Source of the DNA: Cupriavidus pinatubonensis
Lineage (GTDB): Bacteria > Pseudomonadota > Gammaproteobacteria > Burkholderiales > Burkholderiaceae
Reading direction: 5' to 3'
Assembly (NCBI RefSeq): GCF_019602855.1
Contig: NZ_CP080767.1
Location: 496,001-560,000 of the forward strand
Length of the DNA stretch: 64,000 nucleotides
The notes beneath the pieces are model-generated. The model was not told the DNA's origin and did no database searches. It was given only the letters and a program-made list of their open reading frames with translations. Numbering within the stretch: position 1 is the stretch's first letter; each line of letters begins with the position of its first letter. The position numbers and the translations under genes were made by a program. This document shows, in pieces, positions 1 to 64,000 of the stretch.

Positions 1-1
1 C

Positions 2-262
2 ATCCAGGCTGAGCTGATGCGGCTTGCGCAGAATCGCACCACGCTGCTGATCGCGCACCGGCTGTCCACCGTGGTCCATGCCGACCAGATCCTGGTGATG
101 GACCGGGGCAGCATCGTGGAACGCGGCACCCACGCCGAGCTGATGCGCGCGGGTGGGCGCTATGCGGAGATGTGGGAGATCCAGGCGCGCAGCGCCGCGC
201 AACGCGGGACGGTGGCGGACGAGCTGGCCATCGACGTTGGCGACGCGACGCAGGACGCCTGA
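2..262 (+). CDS. ABC exporter, ATPase C-terminus (Atm1/HMT1-like), 5' truncated
   Basis: Only the last 86 or so residues lie in the window; the reading frame is open from base 2. They contain the H-loop region ([11 protein letters not shown]) and the typical exporter ending ([17 protein letters not shown], then RYAEMWEIQ). This end matches fused permease-ATPase half-transporters of the Atm1/HMT1 (ABCB7-like) type, which export glutathione-linked metal or sulfur compounds; that subfamily assignment is an inference from a short tail. The membrane domain, Walker A and signature motif are outside the window. The gene converges on the Lrp-type regulator, with only 6 bases between the two stop codons and no obvious terminator. 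Confidence 0.85.
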
Positions 263-268
263 GCGCCG

Positions 269-727
269 TTACGCGTAGTCGAGTGGCAGTGCCGTCGTGT
301 ACTTGATCTGCTCCATCGCAAAGCTGGAACTCACGTCGGCCAGCTCCGCGCCCTGGATCAGCTTCTTGTACACGCGGTCATACGCGGCGATATCGGGCAC
401 CACCACGCGCAGCAGGTAATCGGTGTCACCCGCCATGCGATAGAACTCCGTCACTTCGGGAATCGACGCAACCAGCGCGTGGAACTGCTTGAGCCACTTG
501 ACGTTGTGCTGCGCCGTGCGGACCGAGACAAACACCGTCACGCCAGCGTTCAGCTTGTCGGCGTCGAGCAGCGCCACACGTTTGCGGATCAGCCCGGCTT
601 CTTCGAGCTTCTGGATGCGGCGCCAGCACGGTGTCGACGTCAGGCCGACGCGTTCGCCGATCTCGGCCACGGGCACGGTGGCGTCTTCCTGCAGGATGGC
701 AAGGATCTGTTTGTCGTAGCGGTCCAT
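269..727 (-). CDS. Lrp/AsnC family transcriptional regulator
   Basis: 152 residues, the usual size of the family. An N-terminal winged helix-turn-helix (about residues 18-45, with VAEIGERVGLTSTPCWRRI as recognition region) is followed by a RAM/AsnC ligand-binding domain (about 65-145). Such proteins form dimers to octamers and sense amino acids in the cytoplasm. The neighbour upstream on the same strand, 60 bases away, is a thiol-dioxygenase-like cupin, so a role in sulfur amino acid catabolism is possible, but this rests on position only. The specific effector cannot be read from the sequence. Confidence 0.92.
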   Translation of the reverse strand: MDRYDKQILAILQEDATVPVAEIGERVGLTSTPCWRRIQKLEEAGLIRKRVALLDADKLNAGVTVFVSVRTAQHNVKWLKQFHALVASIPEVTEFYRMAGDTDYLLRVVVPDIAAYDRVYKKLIQGAELADVSSSFAMEQIKYTTALPLDYA

Positions 728-787
728 CGATGTGTGCGTCCTTTCAGGGGGATGCGGCAGCCTGCGCGCCGTCCCCGTGCCGGCGCG

Positions 788-1342
788 TCAGTCGTCGGTA
801 TCAACCAGCAGGTTGACGCCGGTGGAGATGTGGTCGCGGTCCACGCCGTACAGGTGCAGCGATACGGCGATGGCGTCGGTGGCGTTGCCGAGCGAATGAA
901 TATGCTGCAGGCCGGCCGGCACGCTGAAGGTGGCACCGGCCTGGCGGTCGACACCGCCGGTCAGCGTGGCAAGCCGGCTGGCCGGATCCCATTGGTAGTG
1001 GCGCTCGCTCAGCGTGCCGCGCAGCACGCGGTAGGCGCACCACGTGCGGTGCCCGTGCACGGGGCTCGCCTGGCCGGGCCGCCAGACCAGCAGCATCGCG
1101 GAGAAGCGCGCGAGCGGATCGGCATAGACGAGATGGCGTGTGTACGTGTCCGGACTGCCCAGCAGCGCGCCCGGCGGCAGCCAGGCCAGCAGGGTGTCGG
1201 CGTCGGGCAGACAGGTGTCGATATTGCCGGCCACCATGCGTGCGCTGTGCGCGAATGTGGCCTCCATGCTTTGCGCGAGCCGGCCCAGCGGGCTGGCGTG
1301 GATGGCGGGCATGCCGCCCGTAGCGGTGGGGCAGGATTGCAT
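788..1342 (-). CDS. Cupin thiol dioxygenase (cysteine dioxygenase / 3-mercaptopropionate dioxygenase family)
   Basis: 184 residues with one cupin fold. The likely Fe(II) ligands are the HxH pair H96/H98 in PVHGHRTWCAYRVLRG and H149 in LQHIHSLGN, matching the 3-His facial triad of thiol dioxygenases. These enzymes add O2 to the sulfur of cysteine or 3-mercaptopropionate to give a sulfinate. I cannot tell the two substrates apart here. The gene is read away from the LysR gene at 1553 and lies upstream of the Lrp gene on the same strand. An alternative ATG at 1312 would shorten it by 10 residues. Confidence 0.8.
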   Translation of the reverse strand: MQSCPTATGGMPAIHASPLGRLAQSMEATFAHSARMVAGNIDTCLPDADTLLAWLPPGALLGSPDTYTRHLVYADPLARFSAMLLVWRPGQASPVHGHRTWCAYRVLRGTLSERHYQWDPASRLATLTGGVDRQAGATFSVPAGLQHIHSLGNATDAIAVSLHLYGVDRDHISTGVNLLVDTDD

Positions 1343-1463
1343 GGATGGCTCCGGGATCTTCTTCGTATGAGGCCATCATAGGTGCGGCTCCTGAGCAAAG
1401 GCATGCATTCTGTCGTGACAAATCACCGAATATCGTTGCTCCATGCTACTAAAAGGCAGATTC

Positions 1464-1480
1464 GTAGAATGTCATTCTAC
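1464..1480. promoter_or_regulatory. Perfect 17-bp palindrome (probable operator)
   Basis: GTAGAATG-T-CATTCTAC: two perfect 8-base arms around one base, in the 210-base divergent gap between the cupin gene (minus) and the LysR gene (plus), 73 bases before the LysR start codon. LysR-type proteins commonly bind such dyads upstream of their own divergent promoters, so self-binding by the 1553-2500 product is the simplest reading; the Lrp protein is the alternative. Confidence 0.55.
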
Positions 1481-1552
1481 AGTGTGCCCACCCGCCGAAA
1501 CAGCCAGCGCGCCCGGTGACGGCACCGTCCGAGCCGGTGGATAATCCGCGTC

Positions 1553-2500
1553 ATGGAAATCAAATGGCTTGAAGACTTCGTCAGCCTGGCCGAGACGCAC
1601 AGCTTCTCGCGCTCGGCCGAACTGCGACATGTCACGCAACCGGCGTTCTCGCGCCGGATCCAGTCGCTCGAGGCGTGGGTCGGCACGGAGCTGATCGATC
1701 GCTCCAGCTACCCGACCAGCCTGACCGCCGCTGGCAAGGTGTTCTATGAGCAGGCCCTGGCCATGCTGGCGCAGGTCAGCGAGACGCGCGCGCTGATGCG
1801 CGGGCAGCGCTCGTCGAACGCGCAGGTGCTGGAATTCGCGGTGCCGCACACGCTGTCGCTGACGTTCTTTCCGGAATGGCTCAAGACGCTCGAGCGCAAG
1901 GTCGGCACGCTACCGTGCCGGCTGCGGGCGCTCAACGTGCACGACGCGGTGCTGCTGCTGGTCGAGGGCGGCTGCGACCTGGTCATGGTCTACCACCATG
2001 CACGCCAGGCGATCCAGCTCGATCCGGCACGCTACGACATGCTCGTGCTCGGCATCGAGCGGCTGTCGCCGTACAGTGTGCCCGACAGCACGGGCAAGCC
2101 GCTGTACCGGCTGCCCGGCACGGACAAGAAGCCGGTGCCGTTCCTGAGCTACACGCCCAATGCCTTCCTCGGCCGCATGGTGGACATGCTGCTCGCCGAT
2201 ACCTCGGAAGAACTCAAGCTCGACAAATGCTACGAGACCGATATGGCAGAGGCGCTCAAGGTCATGGCGCTCTCGGGGCATGGCATGGCCTTTCTGCCCG
2301 AGAGCGCGGTGCGCGACGACGTGGCGCAGGGCCGGCTGGTGCGGGCCGAGTCGGCGCGCGGGCTGCCGCTGTCGATCGACATGGAGATCCGTCTGTACCG
2401 CGAGCGGCCCGGCGATAACGGCAATGACCGGCGGGCGACGGCGGCGCGTCGGAAGCGGCAACTCGTGGATCGGGTGTGGTCGACGCTGACGACGGATTGA
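1553..2500 (+). CDS. LysR-type transcriptional regulator, HypT (YjiE)-like
   Basis: 315 residues: N-terminal helix-turn-helix (about 5-60; FVSLAETHSFSRSAELRHV then QPAFSRRIQSLE) and a periplasmic-binding-protein-like effector domain. Blocks such as LNVHDAVLLLVEGGCDLV, PFLSYTPNAFLGRMVDMLL and ALSGHGMAFLPESAV recall E. coli HypT (YjiE), the hypochlorite-responsive regulator; this is from memory of that sequence, not an alignment. It has no obvious ribosome-binding site problem and starts at the first ATG after the palindrome. It is transcribed toward gdhA, with a strong hairpin (2506-2543) between, so a common transcript is unlikely. Confidence 0.9.
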   Translation: MEIKWLEDFVSLAETHSFSRSAELRHVTQPAFSRRIQSLEAWVGTELIDRSSYPTSLTAAGKVFYEQALAMLAQVSETRALMRGQRSSNAQVLEFAVPHTLSLTFFPEWLKTLERKVGTLPCRLRALNVHDAVLLLVEGGCDLVMVYHHARQAIQLDPARYDMLVLGIERLSPYSVPDSTGKPLYRLPGTDKKPVPFLSYTPNAFLGRMVDMLLADTSEELKLDKCYETDMAEALKVMALSGHGMAFLPESAVRDDVAQGRLVRAESARGLPLSIDMEIRLYRERPGDNGNDRRATAARRKRQLVDRVWSTLTTD

Positions 2501-2505
2501 CGGAA

Positions 2506-2543
2506 GCATGCTCCCTCTCCCGCAAGCGGGAGAGGGAGCATGC
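2506..2543. repeat. 18-bp perfect inverted repeat (dispersed-repeat-like hairpin / terminator)
   Basis: GCATGCTCCCTCTCCCGC, two bases, then the exact complement. It lies 6 bases after the LysR stop. There is no T-run, so it is not a classical intrinsic terminator, but the stem could stop transcription or protect the 3' end. The core CTCCCTCTCCCGC/GCGGGAGAGGGAG is a motif I recall as repeated between genes in several proteobacteria including Burkholderiales; copy number must be counted in the whole genome. Confidence 0.6.
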
Positions 2544-2689
2544 CCGGGGTCCGCAAGAGACCTTCCTTCATTGACCAGTCATCCTCGAACGTTATGCGCA
2601 TCTTGCATGACCGGATGAGCAAACGGCATTGGATTCCAGATGTGCCCCACCCCTAAGCTTGCGGGCATTCTCCACCCCGGAACCCACTG

Positions 2690-3997
2690 ATGTCCTCCGC
2701 AGCACCGACCCATACTGCTGGCCAAAAGCACGCACTGCCGTCCTACCTCAACGCCGACAACCTCGGCCCCTGGGGCATCTACCTGCAACAAGTCGACCGT
2801 GTCACGCCTTACCTGGGCTCGCTGGCACGCTGGGTTGAAACCCTCAAGCGCCCCAAGCGCGCGATGATCGTCGACGTACCCATCGAGCTCGATAACGGCA
2901 CCATCGCCCACTACGAGGGCTACCGCGTGCAGCACAACCTGTCGCGCGGCCCGGGGAAGGGCGGCGTGCGCTTCCACCAGGACGTGACGCTGTCGGAAGT
3001 CATGGCGCTGTCGGCATGGATGTCGGTGAAGAACGCCGCGGTGAACGTGCCCTACGGCGGTGCCAAGGGTGGCATCCGCGTGGACCCGCGCACCCTGTCG
3101 CACGCCGAGCTGGAACGCCTCACGCGCCGCTACACCAGCGAAATCAACATCATCATCGGGCCGAGCAAGGACATCCCGGCGCCGGACGTCAACACCAATG
3201 CCCAGGTGATGGCGTGGATGATGGACACGTATTCGATGAACTCCGGCAGCACCGCGACCGGTGTCGTGACCGGCAAGCCGATCTCGCTGGGCGGCTCGCT
3301 GGGCCGCCATGAGGCGACCGGCCGCGGCGTGTTCGTGGTGGGTTCCGAGGCCGCGCGCAATATCGGCCTGGAGATCAAGGGTGCCCGCGTGGCCGTGCAG
3401 GGCTTCGGCAACGTCGGCGCCGTGGCCGCGAAACTGTTCCAGGAGGCGGGCGCCAAGGTGGTGGCCGTGCAGGACCATCGCGTCTCGCTGTACAACCCGG
3501 CCGGCCTGGACGTGCCGGCAATGATGGAATACGCCTCGCACAGCGGCACCGTCGACGGCTTCCAGGCGGAAACCATTTCGTCGGAGCAGTTCTGGCAGGT
3601 GGACTGCGACATCCTGATCCCGGCCGCGCTGGAAGGCCAGATCACCGCGAAGAATGCGCCCCAGATCAAGGCACGCCTGGTCATCGAAGGTGCAAACGGC
3701 CCGACCACGCCCGAGGCCGATGACATCCTGCGCGAGCGCAATATCCTCGTGGCGCCGGACGTGATCGCCAACGCCGGCGGCGTGACCGTGTCGTATTTCG
3801 AGTGGGTGCAGGATTTTTCCAGCTTCTTCTGGACCGAAGAGGAAATCAACGAACGCCTGGTACGGATCATGCAAGAGGCGTTCCGCGCTATCTGGCAGGT
3901 CGCGCAGGACAACAAGGTAACGCTGCGCACGGCCGCGTTTATCGTGGCCTGTACGCGCATCCTGCAGGCGCGCGAAATGCGAGGCCTGTACCCCTGA
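2690..3997 (+). CDS. gdhA: Glu/Leu/Phe/Val dehydrogenase (glutamate dehydrogenase)
   Basis: 435 residues, the size of hexameric NAD-type glutamate dehydrogenases, which convert glutamate reversibly to 2-oxoglutarate and ammonia in the cytoplasm. The substrate-binding block [14 protein letters not shown] (about 88-100) and the catalytic-lysine motif PYGGAKGG (K126) are intact, and the nucleotide-binding motif GFGNVG lies at 238-243. The C-terminal half ([27 protein letters not shown]) is complete. Its neighbour downstream is the glutamate/aspartate importer gltIJKL, which supports a role in using glutamate as carbon and nitrogen source. A GC-rich dyad at 4061-4093 separates the two units. Confidence 0.95.
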
Positions 3998-4060
3998 TGC
4001 AGAGGTCGTTGCGCGCTCAACCTCTCTGTTGCGGCGCAGCAACGTCAGCCTGACCATCAG

Positions 4061-4093
4061 ACGCGGCCCGGGGAAAGCTTCCTCGGGCCGCGT
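4061..4093 (+). terminator. GC-rich dyad after gdhA (possible terminator)
   Basis: ACGCGGCCCG and CGGGCCGCGT pair perfectly over 10 bases around a 13-base loop, 63 bases after the gdhA stop. Only a weak T-rich tail (TTGTCAT) follows, so termination may be partial or need Rho. Confidence 0.5.
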
Positions 4094-4154
4094 TGTCATA
4101 TCGGCGTTGCTGCGCAGGTATGCCCTGAATAAGGACTCTAGGAGTAAAACCCAG

Positions 4155-4183
4155 TTGTCTAGATGGGGAGCGTGCGCAATACT
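4155..4183 (+). promoter_or_regulatory. Candidate sigma70 promoter of gltI
   Basis: TTGTCT at 4155-4160, 17 bases, then AATACT at 4178-4183: four matches of six at each box with ideal spacing. Transcription would begin near 4190, giving a leader of about 55 bases before the gltI ATG at 4247. Assigned by eye only. Confidence 0.4.
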
Positions 4184-4246
4184 GTTTCATCTGTGGGGCA
4201 TTCAAAAGTAGAATCCCGCGTTTCTCTTCATGGTCAAGGAGATGTT

Positions 4247-5146
4247 ATGAAATTTGCCAAGTTAGCTTCCCTGATGATGGCCGCTGGCCTGGTTTGCGGT
4301 TCCGCACAGGCAGCCGAGCAACTGACGGGCACGCTGAAGAAGATCAAAGACACCGGTGTGATTACGCTTGGCGTGCGCGATTCGTCGATCCCGTTCAACT
4401 ACAACCTTGGCGGCGTCCGTCAGGTCGGCTATTCCTACGACATCAACATGAAGATCGTGGAAGCCATCAAGGACCAGCTCAAGATGCCGAACCTGCAGGT
4501 GAAGGAAATCCCGATCACCTCGCAGAACCGGATCACGCTGCTGCAGAACGGCACCATCGACATCGAGTGCGGCTCGACCACCAATAACCTGGAACGCCAG
4601 AAGCAGGTTTCGTTCACCGACAGCATCTTCATCATCGGCACCCGCATCATGGTGAAGAAGGACGGCGGCATCAAGGACTGGGCCGACCTGAAGGGCAAGA
4701 ACGTCGTGACCACCGCCGGCACGACTTCCGAGCGCCTGCTGCGCAAGATGAACGATGACCAGAAGCTGGGCATGAACATCATCAGCACCAAGGACCATGG
4801 CCAGTCGTTCCTGACGCTGGAATCGGGCCGTGCCGTGGCCTTCATGATGGACGACGCGCTGCTGTACGGCGAGCGCGCCAAGGCCAAGAACCCGGCCGAC
4901 TGGATCGTCGTGGGCAAGCCGCAATCGCGCGAGGCCTATGGCTGCATGATCCGCAAGGATGATCCGCAGTTCAAGAAGGTTTCCGACACCGTGATCGCCG
5001 GCATGATGAAGGACGGCTCGATCAATACGCTGTACACCAAGTGGTTCATGCAGCCGGTGCCGCCGAAGGGTCTGAATCTTGATTTCCCGCTTTCGGAAGA
5101 CATGAAGGCGCTCATCAAGAATCCGAACGACAAGGCGCTCGACTGA
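4247..5146 (+). CDS. gltI: Glutamate/aspartate ABC transporter, periplasmic binding protein
   Basis: 299 residues starting at the ATG at 4247, which has a good ribosome-binding site (AAGGAG, ending 6 bases before it) and opens straight into a Sec signal peptide (MKFAKLASLMMAAGLVCGSAQA, cleavage probably after AQA). An in-frame GTG/ATG upstream (4163) would add 28 residues in front of the signal peptide and is rejected. The mature protein is a type II periplasmic solute-binding domain (GTLKKIKDTGVITLGVRD, GSTTNNLERQKQVSFTDS) typical of GltI. It binds acidic amino acids and delivers them to GltJK. A hairpin with a T-run follows directly (5167-5198). Confidence 0.93.
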   Translation: MKFAKLASLMMAAGLVCGSAQAAEQLTGTLKKIKDTGVITLGVRDSSIPFNYNLGGVRQVGYSYDINMKIVEAIKDQLKMPNLQVKEIPITSQNRITLLQNGTIDIECGSTTNNLERQKQVSFTDSIFIIGTRIMVKKDGGIKDWADLKGKNVVTTAGTTSERLLRKMNDDQKLGMNIISTKDHGQSFLTLESGRAVAFMMDDALLYGERAKAKNPADWIVVGKPQSREAYGCMIRKDDPQFKKVSDTVIAGMMKDGSINTLYTKWFMQPVPPKGLNLDFPLSEDMKALIKNPNDKALD

Positions 5147-5166
5147 CCTGCTGAAATCAGGCGTGC

Positions 5167-5198
5167 GAAACGGAAGGCGAGTCCTTCCGTTTCTTTTT
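5167..5198 (+). terminator. Intercistronic intrinsic terminator between gltI and gltJ
   Basis: GAAACGGAAGG (5167-5177), a 5-base loop and CCTTCCGTTTC (5183-5193) form an 11-bp perfect stem followed by TTTTT. It sits inside the 63-base gltI-gltJ gap. Such elements in binding-protein operons usually let only part of the transcripts continue, giving excess binding protein over permease, and the stem can stabilise the gltI message. That role here is inferred. Confidence 0.75.
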
Positions 5199-5209
5199 GA
5201 GGACGCAAC

Positions 5210-5938
5210 ATGAACTACAACTGGCATTGGGGAGTATTCCTCGAGCAGGCCGCCCAGAACGAGACCTACCTCGACTGGATGATTTCCGGCCTGAAGGTCA
5301 CGATCGCGCTCGGGCTTTCGTCCTGGGTCATCGCGCTTGCCATCGGCTCGGTGCTTGGCGTGCTGCGCACGGTGCCGAACAAGTGGCTGTCGGGTTTCGC
5401 CGCGGCCTATGTCGAGCTTTTCCGCAACATCCCGCTGCTGGTGCAGCTGTTCATCTGGTATTTCGTCGGCCCCGAGCTGTTGCCGGGCGGCGAGACGATC
5501 AAGCAGATGAACCCGTTCACCCAGCAGTTCCTGGCGGCCATGCTGTGCCTGGGCACCTTCACTGCGGCGCGCGTCTGCGAACAGGTGCGGTCGGGCATCA
5601 ATTCGCTGCCGCGCGGCCAGAAGAACGCCGGCCTGGCCATGGGTTTCACGCTGCCGCAGACCTATCGCTTCGTGCTGCTGCCGATGGCGTTTCGCGTCAT
5701 CGTGCCGCCGCTGACCTCGGAATTCCTGAACATCTTCAAGAATTCCGCGGTGGCGTCGACGATCGGCCTGCTGGAACTGGCCGCCCAAGGGCGCCAGCTT
5801 GTGGATTACACCGCGCGCCCGTATGAGTCGTTCATCGCCGTGACGGTGATGTACGCGCTCATCAATATCGTCGTCATGCTGGTCATGCGCTGGGTCGAAG
5901 CCCGCAGCCGCGTACCCGGCTTTATCGGCAGCAAGTAA
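5210..5938 (+). CDS. gltJ: Glutamate/aspartate ABC transporter permease
   Basis: 242 residues, a polar-amino-acid (HisMQ-type) inner-membrane permease with several hydrophobic segments. The cytoplasmic EAA-like loop that contacts the ATPase is seen as LPRGQKNAGLAMGFTLPQTY with the following LPMAFRVIVPPLTSEFLN. It pairs with GltK to form the channel. The start ATG at 5210 is preceded by GAGGA. It lies 12 bases after the T-run of the gltI terminator, so its expression probably depends on read-through. GltK follows after 9 bases. Confidence 0.93.
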   Translation: MNYNWHWGVFLEQAAQNETYLDWMISGLKVTIALGLSSWVIALAIGSVLGVLRTVPNKWLSGFAAAYVELFRNIPLLVQLFIWYFVGPELLPGGETIKQMNPFTQQFLAAMLCLGTFTAARVCEQVRSGINSLPRGQKNAGLAMGFTLPQTYRFVLLPMAFRVIVPPLTSEFLNIFKNSAVASTIGLLELAAQGRQLVDYTARPYESFIAVTVMYALINIVVMLVMRWVEARSRVPGFIGSK

Positions 5939-5947
5939 GGGGGCGCC

Positions 5948-6631
5948 ATGGCATACGAATTCGACTTCAGTTCCATCACGCCGGCCACGCTGGAGGTGTT
6001 GGGCGAGGGCATGCTGGTCTCGCTCAAGATCACGGTCACGGCCATCATCGTCGGCATTGTCTGGGGCACCATCCTGGCGATGATGCGGCTGTCGTCCGTC
6101 AAGCCGCTGAACTGGTTCGCGCAGGGGTACGTGACCATCTTCCGCTCCATCCCGCTGGTGATGGTGCTGCTGTGGTTCTTCCTGATCATCCCGCAGGTGC
6201 TGCAGAACATCTTCAACCTGTCGCCGGCATCGGATCTGCGCATGACCTCGGCCCTGATCGCCTTTTCGCTGTTCGAGGCGGCTTACTATTCCGAGATCAT
6301 CCGGGCCGGTATCCAGAGCGTGTCGCGCGGGCAGATGTTCGCGGCACAGGCGCTGGGCATGACCTACGGTCAGACCATGAAGCTGGTCATCCTGCCGCAG
6401 GCGTTCCGCAACATGGTGCCGCTGCTGCTGACGCAGGGCATCATCCTGTTCCAGGATACGTCGCTGGTCTACGTGAGCGCGCTGGCGGACTTCTTCGGCC
6501 AGGCCTATGGCGTGGGCGAGCGTGACGGCCGCATTGTCGAAATGCTGCTGTTCGCCGGCCTCGTGTATTTTGTTATCTGCTACTCCGTTTCGCTGATGGT
6601 CAAGCGTTACCAGAAAAAGGTGGCCCTATGA
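5948..6631 (+). CDS. gltK: Glutamate/aspartate ABC transporter permease
   Basis: 227 residues, the second HisMQ-type permease subunit. Hydrophobic segments include [20 protein letters not shown] near the N-terminus and [20 protein letters not shown] near the C-terminus; the EAA-like loop is [20 protein letters not shown]. The GTG/ATG choice is simple here: the ATG at 5948 follows GGGGGC. The stop overlaps the gltL start by four bases (ATGA, 6628-6631), which implies translational coupling of permease and ATPase. Confidence 0.93.
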
Positions 6632-7362
6632 TTGAAATCAATAATGTTTCCAAGTGGTATGGCTCCTTCCAGGTGCTGACCGACTGCACCACCAGGGTTG
6701 CCAAGGGCGAAGTCGTGGTGGTCTGCGGCCCGTCGGGCTCGGGCAAGTCGACGCTGATCAAGACCGTCAACGCGCTGGAGCCATTCCAGAAGGGCGACAT
6801 CCTGGTGGATGGCACCTCCGTTGGTGACCCGAAGACCAACCTGCCCAAGCTGCGTTCGCGCGTGGGCATGGTGTTCCAGAACTTCGAGCTGTTCCCGCAC
6901 CTGTCGATCACCGAGAACCTGACCATCGCGCAGATGAAGGTGCTCGGCCGTTCGAAGGATGAAGCCATGGCCAAGGGCCTGAAGTACCTGGAGCGCGTGG
7001 GCCTGAAGAGCCAGGCGGCCAAATACCCGGGCCAGCTGTCGGGCGGCCAGCAGCAGCGCGTGGCGATCGCGCGCGCGCTGTCGATGGACCCGATCTGCAT
7101 GCTGTTCGATGAACCGACTTCGGCGCTGGACCCCGAAATGGTCAACGAAGTGCTGGACGTGATGGTGCAGCTCGCGCAGGAAGGCATGACCATGATGTGC
7201 GTGACCCACGAAATGGGCTTCGCGCGCAAGGTGGCCAACCGCGTGATCTTCATGGACGCCGGCAAGATCGTCGAGGACTGCGCGAAGGAAGAGTTCTTCG
7301 GCAATATCGAACAGCGCTCGGAGCGGGCGAAGCAGTTCCTGTCGAAGATTCTGCAGCACTGA
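6628..7362 (+). CDS. gltL: Glutamate/aspartate ABC transporter, ATP-binding protein
   Basis: 244 residues, the usual length. Walker [10 protein letters not shown] is at 34-42, the Q-loop in [12 protein letters not shown], the ABC signature LSGGQQQR from 137, Walker B MLFDEP about 158-163, and the H-loop in [10 protein letters not shown]. It powers import through GltJK. It overlaps gltK by four bases and ends the operon: a clean intrinsic terminator follows 27 bases later. Confidence 0.95.
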
Positions 7363-7389
7363 GGTCTTGCGCCCCGCTGCGAGAAATAA

Positions 7390-7412
7390 GGGACGCCGAG
7401 GCGTCCCTTTTT
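7390..7412. terminator. Intrinsic terminator after gltL
   Basis: GGGACGCC and GGCGTCCC form an 8-bp stem with a 2-base centre, followed by TTTTT. It ends gltIJKL and lies 20 bases beyond the stop of the convergent amidotransferase gene (7433). Confidence 0.85.
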
Positions 7413-7432
7413 CTTTCCGGCCCCGCCTGGAT

Positions 7433-8263
7433 TCAGGTACAGGCCGTGTTGGCTGCGTTCTTCGCCTGCACTTCCGGCGGAATTGGCACTGACAGCGTCA
7501 TCTCCGGCCGTCCGTCGATGAACATGATCAACTCGCCCGGCTCGAAGGGCGTCCAGGTCTCGTTGTCGGTAAGCGGCTGCGTGGCGATCACCGCGACCCG
7601 GTCATCCGGCGTGGTGACCTGGGCGAAGTCGATCGACAGGTCGGCGTCGATCAGGTGCGCGGTCGAGAACGGCCATTGCCGCACGATGTAGTACAGCCGC
7701 GTCGAGCAGTGCGCGAACAGGGCCTGCCCGTTGCACAGCAGGAAGTTGAACACACCGTGCGTGGTGATGTCGCGCGTGATGTCCGCTAGCGCATGGCACA
7801 GCTCGTTCAGCGGCGGCTGCGAACCGGGGAAGCGCTTGCGCAGCCCCTGCATCAGCGTGCAGAACGCGAGTTCGCTGTCGGTGTCGCCCACGGGCTGGTA
7901 GACGCCGGACAGGAATGGCGTGAAGTTCAGCAGGTCGCCGTTGTGGGCGAAGATCCAGTGCCGTCCCCACAGTTCGCGCATGAACGGGTGACAGTTCTCG
8001 AGCAGGACCGTGCCTTGCGTGGCCTTGCGGATATGCGAAATGACGTTCTTCGACTTGATCGGATAGCGCTTGATCAGGTCTGCCACGGGCGACGTGCCCG
8101 CCGACTGGTTGTCGATGAACAACCGGCAGGCCTTGTCTTCGAAGAAAGCCACGCCAAAGCCGTCGGCGTGGTGGTCGGTCAGCCCGCCGCGGGCGGCGAA
8201 GCCGGTGAAGGAAAACGTCACGTCGGTTGGCGTGGCGCAATTCATGCCTAGCAGCTGGCACAT
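7433..8263 (-). CDS. Class II glutamine amidotransferase (YafJ type)
   Basis: 276 residues from the ATG at 8263. This start makes Cys2 (MCQLLGMNC) the N-terminal nucleophile, as the family requires after removal of Met1; the ORF remains open upstream to 8302, but the longer start would bury that cysteine. Other family blocks are visible: HADGFGVAFFE, ISHIRKATQG and WIFAHNGDL. YafJ-like proteins hydrolyse glutamine but their acceptor substrate is uncertain. The gene is divergent from ttuC (132 bases between starts) and converges on gltL. Confidence 0.88.
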   Translation of the reverse strand: MCQLLGMNCATPTDVTFSFTGFAARGGLTDHHADGFGVAFFEDKACRLFIDNQSAGTSPVADLIKRYPIKSKNVISHIRKATQGTVLLENCHPFMRELWGRHWIFAHNGDLLNFTPFLSGVYQPVGDTDSELAFCTLMQGLRKRFPGSQPPLNELCHALADITRDITTHGVFNFLLCNGQALFAHCSTRLYYIVRQWPFSTAHLIDADLSIDFAQVTTPDDRVAVIATQPLTDNETWTPFEPGELIMFIDGRPEMTLSVPIPPEVQAKNAANTACT

Positions 8264-8395
8264 GGCGGGGCACCGGATCGGCAGGGGGCTGCCGCTTTGC
8301 AATAGAATGCAGACATTATCCCGCGCCCCCGGGCCGCTGCCAAGCGCACGCGTTCGGGCGCCTCAGGCCATCCCGCACCACCCTTCCCGACAGCT

Positions 8396-9469
8396 ATGAG
8401 CCAATACAGGATTGCCGTGATTCCCGGAGACGGAATCGGCACGGAAGTGATGCCCGAGGGCATTCGTGTCATGGATGCCGCCGCGCGCAAGTTCGGCATC
8501 GACTTCCAGTGGGACCACTTCGATTTTTCCAGCTGCGACTACTACGCGCGCCACGGCAAGATGTTGCCGGACGACTGGTTCGACACGCTCGTGAAGTACG
8601 ACGCGATCTATTTTGGCGCGGTGGGCTGGCCCGATGCCGTGCCCGATCACGTGTCGCTGTGGGGCTCGCTGCTGCAGTTCCGCCGCTCGTTCGACCAGTA
8701 CGTAAACCTGCGTCCGGTTCGGCTGATGCCCGGCATCAAGAGCCCGCTGGCCGACCGCAAGCCCGGCGACATCGACTTCTATGTCGTGCGCGAGAACACC
8801 GAGGGCGAGTACTCGAGCATCGGCGGCCGCATGTTCCCGAACACCGAGCGCGAGATCGTGATGCAGGAAACGGTGATGAGCCGGGTCGGCGTTGACCGCA
8901 TCCTGAAATTCGCCTTCGAGTTGGCGAAGAAGCGTCCGAAACAGCACCTGACGTCGGCAACCAAGTCCAACGGCATCTCGATCACCATGCCGTACTGGGA
9001 CGAGCGCGTGGAGGCGATGGCCGCGAACTATCCCGGCATCAAGGTCGACAAGTACCACATCGACATCCTGACCGCGCATTTCGTCCAGCATCCCGACTGG
9101 TTCGACGTGGTGGTGGCGAGCAACCTGTTTGGCGACATCCTGTCCGACCTGGGGCCGGCGTGTACCGGCACCATCGGCATCGCGCCGTCGGGCAATATCA
9201 ACCCGGACCGCACGTATCCGAGCCTGTTCGAGCCGGTGCATGGCTCGGCGCCCGACATCGCGGGTCGCGGTGTGGCCAACCCGATCGGCCAGATCTGGTG
9301 CGGCGCCATGATGCTGGAGCACCTCGGGCACGACGCGGCGGGTGCCGCCGTGCTGGGCGCCATCGAGAAGGTGTTGTCCGCGGGCCCCGACCATGCGCCG
9401 CTGACGCGCGATATCGGCGGCAAGGCGGGCACCGAGGACCTGGGCCGCGCAATCGCGGAGGCGCTGTGA
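8396..9469 (+). CDS. ttuC: Tartrate dehydrogenase/decarboxylase (beta-decarboxylating dehydrogenase)
   Basis: 357 residues of the isocitrate/isopropylmalate dehydrogenase superfamily. Visible marks are the N-terminal IPGDGIGTEVMPEG, the substrate/NAD motif YVVRENTEGEYSSIGGR, the metal-ligand region SNLFGDILSDLGPA and the NAD-binding FEPVHGSAPDIAG. YVVRENTEGEYS rather than the LeuB signature fits tartrate/D-malate dehydrogenases (TtuC, DmlA). It uses NAD and Mn/Mg in the cytoplasm. The stop overlaps the GTG start of ttuD, so the two are coupled. D-malate as the true substrate is a real alternative. Confidence 0.85.
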   Translation: MSQYRIAVIPGDGIGTEVMPEGIRVMDAAARKFGIDFQWDHFDFSSCDYYARHGKMLPDDWFDTLVKYDAIYFGAVGWPDAVPDHVSLWGSLLQFRRSFDQYVNLRPVRLMPGIKSPLADRKPGDIDFYVVRENTEGEYSSIGGRMFPNTEREIVMQETVMSRVGVDRILKFAFELAKKRPKQHLTSATKSNGISITMPYWDERVEAMAANYPGIKVDKYHIDILTAHFVQHPDWFDVVVASNLFGDILSDLGPACTGTIGIAPSGNINPDRTYPSLFEPVHGSAPDIAGRGVANPIGQIWCGAMMLEHLGHDAAGAAVLGAIEKVLSAGPDHAPLTRDIGGKAGTEDLGRAIAEAL

Positions 9470-10779
9470 GCGCGCCGGGGAGTTTCACGGGCGATCCGCG
9501 CGCGCTGCTGCTCGAGACGTTCCAGGCGGCGGTGGCGGCGGCGGATCCGCTGAAGATCGTGGCCGAGTACTTGCCGCCGCCACAGCCGGGAGGGCGTACG
9601 CTGGTCGTGGGCGCGGGCAAGGCCGCGGCGTCGATGGCGCTGGCGGCGGAGCAAGCCTATGCCGGCAAGGCGCAGGTCGAAGGGCTGGTCGTCACGCGCT
9701 ACGCGCATGGCCTGCCCACACAGCACGTGCGCGTGATCGAGGCCGGCCATCCCGTTCCTGATGAGGCGGGCGAGCAGGCCGCAGCGGACATTCTGACCAG
9801 CGTGTCATCGCTGACGCCCGCGGACCGCCTGCTGGTGCTGGTGTCCGGCGGCGGATCGAGCCTGCTGTCGCTGCCTGCCGAAGGTATTCCGATGGCGGAC
9901 CTGAAGGCCACCACGAAGGAACTGCTGCGCTGCGGGGCGCCGATCACCGAGATGAATATCGTGCGCAAGCACATCTCGCGCATCCAGGGCGGGCGTCTGG
10001 CGCAGGCCAGCCAGGCGCCGGTGACGACGTTGATTGTCTCGGACGTGGCCGGCGACGATCCCAGTGCGATCGCTTCGGGGCCAACGGTAGCGGATCCCAG
10101 CACGTTCGCGGACGCGCTGGATATCCTGCGCCGTTACGGCGCGACGGTGCCGGCCAGCGTCCAGTCGCACCTTGAGCGCGGCGCGCGCGGTGAGGTGGCC
10201 GAGACGCCCAAGCCGGGCGATCCCCTGTTCGCGCGCGTCGACAACCGCATGATCGCTACCGCACACGGTAGCCTGCAGGCGGCTGCGGCGCTGTTCCACG
10301 AACGCGGCATCACCCCGGTGATCCTCGGCGATACGGTAACGGGCGAAGCGCAGGAAGTTGCGCGCGTCTATGCCGCGCTGGTGCGTGAGATTCGCGCGTA
10401 CAATGCGCCGTTTGCCGCGCCGGTTGCACTGATTTCTGGCGGTGAATGCACGGTCACATTGCCGGCCGGCGGTGGCAGCAGCAAGGCCCGGGGAGGGCGT
10501 TGTTCGGAATTCCTGCTGTCGCTGGCGATCGAACTGGCTGGCATGGAAGGTGTGTACGCCATTGCCGCCGACACCGACGGTATAGACGGTTCCGAGGACA
10601 ATGCGGGTGCACTGGCCGATCCGACGACCCTGGCGCGAGCGGATGCGGCAGGCGTGCCGGCCCGGCGCCAGCTCGATGCGCACGATGCCTGGGGTCTGTT
10701 CGATGCGGTAGGCGACCTGGTCGTGACCGGCCCGACGCGCACCAATGTGAACGATTACCGCGCCATCCTGATTCTCTAA
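9466..10779 (+). CDS. ttuD: Glycerate 2-kinase / hydroxypyruvate reductase (MOFRL family)
   Basis: 437 residues from a GTG at 9466 that overlaps the ttuC stop (GTGA). Longer in-frame starts lie inside ttuC and are rejected. The DUF4147 glycerate-kinase domain shows [17 protein letters not shown] and [14 protein letters not shown]; the C-terminal MOFRL region shows [14 protein letters not shown] and [11 protein letters not shown]. TtuD was named hydroxypyruvate reductase in Agrobacterium tartrate operons, but this family phosphorylates D-glycerate. With TtuC it would carry tartrate carbon through glycerate to 2-phosphoglycerate. Confidence 0.88.
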
Positions 10780-10822
10780 CTTTCAGTACGCCTGCCGGCA
10801 TGCGGCGGCAGGCCCAGCAACC

Positions 10823-11857
10823 ATGACCCAGAAGCTCACCATCACCCGCCCGGACGACTGGCACCTGCACCTGCGCGACGGCGCGGCGCTCGCGGCCGTG
10901 TTGCCCGACACCGCGCGCCAGTTCGGCCGCGCGATCATCATGCCTAACTTGAAGCCGCCCGTGACCACGGTCGAGCAGGCGCAGGCCTACCGCGCCCGAA
11001 TCCTGGCTGCGCTGCCGGCCGGCATGAGCTTCGAGCCGCTGATGACGCTGTACCTGACCGACAACACCCCGGCCGAGGAAATCGTCGCGGCCAAGGCGAG
11101 CGGCTTCGTGCATGGCGTCAAGCTGTATCCGGCGGGCGCTACGACCAACAGCGATGCCGGCGTGACCGACATCCGCCGCTGCGCGGGCGCGCTGGAGGCG
11201 ATGCAGCGTGTGGGCCTGCCGCTGCTCGTGCACGGCGAAGTCACTGATGGCGACATCGATATCTTCGATCGCGAAGCCGTCTTCATCGACCGTGTCATGA
11301 CGCCGCTGCGCCGCGACTTCCCGGAACTGAAGGTGGTGTTCGAGCACATCACGACCAGGGATGCGGCCCAGTACGTGCGCGATGCGAGCGGCCCGGTGGG
11401 TGCCACCATCACGGCGCATCACCTGCTGTACAACCGCAATGCGATCTTCACCGGCGGCATCCGCCCGCATTACTACTGCCTGCCGGTGCTCAAGCGCGAG
11501 ACGCATCGCGAGGCGCTGGTCGCGGCCGCGACCTCGGGTAGCGACCGTTTCTTCCTCGGCACCGACAGCGCGCCGCACGCGCGTGGCCTGAAGGAGCATG
11601 CCTGCGGCTGCGCCGGCTGCTACACCGCGCTGCACGCCATGGAACTCTATGCAGAGGCCTTCGACGCCGCTGGTGCGCTCGATAAGCTGGAAGCGTTCGC
11701 AAGCTTCAACGGCCCGGCGTTCTACGGGCTGCCGCGCAATACCGGCACGCTGACGCTGGAGCGCGAAGACTGGCAACTGCCGGCGGAACTGCCGTATGGC
11801 GATGCCACCCTGGTGCCGCTGCGCGCCGGCGAGACGCTGCGCTGGAAGGCGCGCTGA
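10823..11857 (+). CDS. pyrC: Dihydroorotase (class II)
   Basis: 344 residues, matching E. coli-type PyrC. The zinc site begins with H14 and H16 ([10 protein letters not shown]), K100 in [16 protein letters not shown] is the expected carboxylated bridging lysine, and LGTDSAPHA carries the catalytic aspartate. The enzyme closes carbamoyl-aspartate to dihydroorotate in pyrimidine synthesis. It begins 43 bases after ttuD and is followed 11 bases later by the DUF3025 gene, so co-transcription with that gene is likely. Confidence 0.96.
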
Positions 11858-11868
11858 CACGGACGGCG

Positions 11869-12711
11869 TTGAGCGTAGCCCAATCGGCGGCGAACCAGGG
11901 GTTCGCCGCTTTGCTTTCGGCGATCGACTGGACGCGTCCGTGGTTCCGGCCGTTTGCGGCCATCGGTGCCAGACTCGGGTCGGCTGTGGCGGACGGAGGC
12001 TCGCTGCATGCCTGCCTCAACGAGTTGGCAAGCGGCATAGGGTTGCGCAATGTGCGAGGCCTCCCGATGGCGTTCGTCGCACAAGACGAACTGCCTGTCG
12101 GCGTCGCCTATGAGGCGCACATCCACGCCACGGGGACGGTGCCAACGCGCGACAACCTCCATGATTTCTTCAACGCATTGATCTGGCTGCATTTTCCGCA
12201 GACAAAGGCCAGGCTGAATGCGATCCAGGCCGAGGTCATCGCGCACGCCGGTGTGCAGGCTGGACGCGGCGGCATGCGCGACGCGGCGACGCTATTCGAC
12301 GAGAACGCCGTGCTGTTCCTGAGCATCGACGCCAGCCTGGCGACGGCGCTGCGCGGGTTTGGCTGGGAAGAATTGTTTGTCCGGCGCAGGCAAGACTGGG
12401 ACCATCAATGCGTGGTGCTGCCATTTGGCCACGCGCTGCTCGAAAAGCTGGTGAGTCCGTATAAGTCCGTCACGGCCCACGCGTGGCCACTGGCGCTCCC
12501 GGCTCGATCAGCAAGCCCGTCCGTCATCGATGCCTCTCTGGCAGAGTCACTGCACCACGCCGCCGATGCGGGGGCGCTGCGTGGCGGCCGCAGCTTCGCG
12601 CCGTTACCCGTCATGGGCATTCCGGGGTGGTGCGATGCCAATGCCGACGCGGCATTCTATAGGGATGCGACGGTATTCCGGCCGGGTCGGCGCCAAAGCC
12701 CTTCATCCTGA
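11869..12711 (+). CDS. DUF3025 domain protein
   Basis: 280 residues from a TTG at 11869. No ATG occurs before residue 64 or so, and the conserved block WTRPWFRPFAAIGARL lies before that ATG, so TTG is needed. The core GTVPTRDNLHDFFNALIWLHFPQTKARLN is the family hallmark of DUF3025, a widespread proteobacterial protein of unknown function. There is no signal peptide or membrane segment, so it is probably cytoplasmic. It follows pyrC by 11 bases. The rnpB promoter overlaps or directly follows its 3' end. Confidence 0.8.
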   Translation: MSVAQSAANQGFAALLSAIDWTRPWFRPFAAIGARLGSAVADGGSLHACLNELASGIGLRNVRGLPMAFVAQDELPVGVAYEAHIHATGTVPTRDNLHDFFNALIWLHFPQTKARLNAIQAEVIAHAGVQAGRGGMRDAATLFDENAVLFLSIDASLATALRGFGWEELFVRRRQDWDHQCVVLPFGHALLEKLVSPYKSVTAHAWPLALPARSASPSVIDASLAESLHHAADAGALRGGRSFAPLPVMGIPGWCDANADAAFYRDATVFRPGRRQSPSS

Positions 12712-12745
12712 CCGACAGCCTGCATTGGTGTTAGACTTCGGGCCG

Positions 12746-13087
12746 CAAAGCAGGCCAGACAATCGCTGCTTGCATCGCAAGGTGCAAGGGGAGGAAAGTC
12801 CGGACTCCACAGGGCAGGGTGTTGGCTAACAGCCATCCACGGTAACGTGCGGAATAGGGCCACAGAGACGAGTCTTGCCGCCAGGTTCGCCTGGCGGGAA
12901 GGGTGAAACGCGGTAACCTCCACCTGGAGCAATCCCAAATAGGCAGGCATCGAGGCGGCCCGCTGAGCCTGCGGGTAGGGAGCTGGAGCCGACTGGTAAC
13001 AGCCGGCCTAGAGGAATGGTTGTCACGCGCCGCCGTGCCGCAAGGTGCGGTGACGTGCACAGAATCCGGCTTATCGGCCTGCTTTGC
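12746..13087 (+). ncRNA. rnpB: RNase P RNA (bacterial type A)
   Basis: About 340 bases. The conserved core GAGGAAAGTCC (12791-12801) and the 3' core ACAGAATCCGGCTTAT (from 13059) are both present, as is the P4-side region around GAAACGCGGTAACCTCC. The ends GCAAAGCAGGCC and GGCCTGCTTTGC pair as helix P1, which sets the limits. The RNA is the catalytic part that removes 5' leaders from pre-tRNAs with the RnpA protein. A possible -10 (TAGACT, 12732-12737) lies just upstream. A dyad at 13102-13130 terminates it. Confidence 0.95.
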
Positions 13088-13101
13088 GCTTGTCTTCCCA
13101 G

Positions 13102-13136
13102 ATGCCCGGCCAGTCAATCTGCCCGGGCATTCACAT
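13102..13136 (+). terminator. Terminator after rnpB
   Basis: ATGCCCGG (13102-13109) and CCGGGCAT (13123-13130) form the stem, followed by a short weak T-rich stretch. It lies between rnpB and the convergent OsmC gene, whose stop is at 13141, and may act from both sides. Confidence 0.6.
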
Positions 13137-13140
13137 TTCG

Positions 13141-13563
13141 TCAGCCTTCGACGATTTCCAGCGTGTGCGTGATTTCCGCGGTCTTGGCCAGCATGATGGA
13201 CGCCGAGCAGTATTTCTCGTGCGACAGCTTGATGGCGCGCTCGACCGTGGCCGGGTTCAGGTTCTTGCCGGTCACCACGAAGTGGAAGTTGATGCGCGTG
13301 AAGACCTTCGGATCTTCGCCGGCGCGTTCGGCTTCGAGCCTGACGTCGCAGCCGGTCACTTCCTGGCGCCCGCGCTTGAGGATCAGGACCACGTCATAGG
13401 CGGTGCAGCCGCCGGTGCCCAGCAGCACCATCTCCATCGGGCGCGGTGCCAGGTTATGGCCGCCACCTTCCGGGGCGCCGTCCATGGCGACGATATGGCC
13501 GCTGCCGGTCTGGGCCACGAAGCTCATGCCGTCGGCGCCCATCCATGTCACTTTGCATTCCAT
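13141..13563 (-). CDS. OsmC family protein (YhfA-like)
   Basis: 140 residues with the single OsmC fold. The two conserved redox cysteines are C53 (LLGTGGCTAYDV) and C119 (SHEKYCSASIML). OsmC/Ohr proteins reduce organic hydroperoxides with these thiols; the short YhfA-like branch, which this resembles, has a less certain substrate. It is cytoplasmic, with no signal sequence. It is a single gene, converging on rnpB and facing away from the sRNA region. Confidence 0.9.
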   Translation of the reverse strand: MECKVTWMGADGMSFVAQTGSGHIVAMDGAPEGGGHNLAPRPMEMVLLGTGGCTAYDVVLILKRGRQEVTGCDVRLEAERAGEDPKVFTRINFHFVVTGKNLNPATVERAIKLSHEKYCSASIMLAKTAEITHTLEIVEG

Positions 13564-13828
13564 TTTGTTCTTTCCTGTCGTCTGAGTTGTGTGTATTCGG
13601 GCGCAAGCGCGGGATCTCGCATCTTGCTTTTTCTGGGATACGACATCGTAAAGCCTCGGGCGCGGATGCCGATAACCCTGAAGAAACTGAGGGTTTCTTC
13701 TAATGTGTCAGTGGCGTGACATCATTTTTTGCAGATCAACTCATTGATTTTAAAGGAAAATGATGGCTATCTCGTGGGGTGCGAGTCTTCCCATGATGTG
13801 GAATCGCATTTCGCAGTGCAAATTTCGC
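13564..13828. other. Gene-free stretch upstream of the OsmC gene
   Basis: AT-richer than its surroundings (for example 13735-13770 and 13800-13830). It must hold the OsmC gene promoter, on the minus strand, but I could not settle on boxes. An open frame from 13729 runs through it and through the sRNA but has no family features or ribosome-binding site. No repeat or RNA gene is recognised before the promoter at 13829. Confidence 0.5.
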
Positions 13829-13856
13829 TTGCATCAGGGATTACCCCATGTATAAT
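13829..13856 (+). promoter_or_regulatory. Sigma70 promoter of the small RNA
   Basis: TTGCAT (13829-13834), a 16-base spacer and a perfect TATAAT (13851-13856). The start point would fall at about 13862-13864. It has one of the best -10 boxes in the window and no open reading frame with a ribosome-binding site follows, which fits an RNA gene. Confidence 0.7.
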
Positions 13857-13861
13857 TCCAA

Positions 13862-14021
13862 TCATTGAACGACGGCGCAGACAGCGCGCCAGAGTGCGAA
13901 AGCGAAGCCCCCGGTCAAGCTCTCCGCACCGCCCGCAAGAACACCGTCGGTCTCCCAGTGTCTCCTCCACCCTCCTCCTTTGGTGGATTCAAACCCAGGC
14001 CAAACCGCCTGGGTTTTTTTT
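13862..14021 (+). ncRNA. Probable Betaproteobacteria toxic small RNA (anti-Shine-Dalgarno sRNA)
   Basis: An RNA of about 160 bases bounded by a strong promoter and an intrinsic terminator. CGACGG (13870-13875) can pair with CCGTCG (13944-13949) to close a 5' structured domain. A pyrimidine-rich linker follows with CTCCTCC (13962-13968) and CCTCCTCCTTT (13971-13981). The last eight of these, CCTCCTTT (13974-13981), repeat the anti-Shine-Dalgarno end of 16S rRNA. The terminator hairpin closes the RNA. Two structured parts joined by a single strand complementary to ribosome-binding sites is the published description of the Betaproteobacteria toxic small RNA (Rfam RF02278, found as an unclonable region). 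Family membership is from memory of that description; limits are approximate. Confidence 0.65.
13991..14021 (+). terminator. Intrinsic terminator of the small RNA
   Basis: AAACCCAGGC, a short loop and GCCTGGGTTT followed by T8 (14014-14021). A strong, canonical terminator that ends the sRNA before the rplM promoter. Confidence 0.9.
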
Positions 14022-14111
14022 CGCCCCTGTCTGGCGAGTGCATCGGGCGCCACGTTATCTCCGCATCAGCGTCCGAGTCGTGGCGAACTTGACGAAATCC
14101 CTTGACTTTGC

Positions 14112-14141
14112 TTGTGTCCAGCTCGCGTACGACAGTATAAT
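14112..14141 (+). promoter_or_regulatory. Promoter of rplM-rpsI
   Basis: A perfect TATAAT at 14136-14141 with TTGTGT at 14112-14117 (18-base spacer). A better -35 sequence, TTGACT at 14102, is 28 bases away and too far. It leaves a leader of about 155 bases before the rplM ATG. Confidence 0.6.
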
Positions 14142-14147
14142 CTACGG

Positions 14148-14301
14148 CTTTTCCGCCATGCCCGCGGAAAGAGAAGCAGGGAGAGCCTGCGAAGACAAGC
14201 AGGAAGGCCAGGTCCACAGGATCGGCCGACGAGACTTGCAGGGGCGAGTACAAGCCTTCGCGAGTCAGTATCGGGCAGTTCTCTAATAGTCAGGAAAAAT
14301 C
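14148..14301 (+). other. Structured 5' leader of rplM-rpsI
   Basis: TTTCCGC (about 14150-14156) and GCGGAAA (about 14164-14170) form a tight 7-bp hairpin near the start of the leader; the rest is purine-rich and may fold further. Ribosomal protein L13 controls its own operon by binding the leader in E. coli, so a similar control is plausible, but this leader has not been compared with that structure. Confidence 0.4.
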
Positions 14302-14730
14302 ATGAAGACCTTTTCCGCCAAGCCTGCAGAGGTAAAGCGCGACTGGTACGTGATTGACGCGACGGACAAAGTCCTCGGCCGTGTCGCCAGCGAAGTGGCA
14401 CGCCGTCTGCGCGGCAAGCACAAGCCGGAATTCACTCCGCACGTCGACACGGGTGATTACATCATCATCGTCAATGCAGCCAAGCTGCGTGTCACGGGTA
14501 CCAAGGAAACGGACAAGAAGTACTATCGCCATTCGGGTTACCCGGGCGGTATCTACGAAACGACGTTTGGCAAGATGCAGCAGCGTTTCCCGGGCCGTGC
14601 CCTGGAAAAGGCTGTCAAGGGCATGCTGCCGAAGGGTCCGCTGGGCTACGCGATGATCAAGAAGCTGAAGGTTTACGCCGAAGCCGAGCATCCGCATGAA
14701 GCGCAGCAGCCCAAGGCGCTGGAAATCTAA
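14302..14730 (+). CDS. rplM: 50S ribosomal protein L13
   Basis: 142 residues, the same length as E. coli L13. It opens [19 protein letters not shown] and carries the family signature around [16 protein letters not shown] near the C-terminus. An early assembly protein of the large subunit that binds 23S rRNA domain II. It is followed 12 bases later by rpsI, with GGAGG in between as the rpsI ribosome-binding site. Codon choice looks like that of highly expressed genes (for example mostly AAG lysine and CGT/CGC arginine). Confidence 0.98.
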
Positions 14731-14742
14731 GGAGGCCAATCC

Positions 14743-15135
14743 ATGATCGGTAACTGGAATTACGGTACTGGCCGCCGCAAGAGCGCCGTGGCACGTGTCT
14801 TCATCAAGTCGGGCAAGGGCGACATCGTCGTCAACGGCAAGCCCATCAAGGAATACTTCGCTCGCGAAACTTCCCTGATGATCGTGCGCCAGCCGCTGGA
14901 ACTGACCGAGCACGCTGAAACGTTTGACATCAAGGTCAACGTTACCGGCGGTGGCGAAACCGGCCAGGCCGGTGCGGTCCGTCACGGCATCACCCGCGCC
15001 CTGATCGACTACGATGCAACGCTGAAGTCGGCCCTGTCGAAGGCTGGCTACGTTACGCGTGACGCACGTGAAGTCGAGCGTAAGAAGGTTGGTTTCCACA
15101 AGGCACGTCGCCGCAAGCAGTTCTCGAAGCGCTGA
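14743..15135 (+). CDS. rpsI: 30S ribosomal protein S9
   Basis: 130 residues with the normal end [17 protein letters not shown]; the C-terminal Lys-Arg reaches the P-site tRNA. The N-terminal [14 protein letters not shown] is the family hallmark and [19 protein letters not shown] the central motif. It is the second gene of the rplM-rpsI operon, translated from a strong GGAGG site, and is closed by a strong terminator 42 bases on. Confidence 0.98.
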
Positions 15136-15177
15136 TGTGTGTTCGCCAGTCCGGCCCGCCGGATTGCGCGACCTCAG

Positions 15178-15211
15178 AAAAACCGCACGGATTACCGTGC
15201 GGTTTTTTTTT
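15178..15211 (+). terminator. Intrinsic terminator of rplM-rpsI
   Basis: AACCGCACGG (15181-15190), ATTA loop, CCGTGCGGTT (15195-15204) and T-run; A-rich on the 5' side, so it could work in both directions. Confidence 0.92.
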
Positions 15212-15368
15212 GCCTTTGTCATCTGCCTGCGAAAAAAGTCACAAATTGCCTCATTGATTGCGCGGGGTTCCTTGCCTGGCTGCGGATACAATCGCGGCGA
15301 GTCGTCAGACGGACACTTGGCTGCCGCGCCGGTGCAACGGCGGCCACGCGATGAGATACGGAGGAAGG

Positions 15369-15830
15369 ATGTTGTTTTCCAAGAAGAAGGGACTGACGAT
15401 CGACACGCTGATCGGCGAGGGCACCGCCATCGACGGCGATCTCGTGTTCTCGGGTGGCCTGCGACTGGACGGCAAGGTGCGCGGCAATATCCGTGCTGCC
15501 GGCGACAAGCCCAGCATGCTCGTGATCAGCGAAAAGGGCATGGTGGAAGGCGAGCTCGCGGTTGGACACCTGATCCTGAACGGCACGGTGAAAGGACCTG
15601 TCCACGCCGGCGAACTGCTTGAGCTACAGCCGCAAGCGCGCGTGCTTGGCGAGGTGCGGTATGCGGCGCTCGAGATGCATCAGGGCGCGCTCGTCGAAGG
15701 TCGACTGATTCCGCTCGGGCAGGAAGACATCAAGGCGCTGCCAAATCTGTCGTCCACGCAAGGCCAGAGCGAAGCGGCCGACAATGTGCCGCTGCCGGGC
15801 GAAGAAGCGGAAGCCGGTAAAGCGGCGTAA
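15369..15830 (+). CDS. Bactofilin (polymer-forming cytoskeletal protein)
   Basis: 153 residues from the ATG at 15369, which has GAGGAAGG directly upstream; further in-frame ATGs at 15351 and above are less well placed. The body is a run of short glycine-rich beta-strand repeats (IDGDLVFSGGLRLDGKVRGNI, VEGELAVGHLILNGTVKGPV, ARVLGEVRYAALEMHQGALVEGRL) that build the right-handed beta-helix of bactofilins. The ends are short, charged and probably unfolded. Bactofilins polymerise without nucleotide and help place cell-wall or polar proteins. It stands alone, upstream of erpA. Confidence 0.88.
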   Translation: MLFSKKKGLTIDTLIGEGTAIDGDLVFSGGLRLDGKVRGNIRAAGDKPSMLVISEKGMVEGELAVGHLILNGTVKGPVHAGELLELQPQARVLGEVRYAALEMHQGALVEGRLIPLGQEDIKALPNLSSTQGQSEAADNVPLPGEEAEAGKAA

Positions 15831-15933
15831 ATATCACGCGCGATACTTTGCCAGAAGCCCTTGAAAACCAAGGGATTCGGCACGATTTTCCAGTAGCGCT
15901 TAAAATACAGTCGTACCTAAACAGGAGAACCCC

Positions 15934-16302
15934 ATGAACGCAGTCGCAGAGGCCCCCGTTACCGAGGACGTGCCGGCACCGTTCGTCTTTACCGACAGCG
16001 CAGCCGACAAGGTCAAGCAGCTGATCGAGGAAGAGGGCAATGCCGAGCTGAAGCTGCGCGTGTTCGTGCAGGGCGGCGGCTGCTCTGGCTTCCAGTATGG
16101 CTTCACGTTCGACGAGGAAGTCAACGAAGACGACACCACGATGGTCAAGAACGGCGTGACCTTGCTGATCGACTCGATGAGCTACCAGTACCTGGTCGGC
16201 GCCGAGATCGACTACAAGGAAGACATCAACGGCGCGCAGTTCGTGATCAAGAACCCGAACGCAAGCACCACCTGTGGTTGCGGCTCGTCGTTCTCGGTCT
16301 GA
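15934..16302 (+). CDS. erpA: Iron-sulfur cluster insertion protein ErpA
   Basis: 122 residues of the A-type carrier family. The three cluster-binding cysteines are present: C50 in [12 protein letters not shown] and C114/C116 in TTCGCGSSF. ErpA delivers [4Fe-4S] clusters to targets such as isoprenoid-synthesis enzymes, and the ErpA-like [18 protein letters not shown] block separates it from IscA and SufA. It has an AGGAGA ribosome-binding site. In Pseudomonas the neighbours are anmK, an M23 peptidase and tyrS; here the same set follows after a PhyH/LysR pair. Confidence 0.94.
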
Positions 16303-16320
16303 GGCAAGACGTCCCGGAAG

Positions 16321-16350
16321 AAAAGCGCACCTTCGGGTGCGCTTTTTTTT
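16321..16350. terminator. Terminator shared by erpA and the convergent PhyH gene
   Basis: AAAAGCGCACC, TTCG tetraloop, GGTGCGCTTTT with T8. A-run and T-run on both sides make it bidirectional; its last bases touch the stop codon of the PhyH gene (16349). Confidence 0.93.
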
Positions 16351-17149
16351 ATGCCGGCGTCGCCCGCCACACTACCGGAAACCAGTCCTCGCGCATCCGC
16401 TCGCCGGTCTGCTGATTGATGCCGGGGAACGGCGGCGAGGTACGGCCGGGCCGTTCCATGAACCGCACGTCGTCGCCGAAAAAGCGCGCCGAAAATGCAC
16501 GCCGCCGGCCGGTGCCGGTATTGCCGGCAGCGCCGTGAACCGTGCGAAAGTCGAATACCACGGCGTCGCCGGGCTCGAGTTCGGGCTGGAGGATCGTGTG
16601 GCTGCCATCTTCGACGTCCGGCATTTCCATAAAGGCATCGTCGCCGCCGTAGAAGTTCTCGTTGCTGGCCCAGCGTTTGGGGCGGACGAGCCGCGGCCAG
16701 CGGTGTGAGCCCGCCACCACGCGCAGCGTGTTGGCCTGCGTCACGGGATCCAGCGGAATCCAGTAGCTGGCGGTCTGCAGGCCATCCATGCAGTAATAGG
16801 GCAGGTCCTGGTGCCATGGCGTCGGCTTCGCCGTGCCGGGTTCCTTGACGAGGATGTGTTCGTGGAACACCTGCACAGCGTGCGATTGCATGATCTGCCC
16901 GGCGATGGCCGCGGCCGGTGACTGCCGGATGAAGGCATCGAATGGTTCGATGCGTTGCCAGTTGCAGTAATCCTCGAAGAAGCGGCCGCGCTCGCCGTCG
17001 CGCACGTTCTCGATGGCAAACGGTCCGGGTTGCGCCAGGTTCTGTTCAAAGCCGTCGCGCAGCCGCTCGACCCAGTCGGTGAAGGCGCCGCGCAATACCA
17101 GCACGCCATCGCGCTGGTAGCTGCTGATCTGTTCTGTGGTGATTTCCAT
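16349..17149 (-). CDS. Phytanoyl-CoA dioxygenase family (PhyH) oxygenase
   Basis: 266 residues from the ATG at 17149 (MEITTEQISSYQRDG, the usual PhyH opening); a start at 17188 would add 13 residues and run into the operator region. The Fe(II) triad is H113 and D115 (TPWHQDLPYY) and H205 (FRTVHGAAGN); an arginine pair at 216-217 (GRRRAFSARF) can hold the 2-oxoglutarate carboxylate. The family hydroxylates varied lipids, amino acids and small metabolites; this substrate is unknown. It is divergent from a LysR gene with a tripartite operator between, so it is almost surely its target. Confidence 0.87.
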   Translation of the reverse strand: MEITTEQISSYQRDGVLVLRGAFTDWVERLRDGFEQNLAQPGPFAIENVRDGERGRFFEDYCNWQRIEPFDAFIRQSPAAAIAGQIMQSHAVQVFHEHILVKEPGTAKPTPWHQDLPYYCMDGLQTASYWIPLDPVTQANTLRVVAGSHRWPRLVRPKRWASNENFYGGDDAFMEMPDVEDGSHTILQPELEPGDAVVFDFRTVHGAAGNTGTGRRRAFSARFFGDDVRFMERPGRTSPPFPGINQQTGERMREDWFPVVWRATPA

Positions 17150-17197
17150 GGCCAGGCTCCGGGGCAGGGACGTGCCCAGTATCGGCAACCTTCATCA

Positions 17198-17237
17198 ATA
17201 GGAAAAGCATATATTTCCTATGCTGTAGTATAGGAAA
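17198..17237. promoter_or_regulatory. Three evenly spaced half-sites in the PhyH/LysR divergent promoter
   Basis: ATAGGAAA (17198-17205), TTTCCTAT (17214-17221) and ATAGGAAA (17230-17237) alternate in direction with exactly 16 bases from start to start. The first two form a perfect dyad; the third abuts the LysR start codon at 17240 and covers its ribosome-binding site. This fits a LysR regulator that controls phyH and represses itself. Confidence 0.75.
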
Positions 17238-17239
17238 TC

Positions 17240-18145
17240 ATGATCCCTTTCTCATTCCGGCAACTGGAGTACTTCGTGGCGGCTGCCGAGCATGGCAGCA
17301 TCAGCGCTGCGGCGCGGGCGCGTCATGTGTCCCAGCCGTCGGTGTCGACGGCCATCGCGCAGCTCGAAGACACGCTGGGCGAGGCGCTGTTTCGCCGGCA
17401 GGTCAGCCGCGGCCTCGAACTCACGCCGGCCGGGCAGCGCCTGCTCGCACGAGCACGCGATATTCTGGCCCTGGCTGCGGGAATCACCGTCGATGAAGCC
17501 GGACAGCAGGGGCTGAGCGGCCGGCTGTCGCTGACCTGCTTTCAGGACCTGGGTCCGTACTTCGTCCCCCGCTTGCTGGCGGGCTTCCGGGAGCAGCATC
17601 CGGCGGTTTCCATCACGCTGTTCGAGGCGGATCTGGCGGCAGTCCATCGCACGCTGCAGGCCGGCAAGGCCGAGCTTGCGCTGACGTACGACCTCGGTTT
17701 TGACCAGCGCATCGATCGATGGATTCTGGCGAGCCTGCCGCCCTACGCGTTGTTGCCTGCGAACCATCGGCGCGCGGGCCAGCGTGATATCAGCCTTGCG
17801 GAACTGGCTGGCGAGCGCCTGATCCTCGAGGACATCGCGCAGACGCGTGAGTATTTCCTATCGCTGTTCTGGGCCCACGGTCTGCATCCGACGCTGCACC
17901 AGTACACGCAGACGTTCGAGATGCAGCGCGGTCTCGTGGCGCATGGATACGGTGTGGCGCTGTCGTGCACGCGGCCGGCCGGCGACCACAGCTATGACGG
18001 GCAACCCATCGCGTGCCTGCCGCTACGCGAGCCCGTGACCGCCCAGCGGGTCGTGCTGGCGCGCGCGCAAGCCGTGCGCGCGTCGCCGCTCGCGCAGGCG
18101 TTTATCGGATGGATGGTGGAAAGCGGGCACGCGGCGCCGGTCTGA
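17240..18145 (+). CDS. LysR-type transcriptional regulator (divergent from PhyH)
   Basis: 301 residues: N-terminal helix-turn-helix (about 1-60; FVAAAEHGSISAAARARHVSQPSVSTAIAQLE) and a LysR substrate-binding domain. The ATG at 17240 directly follows the third operator half-site, and no clear Shine-Dalgarno sequence other than AGGAAA within that site is available. Bound regulator would therefore block its own translation start region or promoter. The effector is unknown. A stray TTTCCTAT also occurs inside the gene at 17854-17861. Confidence 0.92.
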   Translation: MIPFSFRQLEYFVAAAEHGSISAAARARHVSQPSVSTAIAQLEDTLGEALFRRQVSRGLELTPAGQRLLARARDILALAAGITVDEAGQQGLSGRLSLTCFQDLGPYFVPRLLAGFREQHPAVSITLFEADLAAVHRTLQAGKAELALTYDLGFDQRIDRWILASLPPYALLPANHRRAGQRDISLAELAGERLILEDIAQTREYFLSLFWAHGLHPTLHQYTQTFEMQRGLVAHGYGVALSCTRPAGDHSYDGQPIACLPLREPVTAQRVVLARAQAVRASPLAQAFIGWMVESGHAAPV

Positions 18146-18166
18146 ACCCGATCGCCGCAGCGACAA

Positions 18167-19294
18167 TCAGCGCGGATAGATCGCGCCGAGCACGCGCGGA
18201 CCGGCGGCGCCGGTGACCGTGGCGACATTGCCCGGCAGGCGGAGCAGGCACTGCCGCGCGAGCCAGGCGAAGGCGATCGCTTCGACCTGCGAAACCGGCA
18301 CCCCGAAGTCTTCCGTAGTCTGCACGGCGACACCCGGCAGTGCTTGCGCGAGGCGCCGCATGATGTAGCCGTTGCGCGCGCCACCGCCGCAGACGATCAG
18401 GCGTTTTGCCGGGGCCGCATGAGCGCGGACATCGCGCGCAATGGCTTCGGCCGTCAGCGCGGCCAGCGTCGCTTGCACGTCGGCGGGCGACAGGGCAGGG
18501 CCGCTTCGCGTCGCAAGGCGCGCTTCGAGCCAGGCGGGATGAAACAGGTCGCGGCCCGTGCTCTTGGGGGGCGCCGCATTGAAGTACGGATCGGCAAGGC
18601 ATGCGGCCAGCAGCGCTTCATCGACGCGTCCGCTCGCGGCCCAGGCCCCGTCATCGTCGTACGGCATGCCGAGCTGCTCGCCAATCCAGTAGTCGAGCAG
18701 CGCATTGCCCGGCCCGCAGTCGAAGCCGATCACGGCACCGCTGTCGCCGGGCAGCACGCTGATGTTGGAAATGCCGCCGATATTGCAGACCACGCGCGCC
18801 TCGGCGCCGTCGCCAAACAGCGCCTGGTGCAGCGCCGGCACCAGCGGCGCGCCCTGGCCGCCCGCTGCCACGTCGCGGCTGCGAAAATCGGCCACCACGT
18901 CGATGCCTGCCAGCTCGGCCAGCAGCGCGGGATGCTGGCTCTGGCGCGTGTAGCCGATCTCGTCGTACAGGCCCGGACGATGGCGGATGGTTTGCCCATG
19001 CGCGCCGATCGCCGCGACATCGCCGGCTTGCAGTCCGGCCTGTCCGAGCAGCGTGGTCACGCATCCGGCATAGACGCGCGCCAGCGCATTGGCCGCCAGC
19101 GCTTCGCGATGGATCTCGTTGTCGCCCGGCTGTTGCAGCTGGCCGAAGTCCGCGCGCAGCGCGTCGGGGAAGGGTTCGTGCGCGGCGGCCAGCACGGCCG
19201 GGCGCTCACCGCTGAAGTCCACCAGCACGGCGTCCGCGCCGTCCATGCTGGTGCCAGACATGATGCCGATATAGCGGTCGCCTTGCGCGCGCAT
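18167..19294 (-). CDS. anmK: Anhydro-N-acetylmuramic acid kinase
   Basis: 375 residues, the usual length. The N-terminal [20 protein letters not shown] is the hallmark, with the catalytic region [13 protein letters not shown] and [13 protein letters not shown] also intact. It hydrates and phosphorylates 1,6-anhydro-MurNAc from wall turnover to MurNAc-6-phosphate in the cytoplasm. The start is 23 bases downstream of the M23 peptidase stop on the same strand, so a wall-cutting enzyme and a wall-recycling kinase are probably co-transcribed. AmgK and MurU of the same recycling route lie 18-20 kb away. Confidence 0.95.
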
Positions 19295-19317
19295 GGAGTC
19301 TCCGGGCGGAGCGGCTG

Positions 19318-20715
19318 TCAGTTGGCCGCGGTAAGAACGTTATAGGTGCGCAGCGCGTTGATGCGGCCGAGCATTTCGCTGGTATAGCCCAAGAATTCCT
19401 GGCGCGCCTTGCCGGTCAGCACCGGCGCTTCCATCAGCGCGATGCTCAACGGGTTCTGCGGCACGTCGTTGAAGCGGAACTCGTAGTGCAGGTGCGGCCC
19501 GGTGGCCCAGCCGGTCTGGCCGACATAGCCGATGACCTGACCCTGCGTGACACGCTGGCCCTGCTGCACGCCCGCAAAGCCGGAGAGGTGTGCGTAGTAG
19601 GTCGAGTAGCCGTTCGCGTGCTTCAGGATGATGATGTTGCCGTAGCCGTTCTGCTGCCCGACAAAGTCGATCGTGCCTTCACCGGTCGCCAGCACCTTGG
19701 TGCCCGTGGGCGCGGCGAAGTCCACGCCCTTGTGCTGGGCCCACGCATGGTGCAGCGGATGCTCGCGGCCGCCGAAGCCCGACGACACGCGCGAGAATTC
19801 CACCGGCGAACGCAGGAACGGGCGCTTCATGCTGCGGCCGTCGAACGTGTAGTAGGCGCCGTTGCTCTCGCCTTCCGGTGCGAACCACAGCGCCTGGTGG
19901 AGTTGGTTGCGGTTGATCAGTTCGATCGCCACCACGCGGCCGTTGCGGATGAACGCGCCATCCTGGAAGCCTGCTTCGTAGATGATGCGGAAGCGGTCGC
20001 CGCTGGCGATGTCATGCTGGAAGTCGATGACGCCGGAGAAGATCGACAGCATCTGCTGCACGATGTCGTCGGGCACATTGGCCGCATCCATGGCCTTGAA
20101 GAAGCCGCCGGACGAAATCGAGCCGGACGCCATTTCATAGCGCAGGTCGTTGTCGACGTTCTGCACGCGCGCCTTGTAGGTGGTCGTGCCACCGGCCTTT
20201 GCCGGCTCGACCCGCTCGATCACGAGTTCGCGCGAAGTCGCGGCATTGCCGCCCAGGTTGGCCTGCAGCGAGACCAGCATATTGCTGTCGTCGATCTCCG
20301 CCTGCACGGCCTGACCGGGATTGACGTTGAACAGGCCGCGCGCGGTCGGGTTCTTCAGGATGAAGGCCTGCGCATCGGGATCGTCCACGCCAAGGCGGCG
20401 CAGCAGCGAGCCGATGGTGTCGCCGCGCTGCATGCGCTCCTGGCGCACGTAGACGGCATCGGTATCGATATCGGAAATCTGTTCGAGCTGTTCGCGCACA
20501 TCGGGCATGCGCAGCGGCTCGTTGACGCGCGGCGCAAGCGGGTCATTGAAGGCGCTGCGCGGCGCCACGCCCATGGCGGCGGCCATGCCGAGCGTGAAAA
20601 TTGCACCCACCGAAGCGGTGAGTTGTTTGCGCCGTCGCGCGTGCTGGGGGTTGGTCGGGTCGACGAGAACCACCAGCTCGCGCGCGAAAACTTCGCGGAG
20701 TCTGGACCACATCAC
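19318..20715 (-). CDS. M23 family metallopeptidase (MepM-like murein endopeptidase)
   Basis: 465 residues. A single membrane anchor is likely near residues 28-50 ([20 protein letters not shown]). An OapA/LysM-like region follows ([15 protein letters not shown]), then the LytM/M23 domain: [17 protein letters not shown] carries the first zinc ligands and [10 protein letters not shown] the HxH pair. Such enzymes cut peptidoglycan cross-links in the periplasm to allow growth. It is divergent from tyrS and upstream of anmK, as in Pseudomonas. Which cross-link it cuts cannot be told from sequence. Confidence 0.92.
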
Positions 20716-20942
20716 GTAAAATTCAACCTTGGTCTGGGCACCGCTGCCGCGACGATGTGTGTCGTCTGCCTTCCTCCCCCGAGGTGCGGCGCGGGCTGTT
20801 CATCTTTATTTGCCGCCTAGAATGGCGGGTGGCCCACGGGCCCGGAGCCACGTTGTGCCGCAAAGCGCGGATTATACCAAAAACCGGCCCGGGGCCGAGT
20901 GGCGCATCCGCCAAATTTTCATGTATTTCAAAGACTTACGTC

Positions 20943-22184
20943 ATGACTGAAGCTTCCTCCGGCCCCGCGGCCAAATATCCCCTCACGCCGTCGGTGATGC
21001 ACGCGCTGGAGGTGTCCAAGCGCGGCTGCGACGAACTGCTGATCGAAGCCGAATGGCTGCAGAAGCTGGCCCGCAGCGAGGCGACCGGCGTTCCGCTGCG
21101 CATCAAGCTCGGCCTCGACCCCACCGCGCCCGACATCCACATCGGCCATACGGTGGTTCTGAACAAGCTGCGTCAGCTGCAAGACCTGGGCCATCAGGTG
21201 ATTTTCCTGATCGGCGACTTCACCTCGACCATCGGCGACCCGTCCGGCCGCAACAGCACCCGGCCGCCGCTGACGCGCGAGCAGATCGAGGCCAACGCCC
21301 AGACTTACTACCGCCAGGCCAGCCTGGTGCTCGATCCGGCCCGCACCGAAATCCGTTACAACAGCGAGTGGTGTGATCCGCTCGGCGCACGCGGCATGAT
21401 CCAGCTCGCCGCCAAGTACACCGTGGCCCGGATGATGGAGCGTGACGACTTCACCAAACGGTTCCGGTCTGGGATTCCCATTTCGGTGCATGAGTTCCTT
21501 TATCCGCTCATGCAGGGCTACGATTCGGTCGCGCTGAAGTCCGATCTGGAGCTTGGCGGCACCGACCAGAAGTTCAACCTGCTGGTCGGGCGCGAGCTGC
21601 AGAAGGAATACGGCCAGGAGCCGCAGTGCATCCTGACCATGCCTCTGCTGGTCGGCCTGGACGGTGTCGAGAAGATGTCGAAGTCCAAGGGCAACTACGT
21701 TGGCGTGACCGAGGCGCCCAACGAGATGTTCGGCAAGCTGATGAGCATTTCGGACGACCTGATGTGGCAGTACTTCACGCTGCTGTCGTTCCGCCCGCTC
21801 GCCGAGATCGACCTGATGAAGCAGGAAATCGCGGCCGGCCGCAATCCGCGCGACTGCAAGGTGCTGCTGGCGCAGGAGATCGTGGCCCGCTTCCACAGCC
21901 AGGCCGATGCCGAAAAGGCGCTCGAGGACTTCAACCACCGCGCGCGCGGCGGCGTGCCTGACGACATCCCGGCAGTCAGCCTGTCGGGCGCCCCGCTGGG
22001 CATCGCGCAACTGCTCAAGCAGGCCAACCTGGTGCCGTCCACGTCCGAGGCCAACCGCAATATCGAGCAGGGCGGCGTGAAGATCGATGGCGCGACCGTC
22101 AGCGACAAGGCCGTCAAGGTGGCCGCGGGCACCTACGTGGTACAGGTCGGCAAGCGCCGCTTTGCCCGCGTGACGCTGGCCTGA
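20943..22184 (+). CDS. tyrS: Tyrosyl-tRNA synthetase
   Basis: 413 residues from the ATG at 20943; the open frame upstream is not conserved-looking. Class I motifs are HIGH (HIGHTVV, 66-69) and KMSKS ([12 protein letters not shown], about 240), with the S4-like RNA-binding domain at the C-terminus ([17 protein letters not shown]). Length and motifs fit the TyrZ-like branch common in proteobacteria. The dtd gene follows after 8 bases, so a proofreading deacylase that removes D-Tyr from tRNA is co-expressed with the synthetase. Confidence 0.97.
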
Positions 22185-22192
22185 GGCGGGCG

Positions 22193-22663
22193 ATGATCGC
22201 ACTGATCCAGCGCGTCTCGCAGGCCCGCGTGACGGTCGAGGGCCGCACCACCGGAGAGATTGGCGCCGGGCTGCTGGCGCTGGTCTGCGCCGAGCGCGGC
22301 GACACCGAGGCGCAGGCCGACCGCCTGCTCGCCAAGATGCTGTCCTACCGTGTGTTTTTGGACGCCGATGGCAAGATGAATCTGCCGGTCCAGAACATGG
22401 ACGGCAACGGCGGGGCGGGCGGACTGCTGGTCGTGTCGCAATTCACGCTGGCGGCTGATACCAACAGCGGTACCCGGCCCAGCTTCACGCCGGCGGCATC
22501 GCCGGAGGACGGGCGCCGCCTTTACGAGTATTTCGTCGAGCGCGCGCGTGCATCGCACCCCGATGTGCAGACCGGGGAGTTCGGCGCGATGATGCAGGTG
22601 AGCCTGACCAACGACGGACCGGTGACGTTCTGGCTGCGCGTGCCGCCGCCGGGGAACGCCTGA
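22193..22663 (+). CDS. dtd: D-aminoacyl-tRNA deacylase
   Basis: 156 residues. The active-site motifs VSQFTLAAD and [12 protein letters not shown] are intact, with the cross-subunit Gly-Pro replaced here by the equivalent VTFWL end (GPVTFWLRV). DTD clears D-amino acids, mainly D-Tyr, and also glycine mis-attached to tRNA-Ala. It lies 8 bases after tyrS and shares its transcript. The ATG at 22193 sits close behind a GGCGGG site. Confidence 0.95.
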
Positions 22664-22704
22664 ACCGCAAGGCTATACACCGACAGGCAACAGGAAACCA
22701 CGAT

Positions 22705-22722
22705 GGCCGCGCCGGCGCGGCC
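22705..22722. repeat. 18-bp perfect GC palindrome upstream of the PEBP gene
   Basis: GGCCGCGCC/GGCGCGGCC with no loop, in the 80-base gap between dtd and the PEBP gene. It could form a stem in RNA that separates the two genes, but there is no T-run. A protein-binding role is equally possible. Confidence 0.4.
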
Positions 22723-22743
22723 GTCCACAGACAGGAGAGACAA

Positions 22744-23391
22744 ATGAAACTCTGGAGCAAGTCCTTCGCCGACAACGCGCCGATTCCGGGCGAGTTCGCT
22801 TTCTGCGTGCCTGATGCCGCCGCGCACGTCGCGCTGTCGAGCAACCGCAATCCGGACCTGCATTGGGAAGATGCGCCGGCCCAGACGCGGTCCTTCGTCC
22901 TGGTCTGCCATGACCGCGACGTGCCGAGCCAGGGCGACGACGTCAACCAGGAAGGCCGCGAAGTGCCGGCATCGCTGCCGCGCGTGGACTTCTACCACTG
23001 GGTGCTGGTCGACATGCCGCCGGGCCTGACCTCGATCGCCGCGGCTTCGCACAGCGACGGCGTGATCGCGCGCGGCAAGCCCGGCCCCGAAGCGGCCGGC
23101 GGCACCGCCACCGCGGGGGGCCTGCGCCATGGCATCAACGACTACACCGGCTGGTTTGCCAATGACGCCGACATGAAGGGCGACTACTACGGCTACGACG
23201 GTCCGTGCCCGCCGTGGAACGACACGCTGCTGCACCACTACGTGTTCACGGTCTACGCACTCGATATCGACCGCGTGCCGCTGGACGGCAAGTTCACGGG
23301 GGCCCAGGTGCTGGAAGCCATTCGCGGCCATGTGCTGGCACAGGCGAGCCTGACCGGCACCTACACGCTCAATCCCAAGGTAGCTGGCTGA
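22744..23391 (+). CDS. YbhB/YbcL family (PEBP, Raf-kinase-inhibitor-like) protein
   Basis: 215 residues of the phosphatidylethanolamine-binding-protein fold, seen in NPDLHWEDAPAQTRSFVLVCHD, YHWVLVDMPPGLTSIAA and CPPWNDTLLHHYVFTVYALD. No signal peptide, so cytoplasmic. The bacterial members have no settled function. It is preceded by a strong AGGAGAGA ribosome-binding site. The histidine phosphatase gene follows after 59 bases. Confidence 0.9.
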   Translation: MKLWSKSFADNAPIPGEFAFCVPDAAAHVALSSNRNPDLHWEDAPAQTRSFVLVCHDRDVPSQGDDVNQEGREVPASLPRVDFYHWVLVDMPPGLTSIAAASHSDGVIARGKPGPEAAGGTATAGGLRHGINDYTGWFANDADMKGDYYGYDGPCPPWNDTLLHHYVFTVYALDIDRVPLDGKFTGAQVLEAIRGHVLAQASLTGTYTLNPKVAG

Positions 23392-23450
23392 AGCCGGGCG
23401 GCCGGCAGGCGCCGGTCGCTGGCAAGCGCAAGGAAATGCAAGGAAAGGGC

Positions 23451-24125
23451 ATGTTGCAAAGCTCCGGGCCGCATTCGCTGGCCTACACGCACCTGATCGT
23501 GATCCGTCATGGCGAGACGGCCTGGAACCGCGAGCGCCGGCTGCAAGGCCAGCTCGACATCCCGCTCAATGAAACCGGCGAGGCCCAGGCCCGCGCGCTG
23601 GCGGCGGCACTGGCTGGCGAGCCGATCGACGCGGTCTATTCGAGCGACCTCGGCCGCGCCATGCAGACCGCCGCGCCCCTGGCCGAGACACTTGGCCTCA
23701 AGGTCCGCTCCGAGCCGCGCCTGCGCGAGCGCAGCTATGGCACGCTGCAGGGCATGACCTACGCCGAGGTCGCCGAGAAGCTGCCCGAGGACTTCGCGCG
23801 CTGGCAGGCGCGCGTGCCCGACTACACGCCGCCGCAGGGGGAATCGCTCGCACAATTCCATGAGCGGGCCGTCGAGATCGCGCTGTCGCTGTCGCGCCGG
23901 CATCCGGGCGAGCGTATCGCGCTGGTCGCACACGGCGGCGTGCTCGACTGTCTTTACCGGGAAGCCACCGGCATGACGCTGGAGGCGCCGCGCCAGCACG
24001 AACTGCTCAACGCCAGCATCAACCGGCTACGCAGCGACAGCCATCACCTGACGCTGGCACAGTGGGGCGATGTCACGCACCTCGAAACGCTGGCGCTGGA
24101 TGAAGTGGACCGGCGCGTCCCCTGA
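23451..24125 (+). CDS. Histidine phosphatase family protein (phosphoglycerate-mutase-like)
   Basis: 224 residues from the ATG at 23451, chosen because AAGGAAAGG lies just before it; ATG at 23436 is the alternative. The catalytic RHG motif is LIVIRHGETAWNRERRLQGQ (H20), with ERSYGTLQGMTYAEV carrying the acid residue and VAHGGVLDCL the second histidine. Members include GpmB, CobC and broad acid phosphatases. Lack of cobalamin genes nearby argues against CobC; the substrate is unknown. Converges on the transporter gene at 24154. Confidence 0.9.
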   Translation: MLQSSGPHSLAYTHLIVIRHGETAWNRERRLQGQLDIPLNETGEAQARALAAALAGEPIDAVYSSDLGRAMQTAAPLAETLGLKVRSEPRLRERSYGTLQGMTYAEVAEKLPEDFARWQARVPDYTPPQGESLAQFHERAVEIALSLSRRHPGERIALVAHGGVLDCLYREATGMTLEAPRQHELLNASINRLRSDSHHLTLAQWGDVTHLETLALDEVDRRVP

Positions 24126-24153
24126 CGCTCCGAGCGCTGCCGCGCCGCAGACC

Positions 24154-24888
24154 TCAGACGCGGATGCGGAACGGCGTGAAGTCGGTATTGCGGTCGTACC
24201 AGTCCTCGTTCTCGGCGCGCTTGAGAAAATTCACGACCTTGTACGTGACCGGCGTCATCACGACTTCCCAGCCGGTCTTCAGCACATACTGGGCCACCGC
24301 GACCTGGATCACCTTCTCGAGCGGCCAGATGCCGTAGAACGCGATCACATAGAACAACGACGAATCGACGAGTTCGCCGGCCAGGGTCGAGCCGATGGTG
24401 CGCGTCCACAGCCACCGTCCGCCTGTCCATAGCTTCATCCTGGCCAGCACATAGCTGTTGGCGAAGCTGCCGCAGCAAAAGGCTATCAGCGACCCGAACG
24501 CGATGCGCCAGGTGTTGCCGAACACATCTTCCAGGCTCTTCTGGTAGTCGGCCATGAACGGCGCGACCGGCATGTGCAGTACCACCAGGCTCATGAACGT
24601 GGCAAACGCAAGCGCCGCGAAGCCCGCCCACACGACGCGACGGTCGCGGCCATAGCCATAGACTTCGGTCAGCACGTCGCCAAAGATGTACGAGATCGGG
24701 AAGAACAGCACGCCCGCGCCGAAGGTGACCGGCCCCAGCAGCGGCAGCGTGACCTGCGCGGCCTTGGCGGCCCCGATCAGGTTCGAGCACAGCAGCACGG
24801 TGACGAAGGCCACCATGACGAGGTCGTAATAGCGGTAGACGCGCCCGCTGGTATCGGTGCGGGCTGCGGCGGTGAGCAGGGTGGACAT
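24154..24888 (-). CDS. Queuosine precursor transporter (VUT/YhhQ family)
   Basis: 244 residues from the ATG at 24888; the frame upstream is proline- and arginine-rich and not credible. Several membrane segments are visible (LVMVAFVTVLLCSNLIGAA, FGAGVLFFPISYIFGDVLTEVYG, IAFGSLIAFCCGSFANSYVL). ISYIFGDVLTEVYGYG and STLAGELVDSSLFYVIAFYG are the family signatures. E. coli YhhQ imports preQ0/preQ1 for tRNA queuosine. The gene is alone, with no queuosine gene beside it, so the substrate rests on family only. Confidence 0.87.
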   Translation of the reverse strand: MSTLLTAAARTDTSGRVYRYYDLVMVAFVTVLLCSNLIGAAKAAQVTLPLLGPVTFGAGVLFFPISYIFGDVLTEVYGYGRDRRVVWAGFAALAFATFMSLVVLHMPVAPFMADYQKSLEDVFGNTWRIAFGSLIAFCCGSFANSYVLARMKLWTGGRWLWTRTIGSTLAGELVDSSLFYVIAFYGIWPLEKVIQVAVAQYVLKTGWEVVMTPVTYKVVNFLKRAENEDWYDRNTDFTPFRIRV

Positions 24889-24976
24889 TGACGTTCCCGG
24901 TTTGGCAGGCGCGCATGGTGCCTGCTGCTTTTTCGCGGGATTATGCCAGCGGGGGCGCTGTCTTGCCGTGCCGCAA

Positions 24977-25001
24977 GAAAAATCCCGGCCAGGGCCGGGA
25001 T
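24977..25001 (-). terminator. Terminator of the SYLF lipoprotein gene
   Basis: Read on the minus strand: ATCCCGGCC, two bases, GGCCGGGAT and then a T-run (A-run at 24978-24982 on the plus strand). It ends the gene whose stop is at 25052. Confidence 0.82.
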
Positions 25002-25051
25002 GGATGCGAGCAGAGCGGCCGGGCGGCTGGGCCGCCGGCCACGGCTCCGGA

Positions 25052-25636
25052 TCAGATATCGAGCTTGGAGATCTTGGCGCCGTTGATCGATGCATCGAAC
25101 ATCAGGCCCGCGTTGGTCTGCACGAAGCCCACGACCGGCTGCTGGCTGGTCAGGGTATCGAGCTGGCCATTGGCGCCGATCTTGGCCAATGCCACGTTCG
25201 CATCGGCGCCGGCGGTCCAGCCCTTGCTCGACACGAACTTGTTGTACGCCTCCGGCGTCATGAACATGATGATGATGGCCTTGGACTGGCCACCCGCGGT
25301 CAGGCCGACCGAGGCCTGCGCCGTGCTGTAGTAGCCGACGGTCGAGCCGTGCGAACGCAGTGCCCCTTCGCCGTATTCGCCGCCGACCACGAGGCCGGCT
25401 GCAATGACACGCGGGAACACCAGGACGCCCTGTGCGCGGTTTGCCAGTTCGCGCGCACCGTTGGTCGAGGAATACAGGCGGTTCAACGCGCCATCAACAC
25501 CCGCATCGATTTCCTGTCTTTTCGCTGCCGGATCGGACGAGGCCTTGGTGCCTGTCGTCGTGCAGCCAACCGTAAACGCGGTGGCGACGAGCAGCCCCGA
25601 TCCGGCAACCCGGGTAACAAAATGGCGTCGATTCAT
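25052..25636 (-). CDS. SYLF/YSC84 domain lipoprotein
   Basis: 194 residues. The N-terminus MNRRHFVTRVAGSG has an arginine pair and is followed by a hydrophobic stretch and a lipobox ending FTVGC (Cys25), so it is probably an anchored lipoprotein. The rest matches the SYLF (YSC84) lipid-binding domain: GVLVFPRVIAAGLVVGGEYGEGAL, QASVGLTAGGQSKAIIIMFM and SINGAKISKLDI. In eukaryotes the domain binds phosphoinositides; the bacterial role is unknown. A good AGGAGG site precedes the ATG. It is separate from the exported protein upstream by 44 bases. Confidence 0.87.
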   Translation of the reverse strand: MNRRHFVTRVAGSGLLVATAFTVGCTTTGTKASSDPAAKRQEIDAGVDGALNRLYSSTNGARELANRAQGVLVFPRVIAAGLVVGGEYGEGALRSHGSTVGYYSTAQASVGLTAGGQSKAIIIMFMTPEAYNKFVSSKGWTAGADANVALAKIGANGQLDTLTSQQPVVGFVQTNAGLMFDASINGAKISKLDI

Positions 25637-25680
25637 AGGTAACCTCCTGGTGGGGTAAAGTAACCGCGTCGGGTACGAAG

Positions 25681-26274
25681 TCAGTTGGCTGCGGATGCAG
25701 CCGGCGCCCTGACCGTAATGGCTACGACTTCACGATAGACGATCTTTGCCATCTGACCACGCTGGATCTTGGTCAGATCGATGGCAGGATCTTCCACCTT
25801 GACCGTGCGCAAGGTTTCGCGCGGGCCGCGGAACGTGACCAGGTGTTTGGCCGGGTCGACCTTCGTGATCTCCGCCGTCACCGTCGTGGTGATCTCGCGC
25901 ATGACGCCGGGCTTGCTGCCTTCGGCCGCGTGCGAGGTGCGATCCACGGTTTCGGCCAGGGCGGTCGCCTTGCTGTCCAGGGGCTCGAGCGATGCCACGA
26001 TGGCCGCGCCGCGCGCGATCGTGACGATGTCCCCCTTGCGGATCTGGCCGAAGTTCTTTGCTTCTTCTCCAGCGACGATCTCTACGACATTGCCGCGCGG
26101 TCCTTGTACCAGCACGGCCTTGGTGTTCGGATCGATATCGATGATCTTGCCGCTGACCACGGCCTCCTCGGCCACGCCGACCGGAGCCTGCGGACGCTGA
26201 GCGTAGGCGCTGGTGGCGAAGAGCATGGCCGCAGCGAGTACCGCGGCTGGCAGGGAGGACGAACGACGGATCAT
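25681..26274 (-). CDS. Exported protein of unknown function
   Basis: 197 residues from the ATG at 26274 (CCAAGGAAAGCC ahead), which opens a Sec signal peptide (MIRRSSSLPAAVLAAAMLFATSAYAQ). The longer frame to 26382 is not credible. Two similar stretches can be seen, VSGKIIDIDPNTKAVLVQGPRGNVVEI and VTAEITKVDPAKHLVTFRGPRETLRTV, each followed by an IRKGD/IQRGQ turn and a VTI/AKI strand. This suggests two copies of a small beta-barrel, perhaps OB-like. I do not recognise the family. It lies upstream of the SYLF lipoprotein on the same strand, so both may act in the envelope. Confidence 0.75.
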   Translation of the reverse strand: MIRRSSSLPAAVLAAAMLFATSAYAQRPQAPVGVAEEAVVSGKIIDIDPNTKAVLVQGPRGNVVEIVAGEEAKNFGQIRKGDIVTIARGAAIVASLEPLDSKATALAETVDRTSHAAEGSKPGVMREITTTVTAEITKVDPAKHLVTFRGPRETLRTVKVEDPAIDLTKIQRGQMAKIVYREVVAITVRAPAASAAN

Positions 26275-26477
26275 GGCTTTCCTTGGAGGAGGGTGACGCC
26301 CCGTGCCGGCCGGCACGACTGCCGGGTACCGGGGCAAGGGTACCGTTGAAGCCATTGTGGACAATCGGGCAGGGGCCAGCAATCCACTTCGAAAAAATTT
26401 GGGATGCGAGACAAAAATGTTTAATTGACGTCCCGACCGGCCGCTGCGGGGACTTGCCGCAGTGCAGCAGGCTCTCG

Positions 26478-27536
26478 TTATTCGCCGTCGATCAGGTCGC
26501 CACTGTCGCCGGCTTGCGGTGATGCCAGGCCAAAATGGCGGTAGGCGGCGGCCGTCGCGACGCGCCCGCGGGGCGTACGCTGCAGATAGCCTTGCTGGAT
26601 CAGATAGGGCTCGAGCACGTCTTCGATGGTGTCGCGTTCCTCGCCAATCGCCGCAGCGAGGTTGTCGACGCCGACCGGGCCGCCGCCGAATTTATGCAGC
26701 ACGGCTTCGAGCAGCTTGCGGTCCATCAGGTCGAATCCGACGCGATCCACGTCCAGCATGGCCAGCGCGGCGTCCGCGATCTCGCGGGTGATGGTGCCAT
26801 CGCCCTTGACTTCGGCGTAATCGCGCACGCGGCGCAGCAGGCGGTTGGCGATCCGCGGCGTGCCACGCGCACGGCGTGCAATTTCCAGAGAGCCCAGTGG
26901 ATCGATGTGCGCACCGAGCAGTTGCGCCGAACGCGTGACAATGCGTGCCAGTTCCTCGGCCGCATAGAACTCCAGCCGCGCCACGATGCCGAAGCGGTCG
27001 CGCAGCGGGTTGGTCAACATGCCGGCGCGCGTGGTCGCGCCGACCAGCGTGAACGGCTGCAGGTCGAGCTTGACCGAACGAGCCGCGGGGCCTTCGCCGA
27101 TCATGATGTCGATCTGGTAGTCCTCGAGCGCCGGGTACAGGATTTCCTCGACGACCGGCGAGAGCCGGTGGATCTCGTCAATGAACAGTACGTCGTTGGC
27201 TTCGAGGTTGGTCAGGAGCGCCGCCAGATCGCCGGGGCGTTCGAGTACCGGCCCTGAAGTCTGGCGCAGGTTCACGCCCATTTCGCGCGCAATGATGTGG
27301 GCCAGCGTAGTTTTGCCCAGGCCCGGCGGGCCGAACAGCAGCACGTGGTCGAGCGCCTCGCGGCGATTGCGCGCCGCGTGCATGAAGATGTCGAGTTGGC
27401 CGCGCACCTTCTCCTGGCCCACGTACTCGTCGAGCAGTTTGGGCCGCAGCGCGCGCTCGAACGCCTCTTCGCGCGAGGAAGCGGGCGTGGCCGAGATCAC
27501 GCGGTCGGGGGCGGAAAACTTGTCGGTTTCAATCAT
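26478..27536 (-). CDS. ruvB: Holliday junction branch migration helicase RuvB
   Basis: 352 residues. Walker A GPPGLGKT (69-76), Walker B FIDEIHRL, sensor [11 protein letters not shown] and the arginine-finger region [19 protein letters not shown] are all present. The hexameric AAA+ motor pulls DNA through the RuvA-bound junction. It is the last gene of a minus-strand run that begins at dusB; ruvA ends 35 bases before it. Confidence 0.98.
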
Positions 27537-27570
27537 GGCTGCGGCGTCTGGTATCGCGCTATTTTACGCC

Positions 27571-28152
27571 TCACGCCTTGGACAAGGCCTTCAGCGCCAG
27601 CTTGATGCCGTCCGAGACACCCGTGCCGGCGGGAACCTGCTTGATGGCCGTGGCCGCTTCCTTTTCCGAATAGCCGAGTGCCAGCAGCGCGTTAAGGATA
27701 TCGACCGCGCTGTCGTGCACAGGCGCCGCGCCTGGCGCGTGGCCGAGTTCGGCACCAAGCTTGCCCTTGAGTTCCAGCATCAGCCGCTCGGCGGTCTTCT
27801 TGCCGATGCCCGGCACGCGCGTGAGGCGTCCGGCTTCCTGCAACGTGATGGCCTGGGCCAGCTCCGACACCGACATGCCCGACAGCACCGCCAGCGCCAT
27901 GCGTGCGCCGATACCGGTGATCTTGATCAGCTCGCGGAACGTATTGCGCTCGGCCGCGCTGCCGAAGCCATAGAGCAGGTGCGCGTCCTCGCGCACGATC
28001 AGCTGCGTGAGTAGCGTGACCGGCTGGCCGGTCGCGGGCAGGTTGTAGAACGTGCTCATCGGCACATCGATCTCGTAGCCGACGCCGTGGCAGTCCACCA
28101 GCAGGTGCGGAGGGTTCTTCTCGATAAGCGTGCCGGCGATGCGTCCGATCAT
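27571..28152 (-). CDS. ruvA: Holliday junction binding protein RuvA
   Basis: 193 residues from the ATG at 28152 ([20 protein letters not shown], the standard opening). Domain I is the OB fold, domain II holds two helix-hairpin-helix motifs ([19 protein letters not shown] and [19 protein letters not shown]), and domain III, which contacts RuvB, is the end [19 protein letters not shown]. The linker between II and III is Ala/Gly/Pro-rich as usual. The frame continues upstream into the phosphodiesterase gene but has no other likely start. Confidence 0.97.
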
Positions 28153-28225
28153 GGTGTTTGCAGTAAAGGTCGGTTCAACGTTTTTGCGGAAGGCCGCAAG
28201 TGTAGCCCAGCGGCGTGCCGCGGAT

Positions 28226-29377
28226 TCACGGAGTTCCTGCGTCGATGGCGCGCCGGCCCAGCGCCGGGTCGTCGGTAAAGACGCCATCCACGCCGGCGGC
28301 GACAAAGACCTGCACCTCGCGCACCATGCCGGCCGGACTGCGCGTCGCATCGTCGCCGCCGGTCTGGAATGCCTTGGGCAGAAAGGCGTTCTCGGGCCGG
28401 AACGTGTACGGGTGCACCAGCAGGCCCGCTGCATGCGCATTGCGCACGACGGCCGTGGGCGAGCCAAGGCCGCCCTGCGCGTCGCGCGGCACCACGCTGT
28501 TCTTTTCCGGACCGATGCCATCGGCGTAGCTGGCCACTTCGCGCAGGCCAGTCGTAGTCAGCATGTCGCCATAGGTGCGCGTGTCGCCGGCGAGCCGCCA
28601 GTCGGGCGGGGTTTGCTTCAGGTTCCCGATGAGCTGCATAAGCCGGACATTCGGCATGCCGTGATTGATCATCTTGCGCACCTGCCGCAGGCTGCCAGCC
28701 TCGAACGACTGAATGAAGACGGGTGCTTCGCGCAGGTACGGCTGCCGGCGCAGCGCATCGACGAGCTTGTCTTCGAGCGGCAAGCCGATGCCGCGGAAAT
28801 AGCTCGGATGCTTCAGTTCCGGATACAGGCCGATCTGCCGGCCGGTGCGCAGCGATGCCTGCTGCGCGAGCTGTACGATCTCATCGAAGGTCGGGATCTC
28901 GAACTGGTCGTTCAGGCGGGCGTTGGCGGGGCGCAGTTTGGGAATGCGCTCTCGCGCGCGGAGTGTCTTCAATTCGGCCAGCGTGAAGTCTTCGGTGAAC
29001 CAGCCGGTCAGGCGCACGCCGTCGATGACCTTGGTGCGCTTGCGGCTGGCGAACTGCGGTAGCTCGGCGACGTTGGAGGTGCCGCCGATGTCGTTCTCAT
29101 GGCGTGCTATGAGGACGCCATCGCGCGTGCTGACGAGATCGGGCTCGATGACATCGGCGCCGTCCTCGATGGCCTTCGCGTAGGCCGCCAGCGTGTGTTC
29201 GGGGCGCAGTGCGCTGGCGCCGCGGTGGGCGATGACCAGTGGCTTCGCGGCGGGGGTGGGGGCTGCCGCAGGCACGGCCGCAGACTTGGGCGCTGGAGGC
29301 AGGGTTGGCCTCGTGGCGCAGCCTGCCAGCAGCGCTGCGGCCAGGGTCATGCGAAAGCAAGATCGGAAGCTGGGCAT
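28226..29377 (-). CDS. Glycerophosphodiester phosphodiesterase, lipoprotein (GlpQ-like)
   Basis: 383 residues. A lipobox ends LLAGC (Cys20), followed by a Pro/Ala-rich linker to about residue 47, so it is an envelope lipoprotein. The GDPD domain opens with [14 protein letters not shown] (catalytic His-Arg and Glu) and [17 protein letters not shown] (metal and catalytic His). It hydrolyses glycerophosphodiesters to glycerol-3-phosphate and an alcohol. It sits between ruvC and ruvA, which are usually adjacent, and has no known link to recombination; shared transcription is likely by spacing only (73 bases to ruvA, 89 from ruvC). Confidence 0.92.
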
Positions 29378-29466
29378 GGAATAAGATCCGTGGCCGCCGT
29401 GCGCGGCAAATGCCCTCGATTGTAAGAGACCGGGCGCTGTCTCTTGTGGAGACCGATGTTGGCCGA

Positions 29467-30012
29467 TCAGCCGATCAGGCGCCCTCGGCGGACGCGCATG
29501 CCCTTGCGGACCAGTTCAGGGGCGAGGCCCGACAGCGTGCCGAGCGTGTCGCCGCCATTGGCGTGGCAGATCGCGACGCCCAATGCATCGGCGGCGTCAG
29601 TGCTGGGCCGTCCCGGCAGGCTTAGCAGACGCATGACCATTTCCTGCACTTGTTCCTTGTTGGCGCGGCCATAGCCGACTACGGCTACCTTCAGTTGCAG
29701 GGCGGTGTATTCGAACACCGGCAGGCCTTGGCCGACCAGGCCGCAGATTGCCGCGCCGCGTGCTTGACCTAGTAGCAGCGTGGACTGCGGGTTGACGTTG
29801 ACGAAGACCTTTTCAATCGCTGCGCAATCCGGTGTGTACGTGCGGGCTACCTCGCTGATGCCATCGAACAGTGTCTTCAGGCGCGCGGGCAGGTCGGTTT
29901 CACCATTGCTTTTGATGGTGCCCGAGGCGATGTAGGAAAGCTTGTTGCCGTGCTTTTCCAGGACGCCGAAGCCGGTGGTGCGGAGGCCGGGGTCGATGCC
30001 GAGAATACGCAT
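29467..30012 (-). CDS. ruvC: Holliday junction resolvase RuvC
   Basis: 181 residues. The RNase-H-like acidic active site is visible as [15 protein letters not shown] (D7), the glutamate in AAIEKVFVN (about 66) and the C-terminal [14 protein letters not shown]. RuvC cuts Holliday junctions held by RuvAB. It lies 385 bases after purH, a gap that contains the purH terminator and an inverted repeat, so it probably has its own promoter in that gap. Confidence 0.97.
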
Positions 30013-30076
30013 TTATGTTTTTTGGGGTTGCTTTGTCAGGCTTTGATCGGGCTTTGTTCTTGACTTGCGCCGCTGT

Positions 30077-30140
30077 TTCGCCGGCGTAGCCGGCGAGTCA
30101 CTTTTTGTCCGAGCGACAAAAAGTAACCAAAAAGCGCGTT
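30077..30140. repeat. Double inverted repeat, dispersed-repeat-like
   Basis: Two perfect dyads in tandem: TCGCCGGC/GCCGGCGA around GTA (30077-30095), and ACTTTTTGTC/GACAAAAAGT around five bases (30099-30123), followed by AACCAAAAAGCGC. From memory, sequences ending GACAAAAAGTAACCAAAAAG occur many times between genes in Ralstonia and Cupriavidus. Copy number needs a genome search. Confidence 0.6.
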
Positions 30141-30330
30141 TGCTTGCCCTAACGGGCGAATACTGATCGTAGTGTGCCAGTGTTTTTGTACGGGTATTGG
30201 CTTCAGAGGTTAGTCTGGCTGCCTGTCGCTCGCTGATCGGAGCGCGCACCTTCGTTGACAGGCCATCCTCGAAACCCGGGAGGCGGGAGTGGTGCCTGGT
30301 TCGGGCACTGTGCCTCTGGGCCGCGCTGAG

Positions 30331-30380
30331 AAAAAGAAAAAAAGCTCCGGGGCGCGGATAGGTCCGCGCCCCGGAGCTTT
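30331..30380 (-). terminator. Intrinsic terminator of purH
   Basis: An 18-bp perfect stem, AAAGCTCCGGGGCGCGGA paired with its complement around a 4-base loop, followed on the minus strand by a long T-rich run (30331-30343 on the plus strand is A-rich). It starts 18 bases after the purH stop. Confidence 0.93.
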
Positions 30381-30397
30381 CTATTTCTTTGCCTTGC

Positions 30398-31969
30398 TTA
30401 GTGGCGGAAATGGCGGGTGCCGGTCAGGACCATGGCGATGCCGCGCTCGTCGGCGGCGGCGATCACTTCGTCGTCGCGCATCGAACCGCCCGGCTGGATG
30501 ACACAGGTTGCGCCGGCGTCTACCACGACGTCCAGGCCATCACGGAACGGGAAGAAGGCGTCCGATGCCACGGCCGAACCCGCCAGCGTCAGGCCCGCGT
30601 TCTGCGCCTTGATGCTGGCGATACGGGCCGAATCCACACGGCTCATCTGGCCTGCGCCGACGCCCAGCGTCATGCCGCCGCCGCAGAATACGATGGCGTT
30701 GGACTTGACGAACTTGGCGACGCGCCAGGCGAACATCAGATCGTCCATTTCCTTCGGCGTCGGATGACGGCGCGTGACCACGCGCAGTTCGGTCGGCTGC
30801 ACGTTCTTGGCGTCGGGGCTCTGCACCAGCAGGCCACCGCCCACGCGCTTGAGGTCATACTGGTTGATGCCCTTGCCCAGCGGGATTTCGAGCAGGCGCA
30901 CGTTCTGCTTGGATGCGAATACGGCGCGCGCGGCAGCGCTGAACGACGGGGCGATCAGCACTTCGACGAACTGCTTCGCCACGGCCTGGGCCGCGGTTTC
31001 GTCGAGTTCGACGTTGAACGCGATGATGCCGCCGAAGGCCGAGGTGGAGTCGGTCTTGAAAGCCTTGTCGTAGGCTTCGAGGGCATTGGCGCCCACAGCC
31101 ACGCCGCACGGATTGGCGTGCTTGATGATCACGCAGGCGGGCGTGGTCACGGCGAAGGACTTCACGCATTCCCAGGCCGCATCGGCGTCGGCGATGTTGT
31201 TGTACGACAGTTCCTTGCCCTGCAGCTGCACGTAGTTGGCCAGTGCGCCATCCACGGCCTTCAGGTCGCGGTAGAACGCGGCCGACTGGTGCGGGTTTTC
31301 GCCGTAGCGCATTTCCTGGACCTTCTCGAAGGCCAGGTTCAGCGTCTGCGGGTAGGCGCTGCGGGCCTGGTGCGACTTGTCGGCACCGAGGCTGGTCAGG
31401 TAGTTGGTGATCGCGCCGTCGTATTGCGCGGTGTGCGCGAACACCTTGGTCGCGAGGCGGAAGTTGGTGTCGTAGCCAACCTTGTTGCCATTGGCGCGCA
31501 TTTCGTCCAGCACCACGGCGTAGTCGACCGGATCGACGATCACGGTCACGTCGCGGTGGTTCTTGGCAGCCGAGCGCAGCATGGTCGGGCCGCCGATGTC
31601 GATGTTCTCGATCGCGTCGGGCAGCGTGCAGTCATCCTTTGCCACGGTCTGCTGGAACGGGTACAGGTTCACCACCAGCAAGTCGATCGTCGGGATGTCG
31701 TGCTCGGCCAGTGCGGCCATGTGCTCGGGCAGGTCGCGGCGCGCGAGGATGCCGCCGTGCACCTTCGGATGCAGCGTCTTCACGCGGCCGTCGAGCATTT
31801 CGGGGAAGCCGGTGTAGTCGGCCACTTCCGTGACGGGCAGGCCGCTGTCGGCCAGCAGCTTGGCGGTGCCGCCGGTGGAAAGCAGCGTGACGCCGAGCGC
31901 GTTCAGTTCGCGCGCGAATTCGACGATGCCGGTCTTGTCGGAAACAGAGAGGAGAGCTTGCTTGATCAT
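30398..31969 (-). CDS. purH: Bifunctional AICAR transformylase / IMP cyclohydrolase
   Basis: 523 residues, full length. The N-terminal MGS-like domain (IMP cyclohydrolase, about 1-150) shows [19 protein letters not shown] and [11 protein letters not shown]; the C-terminal AICAR transformylase part shows [14 protein letters not shown] and the catalytic KHANPCGVA. It makes the last two steps of IMP synthesis, using 10-formyl-tetrahydrofolate. It follows fis by 22 bases in the dusB-fis-purH run and ends at a strong terminator. Confidence 0.98.
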
Positions 31970-31991
31970 GGCTGTGCGAAACGCTTCAAAT

Positions 31992-32225
31992 TCAAAGTAA
32001 ACCGTGCAGCTGCAACTTCTTGCGCAGCGTATTGCGATTGATGCCGAGGTAGGCGGCGGCCAGCGACTGGTTGCGCTCGGCGCGCACCATCACGGCTTCG
32101 AGCAGCGGGCGCTCGACGGCCTCCAGCACCATGTTGTACATATTGGAAGGCTCTTCGCCGTCCAGATCCCGAAAGTAACTATCCAGGCTGTCCCGGATGC
32201 ACTGGTCGATAGCGTTGCGGCTCAT
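31992..32225 (-). CDS. fis: DNA-binding protein Fis
   Basis: 77 residues, typical of the shorter betaproteobacterial Fis. The C-terminal helix-turn-helix [24 protein letters not shown] is intact and matches NtrC-type ends. Fis bends DNA and organises the nucleoid and stable-RNA promoters. Its ATG overlaps the dusB stop (ATGA, 32222-32225), the same dusB-fis pairing as in enterobacteria, so its translation depends on DusB translation. The upstream repeat-encoded tail of DusB lies only about 20 bases before the start. Confidence 0.96.
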
Positions 32226-33298
32226 GCGGCAAGCAACTCCCCTTTGTCGTTGTCGTTGTCGTTGTTGTTGTTCGCTTCTTCTCCGCCGGCATCTGCCTCA
32301 TCGACATAGACGAGCCGGTCTGACCATTGCGCCTGCTCATCGAAGAAGGCGTTGACCGCGGCCAGTTGTTCGCCGGTGCTTTCCAGCGTGTTCATGCGGT
32401 GGCGGAACAGGTTTGCGCCGCGCAGCCCGCGCGTGTACCACGCGATATGCTTGCGCGCGGTGCGCACGCCGGTGAACTCGCCATAGAACGCATAGTGGTC
32501 TTCGAGGTGCGCGTTCATGATCGCGCGGATCTCGGCCACTTCGGGCGACGGCAGCAGTTCGCCGGTTTTCATGAAGTGCTCGATCTCACGGAACAGCCAA
32601 GGCCGGCCTTGCGCCGCGCGGCCGATCATGATGGCGTCGGCGCCCGTCAGCGCCAGCACCTGCTTCGCCTTCTGCGGCGTGGTGATGTCGCCGTTGGCTA
32701 CCACCGGGATACGGAGCTCGGCCTTGACCGCGGCGATGGTCTCGTACTCGGCATCGCCGTGGTACAAGTCCGCGCGCGTGCGGCCGTGGATGGTCAGCAT
32801 GCTGATGCCCGCGTCTTCCACCATGCGCGCAATGCGCAGCGCATTGCGGTTCTCGCGGTTCCAGCCGGTGCGGATCTTGAGCGTGACCGGCACGCGATCG
32901 CCGACGGCGGCGACCACGGCCTCGACAATGCGCACCACCAGCGGCTCGTTCTGCAGCAGCGCGGACCCCGCGGCCACATTGCAGACCTTCTTGGCCGGGC
33001 AGCCCATATTGATATCGATGATCTGCGCGCCGCGATCGACGTTGTAGCGCGCAGCCTCGGCCATCATGCCTGGCTCCGCGCCGGCGATCTGCACCGAGAT
33101 CGGTTCGACCTCGCCGGCATGGTTCGCGCGGCGCATGGTCTTCTCGCTTTTCCACAGCTGTGCGTTGGACGCCACCATCTCCGACACCGCGTAGCCTGCC
33201 CCGAGCTGCTTGCACAGCTGGCGGAAAGGGCGATCCGTCACACCCGCCATGGGGGCGACGAACAGGTTGTTGCGAAGTTGGTGTGGTCCTATCTGCAC
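32222..33298 (-). CDS. dusB: tRNA-dihydrouridine synthase B
   Basis: 358 residues. The FMN TIM barrel shows NNLFVAPMAGVTDRPFR, INMGCPAKKVCN (catalytic Cys) and VVANGDITTPQKA, TGADAIMIGRAAQGRPW. It reduces uridine in the D-loop of tRNA. The C-terminal end, about residues 336-358, is unusual: a glycine/glutamate stretch leads into [16 protein letters not shown], encoded by a short tandem repeat. The gene is the first of the dusB-fis-purH run. Confidence 0.96.
   Translation of the reverse strand: MQIGPHQLRNNLFVAPMAGVTDRPFRQLCKQLGAGYAVSEMVASNAQLWKSEKTMRRANHAGEVEPISVQIAGAEPGMMAEAARYNVDRGAQIIDINMGCPAKKVCNVAAGSALLQNEPLVVRIVEAVVAAVGDRVPVTLKIRTGWNRENRNALRIARMVEDAGISMLTIHGRTRADLYHGDAEYETIAAVKAELRIPVVANGDITTPQKAKQVLALTGADAIMIGRAAQGRPWLFREIEHFMKTGELLPSPEVAEIRAIMNAHLEDHYAFYGEFTGVRTARKHIAWYTRGLRGANLFRHRMNTLESTGEQLAAVNAFFDEQAQWSDRLVYVDEADAGGEEANNNNDNDNDKGELLAA
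32244..32270. repeat. Short tandem repeat in the 3' end of dusB
   Basis: Three copies of TTGTCG followed by three of TTG on the plus strand, giving alternating Asn/Asp and an Asn run in DusB. Unit length is a multiple of three, so copy changes lengthen or shorten the tail without shifting the frame. Confidence 0.85.
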
Positions 33299-33582
33299 GT
33301 TGGGCGGGCGATGCCGGCCAGCGCTGATCCCGGCGGCGCGCGTGCTGCGCTATGCGAAACGGGATTGCCCGGCGGCGTAACTGGAGTGAAACGAAAAAAC
33401 ACACCCGTGCCGAAACGGCTGTCGGCAATGTTCACGGGCATGAGCGAGGGCTGGATTCTACCGCCAAACGACTGCTGCTGCCCAAGAATTGAGCATCAAA
33501 GCAAGAGGCGAAGTCCGAAAATGCCTCGAATAGATTACCTGGCGCATGGCGGGAGCCGCTGTCGCGGTCCCGTCATTGTGGA

Positions 33583-34821
33583 TCACCGGCGCATGCCGTA
33601 CATCATGTGGCGCGCCAGCGCATGCTTGAGCGGTGACACGCAAGCCAGCGCCGCCAGGGACGCGCCTCGCGCATGCGCGGCCAGCGGGGACGGGATGCCG
33701 AACACGCGCGGCAGCAGGTCGGTGACGCCGATGGTCACAGCGCGGTCCAGCCTGTGGCGCGATGCGAAGGCCTGCAGCGAGCGCGGCGAGCAGCCCGCAC
33801 GCAGGGAATCGGCAAGCGCAAATGCATCGCGAAGGCCCAGGTTCAGTCCCTGGCCCGCCACCGGGTGCAGCGTCTGGGCGGCATTGCCAACTGCCGCGAT
33901 GCGGCCATCGACCGTTACCGGTGCGGCATTGAGCCCGAGCGGGAACGCGTGGCGCTTGCCAGCCAGCGTGAAGCGCCCTAGGCGGTCGCCGAACACGGCA
34001 TTAAGCTCCTCCGCGAACTCCGCATCGCTCAGTGCGATGCGCCGCGCGGCCTGGTCGGGCGGGCAGCACCAGACGAGCGCGTAGCCGTCGATGCCGTGCT
34101 CGTCATAGGGCAACAGCGCCAGCGGCCCTTCCTCGGTGAACCGCTCCCACGCCCAGCCGTGGCGCGGGCGCGAGCACGCAACATGGCCGATCACAGCGGT
34201 TTGCCGGTAGTCGCGATGCCGCGAGCCCTGGCCCGCATGCGCGACCTGCTGGTGGAAGAGGCCGCCTTCAGCCTGGATCGCGATGCGCGCGGTAAAGCGC
34301 GCCACTTGACCGTCAGTCGCCGTGCCGGTGAGATGGACCTCGCCGCTCATCGCATCGATGCCGTCGAAGTCGCCGCCGATCAGCGGATCCTGATGGAGGT
34401 CGTCGATGCGGGTTTCGAACACGCGCAGCAGGCGCGATTCGCCTGCCTGATGCGTGGCCCGGCCGAGCGCGCGCTCGAGCACGTTGCACAGCTCGCCATA
34501 GCGCACCACGTAGCCAAGCGCCGGCACCCCGTAGTCCTCGTGGTGCAGCTTCACATGGCCTAGGCGCCCGCGCTGCGAGACATGGATGTGCTCGATCGCC
34601 GTGCCGGCGACGGGCCATGCGCCGATCTGCTCCAGCAACTGGCGGCTGCCGTGGGACAGCGCGATGGCGCGCGGGTCGCGCGCCGCGCGCGCCGGCGTGG
34701 CGGCGTCGATCAGCGTAATGCGCCAGTCGGTAGCCAGCAGCAACTGGCAAGCCAGCGCCAGCCCTACCGGGCCGCCACCGACGATGGCGATGTCGCGGAC
34801 TTCAGGTTCGGCCTGCGTCAT
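33583..34821 (-). CDS. UbiH/UbiF-family FAD-dependent hydroxylase
   Basis: 412 residues from the ATG at 34821. The FAD motif IAIVGGGPVGLALA (GGGPVG 15-20) and the second FAD/ribityl motif GNAAQTLHPVAGQGLNLGLRDAFAL are present; GNAAQ replaces the commoner GDAAH, as in many UbiH proteins. The mid-protein block RPRHGWAWERFTEEGPLALLPY fits ubiquinone ring hydroxylases. It probably adds a hydroxyl to a ubiquinone precursor. Which ring position cannot be told. It overlaps the small upstream gene by 20 bases and follows pepP, recalling the pepP-ubiH linkage of E. coli. Confidence 0.9.
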   Translation of the reverse strand: MTQAEPEVRDIAIVGGGPVGLALACQLLLATDWRITLIDAATPARAARDPRAIALSHGSRQLLEQIGAWPVAGTAIEHIHVSQRGRLGHVKLHHEDYGVPALGYVVRYGELCNVLERALGRATHQAGESRLLRVFETRIDDLHQDPLIGGDFDGIDAMSGEVHLTGTATDGQVARFTARIAIQAEGGLFHQQVAHAGQGSRHRDYRQTAVIGHVACSRPRHGWAWERFTEEGPLALLPYDEHGIDGYALVWCCPPDQAARRIALSDAEFAEELNAVFGDRLGRFTLAGKRHAFPLGLNAAPVTVDGRIAAVGNAAQTLHPVAGQGLNLGLRDAFALADSLRAGCSPRSLQAFASRHRLDRAVTIGVTDLLPRVFGIPSPLAAHARGASLAALACVSPLKHALARHMMYGMRR

Positions 34822-35281
34822 TGCCGGGACTCCGGTCCGTGTTGATATCCGATGCCGGCTCCGCCTGCGCGCCGCGCTTCCAGCAGACCGCGTCGGAGCG
34901 CGACTTGCCGGCCGAGGCATCGCGCAGCGCGTTGTCGAGCTTCTGCTGGTTGAAGCCAGGCAGCGCCTGCAGCCGCTCGAGCAGAGCGGTGGCATTGGCG
35001 GCATCCATTGGCGTCACGCAGCCCTGGCCGCTATCGGCGGCGCCGATCAGGATCAGCCAGACTTTGCCCGCCCATGGCGCTGCGTTGGACACACGCACCA
35101 CGACGCGTTCGAGCGTGTCCCACATGACTTCTTCGCGCTGGCCGTCGGGTCGGTGCACCACCACGCGGTCATCGTAAAGGTTGATCACGAACGGTTCGCT
35201 CGGATCGACGTGGCGCTTTACAGGCGGGTTATGCGGTGTTCCGGTATTGCCGGGGAACAGTCGGCGCAGCCATCCGATCAT
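34802..35281 (-). CDS. Small protein of unknown function between pepP and ubiH
   Basis: 159 residues from the ATG at 35281, overlapping the pepP stop (ATGA) at one end and the ubiH-like start by 20 bases at the other, so it is tightly coupled to both. The opening MIGWLRRLFPGN is amphipathic or membrane-touching; the middle, EPFVINLYDDRVVVHRPDG to WAGKVWLILIGA, looks like a compact beta-rich domain, and LLERLQALPGFNQQKLDNAL a helical end. The last 30 residues are polar. I do not recognise the family. Position suggests a role near ubiquinone synthesis or proline peptide processing. Confidence 0.72.
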   Translation of the reverse strand: MIGWLRRLFPGNTGTPHNPPVKRHVDPSEPFVINLYDDRVVVHRPDGQREEVMWDTLERVVVRVSNAAPWAGKVWLILIGAADSGQGCVTPMDAANATALLERLQALPGFNQQKLDNALRDASAGKSRSDAVCWKRGAQAEPASDINTDRSPGNDAGRT

Positions 35282-36702
35282 GCCTTGCCTCCGTTCAGGG
35301 TGTTGCGGTCTCGCATTAGCGCTTCGATCTCGTCGGCCTTGACCGGCACGCCGCGCGTGATGATCTCGCAGTCGCCGTTCGTGACCACGGCATCGTCCTC
35401 GATGCGGATGCCGATATGCCAGTAGCGCTCGGGCACGTCCTCGGCAGGGCGCACGTAGATGCCGGGTTCGACCGTCACCACCATGCCCGCCTCCAGCGGC
35501 CGCCACGGGCGTTCGCCGTCTGCCGCGGGCGTGGCCGTGCGGTATTCGCCTACGTCATGCACGTCCATGCCGAGCCAGTGGCCGGTGCGGTGCATGTAGA
35601 AGCGGCGATAGCTGCCGCTGGCCAGCACGTCGTCGAGCGTGCCTTCCTTGTTGCGATCGAGCAGGCCGGTGTCGAGCATGCCCTGCGCGAGCACGCGCAC
35701 CGCGGCATCGTGCGGCACGTTGTACGGCACGCCGACGCGCGTCTCGGCAATGGCGGCGTCCTGTGCGGCCAGCACCAGGTCATAAAGTTCGCGCTGGGCC
35801 GGCGAAAAGCGGCCCGATACGGGGAACGTGCGTGTGATATCGGACGCGTAGCCATCGAATTCGCAGCCGGCATCGATCAGGCACAGGTCGCCGTCGCGAA
35901 GTTCGGCGGGGCCCGCGCGGTAGTGCAGCACGCAGGCATTGGGACCCGCCGCGACGATCGAGTTGTAGGCCACGCTCTGCGCGCCGTGGCGGCGGAATTC
36001 GTACAGCAGCTCGGCTTCGAGGTGGTATTCCCGCAGGCCGTGACGCGAGGCCTGCATGGCGCGCACGTGGGCGCCTGCCGAGATTTCGCCGGCGCGGCGC
36101 ATGGTGGCCAGTTCGCCGGTATCCTTGATCAGCCGCATTTCGTCGAGCAGCGTGCGGATGTCGGTCGCAACCGAGGGCGCTGCAACACCCGCGCGGCCCT
36201 GCATGCGCACCGCATCGAGCCAGCGGCGCACCTGCATGTCGGTGCGCGTCGAGGCAGCGAGCGGATACGCGAGCTGCGCGCGATTGGCGAGCAGGCCAGG
36301 CAGGATCGCGTCGATTTCCTCGACCGAATGCGCTTCATCGAAGCCGAAGGTCGCGCGTGCGCCTTCCGGGCCGTAGCGGAAGCCGTCCCAGATCTCGCGT
36401 TCCTCATGCTTGGGGCGGCAGAAAAGGATGCTGCGGTCGGGTTCGGCACCCTGGCCGGCCACCAGCACCAGCACGGACTCGGGCTCGGTGAAGCCGGTCA
36501 GGTAATAGAAATAGCTGTCGTGCCGGTACGGATAGTCGCTGTCGCGGTTGCGCATGGCTTCCGGCGCCGTGGGCAGGATGGCCACGCCACCGCCGCTAGC
36601 GCGCAGGTGCTGCAGCACGCGCGCGCGGCGATCGCGGCAGGCGGACAAGAGGGCTGAATCGGGTGCGGACATAGGATCGCCAACTGTGTAGGGGGAATGC
36701 AT
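35278..36702 (-). CDS. pepP: Xaa-Pro aminopeptidase (aminopeptidase P)
   Basis: 474 residues from the ATG at 36702; ATG at 36672 (MSAPDSALLSACRDRRARV) is an equally good start, 10 residues shorter. An AMP_N domain (RDSDYPYRHDSYFYYLTGF) precedes the pita-bread metallopeptidase: LIDAGCEFDGYASDITRTFP supplies the two aspartate metal ligands, MHRTGHWLGMDVHDVGEY the histidine and VEPGIY one glutamate. It removes N-terminal residues before proline using two Mn ions. It heads the run with the small unknown and the UbiH-type gene. Confidence 0.95.
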   Translation of the reverse strand: MHSPYTVGDPMSAPDSALLSACRDRRARVLQHLRASGGGVAILPTAPEAMRNRDSDYPYRHDSYFYYLTGFTEPESVLVLVAGQGAEPDRSILFCRPKHEEREIWDGFRYGPEGARATFGFDEAHSVEEIDAILPGLLANRAQLAYPLAASTRTDMQVRRWLDAVRMQGRAGVAAPSVATDIRTLLDEMRLIKDTGELATMRRAGEISAGAHVRAMQASRHGLREYHLEAELLYEFRRHGAQSVAYNSIVAAGPNACVLHYRAGPAELRDGDLCLIDAGCEFDGYASDITRTFPVSGRFSPAQRELYDLVLAAQDAAIAETRVGVPYNVPHDAAVRVLAQGMLDTGLLDRNKEGTLDDVLASGSYRRFYMHRTGHWLGMDVHDVGEYRTATPAADGERPWRPLEAGMVVTVEPGIYVRPAEDVPERYWHIGIRIEDDAVVTNGDCEIITRGVPVKADEIEALMRDRNTLNGGKA

Positions 36703-36752
36703 CAGATTCTAACGCCGCCGGCGCGCAGGGCCCGGCGGCGCTGGCAAGCGGC

Positions 36753-37490
36753 TCAGGCGCCGCCTGCGATCGCGGTACCGCGCGAGGCGACAGCGTCGTT
36801 CAGTGCGGCAAGCTGGGCAGGCGTGCCGACGTTTTCCCACAGGCCGTCGAAGCGCTCGCCGCTGGCTGTGCCTGCCGCGATGGCTGCGCGGTAGCTCGGG
36901 GTCATCGCGACCCTGGTGCCAGGGGCGATGTCGGTGAACAGGCGCGTGTCATAGAGGCCGATGTTGCCGAAGGTCAGGCGCTCGGCGTCCGGCGCAGTGT
37001 CCAGTGCAAGCAGGCCGTCGGCTCGCAGCGCGAAGTCGCCTGCCGGGTGGAACGGCGGGTTCGGCACCATCACCAGATGCATGCGCGGCGACGGCAAGCC
37101 GGCCATCTGGCGCGCACGCGGCAACAGCGTGCGGAAGTCGTATTCGCAGAAGATATCGCCGGAAACCGCAAGGAAGATCTCGCCGCGTTCCGGCGCGTGC
37201 GACAGCAGCGGCAAGGCCTTCGCAATGCCGCCGGCGGTCTCGAGCGCGCTGCCTTCGGCAGAGTACGCGATGCGCGCGCCATAGCGGCTGCCATCGCCCA
37301 GCGCCGCCTCGATCTGCTCGCCGAGCCACGCATGGTTGATGACGATGTCGCGCAGGCCCGCGCGCACCAGCGCCTCGATCTTCCAGACGATCAACGGCTT
37401 GCCGCCGACCGGCAGCAGCGGCTTGGGGCAGGTGTCGGTCAGCGGGCGCATGCGGTCGCCGCGGCCCGCGGCAAAGATCATGGCTTTCAA
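36753..37490 (-). CDS. murU: N-acetylmuramate-1-phosphate uridylyltransferase (MurU)
   Basis: 245 residues from a TTG at 37490 that overlaps the azlD stop (TTGA) and gives the expected opening MKAMIFAAGRGDRMRPLTD; an ATG at 37481 is three codons on. The nucleotidyltransferase signature GRGDRMRP and KPLLPVGGKPLI are intact, with VSGDIF as the metal aspartate region. In Pseudomonas MurU turns MurNAc-1-phosphate from AmgK into UDP-MurNAc, bypassing de novo synthesis and thus fosfomycin. The amgK gene lies on the same strand just beyond azlCD, supporting this over a mannose-1-phosphate enzyme. Confidence 0.85.
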   Translation of the reverse strand: MKAMIFAAGRGDRMRPLTDTCPKPLLPVGGKPLIVWKIEALVRAGLRDIVINHAWLGEQIEAALGDGSRYGARIAYSAEGSALETAGGIAKALPLLSHAPERGEIFLAVSGDIFCEYDFRTLLPRARQMAGLPSPRMHLVMVPNPPFHPAGDFALRADGLLALDTAPDAERLTFGNIGLYDTRLFTDIAPGTRVAMTPSYRAAIAAGTASGERFDGLWENVGTPAQLAALNDAVASRGTAIAGGA

Positions 37491-37810
37491 ATCAGGGTCT
37501 CCATGGCGAGCAGGGTAGCCATGCCGCCAATGATGGTCCAGCCGATGCTGCGCGTGCGCGCGGCGATCACGATCGCCACCAGGCCGGCGACCAGCCTTGC
37601 ATTGAACGGGCTCACGTAGAGTTCGCCGCCGCGCATCAGCAGGTCGGGTGCGATCAGCGCGGACAACATGGCTGCGGGCACGAACTGCAGGGCGGTACGG
37701 AACCACGACGGCAGCCGTACGCGGCCTTCCACGGCGATAAACGACAGGCGGATCAGGAACGTAGCCAGCCCCGCGCCAAGGAACACCCAGAGCAAGGTCA
37801 GCGAGCTCAT
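37487..37810 (-). CDS. azlD: AzlD family branched-chain amino acid export subunit
   Basis: 107 residues with three or four membrane helices (LTLLWVFLGAGLATFLIRLSF, ALQFVPAAMLSALIAPDLL, LVAGLVAIVIAAR and GWTIIGGMATLLA). It is the small partner of AzlC in LIV-E-type exporters of branched-chain amino acids and analogues. The ATG overlaps the azlC stop (37807-37810), and its own stop overlaps the murU start, so three genes are translationally linked. Confidence 0.9.
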   Translation of the reverse strand: MSSLTLLWVFLGAGLATFLIRLSFIAVEGRVRLPSWFRTALQFVPAAMLSALIAPDLLMRGGELYVSPFNARLVAGLVAIVIAARTRSIGWTIIGGMATLLAMETLI

Positions 37811-38580
37811 GCCGTCTCCTTGCCGACGGCGGCCTTGCCTGCCGGCCGCTCGCCGGAGGTCTTGCCGCGGCCAAGCAGAAGCATGCCGGCGGCAATGCCG
37901 CCCAGCGCCGCGACCATCAGACCAAGCTTGTGCGGCATGCCGAAGCAGGCCACAGCTAGCGCGGTAGCGACCAGCGCCGCTGCGACCTGTGCGCGGTGCT
38001 TGAGGCCCGGCACGATGATGCCGATGAAAGTCAGCGGCAGGAAAAAATCGAGCGGCCAGTCGCGCGGCACCTGCGCGCCGACCAGCACGCCGGCCAGTGT
38101 CGACACCTGCCAGCTTGCCCACAGCGCGAAGCCGCCGCCGAAGTAATACCAGTGGCGATAGCGCTGGCGCGGCCCGGTATCGGCCAGGCGGTGCGTCATG
38201 GCAGCGAACGCCTCATCGGTCAGCAGATAGGCGATGAGCGCCTTCCAGCGGCGCGGCAGGTGCGCGAGCGTCGGCGCGATCGTGGCCGAGTAGAGCGCAT
38301 GGCGCAGGTTCACCATCGCGACCGTGACCGCGATGATCAGTGCCGGCGTGCCGGCCGACCACAGTTGCGTGAGGATCATCTGCGACGCGCCGCCGAACAC
38401 GATGGCACTCATCGCGCAGGCGAGCCACGCGGGCATGCCGGCGCCGACCGCCAGCACGCCATAGATCAGGCCGAACGGCACCACGCCCAGCAGCATGGGC
38501 GCGAGCGCGCGCATGCCGGCCCACCACTCGCCGGAGCGGGTGATGGTCTCGGAGCTTTCAGGAAGGCCGGTAGGGGGCAC
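37807..38580 (-). CDS. azlC: AzlC family branched-chain amino acid exporter, large subunit
   Basis: About 257 residues if the GTG at 38580 is used, 14 bases after amgK; an ATG at 38514 (MRALAPMLLGVVPFG) gives 235. Longer in-frame starts lie inside amgK and are rejected. Helical segments include LLGVVPFGLIYGVLAVGAGM, WLACAMSAIVFGGASQMILT and PALIIAVTVAMVNLRHALYSA; FGGASQ and NLRHALYSA are family hallmarks. The last 20 residues are polar. With AzlD it exports branched-chain amino acids. Confidence 0.88.
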   Translation of the reverse strand: MPPTGLPESSETITRSGEWWAGMRALAPMLLGVVPFGLIYGVLAVGAGMPAWLACAMSAIVFGGASQMILTQLWSAGTPALIIAVTVAMVNLRHALYSATIAPTLAHLPRRWKALIAYLLTDEAFAAMTHRLADTGPRQRYRHWYYFGGGFALWASWQVSTLAGVLVGAQVPRDWPLDFFLPLTFIGIIVPGLKHRAQVAAALVATALAVACFGMPHKLGLMVAALGGIAAGMLLLGRGKTSGERPAGKAAVGKETA

Positions 38581-38594
38581 TGCTCGGCCCCCGT

Positions 38595-39629
38595 TCAGAA
38601 CGTGTAGCCGGCCGGGCTTGCGGCGCCTTCGAGCGCGTCGAGCAGGCGGATCAGTTTGCGCAGTTCGGTGTAGCGGCCGGCGACCTGGCGCGTGTACTTG
38701 AGCACCAGCGGCAGGTTGGCGAGATAGCCGTCCTTGCCGTCGCGGTGGTACAGGCGCGCGAAGATGCCGAGCACCTTCAGGTGGCGCTGCAGGCCCATCC
38801 ACTCGTAATCGCGGTAAAACTCGCCGAAGTCGGCGTTCACCGGCAGCCCGGCCTTGCGCGCGCGCTCCCAGTAGCGGATCAGCCAGTCGAGCTGCTGCTC
38901 CTCATTCCATTCGATGTAGGCATCGCGCCACAGCGACACCGCGTCGTAGGTGATCGGGCCGATCACGGCGTCCTGAAAGTCGAGTACGCCGGGATTGGCG
39001 CCGCCGGGAAGCACCATCAGGTTGCGCGAGTGGTAGTCGCGGTGCACGTAGACCTGCGGTTGCGCGAGGTTGTTGGCGAGAAGCGTATCCATCACTTCAC
39101 GCAGGTCGGCCTGCTGGGCGTCCGTCAGCGTCGCGCCAACATGCTTGGCGATGTACCACTGCGGAAACAGGTCCAGCTCACGCTGGAGCAGGGCGCGGTC
39201 GTAGGCGGGCAGTTCGCCGGCACGGGTCGCGGCCTGGATACGGACGAGGGAGACCGCCGCGTCGGCATACATGCCGCTGGCGGAGGAGTCGTCGAGCCGC
39301 GACAGATAAGTCTGGCTGCCCAGGTCGGCCAGCAGCAGGAAGCCTTGGTCGAGATCCTGTTCGAGCACCGTCGGCACCGTGACGCCGGCGGCGCCGAACA
39401 GGGCCGCGACATGGACGAACGGCCGGCAGTCTTCATGCGAAGGCGGCGCATCCATCACGATCGCGGTCGGATGCGCGGGGTTGCCGGTGCTCACGCGGAA
39501 GTAGCGCCGGAAGCTCGCGTCGGACGAAGCGGGGGTGCAGGAATCAGGGTCGACGGACCAGTCCGGACCGAGTCCGGACACCCAGGATTTGAGCTGGTCC
39601 AGGCGTGGGTCGTGAAGAAGTGCTGCCAT
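38595..39629 (-). CDS. amgK: N-acetylmuramate/N-acetylglucosamine kinase (AmgK), aminoglycoside phosphotransferase fold
   Basis: 344 residues from the ATG at 39629; the frame upstream runs into the lptD promoter. The kinase-like fold shows the catalytic loop VYVHRDYHSRNLMV and the metal site GVLDFQDAVIGPITYD. It belongs to the APH family but the whole pattern, including QLKSWVSGL and DASFRRYFRV at the N-terminus, is that of AmgK. It phosphorylates MurNAc at the anomeric carbon, feeding MurU. The divergent neighbour is lptD, as in Pseudomonas, which favours AmgK over an antibiotic-resistance enzyme. Confidence 0.85.
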   Translation of the reverse strand: MAALLHDPRLDQLKSWVSGLGPDWSVDPDSCTPASSDASFRRYFRVSTGNPAHPTAIVMDAPPSHEDCRPFVHVAALFGAAGVTVPTVLEQDLDQGFLLLADLGSQTYLSRLDDSSASGMYADAAVSLVRIQAATRAGELPAYDRALLQRELDLFPQWYIAKHVGATLTDAQQADLREVMDTLLANNLAQPQVYVHRDYHSRNLMVLPGGANPGVLDFQDAVIGPITYDAVSLWRDAYIEWNEEQQLDWLIRYWERARKAGLPVNADFGEFYRDYEWMGLQRHLKVLGIFARLYHRDGKDGYLANLPLVLKYTRQVAGRYTELRKLIRLLDALEGAASPAGYTF

Positions 39630-39656
39630 GCCGGAAATGGAGAATTGGTTGCCCCG

Positions 39657-39662
39657 TATAAT
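39657..39662 (+). promoter_or_regulatory. -10 box in the amgK/lptD divergent region
   Basis: A perfect TATAAT at 39657-39662. Read on the other strand, the same site contains TATTAT, so it could serve either direction. No good -35 box is seen. The lptD ATG is 127 bases away and the amgK ATG 28 bases. Confidence 0.35.
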
Positions 39663-39789
39663 ACCCGACCAGACCCGGGCGCCGGGCGGCCCCCGGGAGG
39701 GGCTCACCGTTGCCCCGCAGCCTGTTCCGTGGGGGGCTGGCGGCTAGCAGGCAAGCCGTCGCCGCCGACGTGACTGACAACCCGCTCGC

Positions 39790-42222
39790 ATGACCGAACA
39801 ACGACGATCACCGAACAAACGAGCCAACAAGCCGCCTGCGCTTTCCGGCCTATCCAGCCGCACCGGCCGGCTGCCTGCCAGCGCCCTGCGGCCGCTGGTG
39901 CTGGCCATGGCCGGCCTGTCGGTGGGCGCGCACGCCCAGATGTCCAGTTCGGCGGTGCCAGACATCGATCAGACCGAGTCCGTGGTGGAAACCGCCCCGG
40001 AAGTGCCGTTGGCGCCGCCTGTGTCCGGCGAGCTCGTGCCGCGCCTGGCCGAGCCCGCGAAGACCACCCAGCCTGGGGAAAACCCACCAGCATTCGTGTC
40101 GGGCGACCGGCTCACCGGCTACAACGAGCGTGGCGTAGTGCTCGAAGGCAATGCCGAATTGCGCCGGGGCGGCGCCGTGGTCAAGGGCGACAAGCTGACC
40201 TACGACCAGGACACCGACGAAGCCTTCGCGCATGGCAATGCCCGTGTGTCGCGCGGCGGCGCGCTGGCCGTGGGCCCCGAGGCTCGTATGAAGGTCGAGG
40301 CGAACGAGGGCTACATGCTCTCGCCCGACTACTACTTCCAGCAGACCGGCGGTACGGGCAAGGCCGAACGCATCGATTTCATCGACAAGGACCGCAGTGT
40401 GATCAAGCGGGCCACGTACACGACGTGCTCGCCGGACAACGCCGACTGGTACTTCAGCGCGCGCCAGCTCGACCTGGACAGCGATCGCGAAGTGGGCGTG
40501 GCCTACGGCGGCGTGCTGCATTTCTTCGACGTGCCGATCGCGGGCGCCCCGGTGTTCAGCTTCCCGCTCACCGACGAGCGCCGCAGCGGTTTCCTGTCGC
40601 CGCTGTTCGGCTACGGGTCGAAATCGGGCCTCGACGTCACGCTCCCGTACTACTTCAACATCGCGCCGAACCGTGACCTGACGCTGTATCCGCGCATCAT
40701 GACGTCGCGTGGTTTCATGCTCGGCGGCGACTACCGGTACATCGGCCAGGGATATTCGGGCCGGCTGCGCGCTGAAATCCTGCCGGATGACCGTCAGACG
40801 AATTCGAACCGCTGGTCCTATTCGTTCCAGCATACCCAGAACCTGGCGAAAGGGCTTAACGCTTACCTGAACCTGAACCGCGTATCGGACGACCGGTATC
40901 CGGACGATCTGACGCGTACCGTGGCGCAATCGACGCAGCGGCAGTACATCCAGGAAGGTGGTGTCACCTATAACTGGCAGGACTTCACGGTCCTCGCGCG
41001 CGTACAGAAGTTCCAGACGCTGCTGCCGAGCGGGCCGTCCTACGAGCGCGAGCCGCAGCTCAACGGCAAGTACATCCGCTATGACCTCGGCGGCTTCGAC
41101 GTGCAGGTGGAGGCCGACTACACGCGTTTCCGCATCCCGCTGACCTCGACCGGCTTCCAGCAGCCGCAGGGCGAGCGCATGTTCGTGCAGCCGACCATCA
41201 GCTATCCGATCGTGCGGCCGGGCTGGTACGCGACGCCGAAGGTTATCTTCAACGCCACGCAGTACCAGATGGAGGCGCAAAGCAATACGCCGACGGCGCA
41301 GAACAACTTCTCTCGCACGGTACCGACATTCAGTTTCGATTCGGGCATGACCTTCGAGCGCGACGCGCCGACCATGAGCCGGGTGTTCGGGGTCAACTAC
41401 CTGCAGACGCTCGAGCCGCGGCTGTTCTACGTCTACACGCCGTTCCGCGACCAGAGCCAGTTTCCGCTGTTCGATACCGTGCAGTCGGACTTCGGTTACG
41501 GCCAGATCTTTTCCGAGAACCCGTTCACCGGCTATGACCGGGTGGCCGACAACAATAAGCTGACTGCCGGCCTGACCACGCGTTTGATCGAAGCCGACAC
41601 CGGCATCGAGCGTTTCCGCGGCACCATCGCGCAACGCTACGACTTCAGTGGCCAGCGCGTGCAGATCAACGGCACGCTGACGGATCCGAAGGCCGGGAGC
41701 TCCGACCTGCTGGCCGCCACGACCATTCAGCTGTTCCGTGGTTACTACCTGGATGCAGGCATCCAATACAATCCGGATTCGGAACACATCAACTACTCGA
41801 ACCTGGCGTTCGCGTGGCGTCCGGAGCCGCGCAAGCTGCTCAACGTGGGCTACCGCTACCGGCGGGCCACGTCGGTCACGGACAACACCGCCATCGACCA
41901 GTTCGAGATTTCCGGTCAGTGGCCCATTACCCAGCGCGCCTATGGCATAGGCCGTTTCGCGTTCGACCGCAATGCGAACCAGATGGTCGATGCGCTCGCC
42001 GGCCTGGAATACGCGGCTGACTGCTGGGTGGGCCGCGTGGTCTACCAGCGCTACCGCAATACCACGCAGGGCTATACCGGCCGGATCTTCCTGCAGGTGG
42101 AGTTCCGCGGACTGTCGAAGATCGGCTCGAATCCGCTTGATATCCTGCGCCTGAATGTTCCTGGGTACGAACCTGTCACCGCCAAGCCGGTGCCGACGAC
42201 CCAGTTTGATCACTATGAATGA
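39790..42222 (+). CDS. lptD: LPS-assembly protein LptD
   Basis: 810 residues. A long N-terminal leader (about 49 residues) contains the signal peptide ending VGAHAQ. The periplasmic OstA/LptA-like domain (LTGYNERGVVLEGNAELRRG and repeats) is followed by the large C-terminal beta-barrel (from about residue 245). LptD with LptE puts LPS into the outer leaflet. I count only two cysteines, C213 (TTCSPD) and C745 (ADCWVG); E. coli has four. They can form the one inter-domain disulfide needed. It begins the lptD-surA-pdxA-rsmA run, 9 bases before surA. Confidence 0.96.
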   Translation: MTEQRRSPNKRANKPPALSGLSSRTGRLPASALRPLVLAMAGLSVGAHAQMSSSAVPDIDQTESVVETAPEVPLAPPVSGELVPRLAEPAKTTQPGENPPAFVSGDRLTGYNERGVVLEGNAELRRGGAVVKGDKLTYDQDTDEAFAHGNARVSRGGALAVGPEARMKVEANEGYMLSPDYYFQQTGGTGKAERIDFIDKDRSVIKRATYTTCSPDNADWYFSARQLDLDSDREVGVAYGGVLHFFDVPIAGAPVFSFPLTDERRSGFLSPLFGYGSKSGLDVTLPYYFNIAPNRDLTLYPRIMTSRGFMLGGDYRYIGQGYSGRLRAEILPDDRQTNSNRWSYSFQHTQNLAKGLNAYLNLNRVSDDRYPDDLTRTVAQSTQRQYIQEGGVTYNWQDFTVLARVQKFQTLLPSGPSYEREPQLNGKYIRYDLGGFDVQVEADYTRFRIPLTSTGFQQPQGERMFVQPTISYPIVRPGWYATPKVIFNATQYQMEAQSNTPTAQNNFSRTVPTFSFDSGMTFERDAPTMSRVFGVNYLQTLEPRLFYVYTPFRDQSQFPLFDTVQSDFGYGQIFSENPFTGYDRVADNNKLTAGLTTRLIEADTGIERFRGTIAQRYDFSGQRVQINGTLTDPKAGSSDLLAATTIQLFRGYYLDAGIQYNPDSEHINYSNLAFAWRPEPRKLLNVGYRYRRATSVTDNTAIDQFEISGQWPITQRAYGIGRFAFDRNANQMVDALAGLEYAADCWVGRVVYQRYRNTTQGYTGRIFLQVEFRGLSKIGSNPLDILRLNVPGYEPVTAKPVPTTQFDHYE

Positions 42223-42231
42223 CGGATTACG

Positions 42232-43731
42232 ATGAAACGTCAAGAATTCGCCTTGTTTTCCCTGACCCTGATGTTGTCGCCGTGGCGCCGCGTTCTGCTG
42301 CCGGCCGTGCTCGCGGCCATGGCCGGGCCGGCCCTGGCCCAGCTCAAGGCGCCTTCCCAAGCACCGCGCGCTACAGGCATCTTTGTGCCGCAATCGTCGG
42401 ACGTGGCCGTGCCGTCGAGCCAGCCGCAACTCGGCGTGCCGCAGCCCAGCAGCGGCGGCAAGCGTTCGCAACTCGTCGATGAAGTGGTCGCGGTGGTCAA
42501 CAACAGCGTGATCACGCGCCGCGAACTGCTCGACCGTGCCGACGAAATCGAAGCGCAACTGCGCACCGCCAACCGGCCGGCGCCGCCGCGCGCGGACCTG
42601 CTCGGTGAAGTGCTCGAACGCCTGATCATGGAACGCGTGCAGACCCAGGCCGCGCAGGATGCCGGCATCAAGGTGACTGACCAGGAACTCGACCGCGCAA
42701 TCGAATCCGTCGCACAGCAGAACCGCCTGAGCGCGACAGAACTGCGCCGCCGTGTCGAGGCCAGCGGCATGACGTGGACCAAGTATCGCGACGAACTGCG
42801 CAAGCAGGTGCAGGTGATCCGCCTGCGCGAACGCGAAGTGGATTCAAAGGTACAGGTCTACGACGGCGAAATCGACAACTACCTCGCCGCGCGCGGCGGT
42901 CAGGGCGCGGCGGCCACCGGGCCAACCGAGTTCAATGTGTCCCAGATCCTCGTGCGCGTGCCGGAGAATGCCTCCGATGCGCAGAAGCAGGAACTCAAGA
43001 CCAAGGCCGAGCAACTGCTCAAGCAGGCGCAGGGCGGTGCCGACTTCGCCCAGCTCGCGCAAGCAAATTCCCAGGGGCCCGAAGCGGCGCAGGGCGGTGC
43101 GATAGGCTTCCGCGAGATTGGCCGCCTGCCGGCACTGTTCGCCAACGCCGTGGTCGACCTGCAGCCGGGCGCCGTGGCGCCCGAGGTGGTGGAAAGCGCC
43201 AACGGTTTCCACATCCTGAAGCTGACCGCCAAGCGCGTGGCGCCTGCGTCGACATCGGCTTCCAGTCCTGCCGCGGCTTCCCGCATCACGCAGACTCAGG
43301 TCCGCCACATCCTGATCCGTACGGGCCCGAACATGCCCGAAGCCGAGGCGCGCCGCCAGCTCGGCACCCTGCGTGACCGCATCACGCACGGCGGTGACTT
43401 TGCCGACGCCGCCAAGCGCTTCTCGCAGGACGGCTCGGCGCAGGCCGGCGGCGAACTGGGCTGGGTCTCGCCCGGTGAACTGGTGCCCGAATTCGAGCAG
43501 GCCATGAACCGGCTGCGCCCCGGCGAGATCTCGGAACCGGTGGTCACGCAGTTCGGCGTGCACCTGATCCAGGTAGAGAACCGCCGCGAGACCGAGATGG
43601 CACCAGAGAAGCAGCGCGACTTCGCCCGCGCCGAAATCCGCGAGCAGAAGCTGCGCGCGGCCTATGATGACTGGGTGCGCCAGCTGCGTTCGCAGGCGTA
43701 CGTCGAGTACCGCGTCAACCGACAGCGCTGA
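42232..43731 (+). CDS. surA: Periplasmic chaperone and peptidyl-prolyl isomerase SurA
   Basis: 499 residues. A Sec signal peptide ends near LAAMAGPALAQ; the SurA_N chaperone core starts at LVDEVVAVVNNSVITRRELLDR. Two parvulin domains follow, the first from EFNVSQILVRVPENA to about residue 330 and the second from QVRHILIRTGPNMPEAEA to about 450, and the C-terminal helix closes the core. SurA carries outer membrane proteins, including LptD, across the periplasm. It lies 9 bases after lptD. The N-terminal linker (about 37-80) is Pro/Gln/Ser-rich and longer than in E. coli. Confidence 0.96.
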   Translation: MKRQEFALFSLTLMLSPWRRVLLPAVLAAMAGPALAQLKAPSQAPRATGIFVPQSSDVAVPSSQPQLGVPQPSSGGKRSQLVDEVVAVVNNSVITRRELLDRADEIEAQLRTANRPAPPRADLLGEVLERLIMERVQTQAAQDAGIKVTDQELDRAIESVAQQNRLSATELRRRVEASGMTWTKYRDELRKQVQVIRLREREVDSKVQVYDGEIDNYLAARGGQGAAATGPTEFNVSQILVRVPENASDAQKQELKTKAEQLLKQAQGGADFAQLAQANSQGPEAAQGGAIGFREIGRLPALFANAVVDLQPGAVAPEVVESANGFHILKLTAKRVAPASTSASSPAAASRITQTQVRHILIRTGPNMPEAEARRQLGTLRDRITHGGDFADAAKRFSQDGSAQAGGELGWVSPGELVPEFEQAMNRLRPGEISEPVVTQFGVHLIQVENRRETEMAPEKQRDFARAEIREQKLRAAYDDWVRQLRSQAYVEYRVNRQR

Positions 43732-43771
43732 GGTACCCGCCGCCCCCGCCGCCCCGTAGCACGACCACGAC

Positions 43772-44815
43772 ATGCCCGACCCGCTTGCGCTAGCCATTTC
43801 TACCGGTGAACCCGCCGGTATCGGCCCTGACATCACCATCGGGGCGCTGCTGCAACTCGCGGGTCAGAACGGGCACGCCCGTTACCATGTGCTTGGTGAT
43901 GCGCACCTGCTGGCCTCCCGGGCCGCGGCGCTGGGCGTTGCGCATGCGTGGGAGCGCCGCATCGCCGAGGGCGAAGTGGTCATCCATCATGTGCCGTTGG
44001 CCGTCGCGTGCGAGCCGGGCCGGCTCGATGCGCGCAACGGTCCCTATGTGCTGTCGATGCTCGATGCCGCGATTGCGGGCTGCCGCACGCATGCCGGCGC
44101 ACCGGCGCGCTTTGCCGCCATGGTCACGGCGCCCGTGCAGAAGAGCACGATCAACGATGCCGGCGTGCCGTTCACCGGCCATACCGAATACCTCGCCGAA
44201 GCCGCGGGCGTACCGCGCGTGGTGATGATGCTGGCCGGCCCGCAGCCGGCGCACGCCAACGCCATGCTGCGCGTGGCGCTGGCCACGACGCACCTGCCGC
44301 TGCGCGCCGTGGCCGACGCCGTGACGGTGCCGCTGCTGCTGGAGACGCTGTCGATCATCGACGCCGACCTGCGCCGCTGGTTTGGCATTGCACGCCCCCG
44401 CATCCTGGTGACCGGACTCAATCCCCACGCGGGAGAGAGCGGTCACATGGGTCGCGAGGAAATCAACGTCATCGAACCGGCGCTGGCGCAGGCGCGCGAT
44501 GCCGGCATCGACGCGCGCGGCCCGTACCCGGCCGACACGCTGTTCCAGCCGCGCCACCTGCGCGACGCCGACTGCGTACTGGCGATGTACCATGACCAGG
44601 GGCTCGCGCCCCTGAAGTACGGCACGTTCGGGCACGGCGTGAATATCACGCTGGGCCTGCCCTTTATCCGCACCTCGGTCGACCACGGCACCGCGCTCGA
44701 CCTGGCCGGCAGCGGCCAGGCCGAGCATGGCAGCATGATCGAGGCTATCCGCAGTGCGGTCACCATGGCCGGACATGCCAACGGCAGGCATGCTTCAGCC
44801 AGGGTGCCGCACTAG
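43772..44815 (+). CDS. pdxA: 4-hydroxythreonine-4-phosphate dehydrogenase
   Basis: 347 residues. Visible marks are [24 protein letters not shown], the metal histidine in [10 protein letters not shown] and [12 protein letters not shown]. It makes the pyridoxal-phosphate precursor 3-amino-2-oxopropyl phosphate using NAD. The C-terminal [13 protein letters not shown] end is basic. It is 40 bases after surA; rsmA starts 14 bases after its stop. The lptD-surA-pdxA-rsmA order is the same as in E. coli. Confidence 0.96.
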
Positions 44816-44829
44816 TGGTGTATTCCTCC

Positions 44830-45666
44830 ATGCGTTCAAACATGCACCAGGGCCACGTGGCCCGCAAGCGATTCGGCCAGAACTTCCTGGTCGACGATTC
44901 CATCATTCACGGCATCGTCAATGCCATCAATCCGTTGGCCGACGATGTGCTAGTGGAGATCGGCCCGGGCCTCGGCGCGCTGACCGATCCGCTGCTCGAG
45001 CGCGTGCCGCAGATGCAGGTGGTCGAGCTGGACCGCGATCTGGTCGAGCGCCTGCGGCGCCGCTATGGCGACCGCCTGCAGGTCCATGCCGGCGACGCGC
45101 TGGCCTTCGACTTCGGCAGGCTCGCGGTGCCCGGGCGGCCATTGCGCATCGTCGGCAACCTGCCGTACAACATTTCCAGCCCGCTGCTGTTCCACCTGAT
45201 GGACTACGCCGACCACGTGCACGACCAGCACTTCATGCTGCAAAAGGAAGTGGTCGACCGCATGGTGGCTGAACCAGGCAGCAAGGCCTTCGGCCGACTG
45301 TCGATCATGCTCCAGGTGCGCTACCACATGGAGCATGTGCTCGACGTGCCGCCGGGTTCGTTCAATCCGCCGCCGAAGGTCGATTCCGCCGTGGTGCGCA
45401 TGATCCCGTGGCCGCGCACGGAAAGCGGCCGGCTGCGCTCGCCGCATGCCGATTGCGACATTACCGTGCTCGGCGATCTGGTGACCGCAGCGTTCTCGCA
45501 GCGGCGCAAGGTGTTGCGCAATACGCTCTCGTTCCTGCGCGACCAGATCGATTTCGAGGCCATCGGCTTCGACCTTGGCCGCCGCGCTGAAGAGGTGCCG
45601 GTCGGCGAGTACGTCGAGCTGGCGCGCCGCCTGGGCGGCGATGCATCCGACAGATCGGCCGCCTGA
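44830..45666 (+). CDS. rsmA: 16S rRNA (adenine1518/1519-N6) dimethyltransferase RsmA (KsgA)
   Basis: 278 residues from the ATG at 44830 ([20 protein letters not shown]); a GTG at 44815 and an ATG at 44842 are alternatives. The SAM motif is [17 protein letters not shown], the acidic residue [12 protein letters not shown] and the catalytic motif [17 protein letters not shown]. It dimethylates the two adenines in helix 45 of 16S rRNA. Loss gives kasugamycin resistance in other species. The last gene of the lptD run; trpS follows after 43 bases. Confidence 0.96.
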
Positions 45667-45709
45667 AGGCCGGACCGCTTACATCCCCAAATTTCCGCGA
45701 ATTTCCGCA

Positions 45710-46741
45710 ATGACAGCCAACACGCAAACCAACAAGCGACCCGTCATCCTGACCGGCGATCGTCCCACCGGCCCGCTGCACCTCGGCCACTATGTCGGCT
45801 CGCTCAAGACGCGCGTGCAGCTGCAGGATACGCATGAGCAGTACCTGCTGCTGGCCGATACGCAGGCCATGACCGACAACGCGCACGATCCCGACAAGGT
45901 GCGCCGCAATGTGCTGGAAGTGGCGCTGGACTACCTGGCCGTCGGCATCGATCCGACGAAGACCACCATCACGGTGCAATCGTACCTGCCGGCGCTCGCC
46001 GAGCTGACGCTGATGTACCTGAACTTCGTCACGGTCTCGCGCCTGGAGCGCAACCCGACGATCAAGGAAGAAATCCAGGCGCGCGGTTTCGGCCGCGATA
46101 TCCCGGCCGGCTTCATGTGCTATCCGGCTGCGCAGGCTGCGGACATCACCGCGTTCAAGGCCGACATCGTGCCCGTCGGTGAAGACCAGGCGCCGCTGAT
46201 CGAGCAGACCAACGAGATCGTTCGCCGCATCAACCATCAGGTTGGCCGCGACGTGCTGAAGGAATGCCAGGCGCTGATCCCGAAGTTCGGCCGCCTGCCG
46301 GGCGTCGACGGCAAGGCCAAGATGAGCAAGTCGCAGGGCAACGCCATTGCGCTGGGCGCGAGCCCCGAGCAGGTCAAGGCAGCCGTGCATAGCATGTACA
46401 CCGACCCGGATCACCTGAAGGTATCCGACCCGGGCAAGGTCGAAGGCAATATGGTGTTCACTTACCTGGATGCCTTCGACCCGAACACCGAAGAAGTCGA
46501 AGAACTCAAGGCGCACTATCGCCGCGGTGGCCTTGGCGACATGGTGCTCAAGCGCCGCGTCGAAGGCGTTCTGAACGAACTGCTGGGCCCGATCCGCGAG
46601 CGCCGTGAACAACTCGCCAAGGATCCGGACTATGTGTTCGACCTGCTGCGCGAGGGGACGAACCGGGCCAAGGCCATCACCCAGCAGACGCTGGACGAGG
46701 TCCGCGAGGCGCTGGGGATGTTCTCTTTTGGCAGCCGCTGA
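45710..46741 (+). CDS. trpS: Tryptophanyl-tRNA synthetase
   Basis: 343 residues from the ATG at 45710. The HIGH-like motif is PLHLGHYVGS (24-27) and KMSKS appears as AKMSKSQGNAIALG. VGEDQAPLIEQTNEIVRRIN carries the tRNA and tryptophan contact region. Class I enzyme, homodimer. Ends in a strong intrinsic terminator. Confidence 0.97.
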   Translation: MTANTQTNKRPVILTGDRPTGPLHLGHYVGSLKTRVQLQDTHEQYLLLADTQAMTDNAHDPDKVRRNVLEVALDYLAVGIDPTKTTITVQSYLPALAELTLMYLNFVTVSRLERNPTIKEEIQARGFGRDIPAGFMCYPAAQAADITAFKADIVPVGEDQAPLIEQTNEIVRRINHQVGRDVLKECQALIPKFGRLPGVDGKAKMSKSQGNAIALGASPEQVKAAVHSMYTDPDHLKVSDPGKVEGNMVFTYLDAFDPNTEEVEELKAHYRRGGLGDMVLKRRVEGVLNELLGPIRERREQLAKDPDYVFDLLREGTNRAKAITQQTLDEVREALGMFSFGSR

Positions 46742-46769
46742 ATCTTTGATCAGGCCGGCAACGGCCAAC

Positions 46770-46804
46770 AAAAAACGCGCGGAACCGATCCGCGCGTTTT
46801 TTTA
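46770..46804. terminator. Terminator after trpS
   Basis: ACGCGCGGA (46775-46783), 5-base loop, TCCGCGCGT (46789-46797) and T-run; A-run in front. Serves trpS and probably the convergent EamA gene, whose stop is at 46836. Confidence 0.93.
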
Positions 46805-46835
46805 TGCCTTGGAATCAGCCACTTCGGCAGCCACT

Positions 46836-47741
46836 TCAGCTGCGGCGGTTCACCAGCACGATCCCGCACAACACCAGTAATGCCGCCACAGCAAAGCGCG
46901 GTCCCACGGCGTCGTTCATCAGCGCCACGCCAAAGGCCACGCCGAACAGCGGTGTCAGGAACGAGAACACCGACAGCCGCGAGGCCAGATACCGGCGCAG
47001 CAACCAGAACCACGCCAGATAACTGGCAAACGCAATGAGCACTGACTGGTAGAACAGGCTGGCCAGCACCATGCCGTTGACCTGCACGCTCTCGGCCTGT
47101 CCGGCCATCAACGCCATGGCCAACAACAGCACACCCGACACCGCGAGCTGATAAAGCAACGTCTTGCTCGCCGGCGCACTTGCCAGCGGCGTCGCACGCA
47201 CGACGACTGTCGTTGCAGCCCACAGCAAGCCCGCCACCACGCCCAGTGCATCGCCAGCCAGCGTGCTGCCGTGCGCCGATGTAGTCGTCATGCCATCGGC
47301 AAACGCGAGCACCATGCCGCAGAAGGCCAGCACCACGCCGAGCCACTGGCCACGGTGCAGCCGCTCGCCGGCCACGGCGAAATGCAGTCCGATCGCCGTG
47401 AAGATCGGCGCGGTGTACAGGAAGACCGCCATGCGCGATGCCGTGGTGTGGCCGAGTCCGACGAAGATGCAGAAGAACTCGGCACCGAACAGCAGGCCGG
47501 CAAGCAGTCCCGCGCCGAGCGTGCCGTCACGCCGCCAGATCGGCGTGCCGCGCCACGCGGCAAAGCCGAACACGAGCAGTGCCGCCACGGCGGACCGCAC
47601 GCCGGCCTGAAGCACCGCGCCCATCAGCGGCGCGGTCAGCTTGATGACTACCTGTTGCAGTCCCCAGGCGGCGCACAGCACCACCATCAGGCCGATGGCG
47701 GCGCCATCGAGCGGGCGCCGGCTCAGGCTTTGCGCGTCCAT
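46836..47741 (-). CDS. EamA/DMT family transporter
   Basis: 301 residues with ten predicted hydrophobic helices in two EamA halves (for example IGLMVVLCAAWGLQQVVIKL, FGAEFFCIFVGLGHTTA, WLGVVLAFCGMVLAFADGM and FSFLTPLFGVAFGVALMND). Members export amino acids and metabolites by antiport; the substrate is not readable. It is 11 bases after gloA on the same strand and is the last gene of the glyQ-glyS run. Confidence 0.92.
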   Translation of the reverse strand: MDAQSLSRRPLDGAAIGLMVVLCAAWGLQQVVIKLTAPLMGAVLQAGVRSAVAALLVFGFAAWRGTPIWRRDGTLGAGLLAGLLFGAEFFCIFVGLGHTTASRMAVFLYTAPIFTAIGLHFAVAGERLHRGQWLGVVLAFCGMVLAFADGMTTTSAHGSTLAGDALGVVAGLLWAATTVVVRATPLASAPASKTLLYQLAVSGVLLLAMALMAGQAESVQVNGMVLASLFYQSVLIAFASYLAWFWLLRRYLASRLSVFSFLTPLFGVAFGVALMNDAVGPRFAVAALLVLCGIVLVNRRS

Positions 47742-47752
47742 GCCGGGCGCGC

Positions 47753-48160
47753 TCAGGGACGGCTGGCGTCGCGCGTGGAATGGCGCTCGATCAGTTCGAT
47801 CTTGTAGCCGTCCGGGTCTTCGACGAAGGCGATTACCGTCGTGCCGCCCTTGACCGGACCGGCTTCACGCGCGACCTTGCCGCCCGCCACGCGGATGCGG
47901 TCGCAGGCCGCCGCGGCATTGTCGGTTTCCAGCGCGATGTGGCCGTAGGCGGTACCGAGGTCATACTTGTCGACGCCGTAGTTGTAGGTCAGTTCCAGCA
48001 CCGCGGTCTCGCTTTCCGGGCCATAGCCGACGAAGGCCAGGCGGTACTTGTATTCCGGGTTGTCGCTCTGGCGCAGCAGCTGCATGCCGAGCACGCGGGT
48101 GTAGAAGTCGATGGAGCGCTGCAGGTCGCCGACGCGCAGCATGGTGTGGAGGAGTCGCAT
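47753..48160 (-). CDS. gloA: Lactoylglutathione lyase (glyoxalase I)
   Basis: 135 residues, the length of Ni-dependent bacterial GloA. The metal ligands are H5 ([11 protein letters not shown]), the glutamate in [13 protein letters not shown]74 or so in [11 protein letters not shown] and the glutamate in [10 protein letters not shown]. It isomerises the methylglyoxal-glutathione adduct to lactoylglutathione. Followed by the EamA gene after 11 bases; the gene before it, 112 bases away, is a metallopeptidase. Confidence 0.96.
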
Positions 48161-48272
48161 TTGAGATGCCCTATGAGTCGGGTCGTTCTTGGAGGGAGTG
48201 CGTCATTTTAGTGCGTTTGTGCCAAACGCACCGGCGGGCCGGCAGCGCGGCCGCGCTGCCGGGAGTAACGAC

Positions 48273-49133
48273 TCAGAACGTCGGGAGCAACTCGGGCGGA
48301 TGCGCGCGCAACTGCGCACGCGCGTCGCGGAATTCGGGGAAGATCGATTCCACGGTTTCCCAGAAGCGCGGGCCGTGGTTCATCTCCTTGAGGTGCGCCA
48401 GTTCGTGCGCGGCAACGTAGTCGATCATCGACATGGGGAAGTGCATGAGCCGCCAGTTCAGGCGGATCTTGCCATCCGCGGTGCAGCTGCCCCAGCGCGT
48501 GGCGGCCGAGGTCAGCGCAAATCCCGTGTGCCGCACGCCCAAGCGCTCGGCGTAGACGTCGAGCCGTTGCGGGAGCAGCCGGCGTGCCTGTTGCTGCAGC
48601 CAGCTCTGCACGCGGTCCTTGATCTGCTGCTCGTCGGCATGCGCGGGTAGCGACAGGTGCAGGATCCGGGTCTCGCCATTGAACAGCACTGCGCCGATCG
48701 GCGACTCGAGCGACAGCGTGATGGTTTGCCCAAGGAAGGGCAGGTTGGCGCCATCGCGCCATTGCACGGTCGGCAGCACGCGCTTCGATTCGCGCTGGCG
48801 CCACTCCGCTAGCTTGGTGAAGATCCAGCGCTGTTTCTCGAAGATCGCGGATTCGACGTCGGCGATCGTGACCCAGCGCGGCGCCGTGACCGACAGGCCG
48901 CGGTCATCGACCGTGAAGCCGATCGTGCGGCGTGTCGAGCGCTTGAGTCCGTAGTGCAGCGTGTGTTCGCCGACCTGGAGCCTGCGCGCATCGGGCTGCG
49001 GCGCGGGCCATGAGGCGGCAGTCGGCTCAGGAACCTGTGGCGCCAGCCCGGCGACGATCCCCGGCCCGCTGTCGGCCAGCGGCAGTTCCAGCTGTGCGCC
49101 GGGGGTGTCGGGGGCAGGGCGCAGCAAGCTCAT
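48273..49133 (-). CDS. YgjP/WLM-type zinc metallopeptidase (DUF45)
   Basis: 286 residues from the ATG at 49133, which overlaps the plsC stop (ATGA) by four bases. The zinc site is HELAH (243-247) with H253 in EMNHGPRFWE. The domain starts with the strand-rich KRSTRRTIGFTVDDRGLSV, typical of YgjP proteins, and contains RWGSCTADGKIRLNWRL. The first 50 residues are Pro/Ala-rich and probably unfolded. No signal peptide, so cytoplasmic. Substrates of this group are unknown. Confidence 0.9.
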   Translation of the reverse strand: MSLLRPAPDTPGAQLELPLADSGPGIVAGLAPQVPEPTAASWPAPQPDARRLQVGEHTLHYGLKRSTRRTIGFTVDDRGLSVTAPRWVTIADVESAIFEKQRWIFTKLAEWRQRESKRVLPTVQWRDGANLPFLGQTITLSLESPIGAVLFNGETRILHLSLPAHADEQQIKDRVQSWLQQQARRLLPQRLDVYAERLGVRHTGFALTSAATRWGSCTADGKIRLNWRLMHFPMSMIDYVAAHELAHLKEMNHGPRFWETVESIFPEFRDARAQLRAHPPELLPTF

Positions 49134-49879
49134 GCGGCCGCGTTCCGGTAGCTCTGCGCGTCGATGCGGCGCATGTCGCGCTCGATCCAGTCGCGAACTT
49201 CCTGGTTGAGCTGGTCGGCAGTCTTGTTGGCCGATGGGATCGACGGGCCGATCGAGATCGTGATCATGCCCGGGTACTTCAGGAAGGAGTTGCGCGGCCA
49301 TACGCGGCCCGAATTGACGGCCATCGGGATTACCCACGCGCCGGTTTCCACGGCAAGGCGGGCACCGCCACTCTTGTAGCGCGGATTTTCCAGGCCGGAC
49401 GGCGTACGCGTGCCCTCGGGGAACATGATGATCCAGGCGCCTTCGGCGAGGCGCTCACGGCCCTGCCGTGCGGCGGAGGAGAACGCCTTGGTGCCTTCCT
49501 TGCGGTTGATGTGAACCATCTTCAGCATGCCGAGCGCCCAGCCGAAGAACGGCACCAGCAGCAGCTCACGCTTGAAGACATAGCACAGCGGCTTGGGCAT
49601 CAGCGCGACATAGGCCACGGTTTCCCAGGCGGACTGGTGCTTGGAGAGCAGGACCACGGGCTTGTCGAGCATCTCGTCGAGATGCTCGCGGCCTTCCATC
49701 TGGTAGCGGATGCCGCACAGGACGCGCGCCGCACCGATCACGAGACGGGTCCAGCCGCGCACGAAGTCGAAGCGCCGCGCGGCGTTCAGGAACGGAAATG
49801 CGATAAAGCAGGCGCACGCATAGGGCGGCGTCAGCACCAGCAGGTACAGCGCGAACAGAAAGGAACGCAAAAAGATCAT
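49130..49879 (-). CDS. plsC: 1-acyl-sn-glycerol-3-phosphate acyltransferase
   Basis: 249 residues. An N-terminal membrane stretch (MIFLRSFLFALYLLVLTPPYACACF) anchors the enzyme. The acyltransferase box is KHQSAWE, H(X)4E rather than the textbook H(X)4D, and the second motif is FPEGTRTPS. It adds the second acyl chain to make phosphatidic acid at the inner membrane. It lies 39 bases after gmhB and overlaps the metallopeptidase gene. Confidence 0.93.
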   Translation of the reverse strand: MIFLRSFLFALYLLVLTPPYACACFIAFPFLNAARRFDFVRGWTRLVIGAARVLCGIRYQMEGREHLDEMLDKPVVLLSKHQSAWETVAYVALMPKPLCYVFKRELLLVPFFGWALGMLKMVHINRKEGTKAFSSAARQGRERLAEGAWIIMFPEGTRTPSGLENPRYKSGGARLAVETGAWVIPMAVNSGRVWPRNSFLKYPGMITISIGPSIPSANKTADQLNQEVRDWIERDMRRIDAQSYRNAAA

Positions 49880-49918
49880 CGGGGGGCGCTTGAGAGATGA
49901 CTGGCGAAGCAGCGGGAA

Positions 49919-50497
49919 TCAGGACGAACTTGTGCGGGGCTGGCCATCGCCGCCGGACAGCCAGCGTGCGAACGCGCGCAGGTCGTCATGGACGCGTGTG
50001 CCCGGGGGCAGGCCGCCCTTGTCCAGCGTCTTCTGGCCCTTGCCGGTGAGCACCAGGTGCGGCGTGCAGCCGACCGCCACACCGGCCTCCAGGTCGCGCA
50101 GCGAGTCGCCGACGATCGGCACGCCCTTGAGTTCGATGCCGAACCGTTCGCTGATCTGGTCGAGCAGGCCGGGTTTGGGCTTGCGGCAATCGCAACTGTC
50201 GGCCGCGGTATGCGGGCAGAAGAAGACCGCGTCCACACGCCCGCCGAGATGGGCCAGCGCCTTGTACATCTTCTCGTGCATGGCGTTGAGCGCGCTCATC
50301 TCGAACAGGCCGCGGCCGATGCCCGACTGGTTGCTGGCGACCACCACGCGGTAGCCCGCCTGGTTCATCGCGGCGATGGCTTCGAGGCTGCCTTCGATCG
50401 GCACCCATTCGTCGGGCGATTTGACGAACTGGTCGCTGTCGAGGTTGATGACCCCGTCGCGATCAAGCACGACGAATTTGGGCGGTGTCTGTGGCAT
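49919..50497 (-). CDS. gmhB: D-glycero-beta-D-manno-heptose-1,7-bisphosphate 7-phosphatase
   Basis: 192 residues of the HAD phosphatase fold. LDRDGVINLDSD contains nucleophile D12 and acid D14, ASNQSGIGRG is motif II, and the zinc loop CPHTAADSCDCRKPKPG and VGDSLRDLEA complete the site. It removes the 7-phosphate in ADP-heptose synthesis for LPS core. Some relatives act on other substrates, but the zinc loop is typical of GmhB. Between glyS (33-base gap) and plsC (39-base gap). Confidence 0.94.
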   Translation of the reverse strand: MPQTPPKFVVLDRDGVINLDSDQFVKSPDEWVPIEGSLEAIAAMNQAGYRVVVASNQSGIGRGLFEMSALNAMHEKMYKALAHLGGRVDAVFFCPHTAADSCDCRKPKPGLLDQISERFGIELKGVPIVGDSLRDLEAGVAVGCTPHLVLTGKGQKTLDKGGLPPGTRVHDDLRAFARWLSGGDGQPRTSSS

Positions 50498-50530
50498 GTC
50501 TGGCTCCCGGTTGGCGTGGTGGCGTGGCGA

Positions 50531-52663
50531 TCAGGCCGCCAGCTTCGAGATGTCCGCCACGCGGTTGGCCAGCGCGTGCAGCGAGGCCAGCAGCGCCAGT
50601 CGGTTCGCGCGCAGCTGCGCGTCCTCGGCCATCACCATCACGTTGTCGAAGAAGCCGTCGACGGCTTCGCGCAGCTGGGCCAGGTCGCGCAACGCGCTGG
50701 TGAAGTCGCCGCGCGCAAAGGCTGCTTCCGCGTCCGGGCGCACGCGCTCGATGGCGCCGTGCAGTGCACGTTCGGCGTCTTCCTGGAACAGCGCCGGATT
50801 GACCGCAGCGATGTCCTGCGCGGCTTCGGCGTTCTTCTTCAGGATGTTCGTGATGCGCTTGTTGGCGGCGGCCAGCGCCTCGGCTTCAGGCAGCGCGGCG
50901 AACGTGCGCACGGCTTCCAGGCGGCCGAGAATGTCATGCAACTGCTGCGGGCGCAGGCTGACCACGGCCTCGACTTCATTGGTGGTGTAGCCCTTGTCCT
51001 TCAGGTAGCCCCGCACGCGGTCATAGAGGAAATCGGCAATCGCGTCGGGTGCCGACTTGACGGCCGGCACGCCGGCAAAGGCCTGCTGGGTCAGCGCAAG
51101 CAGCGTGTCCACCGACAGGGCCAGCGGCTTCTCGATCAGCATGCGCAGGATGCCCAGCGCGTGGCGGCGCAGCGCAAACGGGTCTTTTTCGCCGGTGGGC
51201 TGCAGGCCGATGCCCCAGATGCCGACCAGCGTCTCGAGTTTGTCGGCGAGCGCCACGGCAGTGCTGACGGCGCCTTCGGGCAGCACGTCACCGGCAAAGC
51301 GCGGACGGTAGTGCTCGGAGCAGGCCAGCGCGACGTCCTCGGATTCGTCGTCATGGCGCGCGTAGTACGTGCCCATGGTGCCTTGCAGTTCGGGGAATTC
51401 GCCGACCATGTCGGTCAGCAGGTCGGCCTTGGCCAGTTCGGCGCCGCGCATCGCGGCGGCCTTGTCGACGGCGACGCCGGACGCATTCATCGCGTCGGCG
51501 ATGTGGCCGGCGATCTGCTGCAGGCGCTGTACGCGATCGAGCTGCGTGCCGATCTTGTTGTGATAGACCACGCTAGCAAGCTGCGGCACGCGCGAGGCCA
51601 GCGTCTTCTTGCGGTCCTGGTCGAAGAAGAACTTGGCATCGGCCAGGCGCGGCCGCACCACGCGCTCGTTGCCGGTGATGATCGACTGCGGCGTTTCCGT
51701 GGCGAGGTTCGAGACGATCAGGAAGCGGTTGCGCAGGTGGCCTTCGGCATCGGTCAGCGCAAAGTACTTTTGGTTCGTCTGCATGGTCAGGATCAGGCAT
51801 TCCTGCGGCACAGCCAGGAACGCTTCCTCGAAGTGGCAGGCGTAGACCACCGGCCATTCCACCAGCGAATTCACTTCGTCGAGCAGCGCTTCGGGCATGA
51901 CCACCTGGTCGGCGCCCGCAGCCTTCAGCAGTTGCTCGCGGATCGATTCACGGCGCTGCGCGTAGTTTGCGATGACTTTGCCCTGCTCGAGCAGGGTGTC
52001 GGCGTACTGCCTCGCGTGCGCGATCTCGATCGTGCCGTGCGACAGGAAGCGATGGCCCTGCGTCAGGTTGCTGGCTGGCAGGCCGAGCAGGGTAACGGGC
52101 ACGATCTCGCTGCCGAACAGCGCGATCAGCCGGTGCGCGGGGCGCACGAAGTGCACGGTTTCGCCGCCCGGGCGCTGGTAGCTCATCACCTTCGGGATCG
52201 GCAGCTTGCCGATGGTGTCGTCCAGCGCGGCCTGCAGGCCGGCGGCCAGTTCGGCACCCTTGGCGGTGTAGCGGTAGAAGAAGGCCTCAGCCTTGCCATC
52301 CGAGGCACGTTCCAGCGTCTGCCAGTCGATCTCGGCCACGCCGACGGACTTCGCCAGCGCGGCAAGCTTCTTGGCCAGCGGCGCGGTGGGCTCGCCGTTG
52401 GCGCCCAGCGCCACGGTCAGCGGCAGGACCTTCTCGCGCTGCTCGCGATCGGGCGCGCTGCGGCGCACGCCGGACACCAGCGCGGCGAGGCGGCGCGGCG
52501 AAGCAAACGGCGTGACGGCGGCATCGGCTTCAAGCAGATCGCGCTCGCGCAGGCCGGCGAACAGGCCCTGCGCGAAGGCGTCGCCCAGGCGCGCCAGGGC
52601 CTTCGGGGGCAGCTCTTCGGTGAACAGTTCGATCAGCAGCGAGTCGGTCATGGGTTGCGACAT
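50531..52663 (-). CDS. glyS: Glycyl-tRNA synthetase beta subunit
   Basis: 710 residues; an in-frame ATG four codons on ([19 protein letters not shown]) is the alternative start. Marks are [13 protein letters not shown] at the N-terminus and the HD-like domain with [17 protein letters not shown]; the anticodon-binding DALR-like end shows [22 protein letters not shown]. It forms the alpha2beta2 enzyme with GlyQ. A 210-residue unknown gene separates it from glyQ. Confidence 0.97.
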
Positions 52664-52698
52664 GAATCGTTTCCAACAGGTTGTGGCTCGCGCTGCGA

Positions 52699-53331
52699 TC
52701 AGCAGCGCGGCTCAAGATTAGGTTCTACCCCGGAGAGCAGCCAGAGGCCGTTCTGTTGCCGGAATTGCAGCGTAGTGGACGCGCACTGCGCCACGGCCAC
52801 GGCACTGGCCGCGCCGTTGCTGGCAGCGCCGCGGGTGCCCGCGGCCGGAAAGCGCGCTTCGATGCGGCGCAGCCGCTTGTCGTAGCGGATTTCGTCGATG
52901 CGCCCGCCCACCCAGAAATCGATCTTCGATGGCAGTTGTGCCGCCGAATAATAGGTACGCACGACGCGGCGTGGGCGCCCGTTACGGTCTTCCGTCTCGA
53001 CCCAGGTCAGCGGATAGCGGATCGCGCTCTCATACGCGCGCAGCGGCACCCGGTGCCAGCCAAGATCGCGCGAGCCGGACAGGTCGCATGCAAACGAGCG
53101 CACCAGCTGCGTCCACTGGTCGAGAGCGTTCAGCGACGGCCGCCAGTGGCGTGCCATGGCAAGCTGCAGTGCCTGCGGATCGGCTTCGCAGACGTTGGAC
53201 AGCTCGGCCGGCAGCAGCAGCGCCTGCGGAGCCGGTGCGGGCTGCGCGCGCGCGGCGACGGCACCGGCGGGCGGCGTCATCACGGCCATTGCCAGGGCGC
53301 AGCACAGTACGCTGCGCACGAGCACCGTCAT
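52699..53331 (-). CDS. Exported protein of unknown function between glyQ and glyS
   Basis: 210 residues from the ATG at 53331, which overlaps the glyQ stop by four bases; a start at 53349 would lie inside glyQ. A Sec signal peptide is clear ([30 protein letters not shown]). The mature part has [66 protein letters not shown]-like strands (residues about 120-165) and an end [21 protein letters not shown] do not recognise a family; it may be a small periplasmic binding or chaperone domain. Coupled to glyQ translation, so not a random frame. Confidence 0.75.
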
Positions 53332-54266
53332 GCCTTGGCCCCGCCGCACATCGGGAAGCCCAGTGCTTCGCGCGAATCGTAATAGGCCTGCGCCACCTGG
53401 CGCGAGAGATTGCGGATGCGGCCGATATAGGCGGCGCGCTCGGTCACGGAAATCGCGCCGCGTGCGTCCAGCAGGTTGAACGTGTGAGCGGCTTTGAGGA
53501 CCTGTTCGTAGGCGGGCAAGGCCAGGCGCGTGCCGGTGGCAGTCTGTCCATCCGTGCCGGTATCACCCATCAGGCGCTTCGCTTCACCCTCATGCTCGGC
53601 AAAATGGCGGAACAGGATTTCGGTGTTGCTGTGTTCGAAGTTGTACGTCGACTGCTCGACTTCGTTTTGGTGATACACGTCGCCGTAGGTCAGGCGGCGC
53701 GTTTCGCCGTTCTCTTGCCACTCGGTCCACACGAGGTCATAGACGTTCTCGACCTTTTGCAGGTACATCGCCAGACGCTCGATGCCATAGGTGATCTCGC
53801 CCGTGATCGGCTTGCAGTCGATGCCGCCGACCTGCTGGAAGTACGTGAACTGCGTCACTTCCATGCCGTTGAGCCAGACTTCCCAGCCCAGGCCCCATGC
53901 GCCCAGGGTCGGGTTCTCCCAGTCGTCTTCGACGAAGCGGATGTCGTTCTGCTTGAGGTCCAGGCCCAGCGCCTCGAGCGAGCCGAGGTACAGCTCCAGG
54001 ATGTTTTCCGGTGCGGGCTTGAGCACGACCTGATATTGGTAGTAGTGCTGCAGGCGGTTGGGGTTCTCGCCGTAGCGGCCGTCCTTGGGACGGCGCGACG
54101 GTTGCACGTAGGCCGCGCGCCACGGCTCCGGGCCGATCGCGCGCAGGAAGGTGTGCACGTGCGAAGTCCCCGCGCCGACCTCCAGATCGATTGGTTGCAG
54201 AAGTGCGCAGCCCTGCCGGTCCCAGTAGGCCTGCAGGGTCAGAATCATTTGTTGGAAGGTCAGCAT
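53328..54266 (-). CDS. glyQ: Glycyl-tRNA synthetase alpha subunit
   Basis: 312 residues from the ATG at 54266 ([20 protein letters not shown]). Class II catalytic subunit; the opening [26 protein letters not shown] and [21 protein letters not shown] are family hallmarks. It charges tRNA-Gly with GlyS. It is the first gene of the minus-strand run that ends with the EamA gene. A candidate promoter lies at 54486-54513, giving a leader of about 210 bases. Confidence 0.97.
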
Positions 54267-54485
54267 AGGGAGGCTAGATCGGGGGTCCCGCCGCAATGCC
54301 GCGCCCTTACAGGCGCGGGCTGCAAACAAAGTGCAGCGGGCGACGCATATGGTTAGTGCTAAACCCTGAATTCTATCGGTTTTTTAGCCACTGGCCTGCG
54401 TTTGCGGGGATGCACGCCATGTCGGGCTTTCGCAACGCATGGGGAAAACACCGACGGGGATTTAAGGGGGGCCTTACCCTTGCCG

Positions 54486-54513
54486 ATAATGTTTTTGTAT
54501 ACAGTATTATCAA
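54486..54513 (-). promoter_or_regulatory. Candidate promoter of the glyQ run
   Basis: On the minus strand TTGATA (54508-54513 on plus coordinates), 16 bases, CATTAT (54486-54491). Five and four matches of six. It is the best promoter-like pair in this gap on this strand; the leader to glyQ would be about 210 bases. Confidence 0.4.
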
Positions 54514-54571
54514 GCAACCCGCGCAAGCTGCACGAAATGTCCGTTTGGGGGATTCCGCTGTCAGCTATCAA

Positions 54572-54679
54572 ATGGGGACATGGGTCATGGCAATTCTTTC
54601 TCGCAAACCTTATCTGCTCGCCATTGCGGTCATGATCGCCGCAGCAGCCGTTTCGGCTGTGACGAGCCTGCTTGGCTGA
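54572..54679 (+). CDS. Possible small membrane protein (35 aa)
   Basis: Starts ATG 54572 (or ATG 54587, 30 residues). The product is nearly one membrane helix, KPYLLAIAVMIAAAAVSAV, with short ends, after MAILSR. A GGGGA sequence before the second ATG could serve as ribosome-binding site. It stands alone on the plus strand between two minus-strand genes. No family is recognised and it may not be a gene. Confidence 0.3.
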   Translation: MGTWVMAILSRKPYLLAIAVMIAAAAVSAVTSLLG

Positions 54680-54701
54680 TTCGCCAGGCGGTCGCAAATA
54701 C

Positions 54702-54731
54702 GGCATTGCCGGGCAACACCGTGGCAATGCC
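54702..54731. terminator. Hairpin between the small ORF and lnt
   Basis: GGCATTGCC and GGCAATGCC pair over 9 bases around a 12-base loop, 76 bases beyond the lnt stop on the minus strand. No T-run on either side; it could be a Rho-assisted stop for lnt or the small ORF. Confidence 0.4.
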
Positions 54732-54807
54732 CGAGGCGGGTCGCGCCTCGCACTACCCGTGACGGACGCGCCCTGCCACACTTGCCGCCTGTGATCGCAC
54801 AGGCGCT

Positions 54808-56382
54808 TCAGCCCGCGCGCCACGCGCGCCAGGCTACGGCAGCCAGCACGGCTACGAACCAGGCCAGCACCGGCACATTTCCCCAGCGAATATAGGGCGT
54901 CAGCCCCTGCATGCCCTGCACCGATGCCGTCAGCGCATCGACGGTGAACGTCGGAAGGCGCGCCTGTACCTTGCCGTCCGGCGCCACGACTGCGGTCATG
55001 CCGGTATTGGTCGCACGCAGCATCGGGCGGCGCATTTCCAGCGCACGCATGCGTGAAATCTGCAGATGCTGGTCCAGGGCGATGGTGTCGCCGAACCACG
55101 CCAGGTTGGTCAGGTTCGCCATCATGTTGGCCGGCTCGGCCTGGTGCCGCAGGGTCTGGGCGATCTCCTCGCCGAACAGATCCTCGTAGCAGATGTTCGG
55201 CGCCACGCGGATGCCGCGCACAGGCATCGGCGGCTGGTCTAGCCCACCGCGCCGGAAATCGCCGAGCGGCATCTTCATCATGTCGACGAACCAGTGGAAG
55301 CCCAGCGGGATGAATTCGCCGAACGGCACCAGATGATGCTTGTTGTAGCGGTAGAGTTGGCGCGCCTGCGGACCGATCCCGAACACGCTGTTGGTGAAAT
55401 CGACCGCGGAATCGGCGCCCGCCGCACCGAACAGCACGGTGGTGCCCGACTTCTCCATGAAGTCGCGCATGGCGAGCGCGACCTCGACCGGCAGGTCCTG
55501 CAGGATGACCGGGAAAGCGGTTTCCGGCGTCACGACAAGATCGGCCGGCGTTGCCGTGATCATGTCGCGGTAGAGTTCGATCGAACGCTGCACGCCGGCC
55601 TGCTCGAACTTGATGTCCTGCGGCACATTGCCCTGTAGCAGCCTGACTGTGATCGGCTTCCCGGCCGGTGTGGTCCACGCTAGTGGCACCAGGGCCGCCC
55701 CGGCGGCAGGCACCGCCACGGCGAGTATGGCGGCAACCATCCCACGGCCGTGGGTGCGCTGCGCAAACGCGCGCACCGCCACCACCAGCAGTGCCGCCAC
55801 CGTCGCAGCCAGCGCGCCGATGCCGTACACGCCAAAGAGCGGCGCAAAGCCGGCCAGCGGACCGTCGACATGCGCATAGCCGCCCGACAGCCAGGGGAAT
55901 CCCGTGAAGACAACGCCGCGCAGCCATTCCGACAATCCCCAGGCCGCGCCGAAGGCAAGCGGGGACCAGATCGACAGGCGCGGCAGCCGCGTGGCAAGGC
56001 GGTGCCACGCAGCAGCGGCCAGCGCGGGGTGGAGCGACAGGTAGGCGCTGAACAGCACCACGGCGAGCGCGGCCATCCAGGCCGGCATCTCGCCATAGAC
56101 GTGCATGCTGATGTAGAGCCACCAGATACCGGACAGGAACCAGCCCAGGCCGAACGCGTAACCCGTGGCGGCAGCTACCCGCGCGCGCGGCGCGTCGGCG
56201 ACCAGCGCGGCGAGGCCGGCCAGCGAAAGAATCTGCAGCCACCACCAGTCATGCGGGGCAAACGCTTGCGTATGGGCGATGCCGAGCATGCCCGCGAGCA
56301 GCAGGCGCGCCATGGTCGCGCCGGACACGCGTGCGCGTTCGGCGCCGGTTGCGGCGGCCAGGGCAGGAGCCTGGCGCTTCAT
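54808..56382 (-). CDS. lnt: Apolipoprotein N-acyltransferase
   Basis: 524 residues. An N-terminal membrane domain of about six to eight helices (to residue 220 or so) precedes the nitrilase-like periplasmic domain. The triad is visible: glutamate in VTPETAFPV, lysine in the KHHLVPFGEFIP region and cysteine in PNICYEDLFG. It adds the third acyl chain to lipoproteins; several in this window (SYLF, GlpQ-like) are clients. Its ATG overlaps the corC stop by four bases. Last gene of the miaB-phoH-ybeY-corC-lnt run. Confidence 0.95.
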   Translation of the reverse strand: MKRQAPALAAATGAERARVSGATMARLLLAGMLGIAHTQAFAPHDWWWLQILSLAGLAALVADAPRARVAAATGYAFGLGWFLSGIWWLYISMHVYGEMPAWMAALAVVLFSAYLSLHPALAAAAWHRLATRLPRLSIWSPLAFGAAWGLSEWLRGVVFTGFPWLSGGYAHVDGPLAGFAPLFGVYGIGALAATVAALLVVAVRAFAQRTHGRGMVAAILAVAVPAAGAALVPLAWTTPAGKPITVRLLQGNVPQDIKFEQAGVQRSIELYRDMITATPADLVVTPETAFPVILQDLPVEVALAMRDFMEKSGTTVLFGAAGADSAVDFTNSVFGIGPQARQLYRYNKHHLVPFGEFIPLGFHWFVDMMKMPLGDFRRGGLDQPPMPVRGIRVAPNICYEDLFGEEIAQTLRHQAEPANMMANLTNLAWFGDTIALDQHLQISRMRALEMRRPMLRATNTGMTAVVAPDGKVQARLPTFTVDALTASVQGMQGLTPYIRWGNVPVLAWFVAVLAAVAWRAWRAG

Positions 56383-57260
56383 GCGTCGGTCAGGTGGTTC
56401 GTGGACGACTCGCGGTGCACGAGAAGCAGGTGCACCTGGCGCGCATCGGCGCGCAGCACTTCGAAGCTGACCGGCGGCAGCGTAATGATCTCGCCGCGAT
56501 GCGGCACGTGGCCGAGATGGTTGGTCAGCAGCCCGCCCACGGTATCGACGTCGTGGTCCGAGAACGCCGTGCCGAAGGCCTCATTGAACTGCGAGATCTC
56601 GGTGAGGCCATGCACGCGCCAGCCGCCGTCGGGCAGTGGCAGAATGTTGTCCTGGTCTTCGTCGAGATCGAATTCGTCCTCGATGTCGCCGACGATCTGC
56701 TCGAGCACATCTTCGATCGTGACCAGTCCGGCCACGCCGCCGTATTCATCGACGACGATGGCAATGTGGTTGCGGTTGTTGCGGAACTCGCGCAGCAGGA
56801 TGTTCAGGCGCTTCGATTCCGGGATGAACACGGCCGGACGCAGCGTTTCGCGCAGGTCGAACTGCTCGTCCGTGTAGTAGCGCAGCAGGTCCTTGGCCAG
56901 CAGGATGCCGATGATGTTGTCGCGGCTGCCTTCGTACACCGGAAAGCGCGAGTGCGCCGTCAGCTGCATGAAGGGAATGAAGGCCTGCGGCGCGTCCGCG
57001 ATGTTGACCATATCCATCTGCGAGCGCTGCACCATGATGTCGCGCGCGGTCAGTTCGGAGACCTGGAATACGCCTTCGATCATGGAAAGCGAATCGGCGT
57101 CGATCAGGTTGCGCTCGTGCGCATCCTGCAGCACGGCAAGCAGCTCCGCGCGGGATTCGGGCTCAGGGGAAATCAGGTCGGTGAGGCGTTCGAGAAGCGA
57201 TCTGGGGCGATCGGACTGCTTGAAATGGGCAGGCTTCGAACTGGGATAGGGGTCGTTCAT
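56379..57260 (-). CDS. corC: CBS-pair protein CorC (YbeX)
   Basis: 293 residues from the ATG at 57260. Two CBS domains (about 75-195; TARDIMVQRSQMDMV and LNILLREFRNNRNHIAIVVDEYGGVAGLVTIED-type) and a CorC_HlyC domain at the C-terminus (DVDTVGGLLTNHLGHVP). No membrane helices, unlike full CNNM transporters. Reported roles are magnesium/cobalt efflux and ribosome maintenance (YbeX). Overlaps lnt by four bases and follows ybeY after 129 bases. Confidence 0.93.
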   Translation of the reverse strand: MNDPYPSSKPAHFKQSDRPRSLLERLTDLISPEPESRAELLAVLQDAHERNLIDADSLSMIEGVFQVSELTARDIMVQRSQMDMVNIADAPQAFIPFMQLTAHSRFPVYEGSRDNIIGILLAKDLLRYYTDEQFDLRETLRPAVFIPESKRLNILLREFRNNRNHIAIVVDEYGGVAGLVTIEDVLEQIVGDIEDEFDLDEDQDNILPLPDGGWRVHGLTEISQFNEAFGTAFSDHDVDTVGGLLTNHLGHVPHRGEIITLPPVSFEVLRADARQVHLLLVHRESSTNHLTDA

Positions 57261-57389
57261 TTCGCGGCAAGCGCGTGGTGGAGATCGTCTGAAGGATACA
57301 CTAAAAGACCGTTTACTCTCGTGACACAGCCGGCGGGGCGGCCGACTGTGTGCGGGCGGACTCACTTCAGACGTGGACGAGCCCGGTTT

Positions 57390-58157
57390 TCAGTGCGCGA
57401 CCGGTGTGTGGTCGTCGCGGTACGGATCCTCAAAACCAAGGGCCTGCAGCGTCTCGGTCTCGATCGCTTCCATTTCCTCGGCTTCGGCGTCGTCCTCGTG
57501 CTCGTAGCCTTGGGCATGCAGCACGCCATGCACGATCAGATGCGCATAGTGCGCTTCGAGCGGCTTGCGCTGTTCGCGCGCTTCGGTCTCGACCACGGGG
57601 CAGCACAGCACGATGTCGCCGGTCACCGGGTCGTCCTCGCTCTCCGCGTAGGCAAAGGTCAGCACATTGGTCGCGTAGTCCTTGCCGCGATAGCTGCGGT
57701 TCAGCGCGCGGCCTTCTTCCTCGTCGACGAAGCGCACGGTCAGCGCTGCGTCGGCATACAGCGCCGACGTCACCCACGTCTCGATCTGCTTGCGCGATGG
57801 CAGGCCGGCGCGCTTGCCGATGCCGTCGCCTTGCTGGACGTCGAGCTCCAGCGCGGGCGGCGTGGCGGGGGTGCCCGTGGTGGTGACCACCGGTGTCGCG
57901 GTGACGGCCACCGACAGCGCATCATGGTTGTCGGGCCGTACCAGCAGGCCAGCCTGCTGGCGCGTGTCGGTGTGTTCGGCCAGCAAGGCCACCACGCCGT
58001 CGGCCGCCTGCGACAGGTCCACGGTCAGGCTGCGCCCGTCAGGCAACTGCACGCGTACGGCATGCGCGGCGCTCTTGCGCGCGCGGCCGTCACCATCGAA
58101 CAGGGTCAGGCTGACGGCGGATGATTTTGCGGAAGACTTCGATTTGCTGTTTTTCAA
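57390..58157 (-). CDS. ybeY: Endoribonuclease YbeY with an N-terminal extension
   Basis: 255 residues; E. coli YbeY is about 155. The zinc motif is [11 protein letters not shown] (H210, H214, H220). The core begins near residue 103 ([27 protein letters not shown]). The first 100 residues are serine/lysine-rich, then [27 protein letters not shown] and a Thr/Pro linker. No better in-frame ATG exists near residue 100, so the extension appears real. YbeY matures the 3' end of 16S rRNA and guards ribosome quality. The start abuts the phoH stop. Confidence 0.92.
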
Positions 58158-59183
58158 TTACGCGTCCTTGTGCTGGGCGTGGTATTCGTCATAGGCGTCG
58201 ACGATGCGGGCCACTAGCGGGTGGCGCACGACGTCGATGCTGGAGAAGCGCGTGAACGCGACGCCGCGCACATCGCGCAGCACGTGCTGGGCCTCGACCA
58301 GGCCGCTCTTCTGTCCGCGCGGCAGGTCGATCTGCGTGGTGTCGCCGGTGATCACCGCCTTGGAGCCGAAGCCGATGCGCGTGAGGAACATCTTCATCTG
58401 CTCGGGCGTGGTGTTCTGCGCCTCGTCCAGGATGATGAATGCATGGTTCAGCGTGCGGCCGCGCATGTAGGCGAGCGGCGCGATCTCGATCATCTGGCGC
58501 TCGAACATCTTCTGCGTGCGGTCGAAGCCAAGCAGGTCATACAGTGCGTCGTAGAGCGGACGCAGGTACGGGTCGACCTTCTGCGCAAGGTCGCCAGGCA
58601 GGAAGCCCAGGCGCTCGCCCGCTTCCACGGCGGGGCGCGTCAGCACGATGCGCTTGACGGAGTCGCGCTCGAGCGCGTCCACCGCGCAGGCGACGGCCAG
58701 ATAGGTCTTGCCGGTACCCGCCGGGCCGACGCCGAGCGTCAGGTCGTGCGCCAGGATATGCCGCAGGTACTCGCGCTGCATGGCGGTGCGGCCCTGCAGG
58801 CCCGCGCGCCGCGTGTGCAGCACCGGGGACTCGTCCTCGAACTCGGGCGCGCCGCTCTCGTCATCGGCCTGCGGCACGTAGCTGCCGTGCGCGGAGATCT
58901 GGCGCGTCTCGACCAGGCCGAGCTGCACGTCGTCGACCGTCAGCGCCGTGCGCGCCTGGTTATAGAAACGCTCCAGCGCGATTGCTGCGTCCTGCGCGTT
59001 GGCGCCGCGTATCGTCATGCGGTGGCCGCGGCGCTGGATGGTCACGTCGAGCGCCTGCTCGATCTGGCGCAGGTTTTCGTCGAGCGGACCGCACAGGTTC
59101 TGCAGCCGCGTGTTGTCGTCGCGCGGGGCAACGAATTCGGCGGTGGCGATCTTCATCTTGGCGCGTGGGATGCCTTCGCTCAT
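58158..59183 (-). CDS. phoH: PhoH family ATPase (YbeZ)
   Basis: 341 residues. An N-terminal KH-like part ([19 protein letters not shown]) and the PhoH ATPase with Walker A GPAGTGKT (153-160) and Walker [13 protein letters not shown]. YbeZ works with YbeY on rRNA. Its start overlaps the miaB stop by four bases, and its stop touches the ybeY start. Confidence 0.95.
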
Positions 59184-60532
59184 TGCCGCACCACGATCTC
59201 GCCGCGCAGCGAATGCGGGAACGCCTGAGTGATCGACACATCGACCATCTGGCCGATCATGCGGTCGCGCTGGGCCTGCGGCACGCCCGGCAGCGCGAAG
59301 TTGACCACGCGGTTGTTCTCGGTGCGGCCGTGCAGTTCGGTCGGGTCCTTGCGCGACGGGCCTTCGACGAGGATGCGCTGCACCGAGCCGACCATATTGC
59401 GGCTGATGCGCTGCACGTTCTCTTCGATGGTGGCCTGCAGATGCTGCAGGCGGCGCAGCTTCACTTCATGCGGCGTGTCGTCGTGCAGGTTGGCCGCCGG
59501 CGTGCCGGGACGCGGGCTGAAGATGAACGAGAACGAGGTGTCGTAGCCGACTTCCTCGATCAGCGCCATCAGCTTGTCGAAATCCGCATCGGTCTCGCCG
59601 GGGAAGCCGACGATGAAGTCCGACGACATCGACATGTCGGGACGCAGCATGCGCAGCCGGCGGATGATGCTCTTGTATTCGAGCACGCTGTAGCCACGCT
59701 TCATCGCCATCAGCACGCGGTCAGACGCGTGCTGCACCGGCAGGTGCAGGTGGTTGACGAGCTTGTCGCAGCGGCCGTACAGCTCGACCAGGCGGCTCGT
59801 GAATTCCTTCGGGTGGCTCGTGGTGTAGCGGATGCGCTCGATGCCGGGGATCTCTGCCACGTACTCGATCAGCAGCGCGAAGTCGGCGATCTCGCTGGTG
59901 CCGCCCATGGCGCCGCGATACGCGTTGACGTTCTGGCCCAGCAGCGTGACTTCACGCACACCCTGTTCCGCGAGTCCGGCCACTTCGGCCAGCACGTCTT
60001 CGAACGGACGCGAGACTTCTTCGCCGCGCGTGTAGGGCACCACACAGTAGCTGCAGTACTTCGAGCAGCCTTCCATGATCGAGACAAAGGCGCTCGGGCC
60101 TTCCACGCGTGCCGGCGGCAGGTGGTCGAACTTCTCGATCTCGGGGAACGAGATATCGACCTGCGACTGGCCGGTGCGCTGGCGGCGCGCGATCAGGTCG
60201 GGCAGGCGGTGCAGGGTTTGCGGACCGAACACGACATCGACATACGGCGCGCGCGAGACGATGCTCGCGCCTTCCTGGCTTGCCACGCAGCCGCCCACGC
60301 CGATCACGAGATCGGGCTTCACGGCCTTGAGCGCCTTCATGCGGCCCAGTTCGGAGAACACCTTTTCCTGCGCTTTCTCGCGCACCGAGCAGGTGTTGAA
60401 CAGGATCACGTCGGCGTCTTCGACGTTGTCGGTGGGTTCCAGCCCCTGGCTGGCGTTCAGGACGTCGACCATCTTGTCCGAGTCATACTCGTTCATCTGA
60501 CAGCCGTACGTCTTCACAAATACTTTCTTCAT
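59180..60532 (-). CDS. miaB: tRNA-2-methylthio-N6-dimethylallyladenosine synthase MiaB
   Basis: 450 residues. The auxiliary cluster cysteines are C11, C48 and C82; the radical-SAM CxxxCxxC is [10 protein letters not shown] (C156, C160, C163). The TRAM domain is the C-terminal part ([21 protein letters not shown]). It methylthiolates i6A37 in tRNAs that read UNN codons. First gene of the run down to lnt. Confidence 0.97.
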
Positions 60533-60616
60533 GGTGCCGGTCTCAGTGGTTCACCTGGGGGCATCAGGGTGTTGCAACAACACGGATGGCGCGAACGCCT
60601 CCGTACTTCCCGGGGA

Positions 60617-60997
60617 TCAGGACTTGGCCTTCAGTGCCTTCTGTTCCTGCTCGCTGAGCACCCATGCGGTCAGCAACTGGCCGTACAGGTCGAGCTTGTA
60701 CCGCACCGGCAGCTTCTGGCCCGCGATGGCGGCGAGGTTCTGCAATTGGTTGTCGGTGCCGAACACGCGCAGGCCCGGTGCCACGCCGATGGTCTTGCCG
60801 TCGAGCGTGACCGTCTGCGGCGATCCGGCGGTCGGTGCGGCGACAACCAGCTTCGCCTGCGGTGCATCGACCGGGATGACCCGTATCGGCTGCGCCATGG
60901 CGCCGGTGGCTCCGAGCCACAGCGCCGCGCCGAGCGACAGCAGCGGCTTGATGAAACGCAATGAAGCACTCTGACGCAGGGAACGGCCGGCGGGCAT
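60617..60997 (-). CDS. Exported protein of unknown function
   Basis: 126 residues from the ATG at 60997 (MPAGRSLRQSASLRFIKPLL); signal peptide LLSLGAALWLGATGAMAQ, so the mature part is about 90 residues and periplasmic. Two beta-hairpin-like stretches are visible, GSPQTVTLDGKTIGVAPGLRVF and GQKLPVRYKLDLYGQLLTAWVLS, and the end EQKALKAKS is charged. The pattern recalls small secreted proteins annotated near ClC genes in Burkholderiales, but I do not recognise a family. It lies 84 bases before miaB on the same strand. Confidence 0.72.
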   Translation of the reverse strand: MPAGRSLRQSASLRFIKPLLSLGAALWLGATGAMAQPIRVIPVDAPQAKLVVAAPTAGSPQTVTLDGKTIGVAPGLRVFGTDNQLQNLAAIAGQKLPVRYKLDLYGQLLTAWVLSEQEQKALKAKS

Positions 60998-61112
60998 ATG
61001 GGCTCCGGAAAAGCGCAGATCAGGTTGAAAAGGAGGCTGAAGGGTAACCGGGTATTTTACCCGTTCGATGGCACCGTGTCCGGCATCGCTCAAGGCACGG
61101 GTGCCCCGTCGC

Positions 61113-62804
61113 CTAGAACAGACAGGATGCTTCCTGCAGCACACGCTGCTTGGAAACGGTGCCCATCAGTTCGCGGCTGGCGCCATCGCGCACGAGCGGA
61201 ATGCGGTTGATGCCATGGGCGGCGAAGACCTCCAGGGCGTCGCGCAGCCGCGACTCAGGCGTCAGCGCCGGGAAGTCGCGTTCGGCTAGCGCGAGCACGC
61301 CGGCGGCCGAGTCTTCGCGCTGCGCGCGTTGCAGCGCGTGGATTGACAGCGCCCCGAGCAGGCGCCCGTCGGGCTCGACCAGGTACAGGTAGCGTGTGCC
61401 GGTCTCCGCAAACTTGTCGGCGGCAGCGGCGAGCGAGGCATCCGGCGCGAGCGTGGTATCGGTCGGGTCGCACAGGCCGGCCAGCGTCATTGCCCGCGCA
61501 TGTTCTTCCGCGGCCGACGCCTGCGCGCGGTCGGCGATCACGCTGTAGAGCGAGAGCGTCTGGCAGCGCGACGCCGTGTAATACGCCGCCACCGCGCCGA
61601 TCATGGTGGGCAACAGCAGAGCCGGCGCCAGCGTCATTTCGAACACCATCAGCACCGACATCAGCGGCGCCTGGCTGGTCGCGGCAAGGAACGCGCTCAT
61701 GCCGACCAGCGGCAGGACCGGCGAGGCCGGCGCGCCGGGCACGAACGCCTGCATTGCGAGCGCCAGCAACTGGCCCAGCGCGGCGCCGACGAACAGCGAA
61801 GGCGTGAACACACCGCCGACGGCGCCCGAGCCCATGCTGATGACCGTCGCCGCGAGCTTGGCCAGCAGCACCAGGCCGACCGACACTGTCAGCGGCTGTT
61901 CCTGCAGGATGGTCTGGATCGTGGAAAAGCCGTTGCCGACCACTTCGGGCACGGCCATGGCCAGTACGCCGACCAGTGCGCCGCCGAGCGCGAGCCGCGC
62001 GACCGGGCCGCCGGGCACCTGCGCAAAGCGCCCGCGCGCGATGCTGGCGGCGCGCAGGAACAATGCCCCGACGATGCCGGCGGCCACCCCCAGCGCCGCC
62101 GCGGCCAGCATCAATTGCGGACGCACGTCGGCTGCGATGTGCAGGCCGGGATACAGCGGCTGCAGGCCGCCATGCCACTGGCTGACCATGGCGCCCGCCA
62201 CCGAGGCCAGGAACAGCGGCATCAGGCGCTGCACGGCCAGTGCTCCGAACACCACTTCGGCGACGAACACGGCCGCGGACAGCGGCGTGTGGTAGACCGT
62301 GGCCAGGCCAGCGGCAGCGCCACACGCAGTCAGCATGCGCCGCATGTTCGAAGCGCCGTGGGGCTGTCCGATGCGCGTGGATGGAAACAGCGCGCCGCAC
62401 AACGCAGCGAGCTGGATCATGGCGCCTTCCTTGCCGACCGAAGCCCCGCTGACGATGGAGCAAAACGACGATAGCGACCGCAGCAGCGTAACGCGCACGG
62501 GCAGGCGGCCCGTGCCGTTGGCTACGGCCTCCATGTAGTCGGTCGCGCCGCCGCTGCCAGCGAGCCGGTTAGCGGCTTGTAGCAGCAGCCCGGCCACCGC
62601 GCCTCCGACCGCCGGCACCACGATGCGCCATGCCAGCGCCAGCGCCGCAAAGATCGCGACGATATCCGCGTTGCTGGAAAAGATGACGATGCCGGCCCCC
62701 TCCAGCGCTTCCTTGAAGAGGGTGGTCGCAATCGCAGCAAGAATGCCGACCGGAATCGCCGCAAACAGCGTGACTTCCTGGTCTTCGAGAAATCGGAACC
62801 GCAT
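61113..62804 (-). CDS. ClC-type chloride channel/antiporter with CBS domains
   Basis: 563 residues from the ATG at 62804 ([14 protein letters not shown]); a start at 62918 would add 38 poor residues. About 10-12 helices: GKEGA replaces the classical GREGP, and [18 protein letters not shown] carries the second chloride-site motif. The first anion motif (GSGIP in E. coli) appears only as GSGGATDY. The C-terminal end (from about 410) is a pair of CBS domains ([15 protein letters not shown] and [19 protein letters not shown]). The missing gating glutamate position (GKEGA keeps Glu) suggests transport is retained. Ion and direction are unknown. Confidence 0.87.
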
Positions 62805-63099
62805 GGGTGCTGGCGCCGGCCGCGCGGCGGCGCGGCTTTCAGCGTTCGGGGGCAGATGGTGGCCGCATGATAGCGCAGGGCCACACTCCCGCAACGTAGC
62901 GTGTGTAGCAACCGGCATGCATCACCATGTGATCAATAGGTTTGCGCTTGGCTGTTACACTACCGACCTTTGTTTCGTCAGCGGACGCCTCGCGCCGCTA
63001 TGCCGGTCCCCCGACTGGTTTTGTGTCAGATCACCCAGGCTGCCTGCAGGCTGGCGCGCCCAGCGCCCAGCGCGCAACGGACGGCCGAAGCATTCATTC

Positions 63100-64000
63100 A
63101 TGTCTTTCTCCGAACTCGGCTTGTCCGACAAGCTTGTGCGGGCCGTGGCCGAACAGGGCTACACCACCCCCACCCCCATCCAGGCCCAGGCAATTCCCGC
63201 CATCCTCAAAGGTGGCGACCTGCTTGCCGGCGCGCAGACCGGTACCGGCAAGACGGCAGGCTTTACGCTGCCGATGCTGCAGCTGCTGTCCGAATCGGCG
63301 CCACAGCGCCAGGGCAAGCCGGCGGTGCGCGCACTGGTGCTGACGCCGACGCGTGAACTGGCCGCGCAGGTGGAAGAAAGCGTGCGCAACTACGGCAAGT
63401 ACGTGCGGTTGCGCTCGATGGTCATGTTCGGCGGCGTGGGCATCAACCCGCAGATCGAACAGCTGCGCCGTGGCGTGGAAATCGTCGTGGCAACGCCGGG
63501 CCGCCTGCTGGATCACGTGTCCCAGCGCACGATCGACCTTTCCAGCGTGGAACTGCTGGTACTCGATGAAGCCGACCGCATGCTCGACATGGGCTTCATC
63601 CACGACATCCGCAAGATCCTCAACGTCCTGCCGCCCAAGCGTCAGAACCTGCTGTTCTCGGCAACGTTCTCGGACGATATCCGCGCGCTGGCGGACCGCC
63701 TGCTGAACAACCCGGCATCGATCGAGGTCGCGCGCCGCAACACCACGGCCGAAACCGTGGCGCAGCGCGTCTACCCGGTGGACCGCGAACGCAAGCGCGA
63801 ATTGCTCGCCCACCTGGTGCGCGAGCATGATTGGCACCAGGTGCTGGTCTTCACGCGGACCAAGCACGGCGCCAACCGGCTCGCCGAGCAGTTGACCAAG
63901 GACGGCCTGTCCGCGCTGGCGATCCACGGCAACAAGAGCCAGTCGGCGCGCACGCGCGCGCTGTCCGAGTTCAAGGCCGGCACGCTGCGGCTGCTGGTGG
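63100..64000 (+). CDS. rhlE: DEAD-box RNA helicase (RhlE type), 3' truncated by the window
   Basis: First 300 residues. [21 protein letters not shown] is the usual RhlE opening. The Q-motif region [11 protein letters not shown], Walker [41 protein letters not shown] and the second-domain start [21 protein letters not shown] are all intact. RhlE unwinds short RNA duplexes and acts in ribosome assembly and cold response. The C-terminus is outside the window. It is divergent from the ClC gene across 295 bases with no feature I can name. Confidence 0.95.

Follow-up and report, generated by a model that had tools for sequence, protein, structure and literature searches.

Organization of the locus

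We analyzed a 64,000-nucleotide stretch of Cupriavidus pinatubonensis DNA (hereafter, the window), in which a putative small RNA gene lies between an osmC-like gene on the minus strand (13141-13563; OsmC domain, Pfam E 2.1e-18) and rplM on the plus strand (14302-14730, recognized as an ORF). The latter is a neighbor and not part of the RNA, all features of which are on the plus strand. A comparison of the window with Rfam 15 using cmscan yielded two matches over the cut-off, i.e., a bacterial RNase P RNA of class A (12747-13089, 250.9 bits) and an RF02278 element at 13959-14022. The latter spans the full length of the model (positions 1-64) and scores 72.7 bits (E 9.4e-13) against a curated cut-off of 50, delimiting a predicted mature small RNA of ~64 nt. 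RF02278 is the family of Betaproteobacteria toxic small RNAs (Kimelman 2012, as named in PMC4603805 and PMC5688073), for which growth inhibition upon cloning in E. coli has been reported. The original prediction had assigned the region to this family, and the model match bears it out.

The element opens with a Shine-Dalgarno (SD)-complementary strand, UGUCUCCUCC (13959-13968), which includes CTCCTCC (13962-13968) and whose last three nucleotides are also paired in hairpin 1; the single-stranded linker is therefore UGUCUCC, directly 3' of the 5' domain. Hairpin 1 (13966-13987) folds with a stem of 13966-13971 and 13982-13987 and the loop CUCCUCCUUU at 13972-13981, and its pairs are invariant in 29 distinct sequences from the genus. 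The SD-complementary parts of the RNA are thus the strand UGUCUCC(UCC) and this loop, inside which lies CCTCCTTT (13974-13981), presumably the 3' end of 16S rRNA; the one pattern tried for that end in the C. pinatubonensis genome matched no copy. Both CTCCTCC and CCTCCTTT had been predicted within a linker, and both are present, but CCTCCTTT forms part of the hairpin 1 loop. An intrinsic terminator, likewise predicted, was located by a terminator scan as a stem at 13991-14016 followed by a T run (13991-14022 in total). The two hairpins of the family are hence hairpin 1 and the terminator, accompanied by the SD-complementary strands, whereas the 5' domain is not one of them and falls outside the Rfam model, which covers 13959-14022 only. 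The fold of 13959-14021 has a z-score of -4.68, with none of 200 shuffles equally stable, and that of the whole 159 nt has a z-score of -2.43 (3 of 200 shuffles).

The putative promoter (13829-13856) consists of TTGCAT at 13829-13834, a 16-bp spacer, and TATAAT at 13851-13856, and TTGC and TATAAT are kept in nearly all aligned loci of the genus. Its -10 element is perfect, and its -35 element matches 3 of the 6 consensus positions. Although the predicted elements are there, calling this promoter strong was an overstatement, given the weak -35 element and the fact that a consensus scan of 13560-14310 called no sigma-70 promoter. Upstream of the -35 element, two tandem imperfect palindromes, TTCCCATGATGTGGAAT and ATTTCGCAGTGCAAAT (13788-13823), are conserved in Burkholderiaceae orthologues and represent candidate regulator-binding sites. 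Column conservation was assessed across promoters, 32 distinct ones from Cupriavidus and 36 from other Burkholderiaceae, that had been aligned on the second box, so that only the conservation of the first box is independent.

From a putative transcript start at 13863, a 5' leader extends to 13958 and is predicted to form a stem-loop closed by CGACGG (13870-13875) and CCGTCG (13944-13949), so that the predicted pairable 5' domain is indeed present. By analogy with the Bordetella RNA S17 (see below), this domain is probably removed by processing through RNase E. We folded 11 single sequences picked from different genera (ten loci plus the window RNA). In all 11, a stem-loop in the leader precedes a largely unpaired strand, which is followed by hairpin 1 and the terminator; 2 or 3 weak pairs touch the UGUCUCC strand or its edge in 5 of them. 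Leader length varies between 27 and 98 nt, that of B. lata being 31 nt, and leaders of distant genera are alike in their first bases only (CAUUG in Burkholderiaceae). The closing stems differ as well, being GGUUGUCGCG/CGGCAACC in Burkholderia, GAUUGUCG/CGACAAUC in Trinickia, and CGACGG/CCGUCG in Cupriavidus. Within the genus, the closing helix is nearly invariant, with a G-C to G-U change in 3 sequences and with two pairs that are each broken once, and the genus alignment therefore lends the 5' domain no compensatory support. Changes on both sides were observed for 3 of the 27 consensus pairs in this alignment, all of them in the terminator.

Conservation of the RNA and its neighbors

The C. 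pinatubonensis genome holds five RF02278-like matches with E < 0.001, two of which exceed the cut-off. A match of 66-73 bits was found in 34 of 35 relatives of the same genus, the exception being a genome that is 54% complete, and across the family the cut-off is exceeded in 104 of 120 genomes. We read 30 loci of the genus, i.e., those of 29 of the 34 matching relatives and our own. The osmC gene is on the 5' side in all 30, and rplM is on the 3' side in 28; of the remaining two, one contig ends, and the other locus (L033) yielded no rplM. The 5' strand is invariant in all 30 loci, as is GTGTCTCCTCCACCCTCCTCCTTTGGTGGATTC; the variable positions fall in most of the leader and in part of the terminator stem.

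So that the choice of loci would not depend on the RNA itself, we also selected them by rplM only. This gene is present in 119 of the 120 genomes searched, and the best-scoring 30 loci, which come from closer relatives, were read. The core comprising the strand and hairpin is identical in 28 of these 30, has a shorter loop in one, and is decayed in one. In the decayed locus (L096, genome G081), which has no RF02278 match, osmC and rplM are kept and PhaR is present in the genome, but what is left of the core is a fragment resembling its first 18 bases. Retention of the tract together with its flanking genes had been proposed as a check, and these loci provide it; as judged from the alignments, the SD-complementary part is the conserved part of the RNA. 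The RNA also occurs between osmC and rplM on a contig titled Klebsiella pneumoniae MAG (L170; 72.5% RplM identity), which is probably misassigned Burkholderiales-like DNA.

Relationship to S17 and NcS27

A pattern scan of named genomes returned at least 80 loci, which constitute a sample whose core is largely dictated by the search pattern. Among the 80 loci listed, rplM lies no more than 800 nt downstream in 43; osmC is close on the 5' side in 46 and ~1.1 kb upstream in 18; neither neighbor was found despite sufficient room in 2; and in the rest one neighbor is missing in the stretch or cut by its end. The ~1.1-kb class consists of Bordetella, Achromobacter, and relatives. The intervening ORF, inspected in four of these loci, is a COQ7-like frame in two and a longer antisense frame in two, and in the one locus scanned (L122) it was identified as COQ7 (Pfam E 9.7e-44). 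In B. pertussis, S17 adjoins coq7 (PMC11722255). Because the osmC-side position and the core are shared, the window RNA is, by position and core sequence, an orthologue of Bordetella S17.

The window RNA is probably also orthologous to Burkholderia NcS27. In B. lata, B. metallica, and B. aenigmatica the RNA lies between osmC and rplM, which fits the reported position of NcS27 between BCAL3348a and BCAL3349 (PMC4603805). For both groups, the osmC-side position and the identical core were observed in loci from relatives of B. cenocepacia J2315 and B. pertussis Tohama I.

S17 has been described as a 190-nt RNA that RNase E cuts to a stable form of 67 nt, and as an Hfq-dependent regulator that directly represses BP2158 (PMC11722255). 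According to the same paper, the genes that rise in the absence of S17 number 92 in its abstract and 91 in its Results, and 70 of them have complementary sites in their start regions. Overexpression of NcS27 reportedly slows growth (PMC5688073) and affects amino acid and carbohydrate genes (PMC5688073, PMC10987360). In exponentially growing E. coli BL21, the short form S17S showed no toxicity (PMC11722255), and the label "toxic" is therefore not general.

Predicted targets and proposed mode of action

The C. pinatubonensis genome contains 40 copies of GGAGGAGACA, which is exactly complementary to the 5' strand, versus 1 for the reversed control, an excess that is partly due to GGAGG being a ribosome-binding site and for which this control corrects incompletely. 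We examined 30 of the 40 sites; 2 are sRNA genes and 3 are repeat copies, leaving 25 distinct sites. The complement is enriched at start codons: 18 of the 25 lie -1 to +5 nt from an ATG that opens a reading frame of 100 aa or more, and the other 7 have no suitable start alongside. A Pfam scan of the first 300 residues of all 18 target proteins revealed that half of the predicted targets are transport genes (four TctC solute receptors, four MFS transporters, and one periplasmic binding protein). These are joined by oxidoreductases (two short-chain dehydrogenases, one GMC oxidoreductase, and one FAD monooxygenase-like protein), an AMP-binding, acyl-CoA-synthetase-like enzyme, and a phenol-degradation-type outer membrane protein, whereas a beta-lactamase-family protein, a DUF1254 protein, and a YCF48-like protein are not obviously metabolic. 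The start regions of 17 of the 18 pair with the RNA within the strongest 4% of random 100-mers (L330 ranks at 11%), as is expected because the sites were picked for complementarity.

Collectively, these data are very probably best explained by a gene for a processed RF02278 sRNA, the orthologue of S17 and probably of NcS27, that blocks the translation starts of uptake and catabolic genes in trans. A transcript of ~160 nt starting near 13863 would be cut by RNase E just before 13959, as surmised from the orthologue. The resulting stable RNA of ~64 nt, together with Hfq, would use its 5' strand or its loop to pair with the SD regions of many mRNAs and block translation of solute receptors, transporters, oxidoreductases, and the acyl-CoA-synthetase-like enzyme. 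The net effect would be that nutrient uptake and catabolism are damped in growth arrest or carbon surplus. All regulation, here and by PhaR as described below, is inferred from sequence.

The original prediction had suggested a link with translation control from the place of the RNA before a ribosomal-protein operon. A link to rplM is unsupported, since its start region is predicted to pair more weakly than most random sequences, the RNA has its own terminator, and in Alcaligenaceae loci the orthologue and its core are kept while rplM is absent from the stretch examined. Pairing with the rplM start region is matched by 0.925 of random 100-mers, and this target was rejected; for the rplM leader 0.227 of random 318-mers pair equally strongly, and rpsI does not stand out either (0.131 for its start region). 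Could the element instead be a cis-acting leader or attenuator, with its terminator stopping transcription into rplM under some condition? Its conserved place before rplM, seen in the 43 of 80 listed loci, would suit such a role, but the retention of the core in Alcaligenaceae without rplM and the lack of unusual pairing with the leader or start make it very unlikely.

That the RNA sequesters many messages at once, as had also been proposed, fits the distribution of predicted sites. The companion idea of a decoy, in which a mimic of the anti-SD end of 16S rRNA titrates mRNA leaders or initiation factors generally, is unsupported and seems improbable to us. It would account for the invariance of the loop, which holds CCUCCUUU, a sequence that we take to be the 16S 3' end. 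Against this, the 5' strand UGUCUCC is equally invariant, the exact complement of that strand marks a limited gene set, half of it transport genes, and S17 affects a subset of genes (PMC11722255). A 5' domain that encodes a peptide, with the RNA as its mRNA, is likewise a very unlikely reading. A 32-aa frame has been predicted or reported in S17 (PMC11722255), but the window leader has no ATG, indels between the leaders of close species have lengths other than multiples of three, and across genera the leaders resemble one another in their first bases only; a leader-encoded small protein was rejected on the indels and the missing ATG.

Matches to the PhaR operator at promoters of the family

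The consensus operator of PhaR in Ralstonia eutropha (Cupriavidus necator) is YTKNTGCRNYGCANMAR (PMC12849132), and the motif of the Herbaspirillum homologue is TG[N]TGC[N]3GCAA (PMC3206438). In many orthologues of the window RNA, the -35 element lies inside CTTGCRNYGCACAA. The window's own promoter region (13701-13870) yielded no such operator, the best match having 4 mismatches. Among paralogues, we sampled 80 RF02278 copies away from rplM in Cupriavidus relatives, which have 77 distinct promoters, and found the operator with 0 mismatches in 38 of the 77 compared with 0 of 2513 control windows. The controls were windows of equal length from the same loci, one of which had one mismatch and two of which were unreadable. 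In all 38 promoters the site is 35 bases from the core, and all are of one type, relatives of the C. pinatubonensis copy at C2:3605681; being of one type and one genus, they are related and do not represent 38 independent events. No such site is present in the remaining 39 promoters, whose best matches have 2 to 6 mismatches. Across the 38, the palindrome is near-invariant and the bases upstream are close to random, and because these upstream bases have diverged, the pattern argues for selection on the palindrome. Its left half coincides with the -35 box, which may be conserved for its own sake; the right half is the informative one.

In the C. pinatubonensis genome, this type is represented by a stand-alone, apparently leaderless RF02278 paralogue at C2:3605646-3605741 (L002, L227; 53.8 bits), with a perfect PhaR consensus over its -35 element and spacer.

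A second promoter type was seen in the best 30 family-level copies from outside the genus. The best match to the operator is at -37 or -38 in 26 of these 30 (14 with 1 mismatch, 7 with 2, and 5 with 3), and in the other four a match elsewhere scored equally well or better. In orthologues of the window RNA, TGCRNYGCA occurs in 56 of 75 upstream windows versus 60 of 2861 control windows; 5 of the 80 listed orthologue loci had too little upstream sequence to be counted, and three Ralstonia matches fall inside the leader. The motif was not found in the orthologues of Burkholderia (0 of 5), Trinickia (0 of 2), Oligella (0 of 1), and Aquabacterium (0 of 1), and it was found in 1 of 8 from Cupriavidus. 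Genome-wide, C. pinatubonensis has 10 perfect PhaR-consensus places, and 160 when one mismatch is allowed, as compared with 65 for the reversed pattern. Two of the 10 perfect places precede the phasin gene described below, one belongs to the stand-alone paralogue, and the other 7 have, to our knowledge, no PHB link. One perfect place in the window (4026-4042) is between two ORFs, the downstream one of which resembles, by eye, an amino-acid-transporter binding protein.

A double-hairpin element behind a phasin gene

A phasin gene (Phasin_2) of the C. pinatubonensis genome is preceded by two perfect PhaR sites, at distances of 206 and 150 nt, and ~150 nt behind the stop of this gene is a match at C2:1432653-1432725 (30.7 bits), which we call RF02278-like because its score is below the RF02278 cut-off. 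The region as a whole (C2:1432653-1433658; L005, L376) thus comprises a phaP1-like phasin gene that has two PhaR sites upstream and a double hairpin in its 3'UTR. We then selected loci by the phasin only and read the best 30 of 59 matching genomes (60 searched). Among these 30, two perfect PhaR sites lie upstream in 29 and one in the remaining locus; TGTCTCCTC is found 115 to 150 nt after the stop in 25 and was not found within the searched stretch in 5. The 25 elements comprise 24 distinct sequences, all of which fold into two hairpins when folded from UGUC, with UGUCUCC fully free in 23; given six more upstream bases, two of four tested elements prefer another fold. On these predicted structures, the best-known PhaR-controlled transcript of Cupriavidus appears to end in a double-hairpin RNA.

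Further RF02278-like types

Other types of the element were noted in passing. One relative (G029) has five nearly identical RF02278-like copies on smaller contigs (L291-L295; 39.3 bits, under the cut-off). Two of these (L292 and L293) have a Mutator-family transposase upstream and share sequence that extends 1.7 kb to the left, and the copy therefore seems to be borne by a mobile element. A type of ~47 bits (L273-L283) has a GC-rich inverted repeat before it; since the element in L273 is 55 nt behind a xanthine/uracil-permease-family gene, this type may be 3'UTR-derived. A further type (L003, L284, L288-L290, and L309-L312) lies, by eye, just behind a coding end and has no evident promoter.

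A putative RNA arm of the PHB storage switch

Cupriavidus is a standard PHB-making host. We propose, with moderate confidence, that the RF02278 RNAs of Burkholderiales form the RNA arm of the PHB storage switch, in which they would be repressed by PhaR and storage would throttle uptake. PhaR, acting through an operator over the -35 element of several promoter types, would repress these RNAs and would leave the DNA when PHB granules form. In Cupriavidus, the PhaR-controlled phaP1 itself would contribute a further double-hairpin element from its 3'UTR. Once carbon is stored, the double-hairpin RNAs would accumulate and keep solute receptors, transporters, and catabolic enzymes from being translated. 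The window copy would then be a member that lost its PhaR site and kept another operator pair. The authors of the S17 study postulate an unknown repressor (PMC11722255), for which PhaR, or something acting through its site, is a candidate; those of the B. cenocepacia study state that the regulator of accumulation of their sRNAs is unknown (PMC5688073).

At the level of DNA motifs, the operator evidence is strong. The natural comparison offered by genomes that lack PhaR is mixed. In one genus (g45), the single PhaR-lacking genome is without TGCRNYGCA and 4 of 4 PhaR-bearing genomes keep it; in another (g39), the motif is missing both with and without PhaR. One genome (G060) has neither PhaR nor the motif, and another (G110, 83% complete) keeps the motif while PhaR was not found in it. 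RF02278 is missing in 13 of 17 genomes without PhaR versus 3 of 103 with it, many of the PhaR-less genomes being reduced. One further search offered no contrast, since PhaR is present in 32 of its 32 genomes.

Published expression data are compatible with regulation by PhaR. The levels of ncS03, ncS05, and ncS27 rise 8.0-, 6.9-, and 4.3-fold in glucose medium, in which other sRNAs also rise (PMC5688073). Formation of PHB in that medium is plausible, but the Burkholderia relatives of NcS27 are without the palindrome, so this rise is not specific support for PhaR. A precedent exists in the alphaproteobacteria, where MmgR is negatively controlled by AniA (PhaR) (PMC8401924). In the open-licence literature we found no link of PhaR or PHB to double-hairpin RNAs: the words PhaR, PHB, and phasin are absent from PMC4603805 and PMC11722255, PhaR and PHB are absent from PMC5688073, and passages of PMC8401924, PMC9049629, PMC11332829, and PMC11722255 do not mention such a link.

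The window RNA itself is an expected member of a known family and the orthologue of a published regulator. What is new here is a candidate input for the RF02278 family, namely PhaR; if true, it would directly connect carbon storage with a shutdown of uptake at the level of translation.

Comparison with known systems

With RF02278 as modeled, the window RNA shares a full-length match, two hairpins, and SD-complementary strands, but the model represents the 3' 64 nt only, to which the window RNA adds a 5' stem-loop domain. S17 resembles it in having a TTGCAT -35 element and a 5' leader followed by a conserved short RNA (PMC11722255), at the start of which (S17S) a conserved core of 27 nt has been reported (PMC11722255), and in its osmC-side position, as seen in the Bordetella and Achromobacter loci. 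The two differ in their leaders, in the presence of COQ7 between S17 and osmC, and in that rplM does not adjoin S17. In addition, the promoters of Bordetella relatives have a PhaR-like palindrome at -35, whereas the window promoter is without it.

NcS27 and the other double-hairpin RNAs of Burkholderia share with the window RNA the RF02278 family and the same architecture, and they have a processed long form, as is predicted for the window RNA (PMC5688073, PMC4603805, PMC10987360), although the loci of B. lata, B. metallica, and B. aenigmatica are one base off the window core and have a shorter leader. Two more distant systems can be likened to it by description. MmgR of Sinorhizobium meliloti is an sRNA reported to be under negative control of AniA (PhaR) (PMC8401924), but it is alphaproteobacterial and reportedly acts on phasin and PHB (PMC8401924, PMC9049629), whereas the window family is predicted to act on uptake and catabolic genes. 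The NmsR RNAs of Neisseria, in turn, direct two CU-rich unpaired stretches against the ribosome-binding sites of metabolic genes (PMC5688073), much as we propose for the window RNA, from which they differ in their tandem arrangement.
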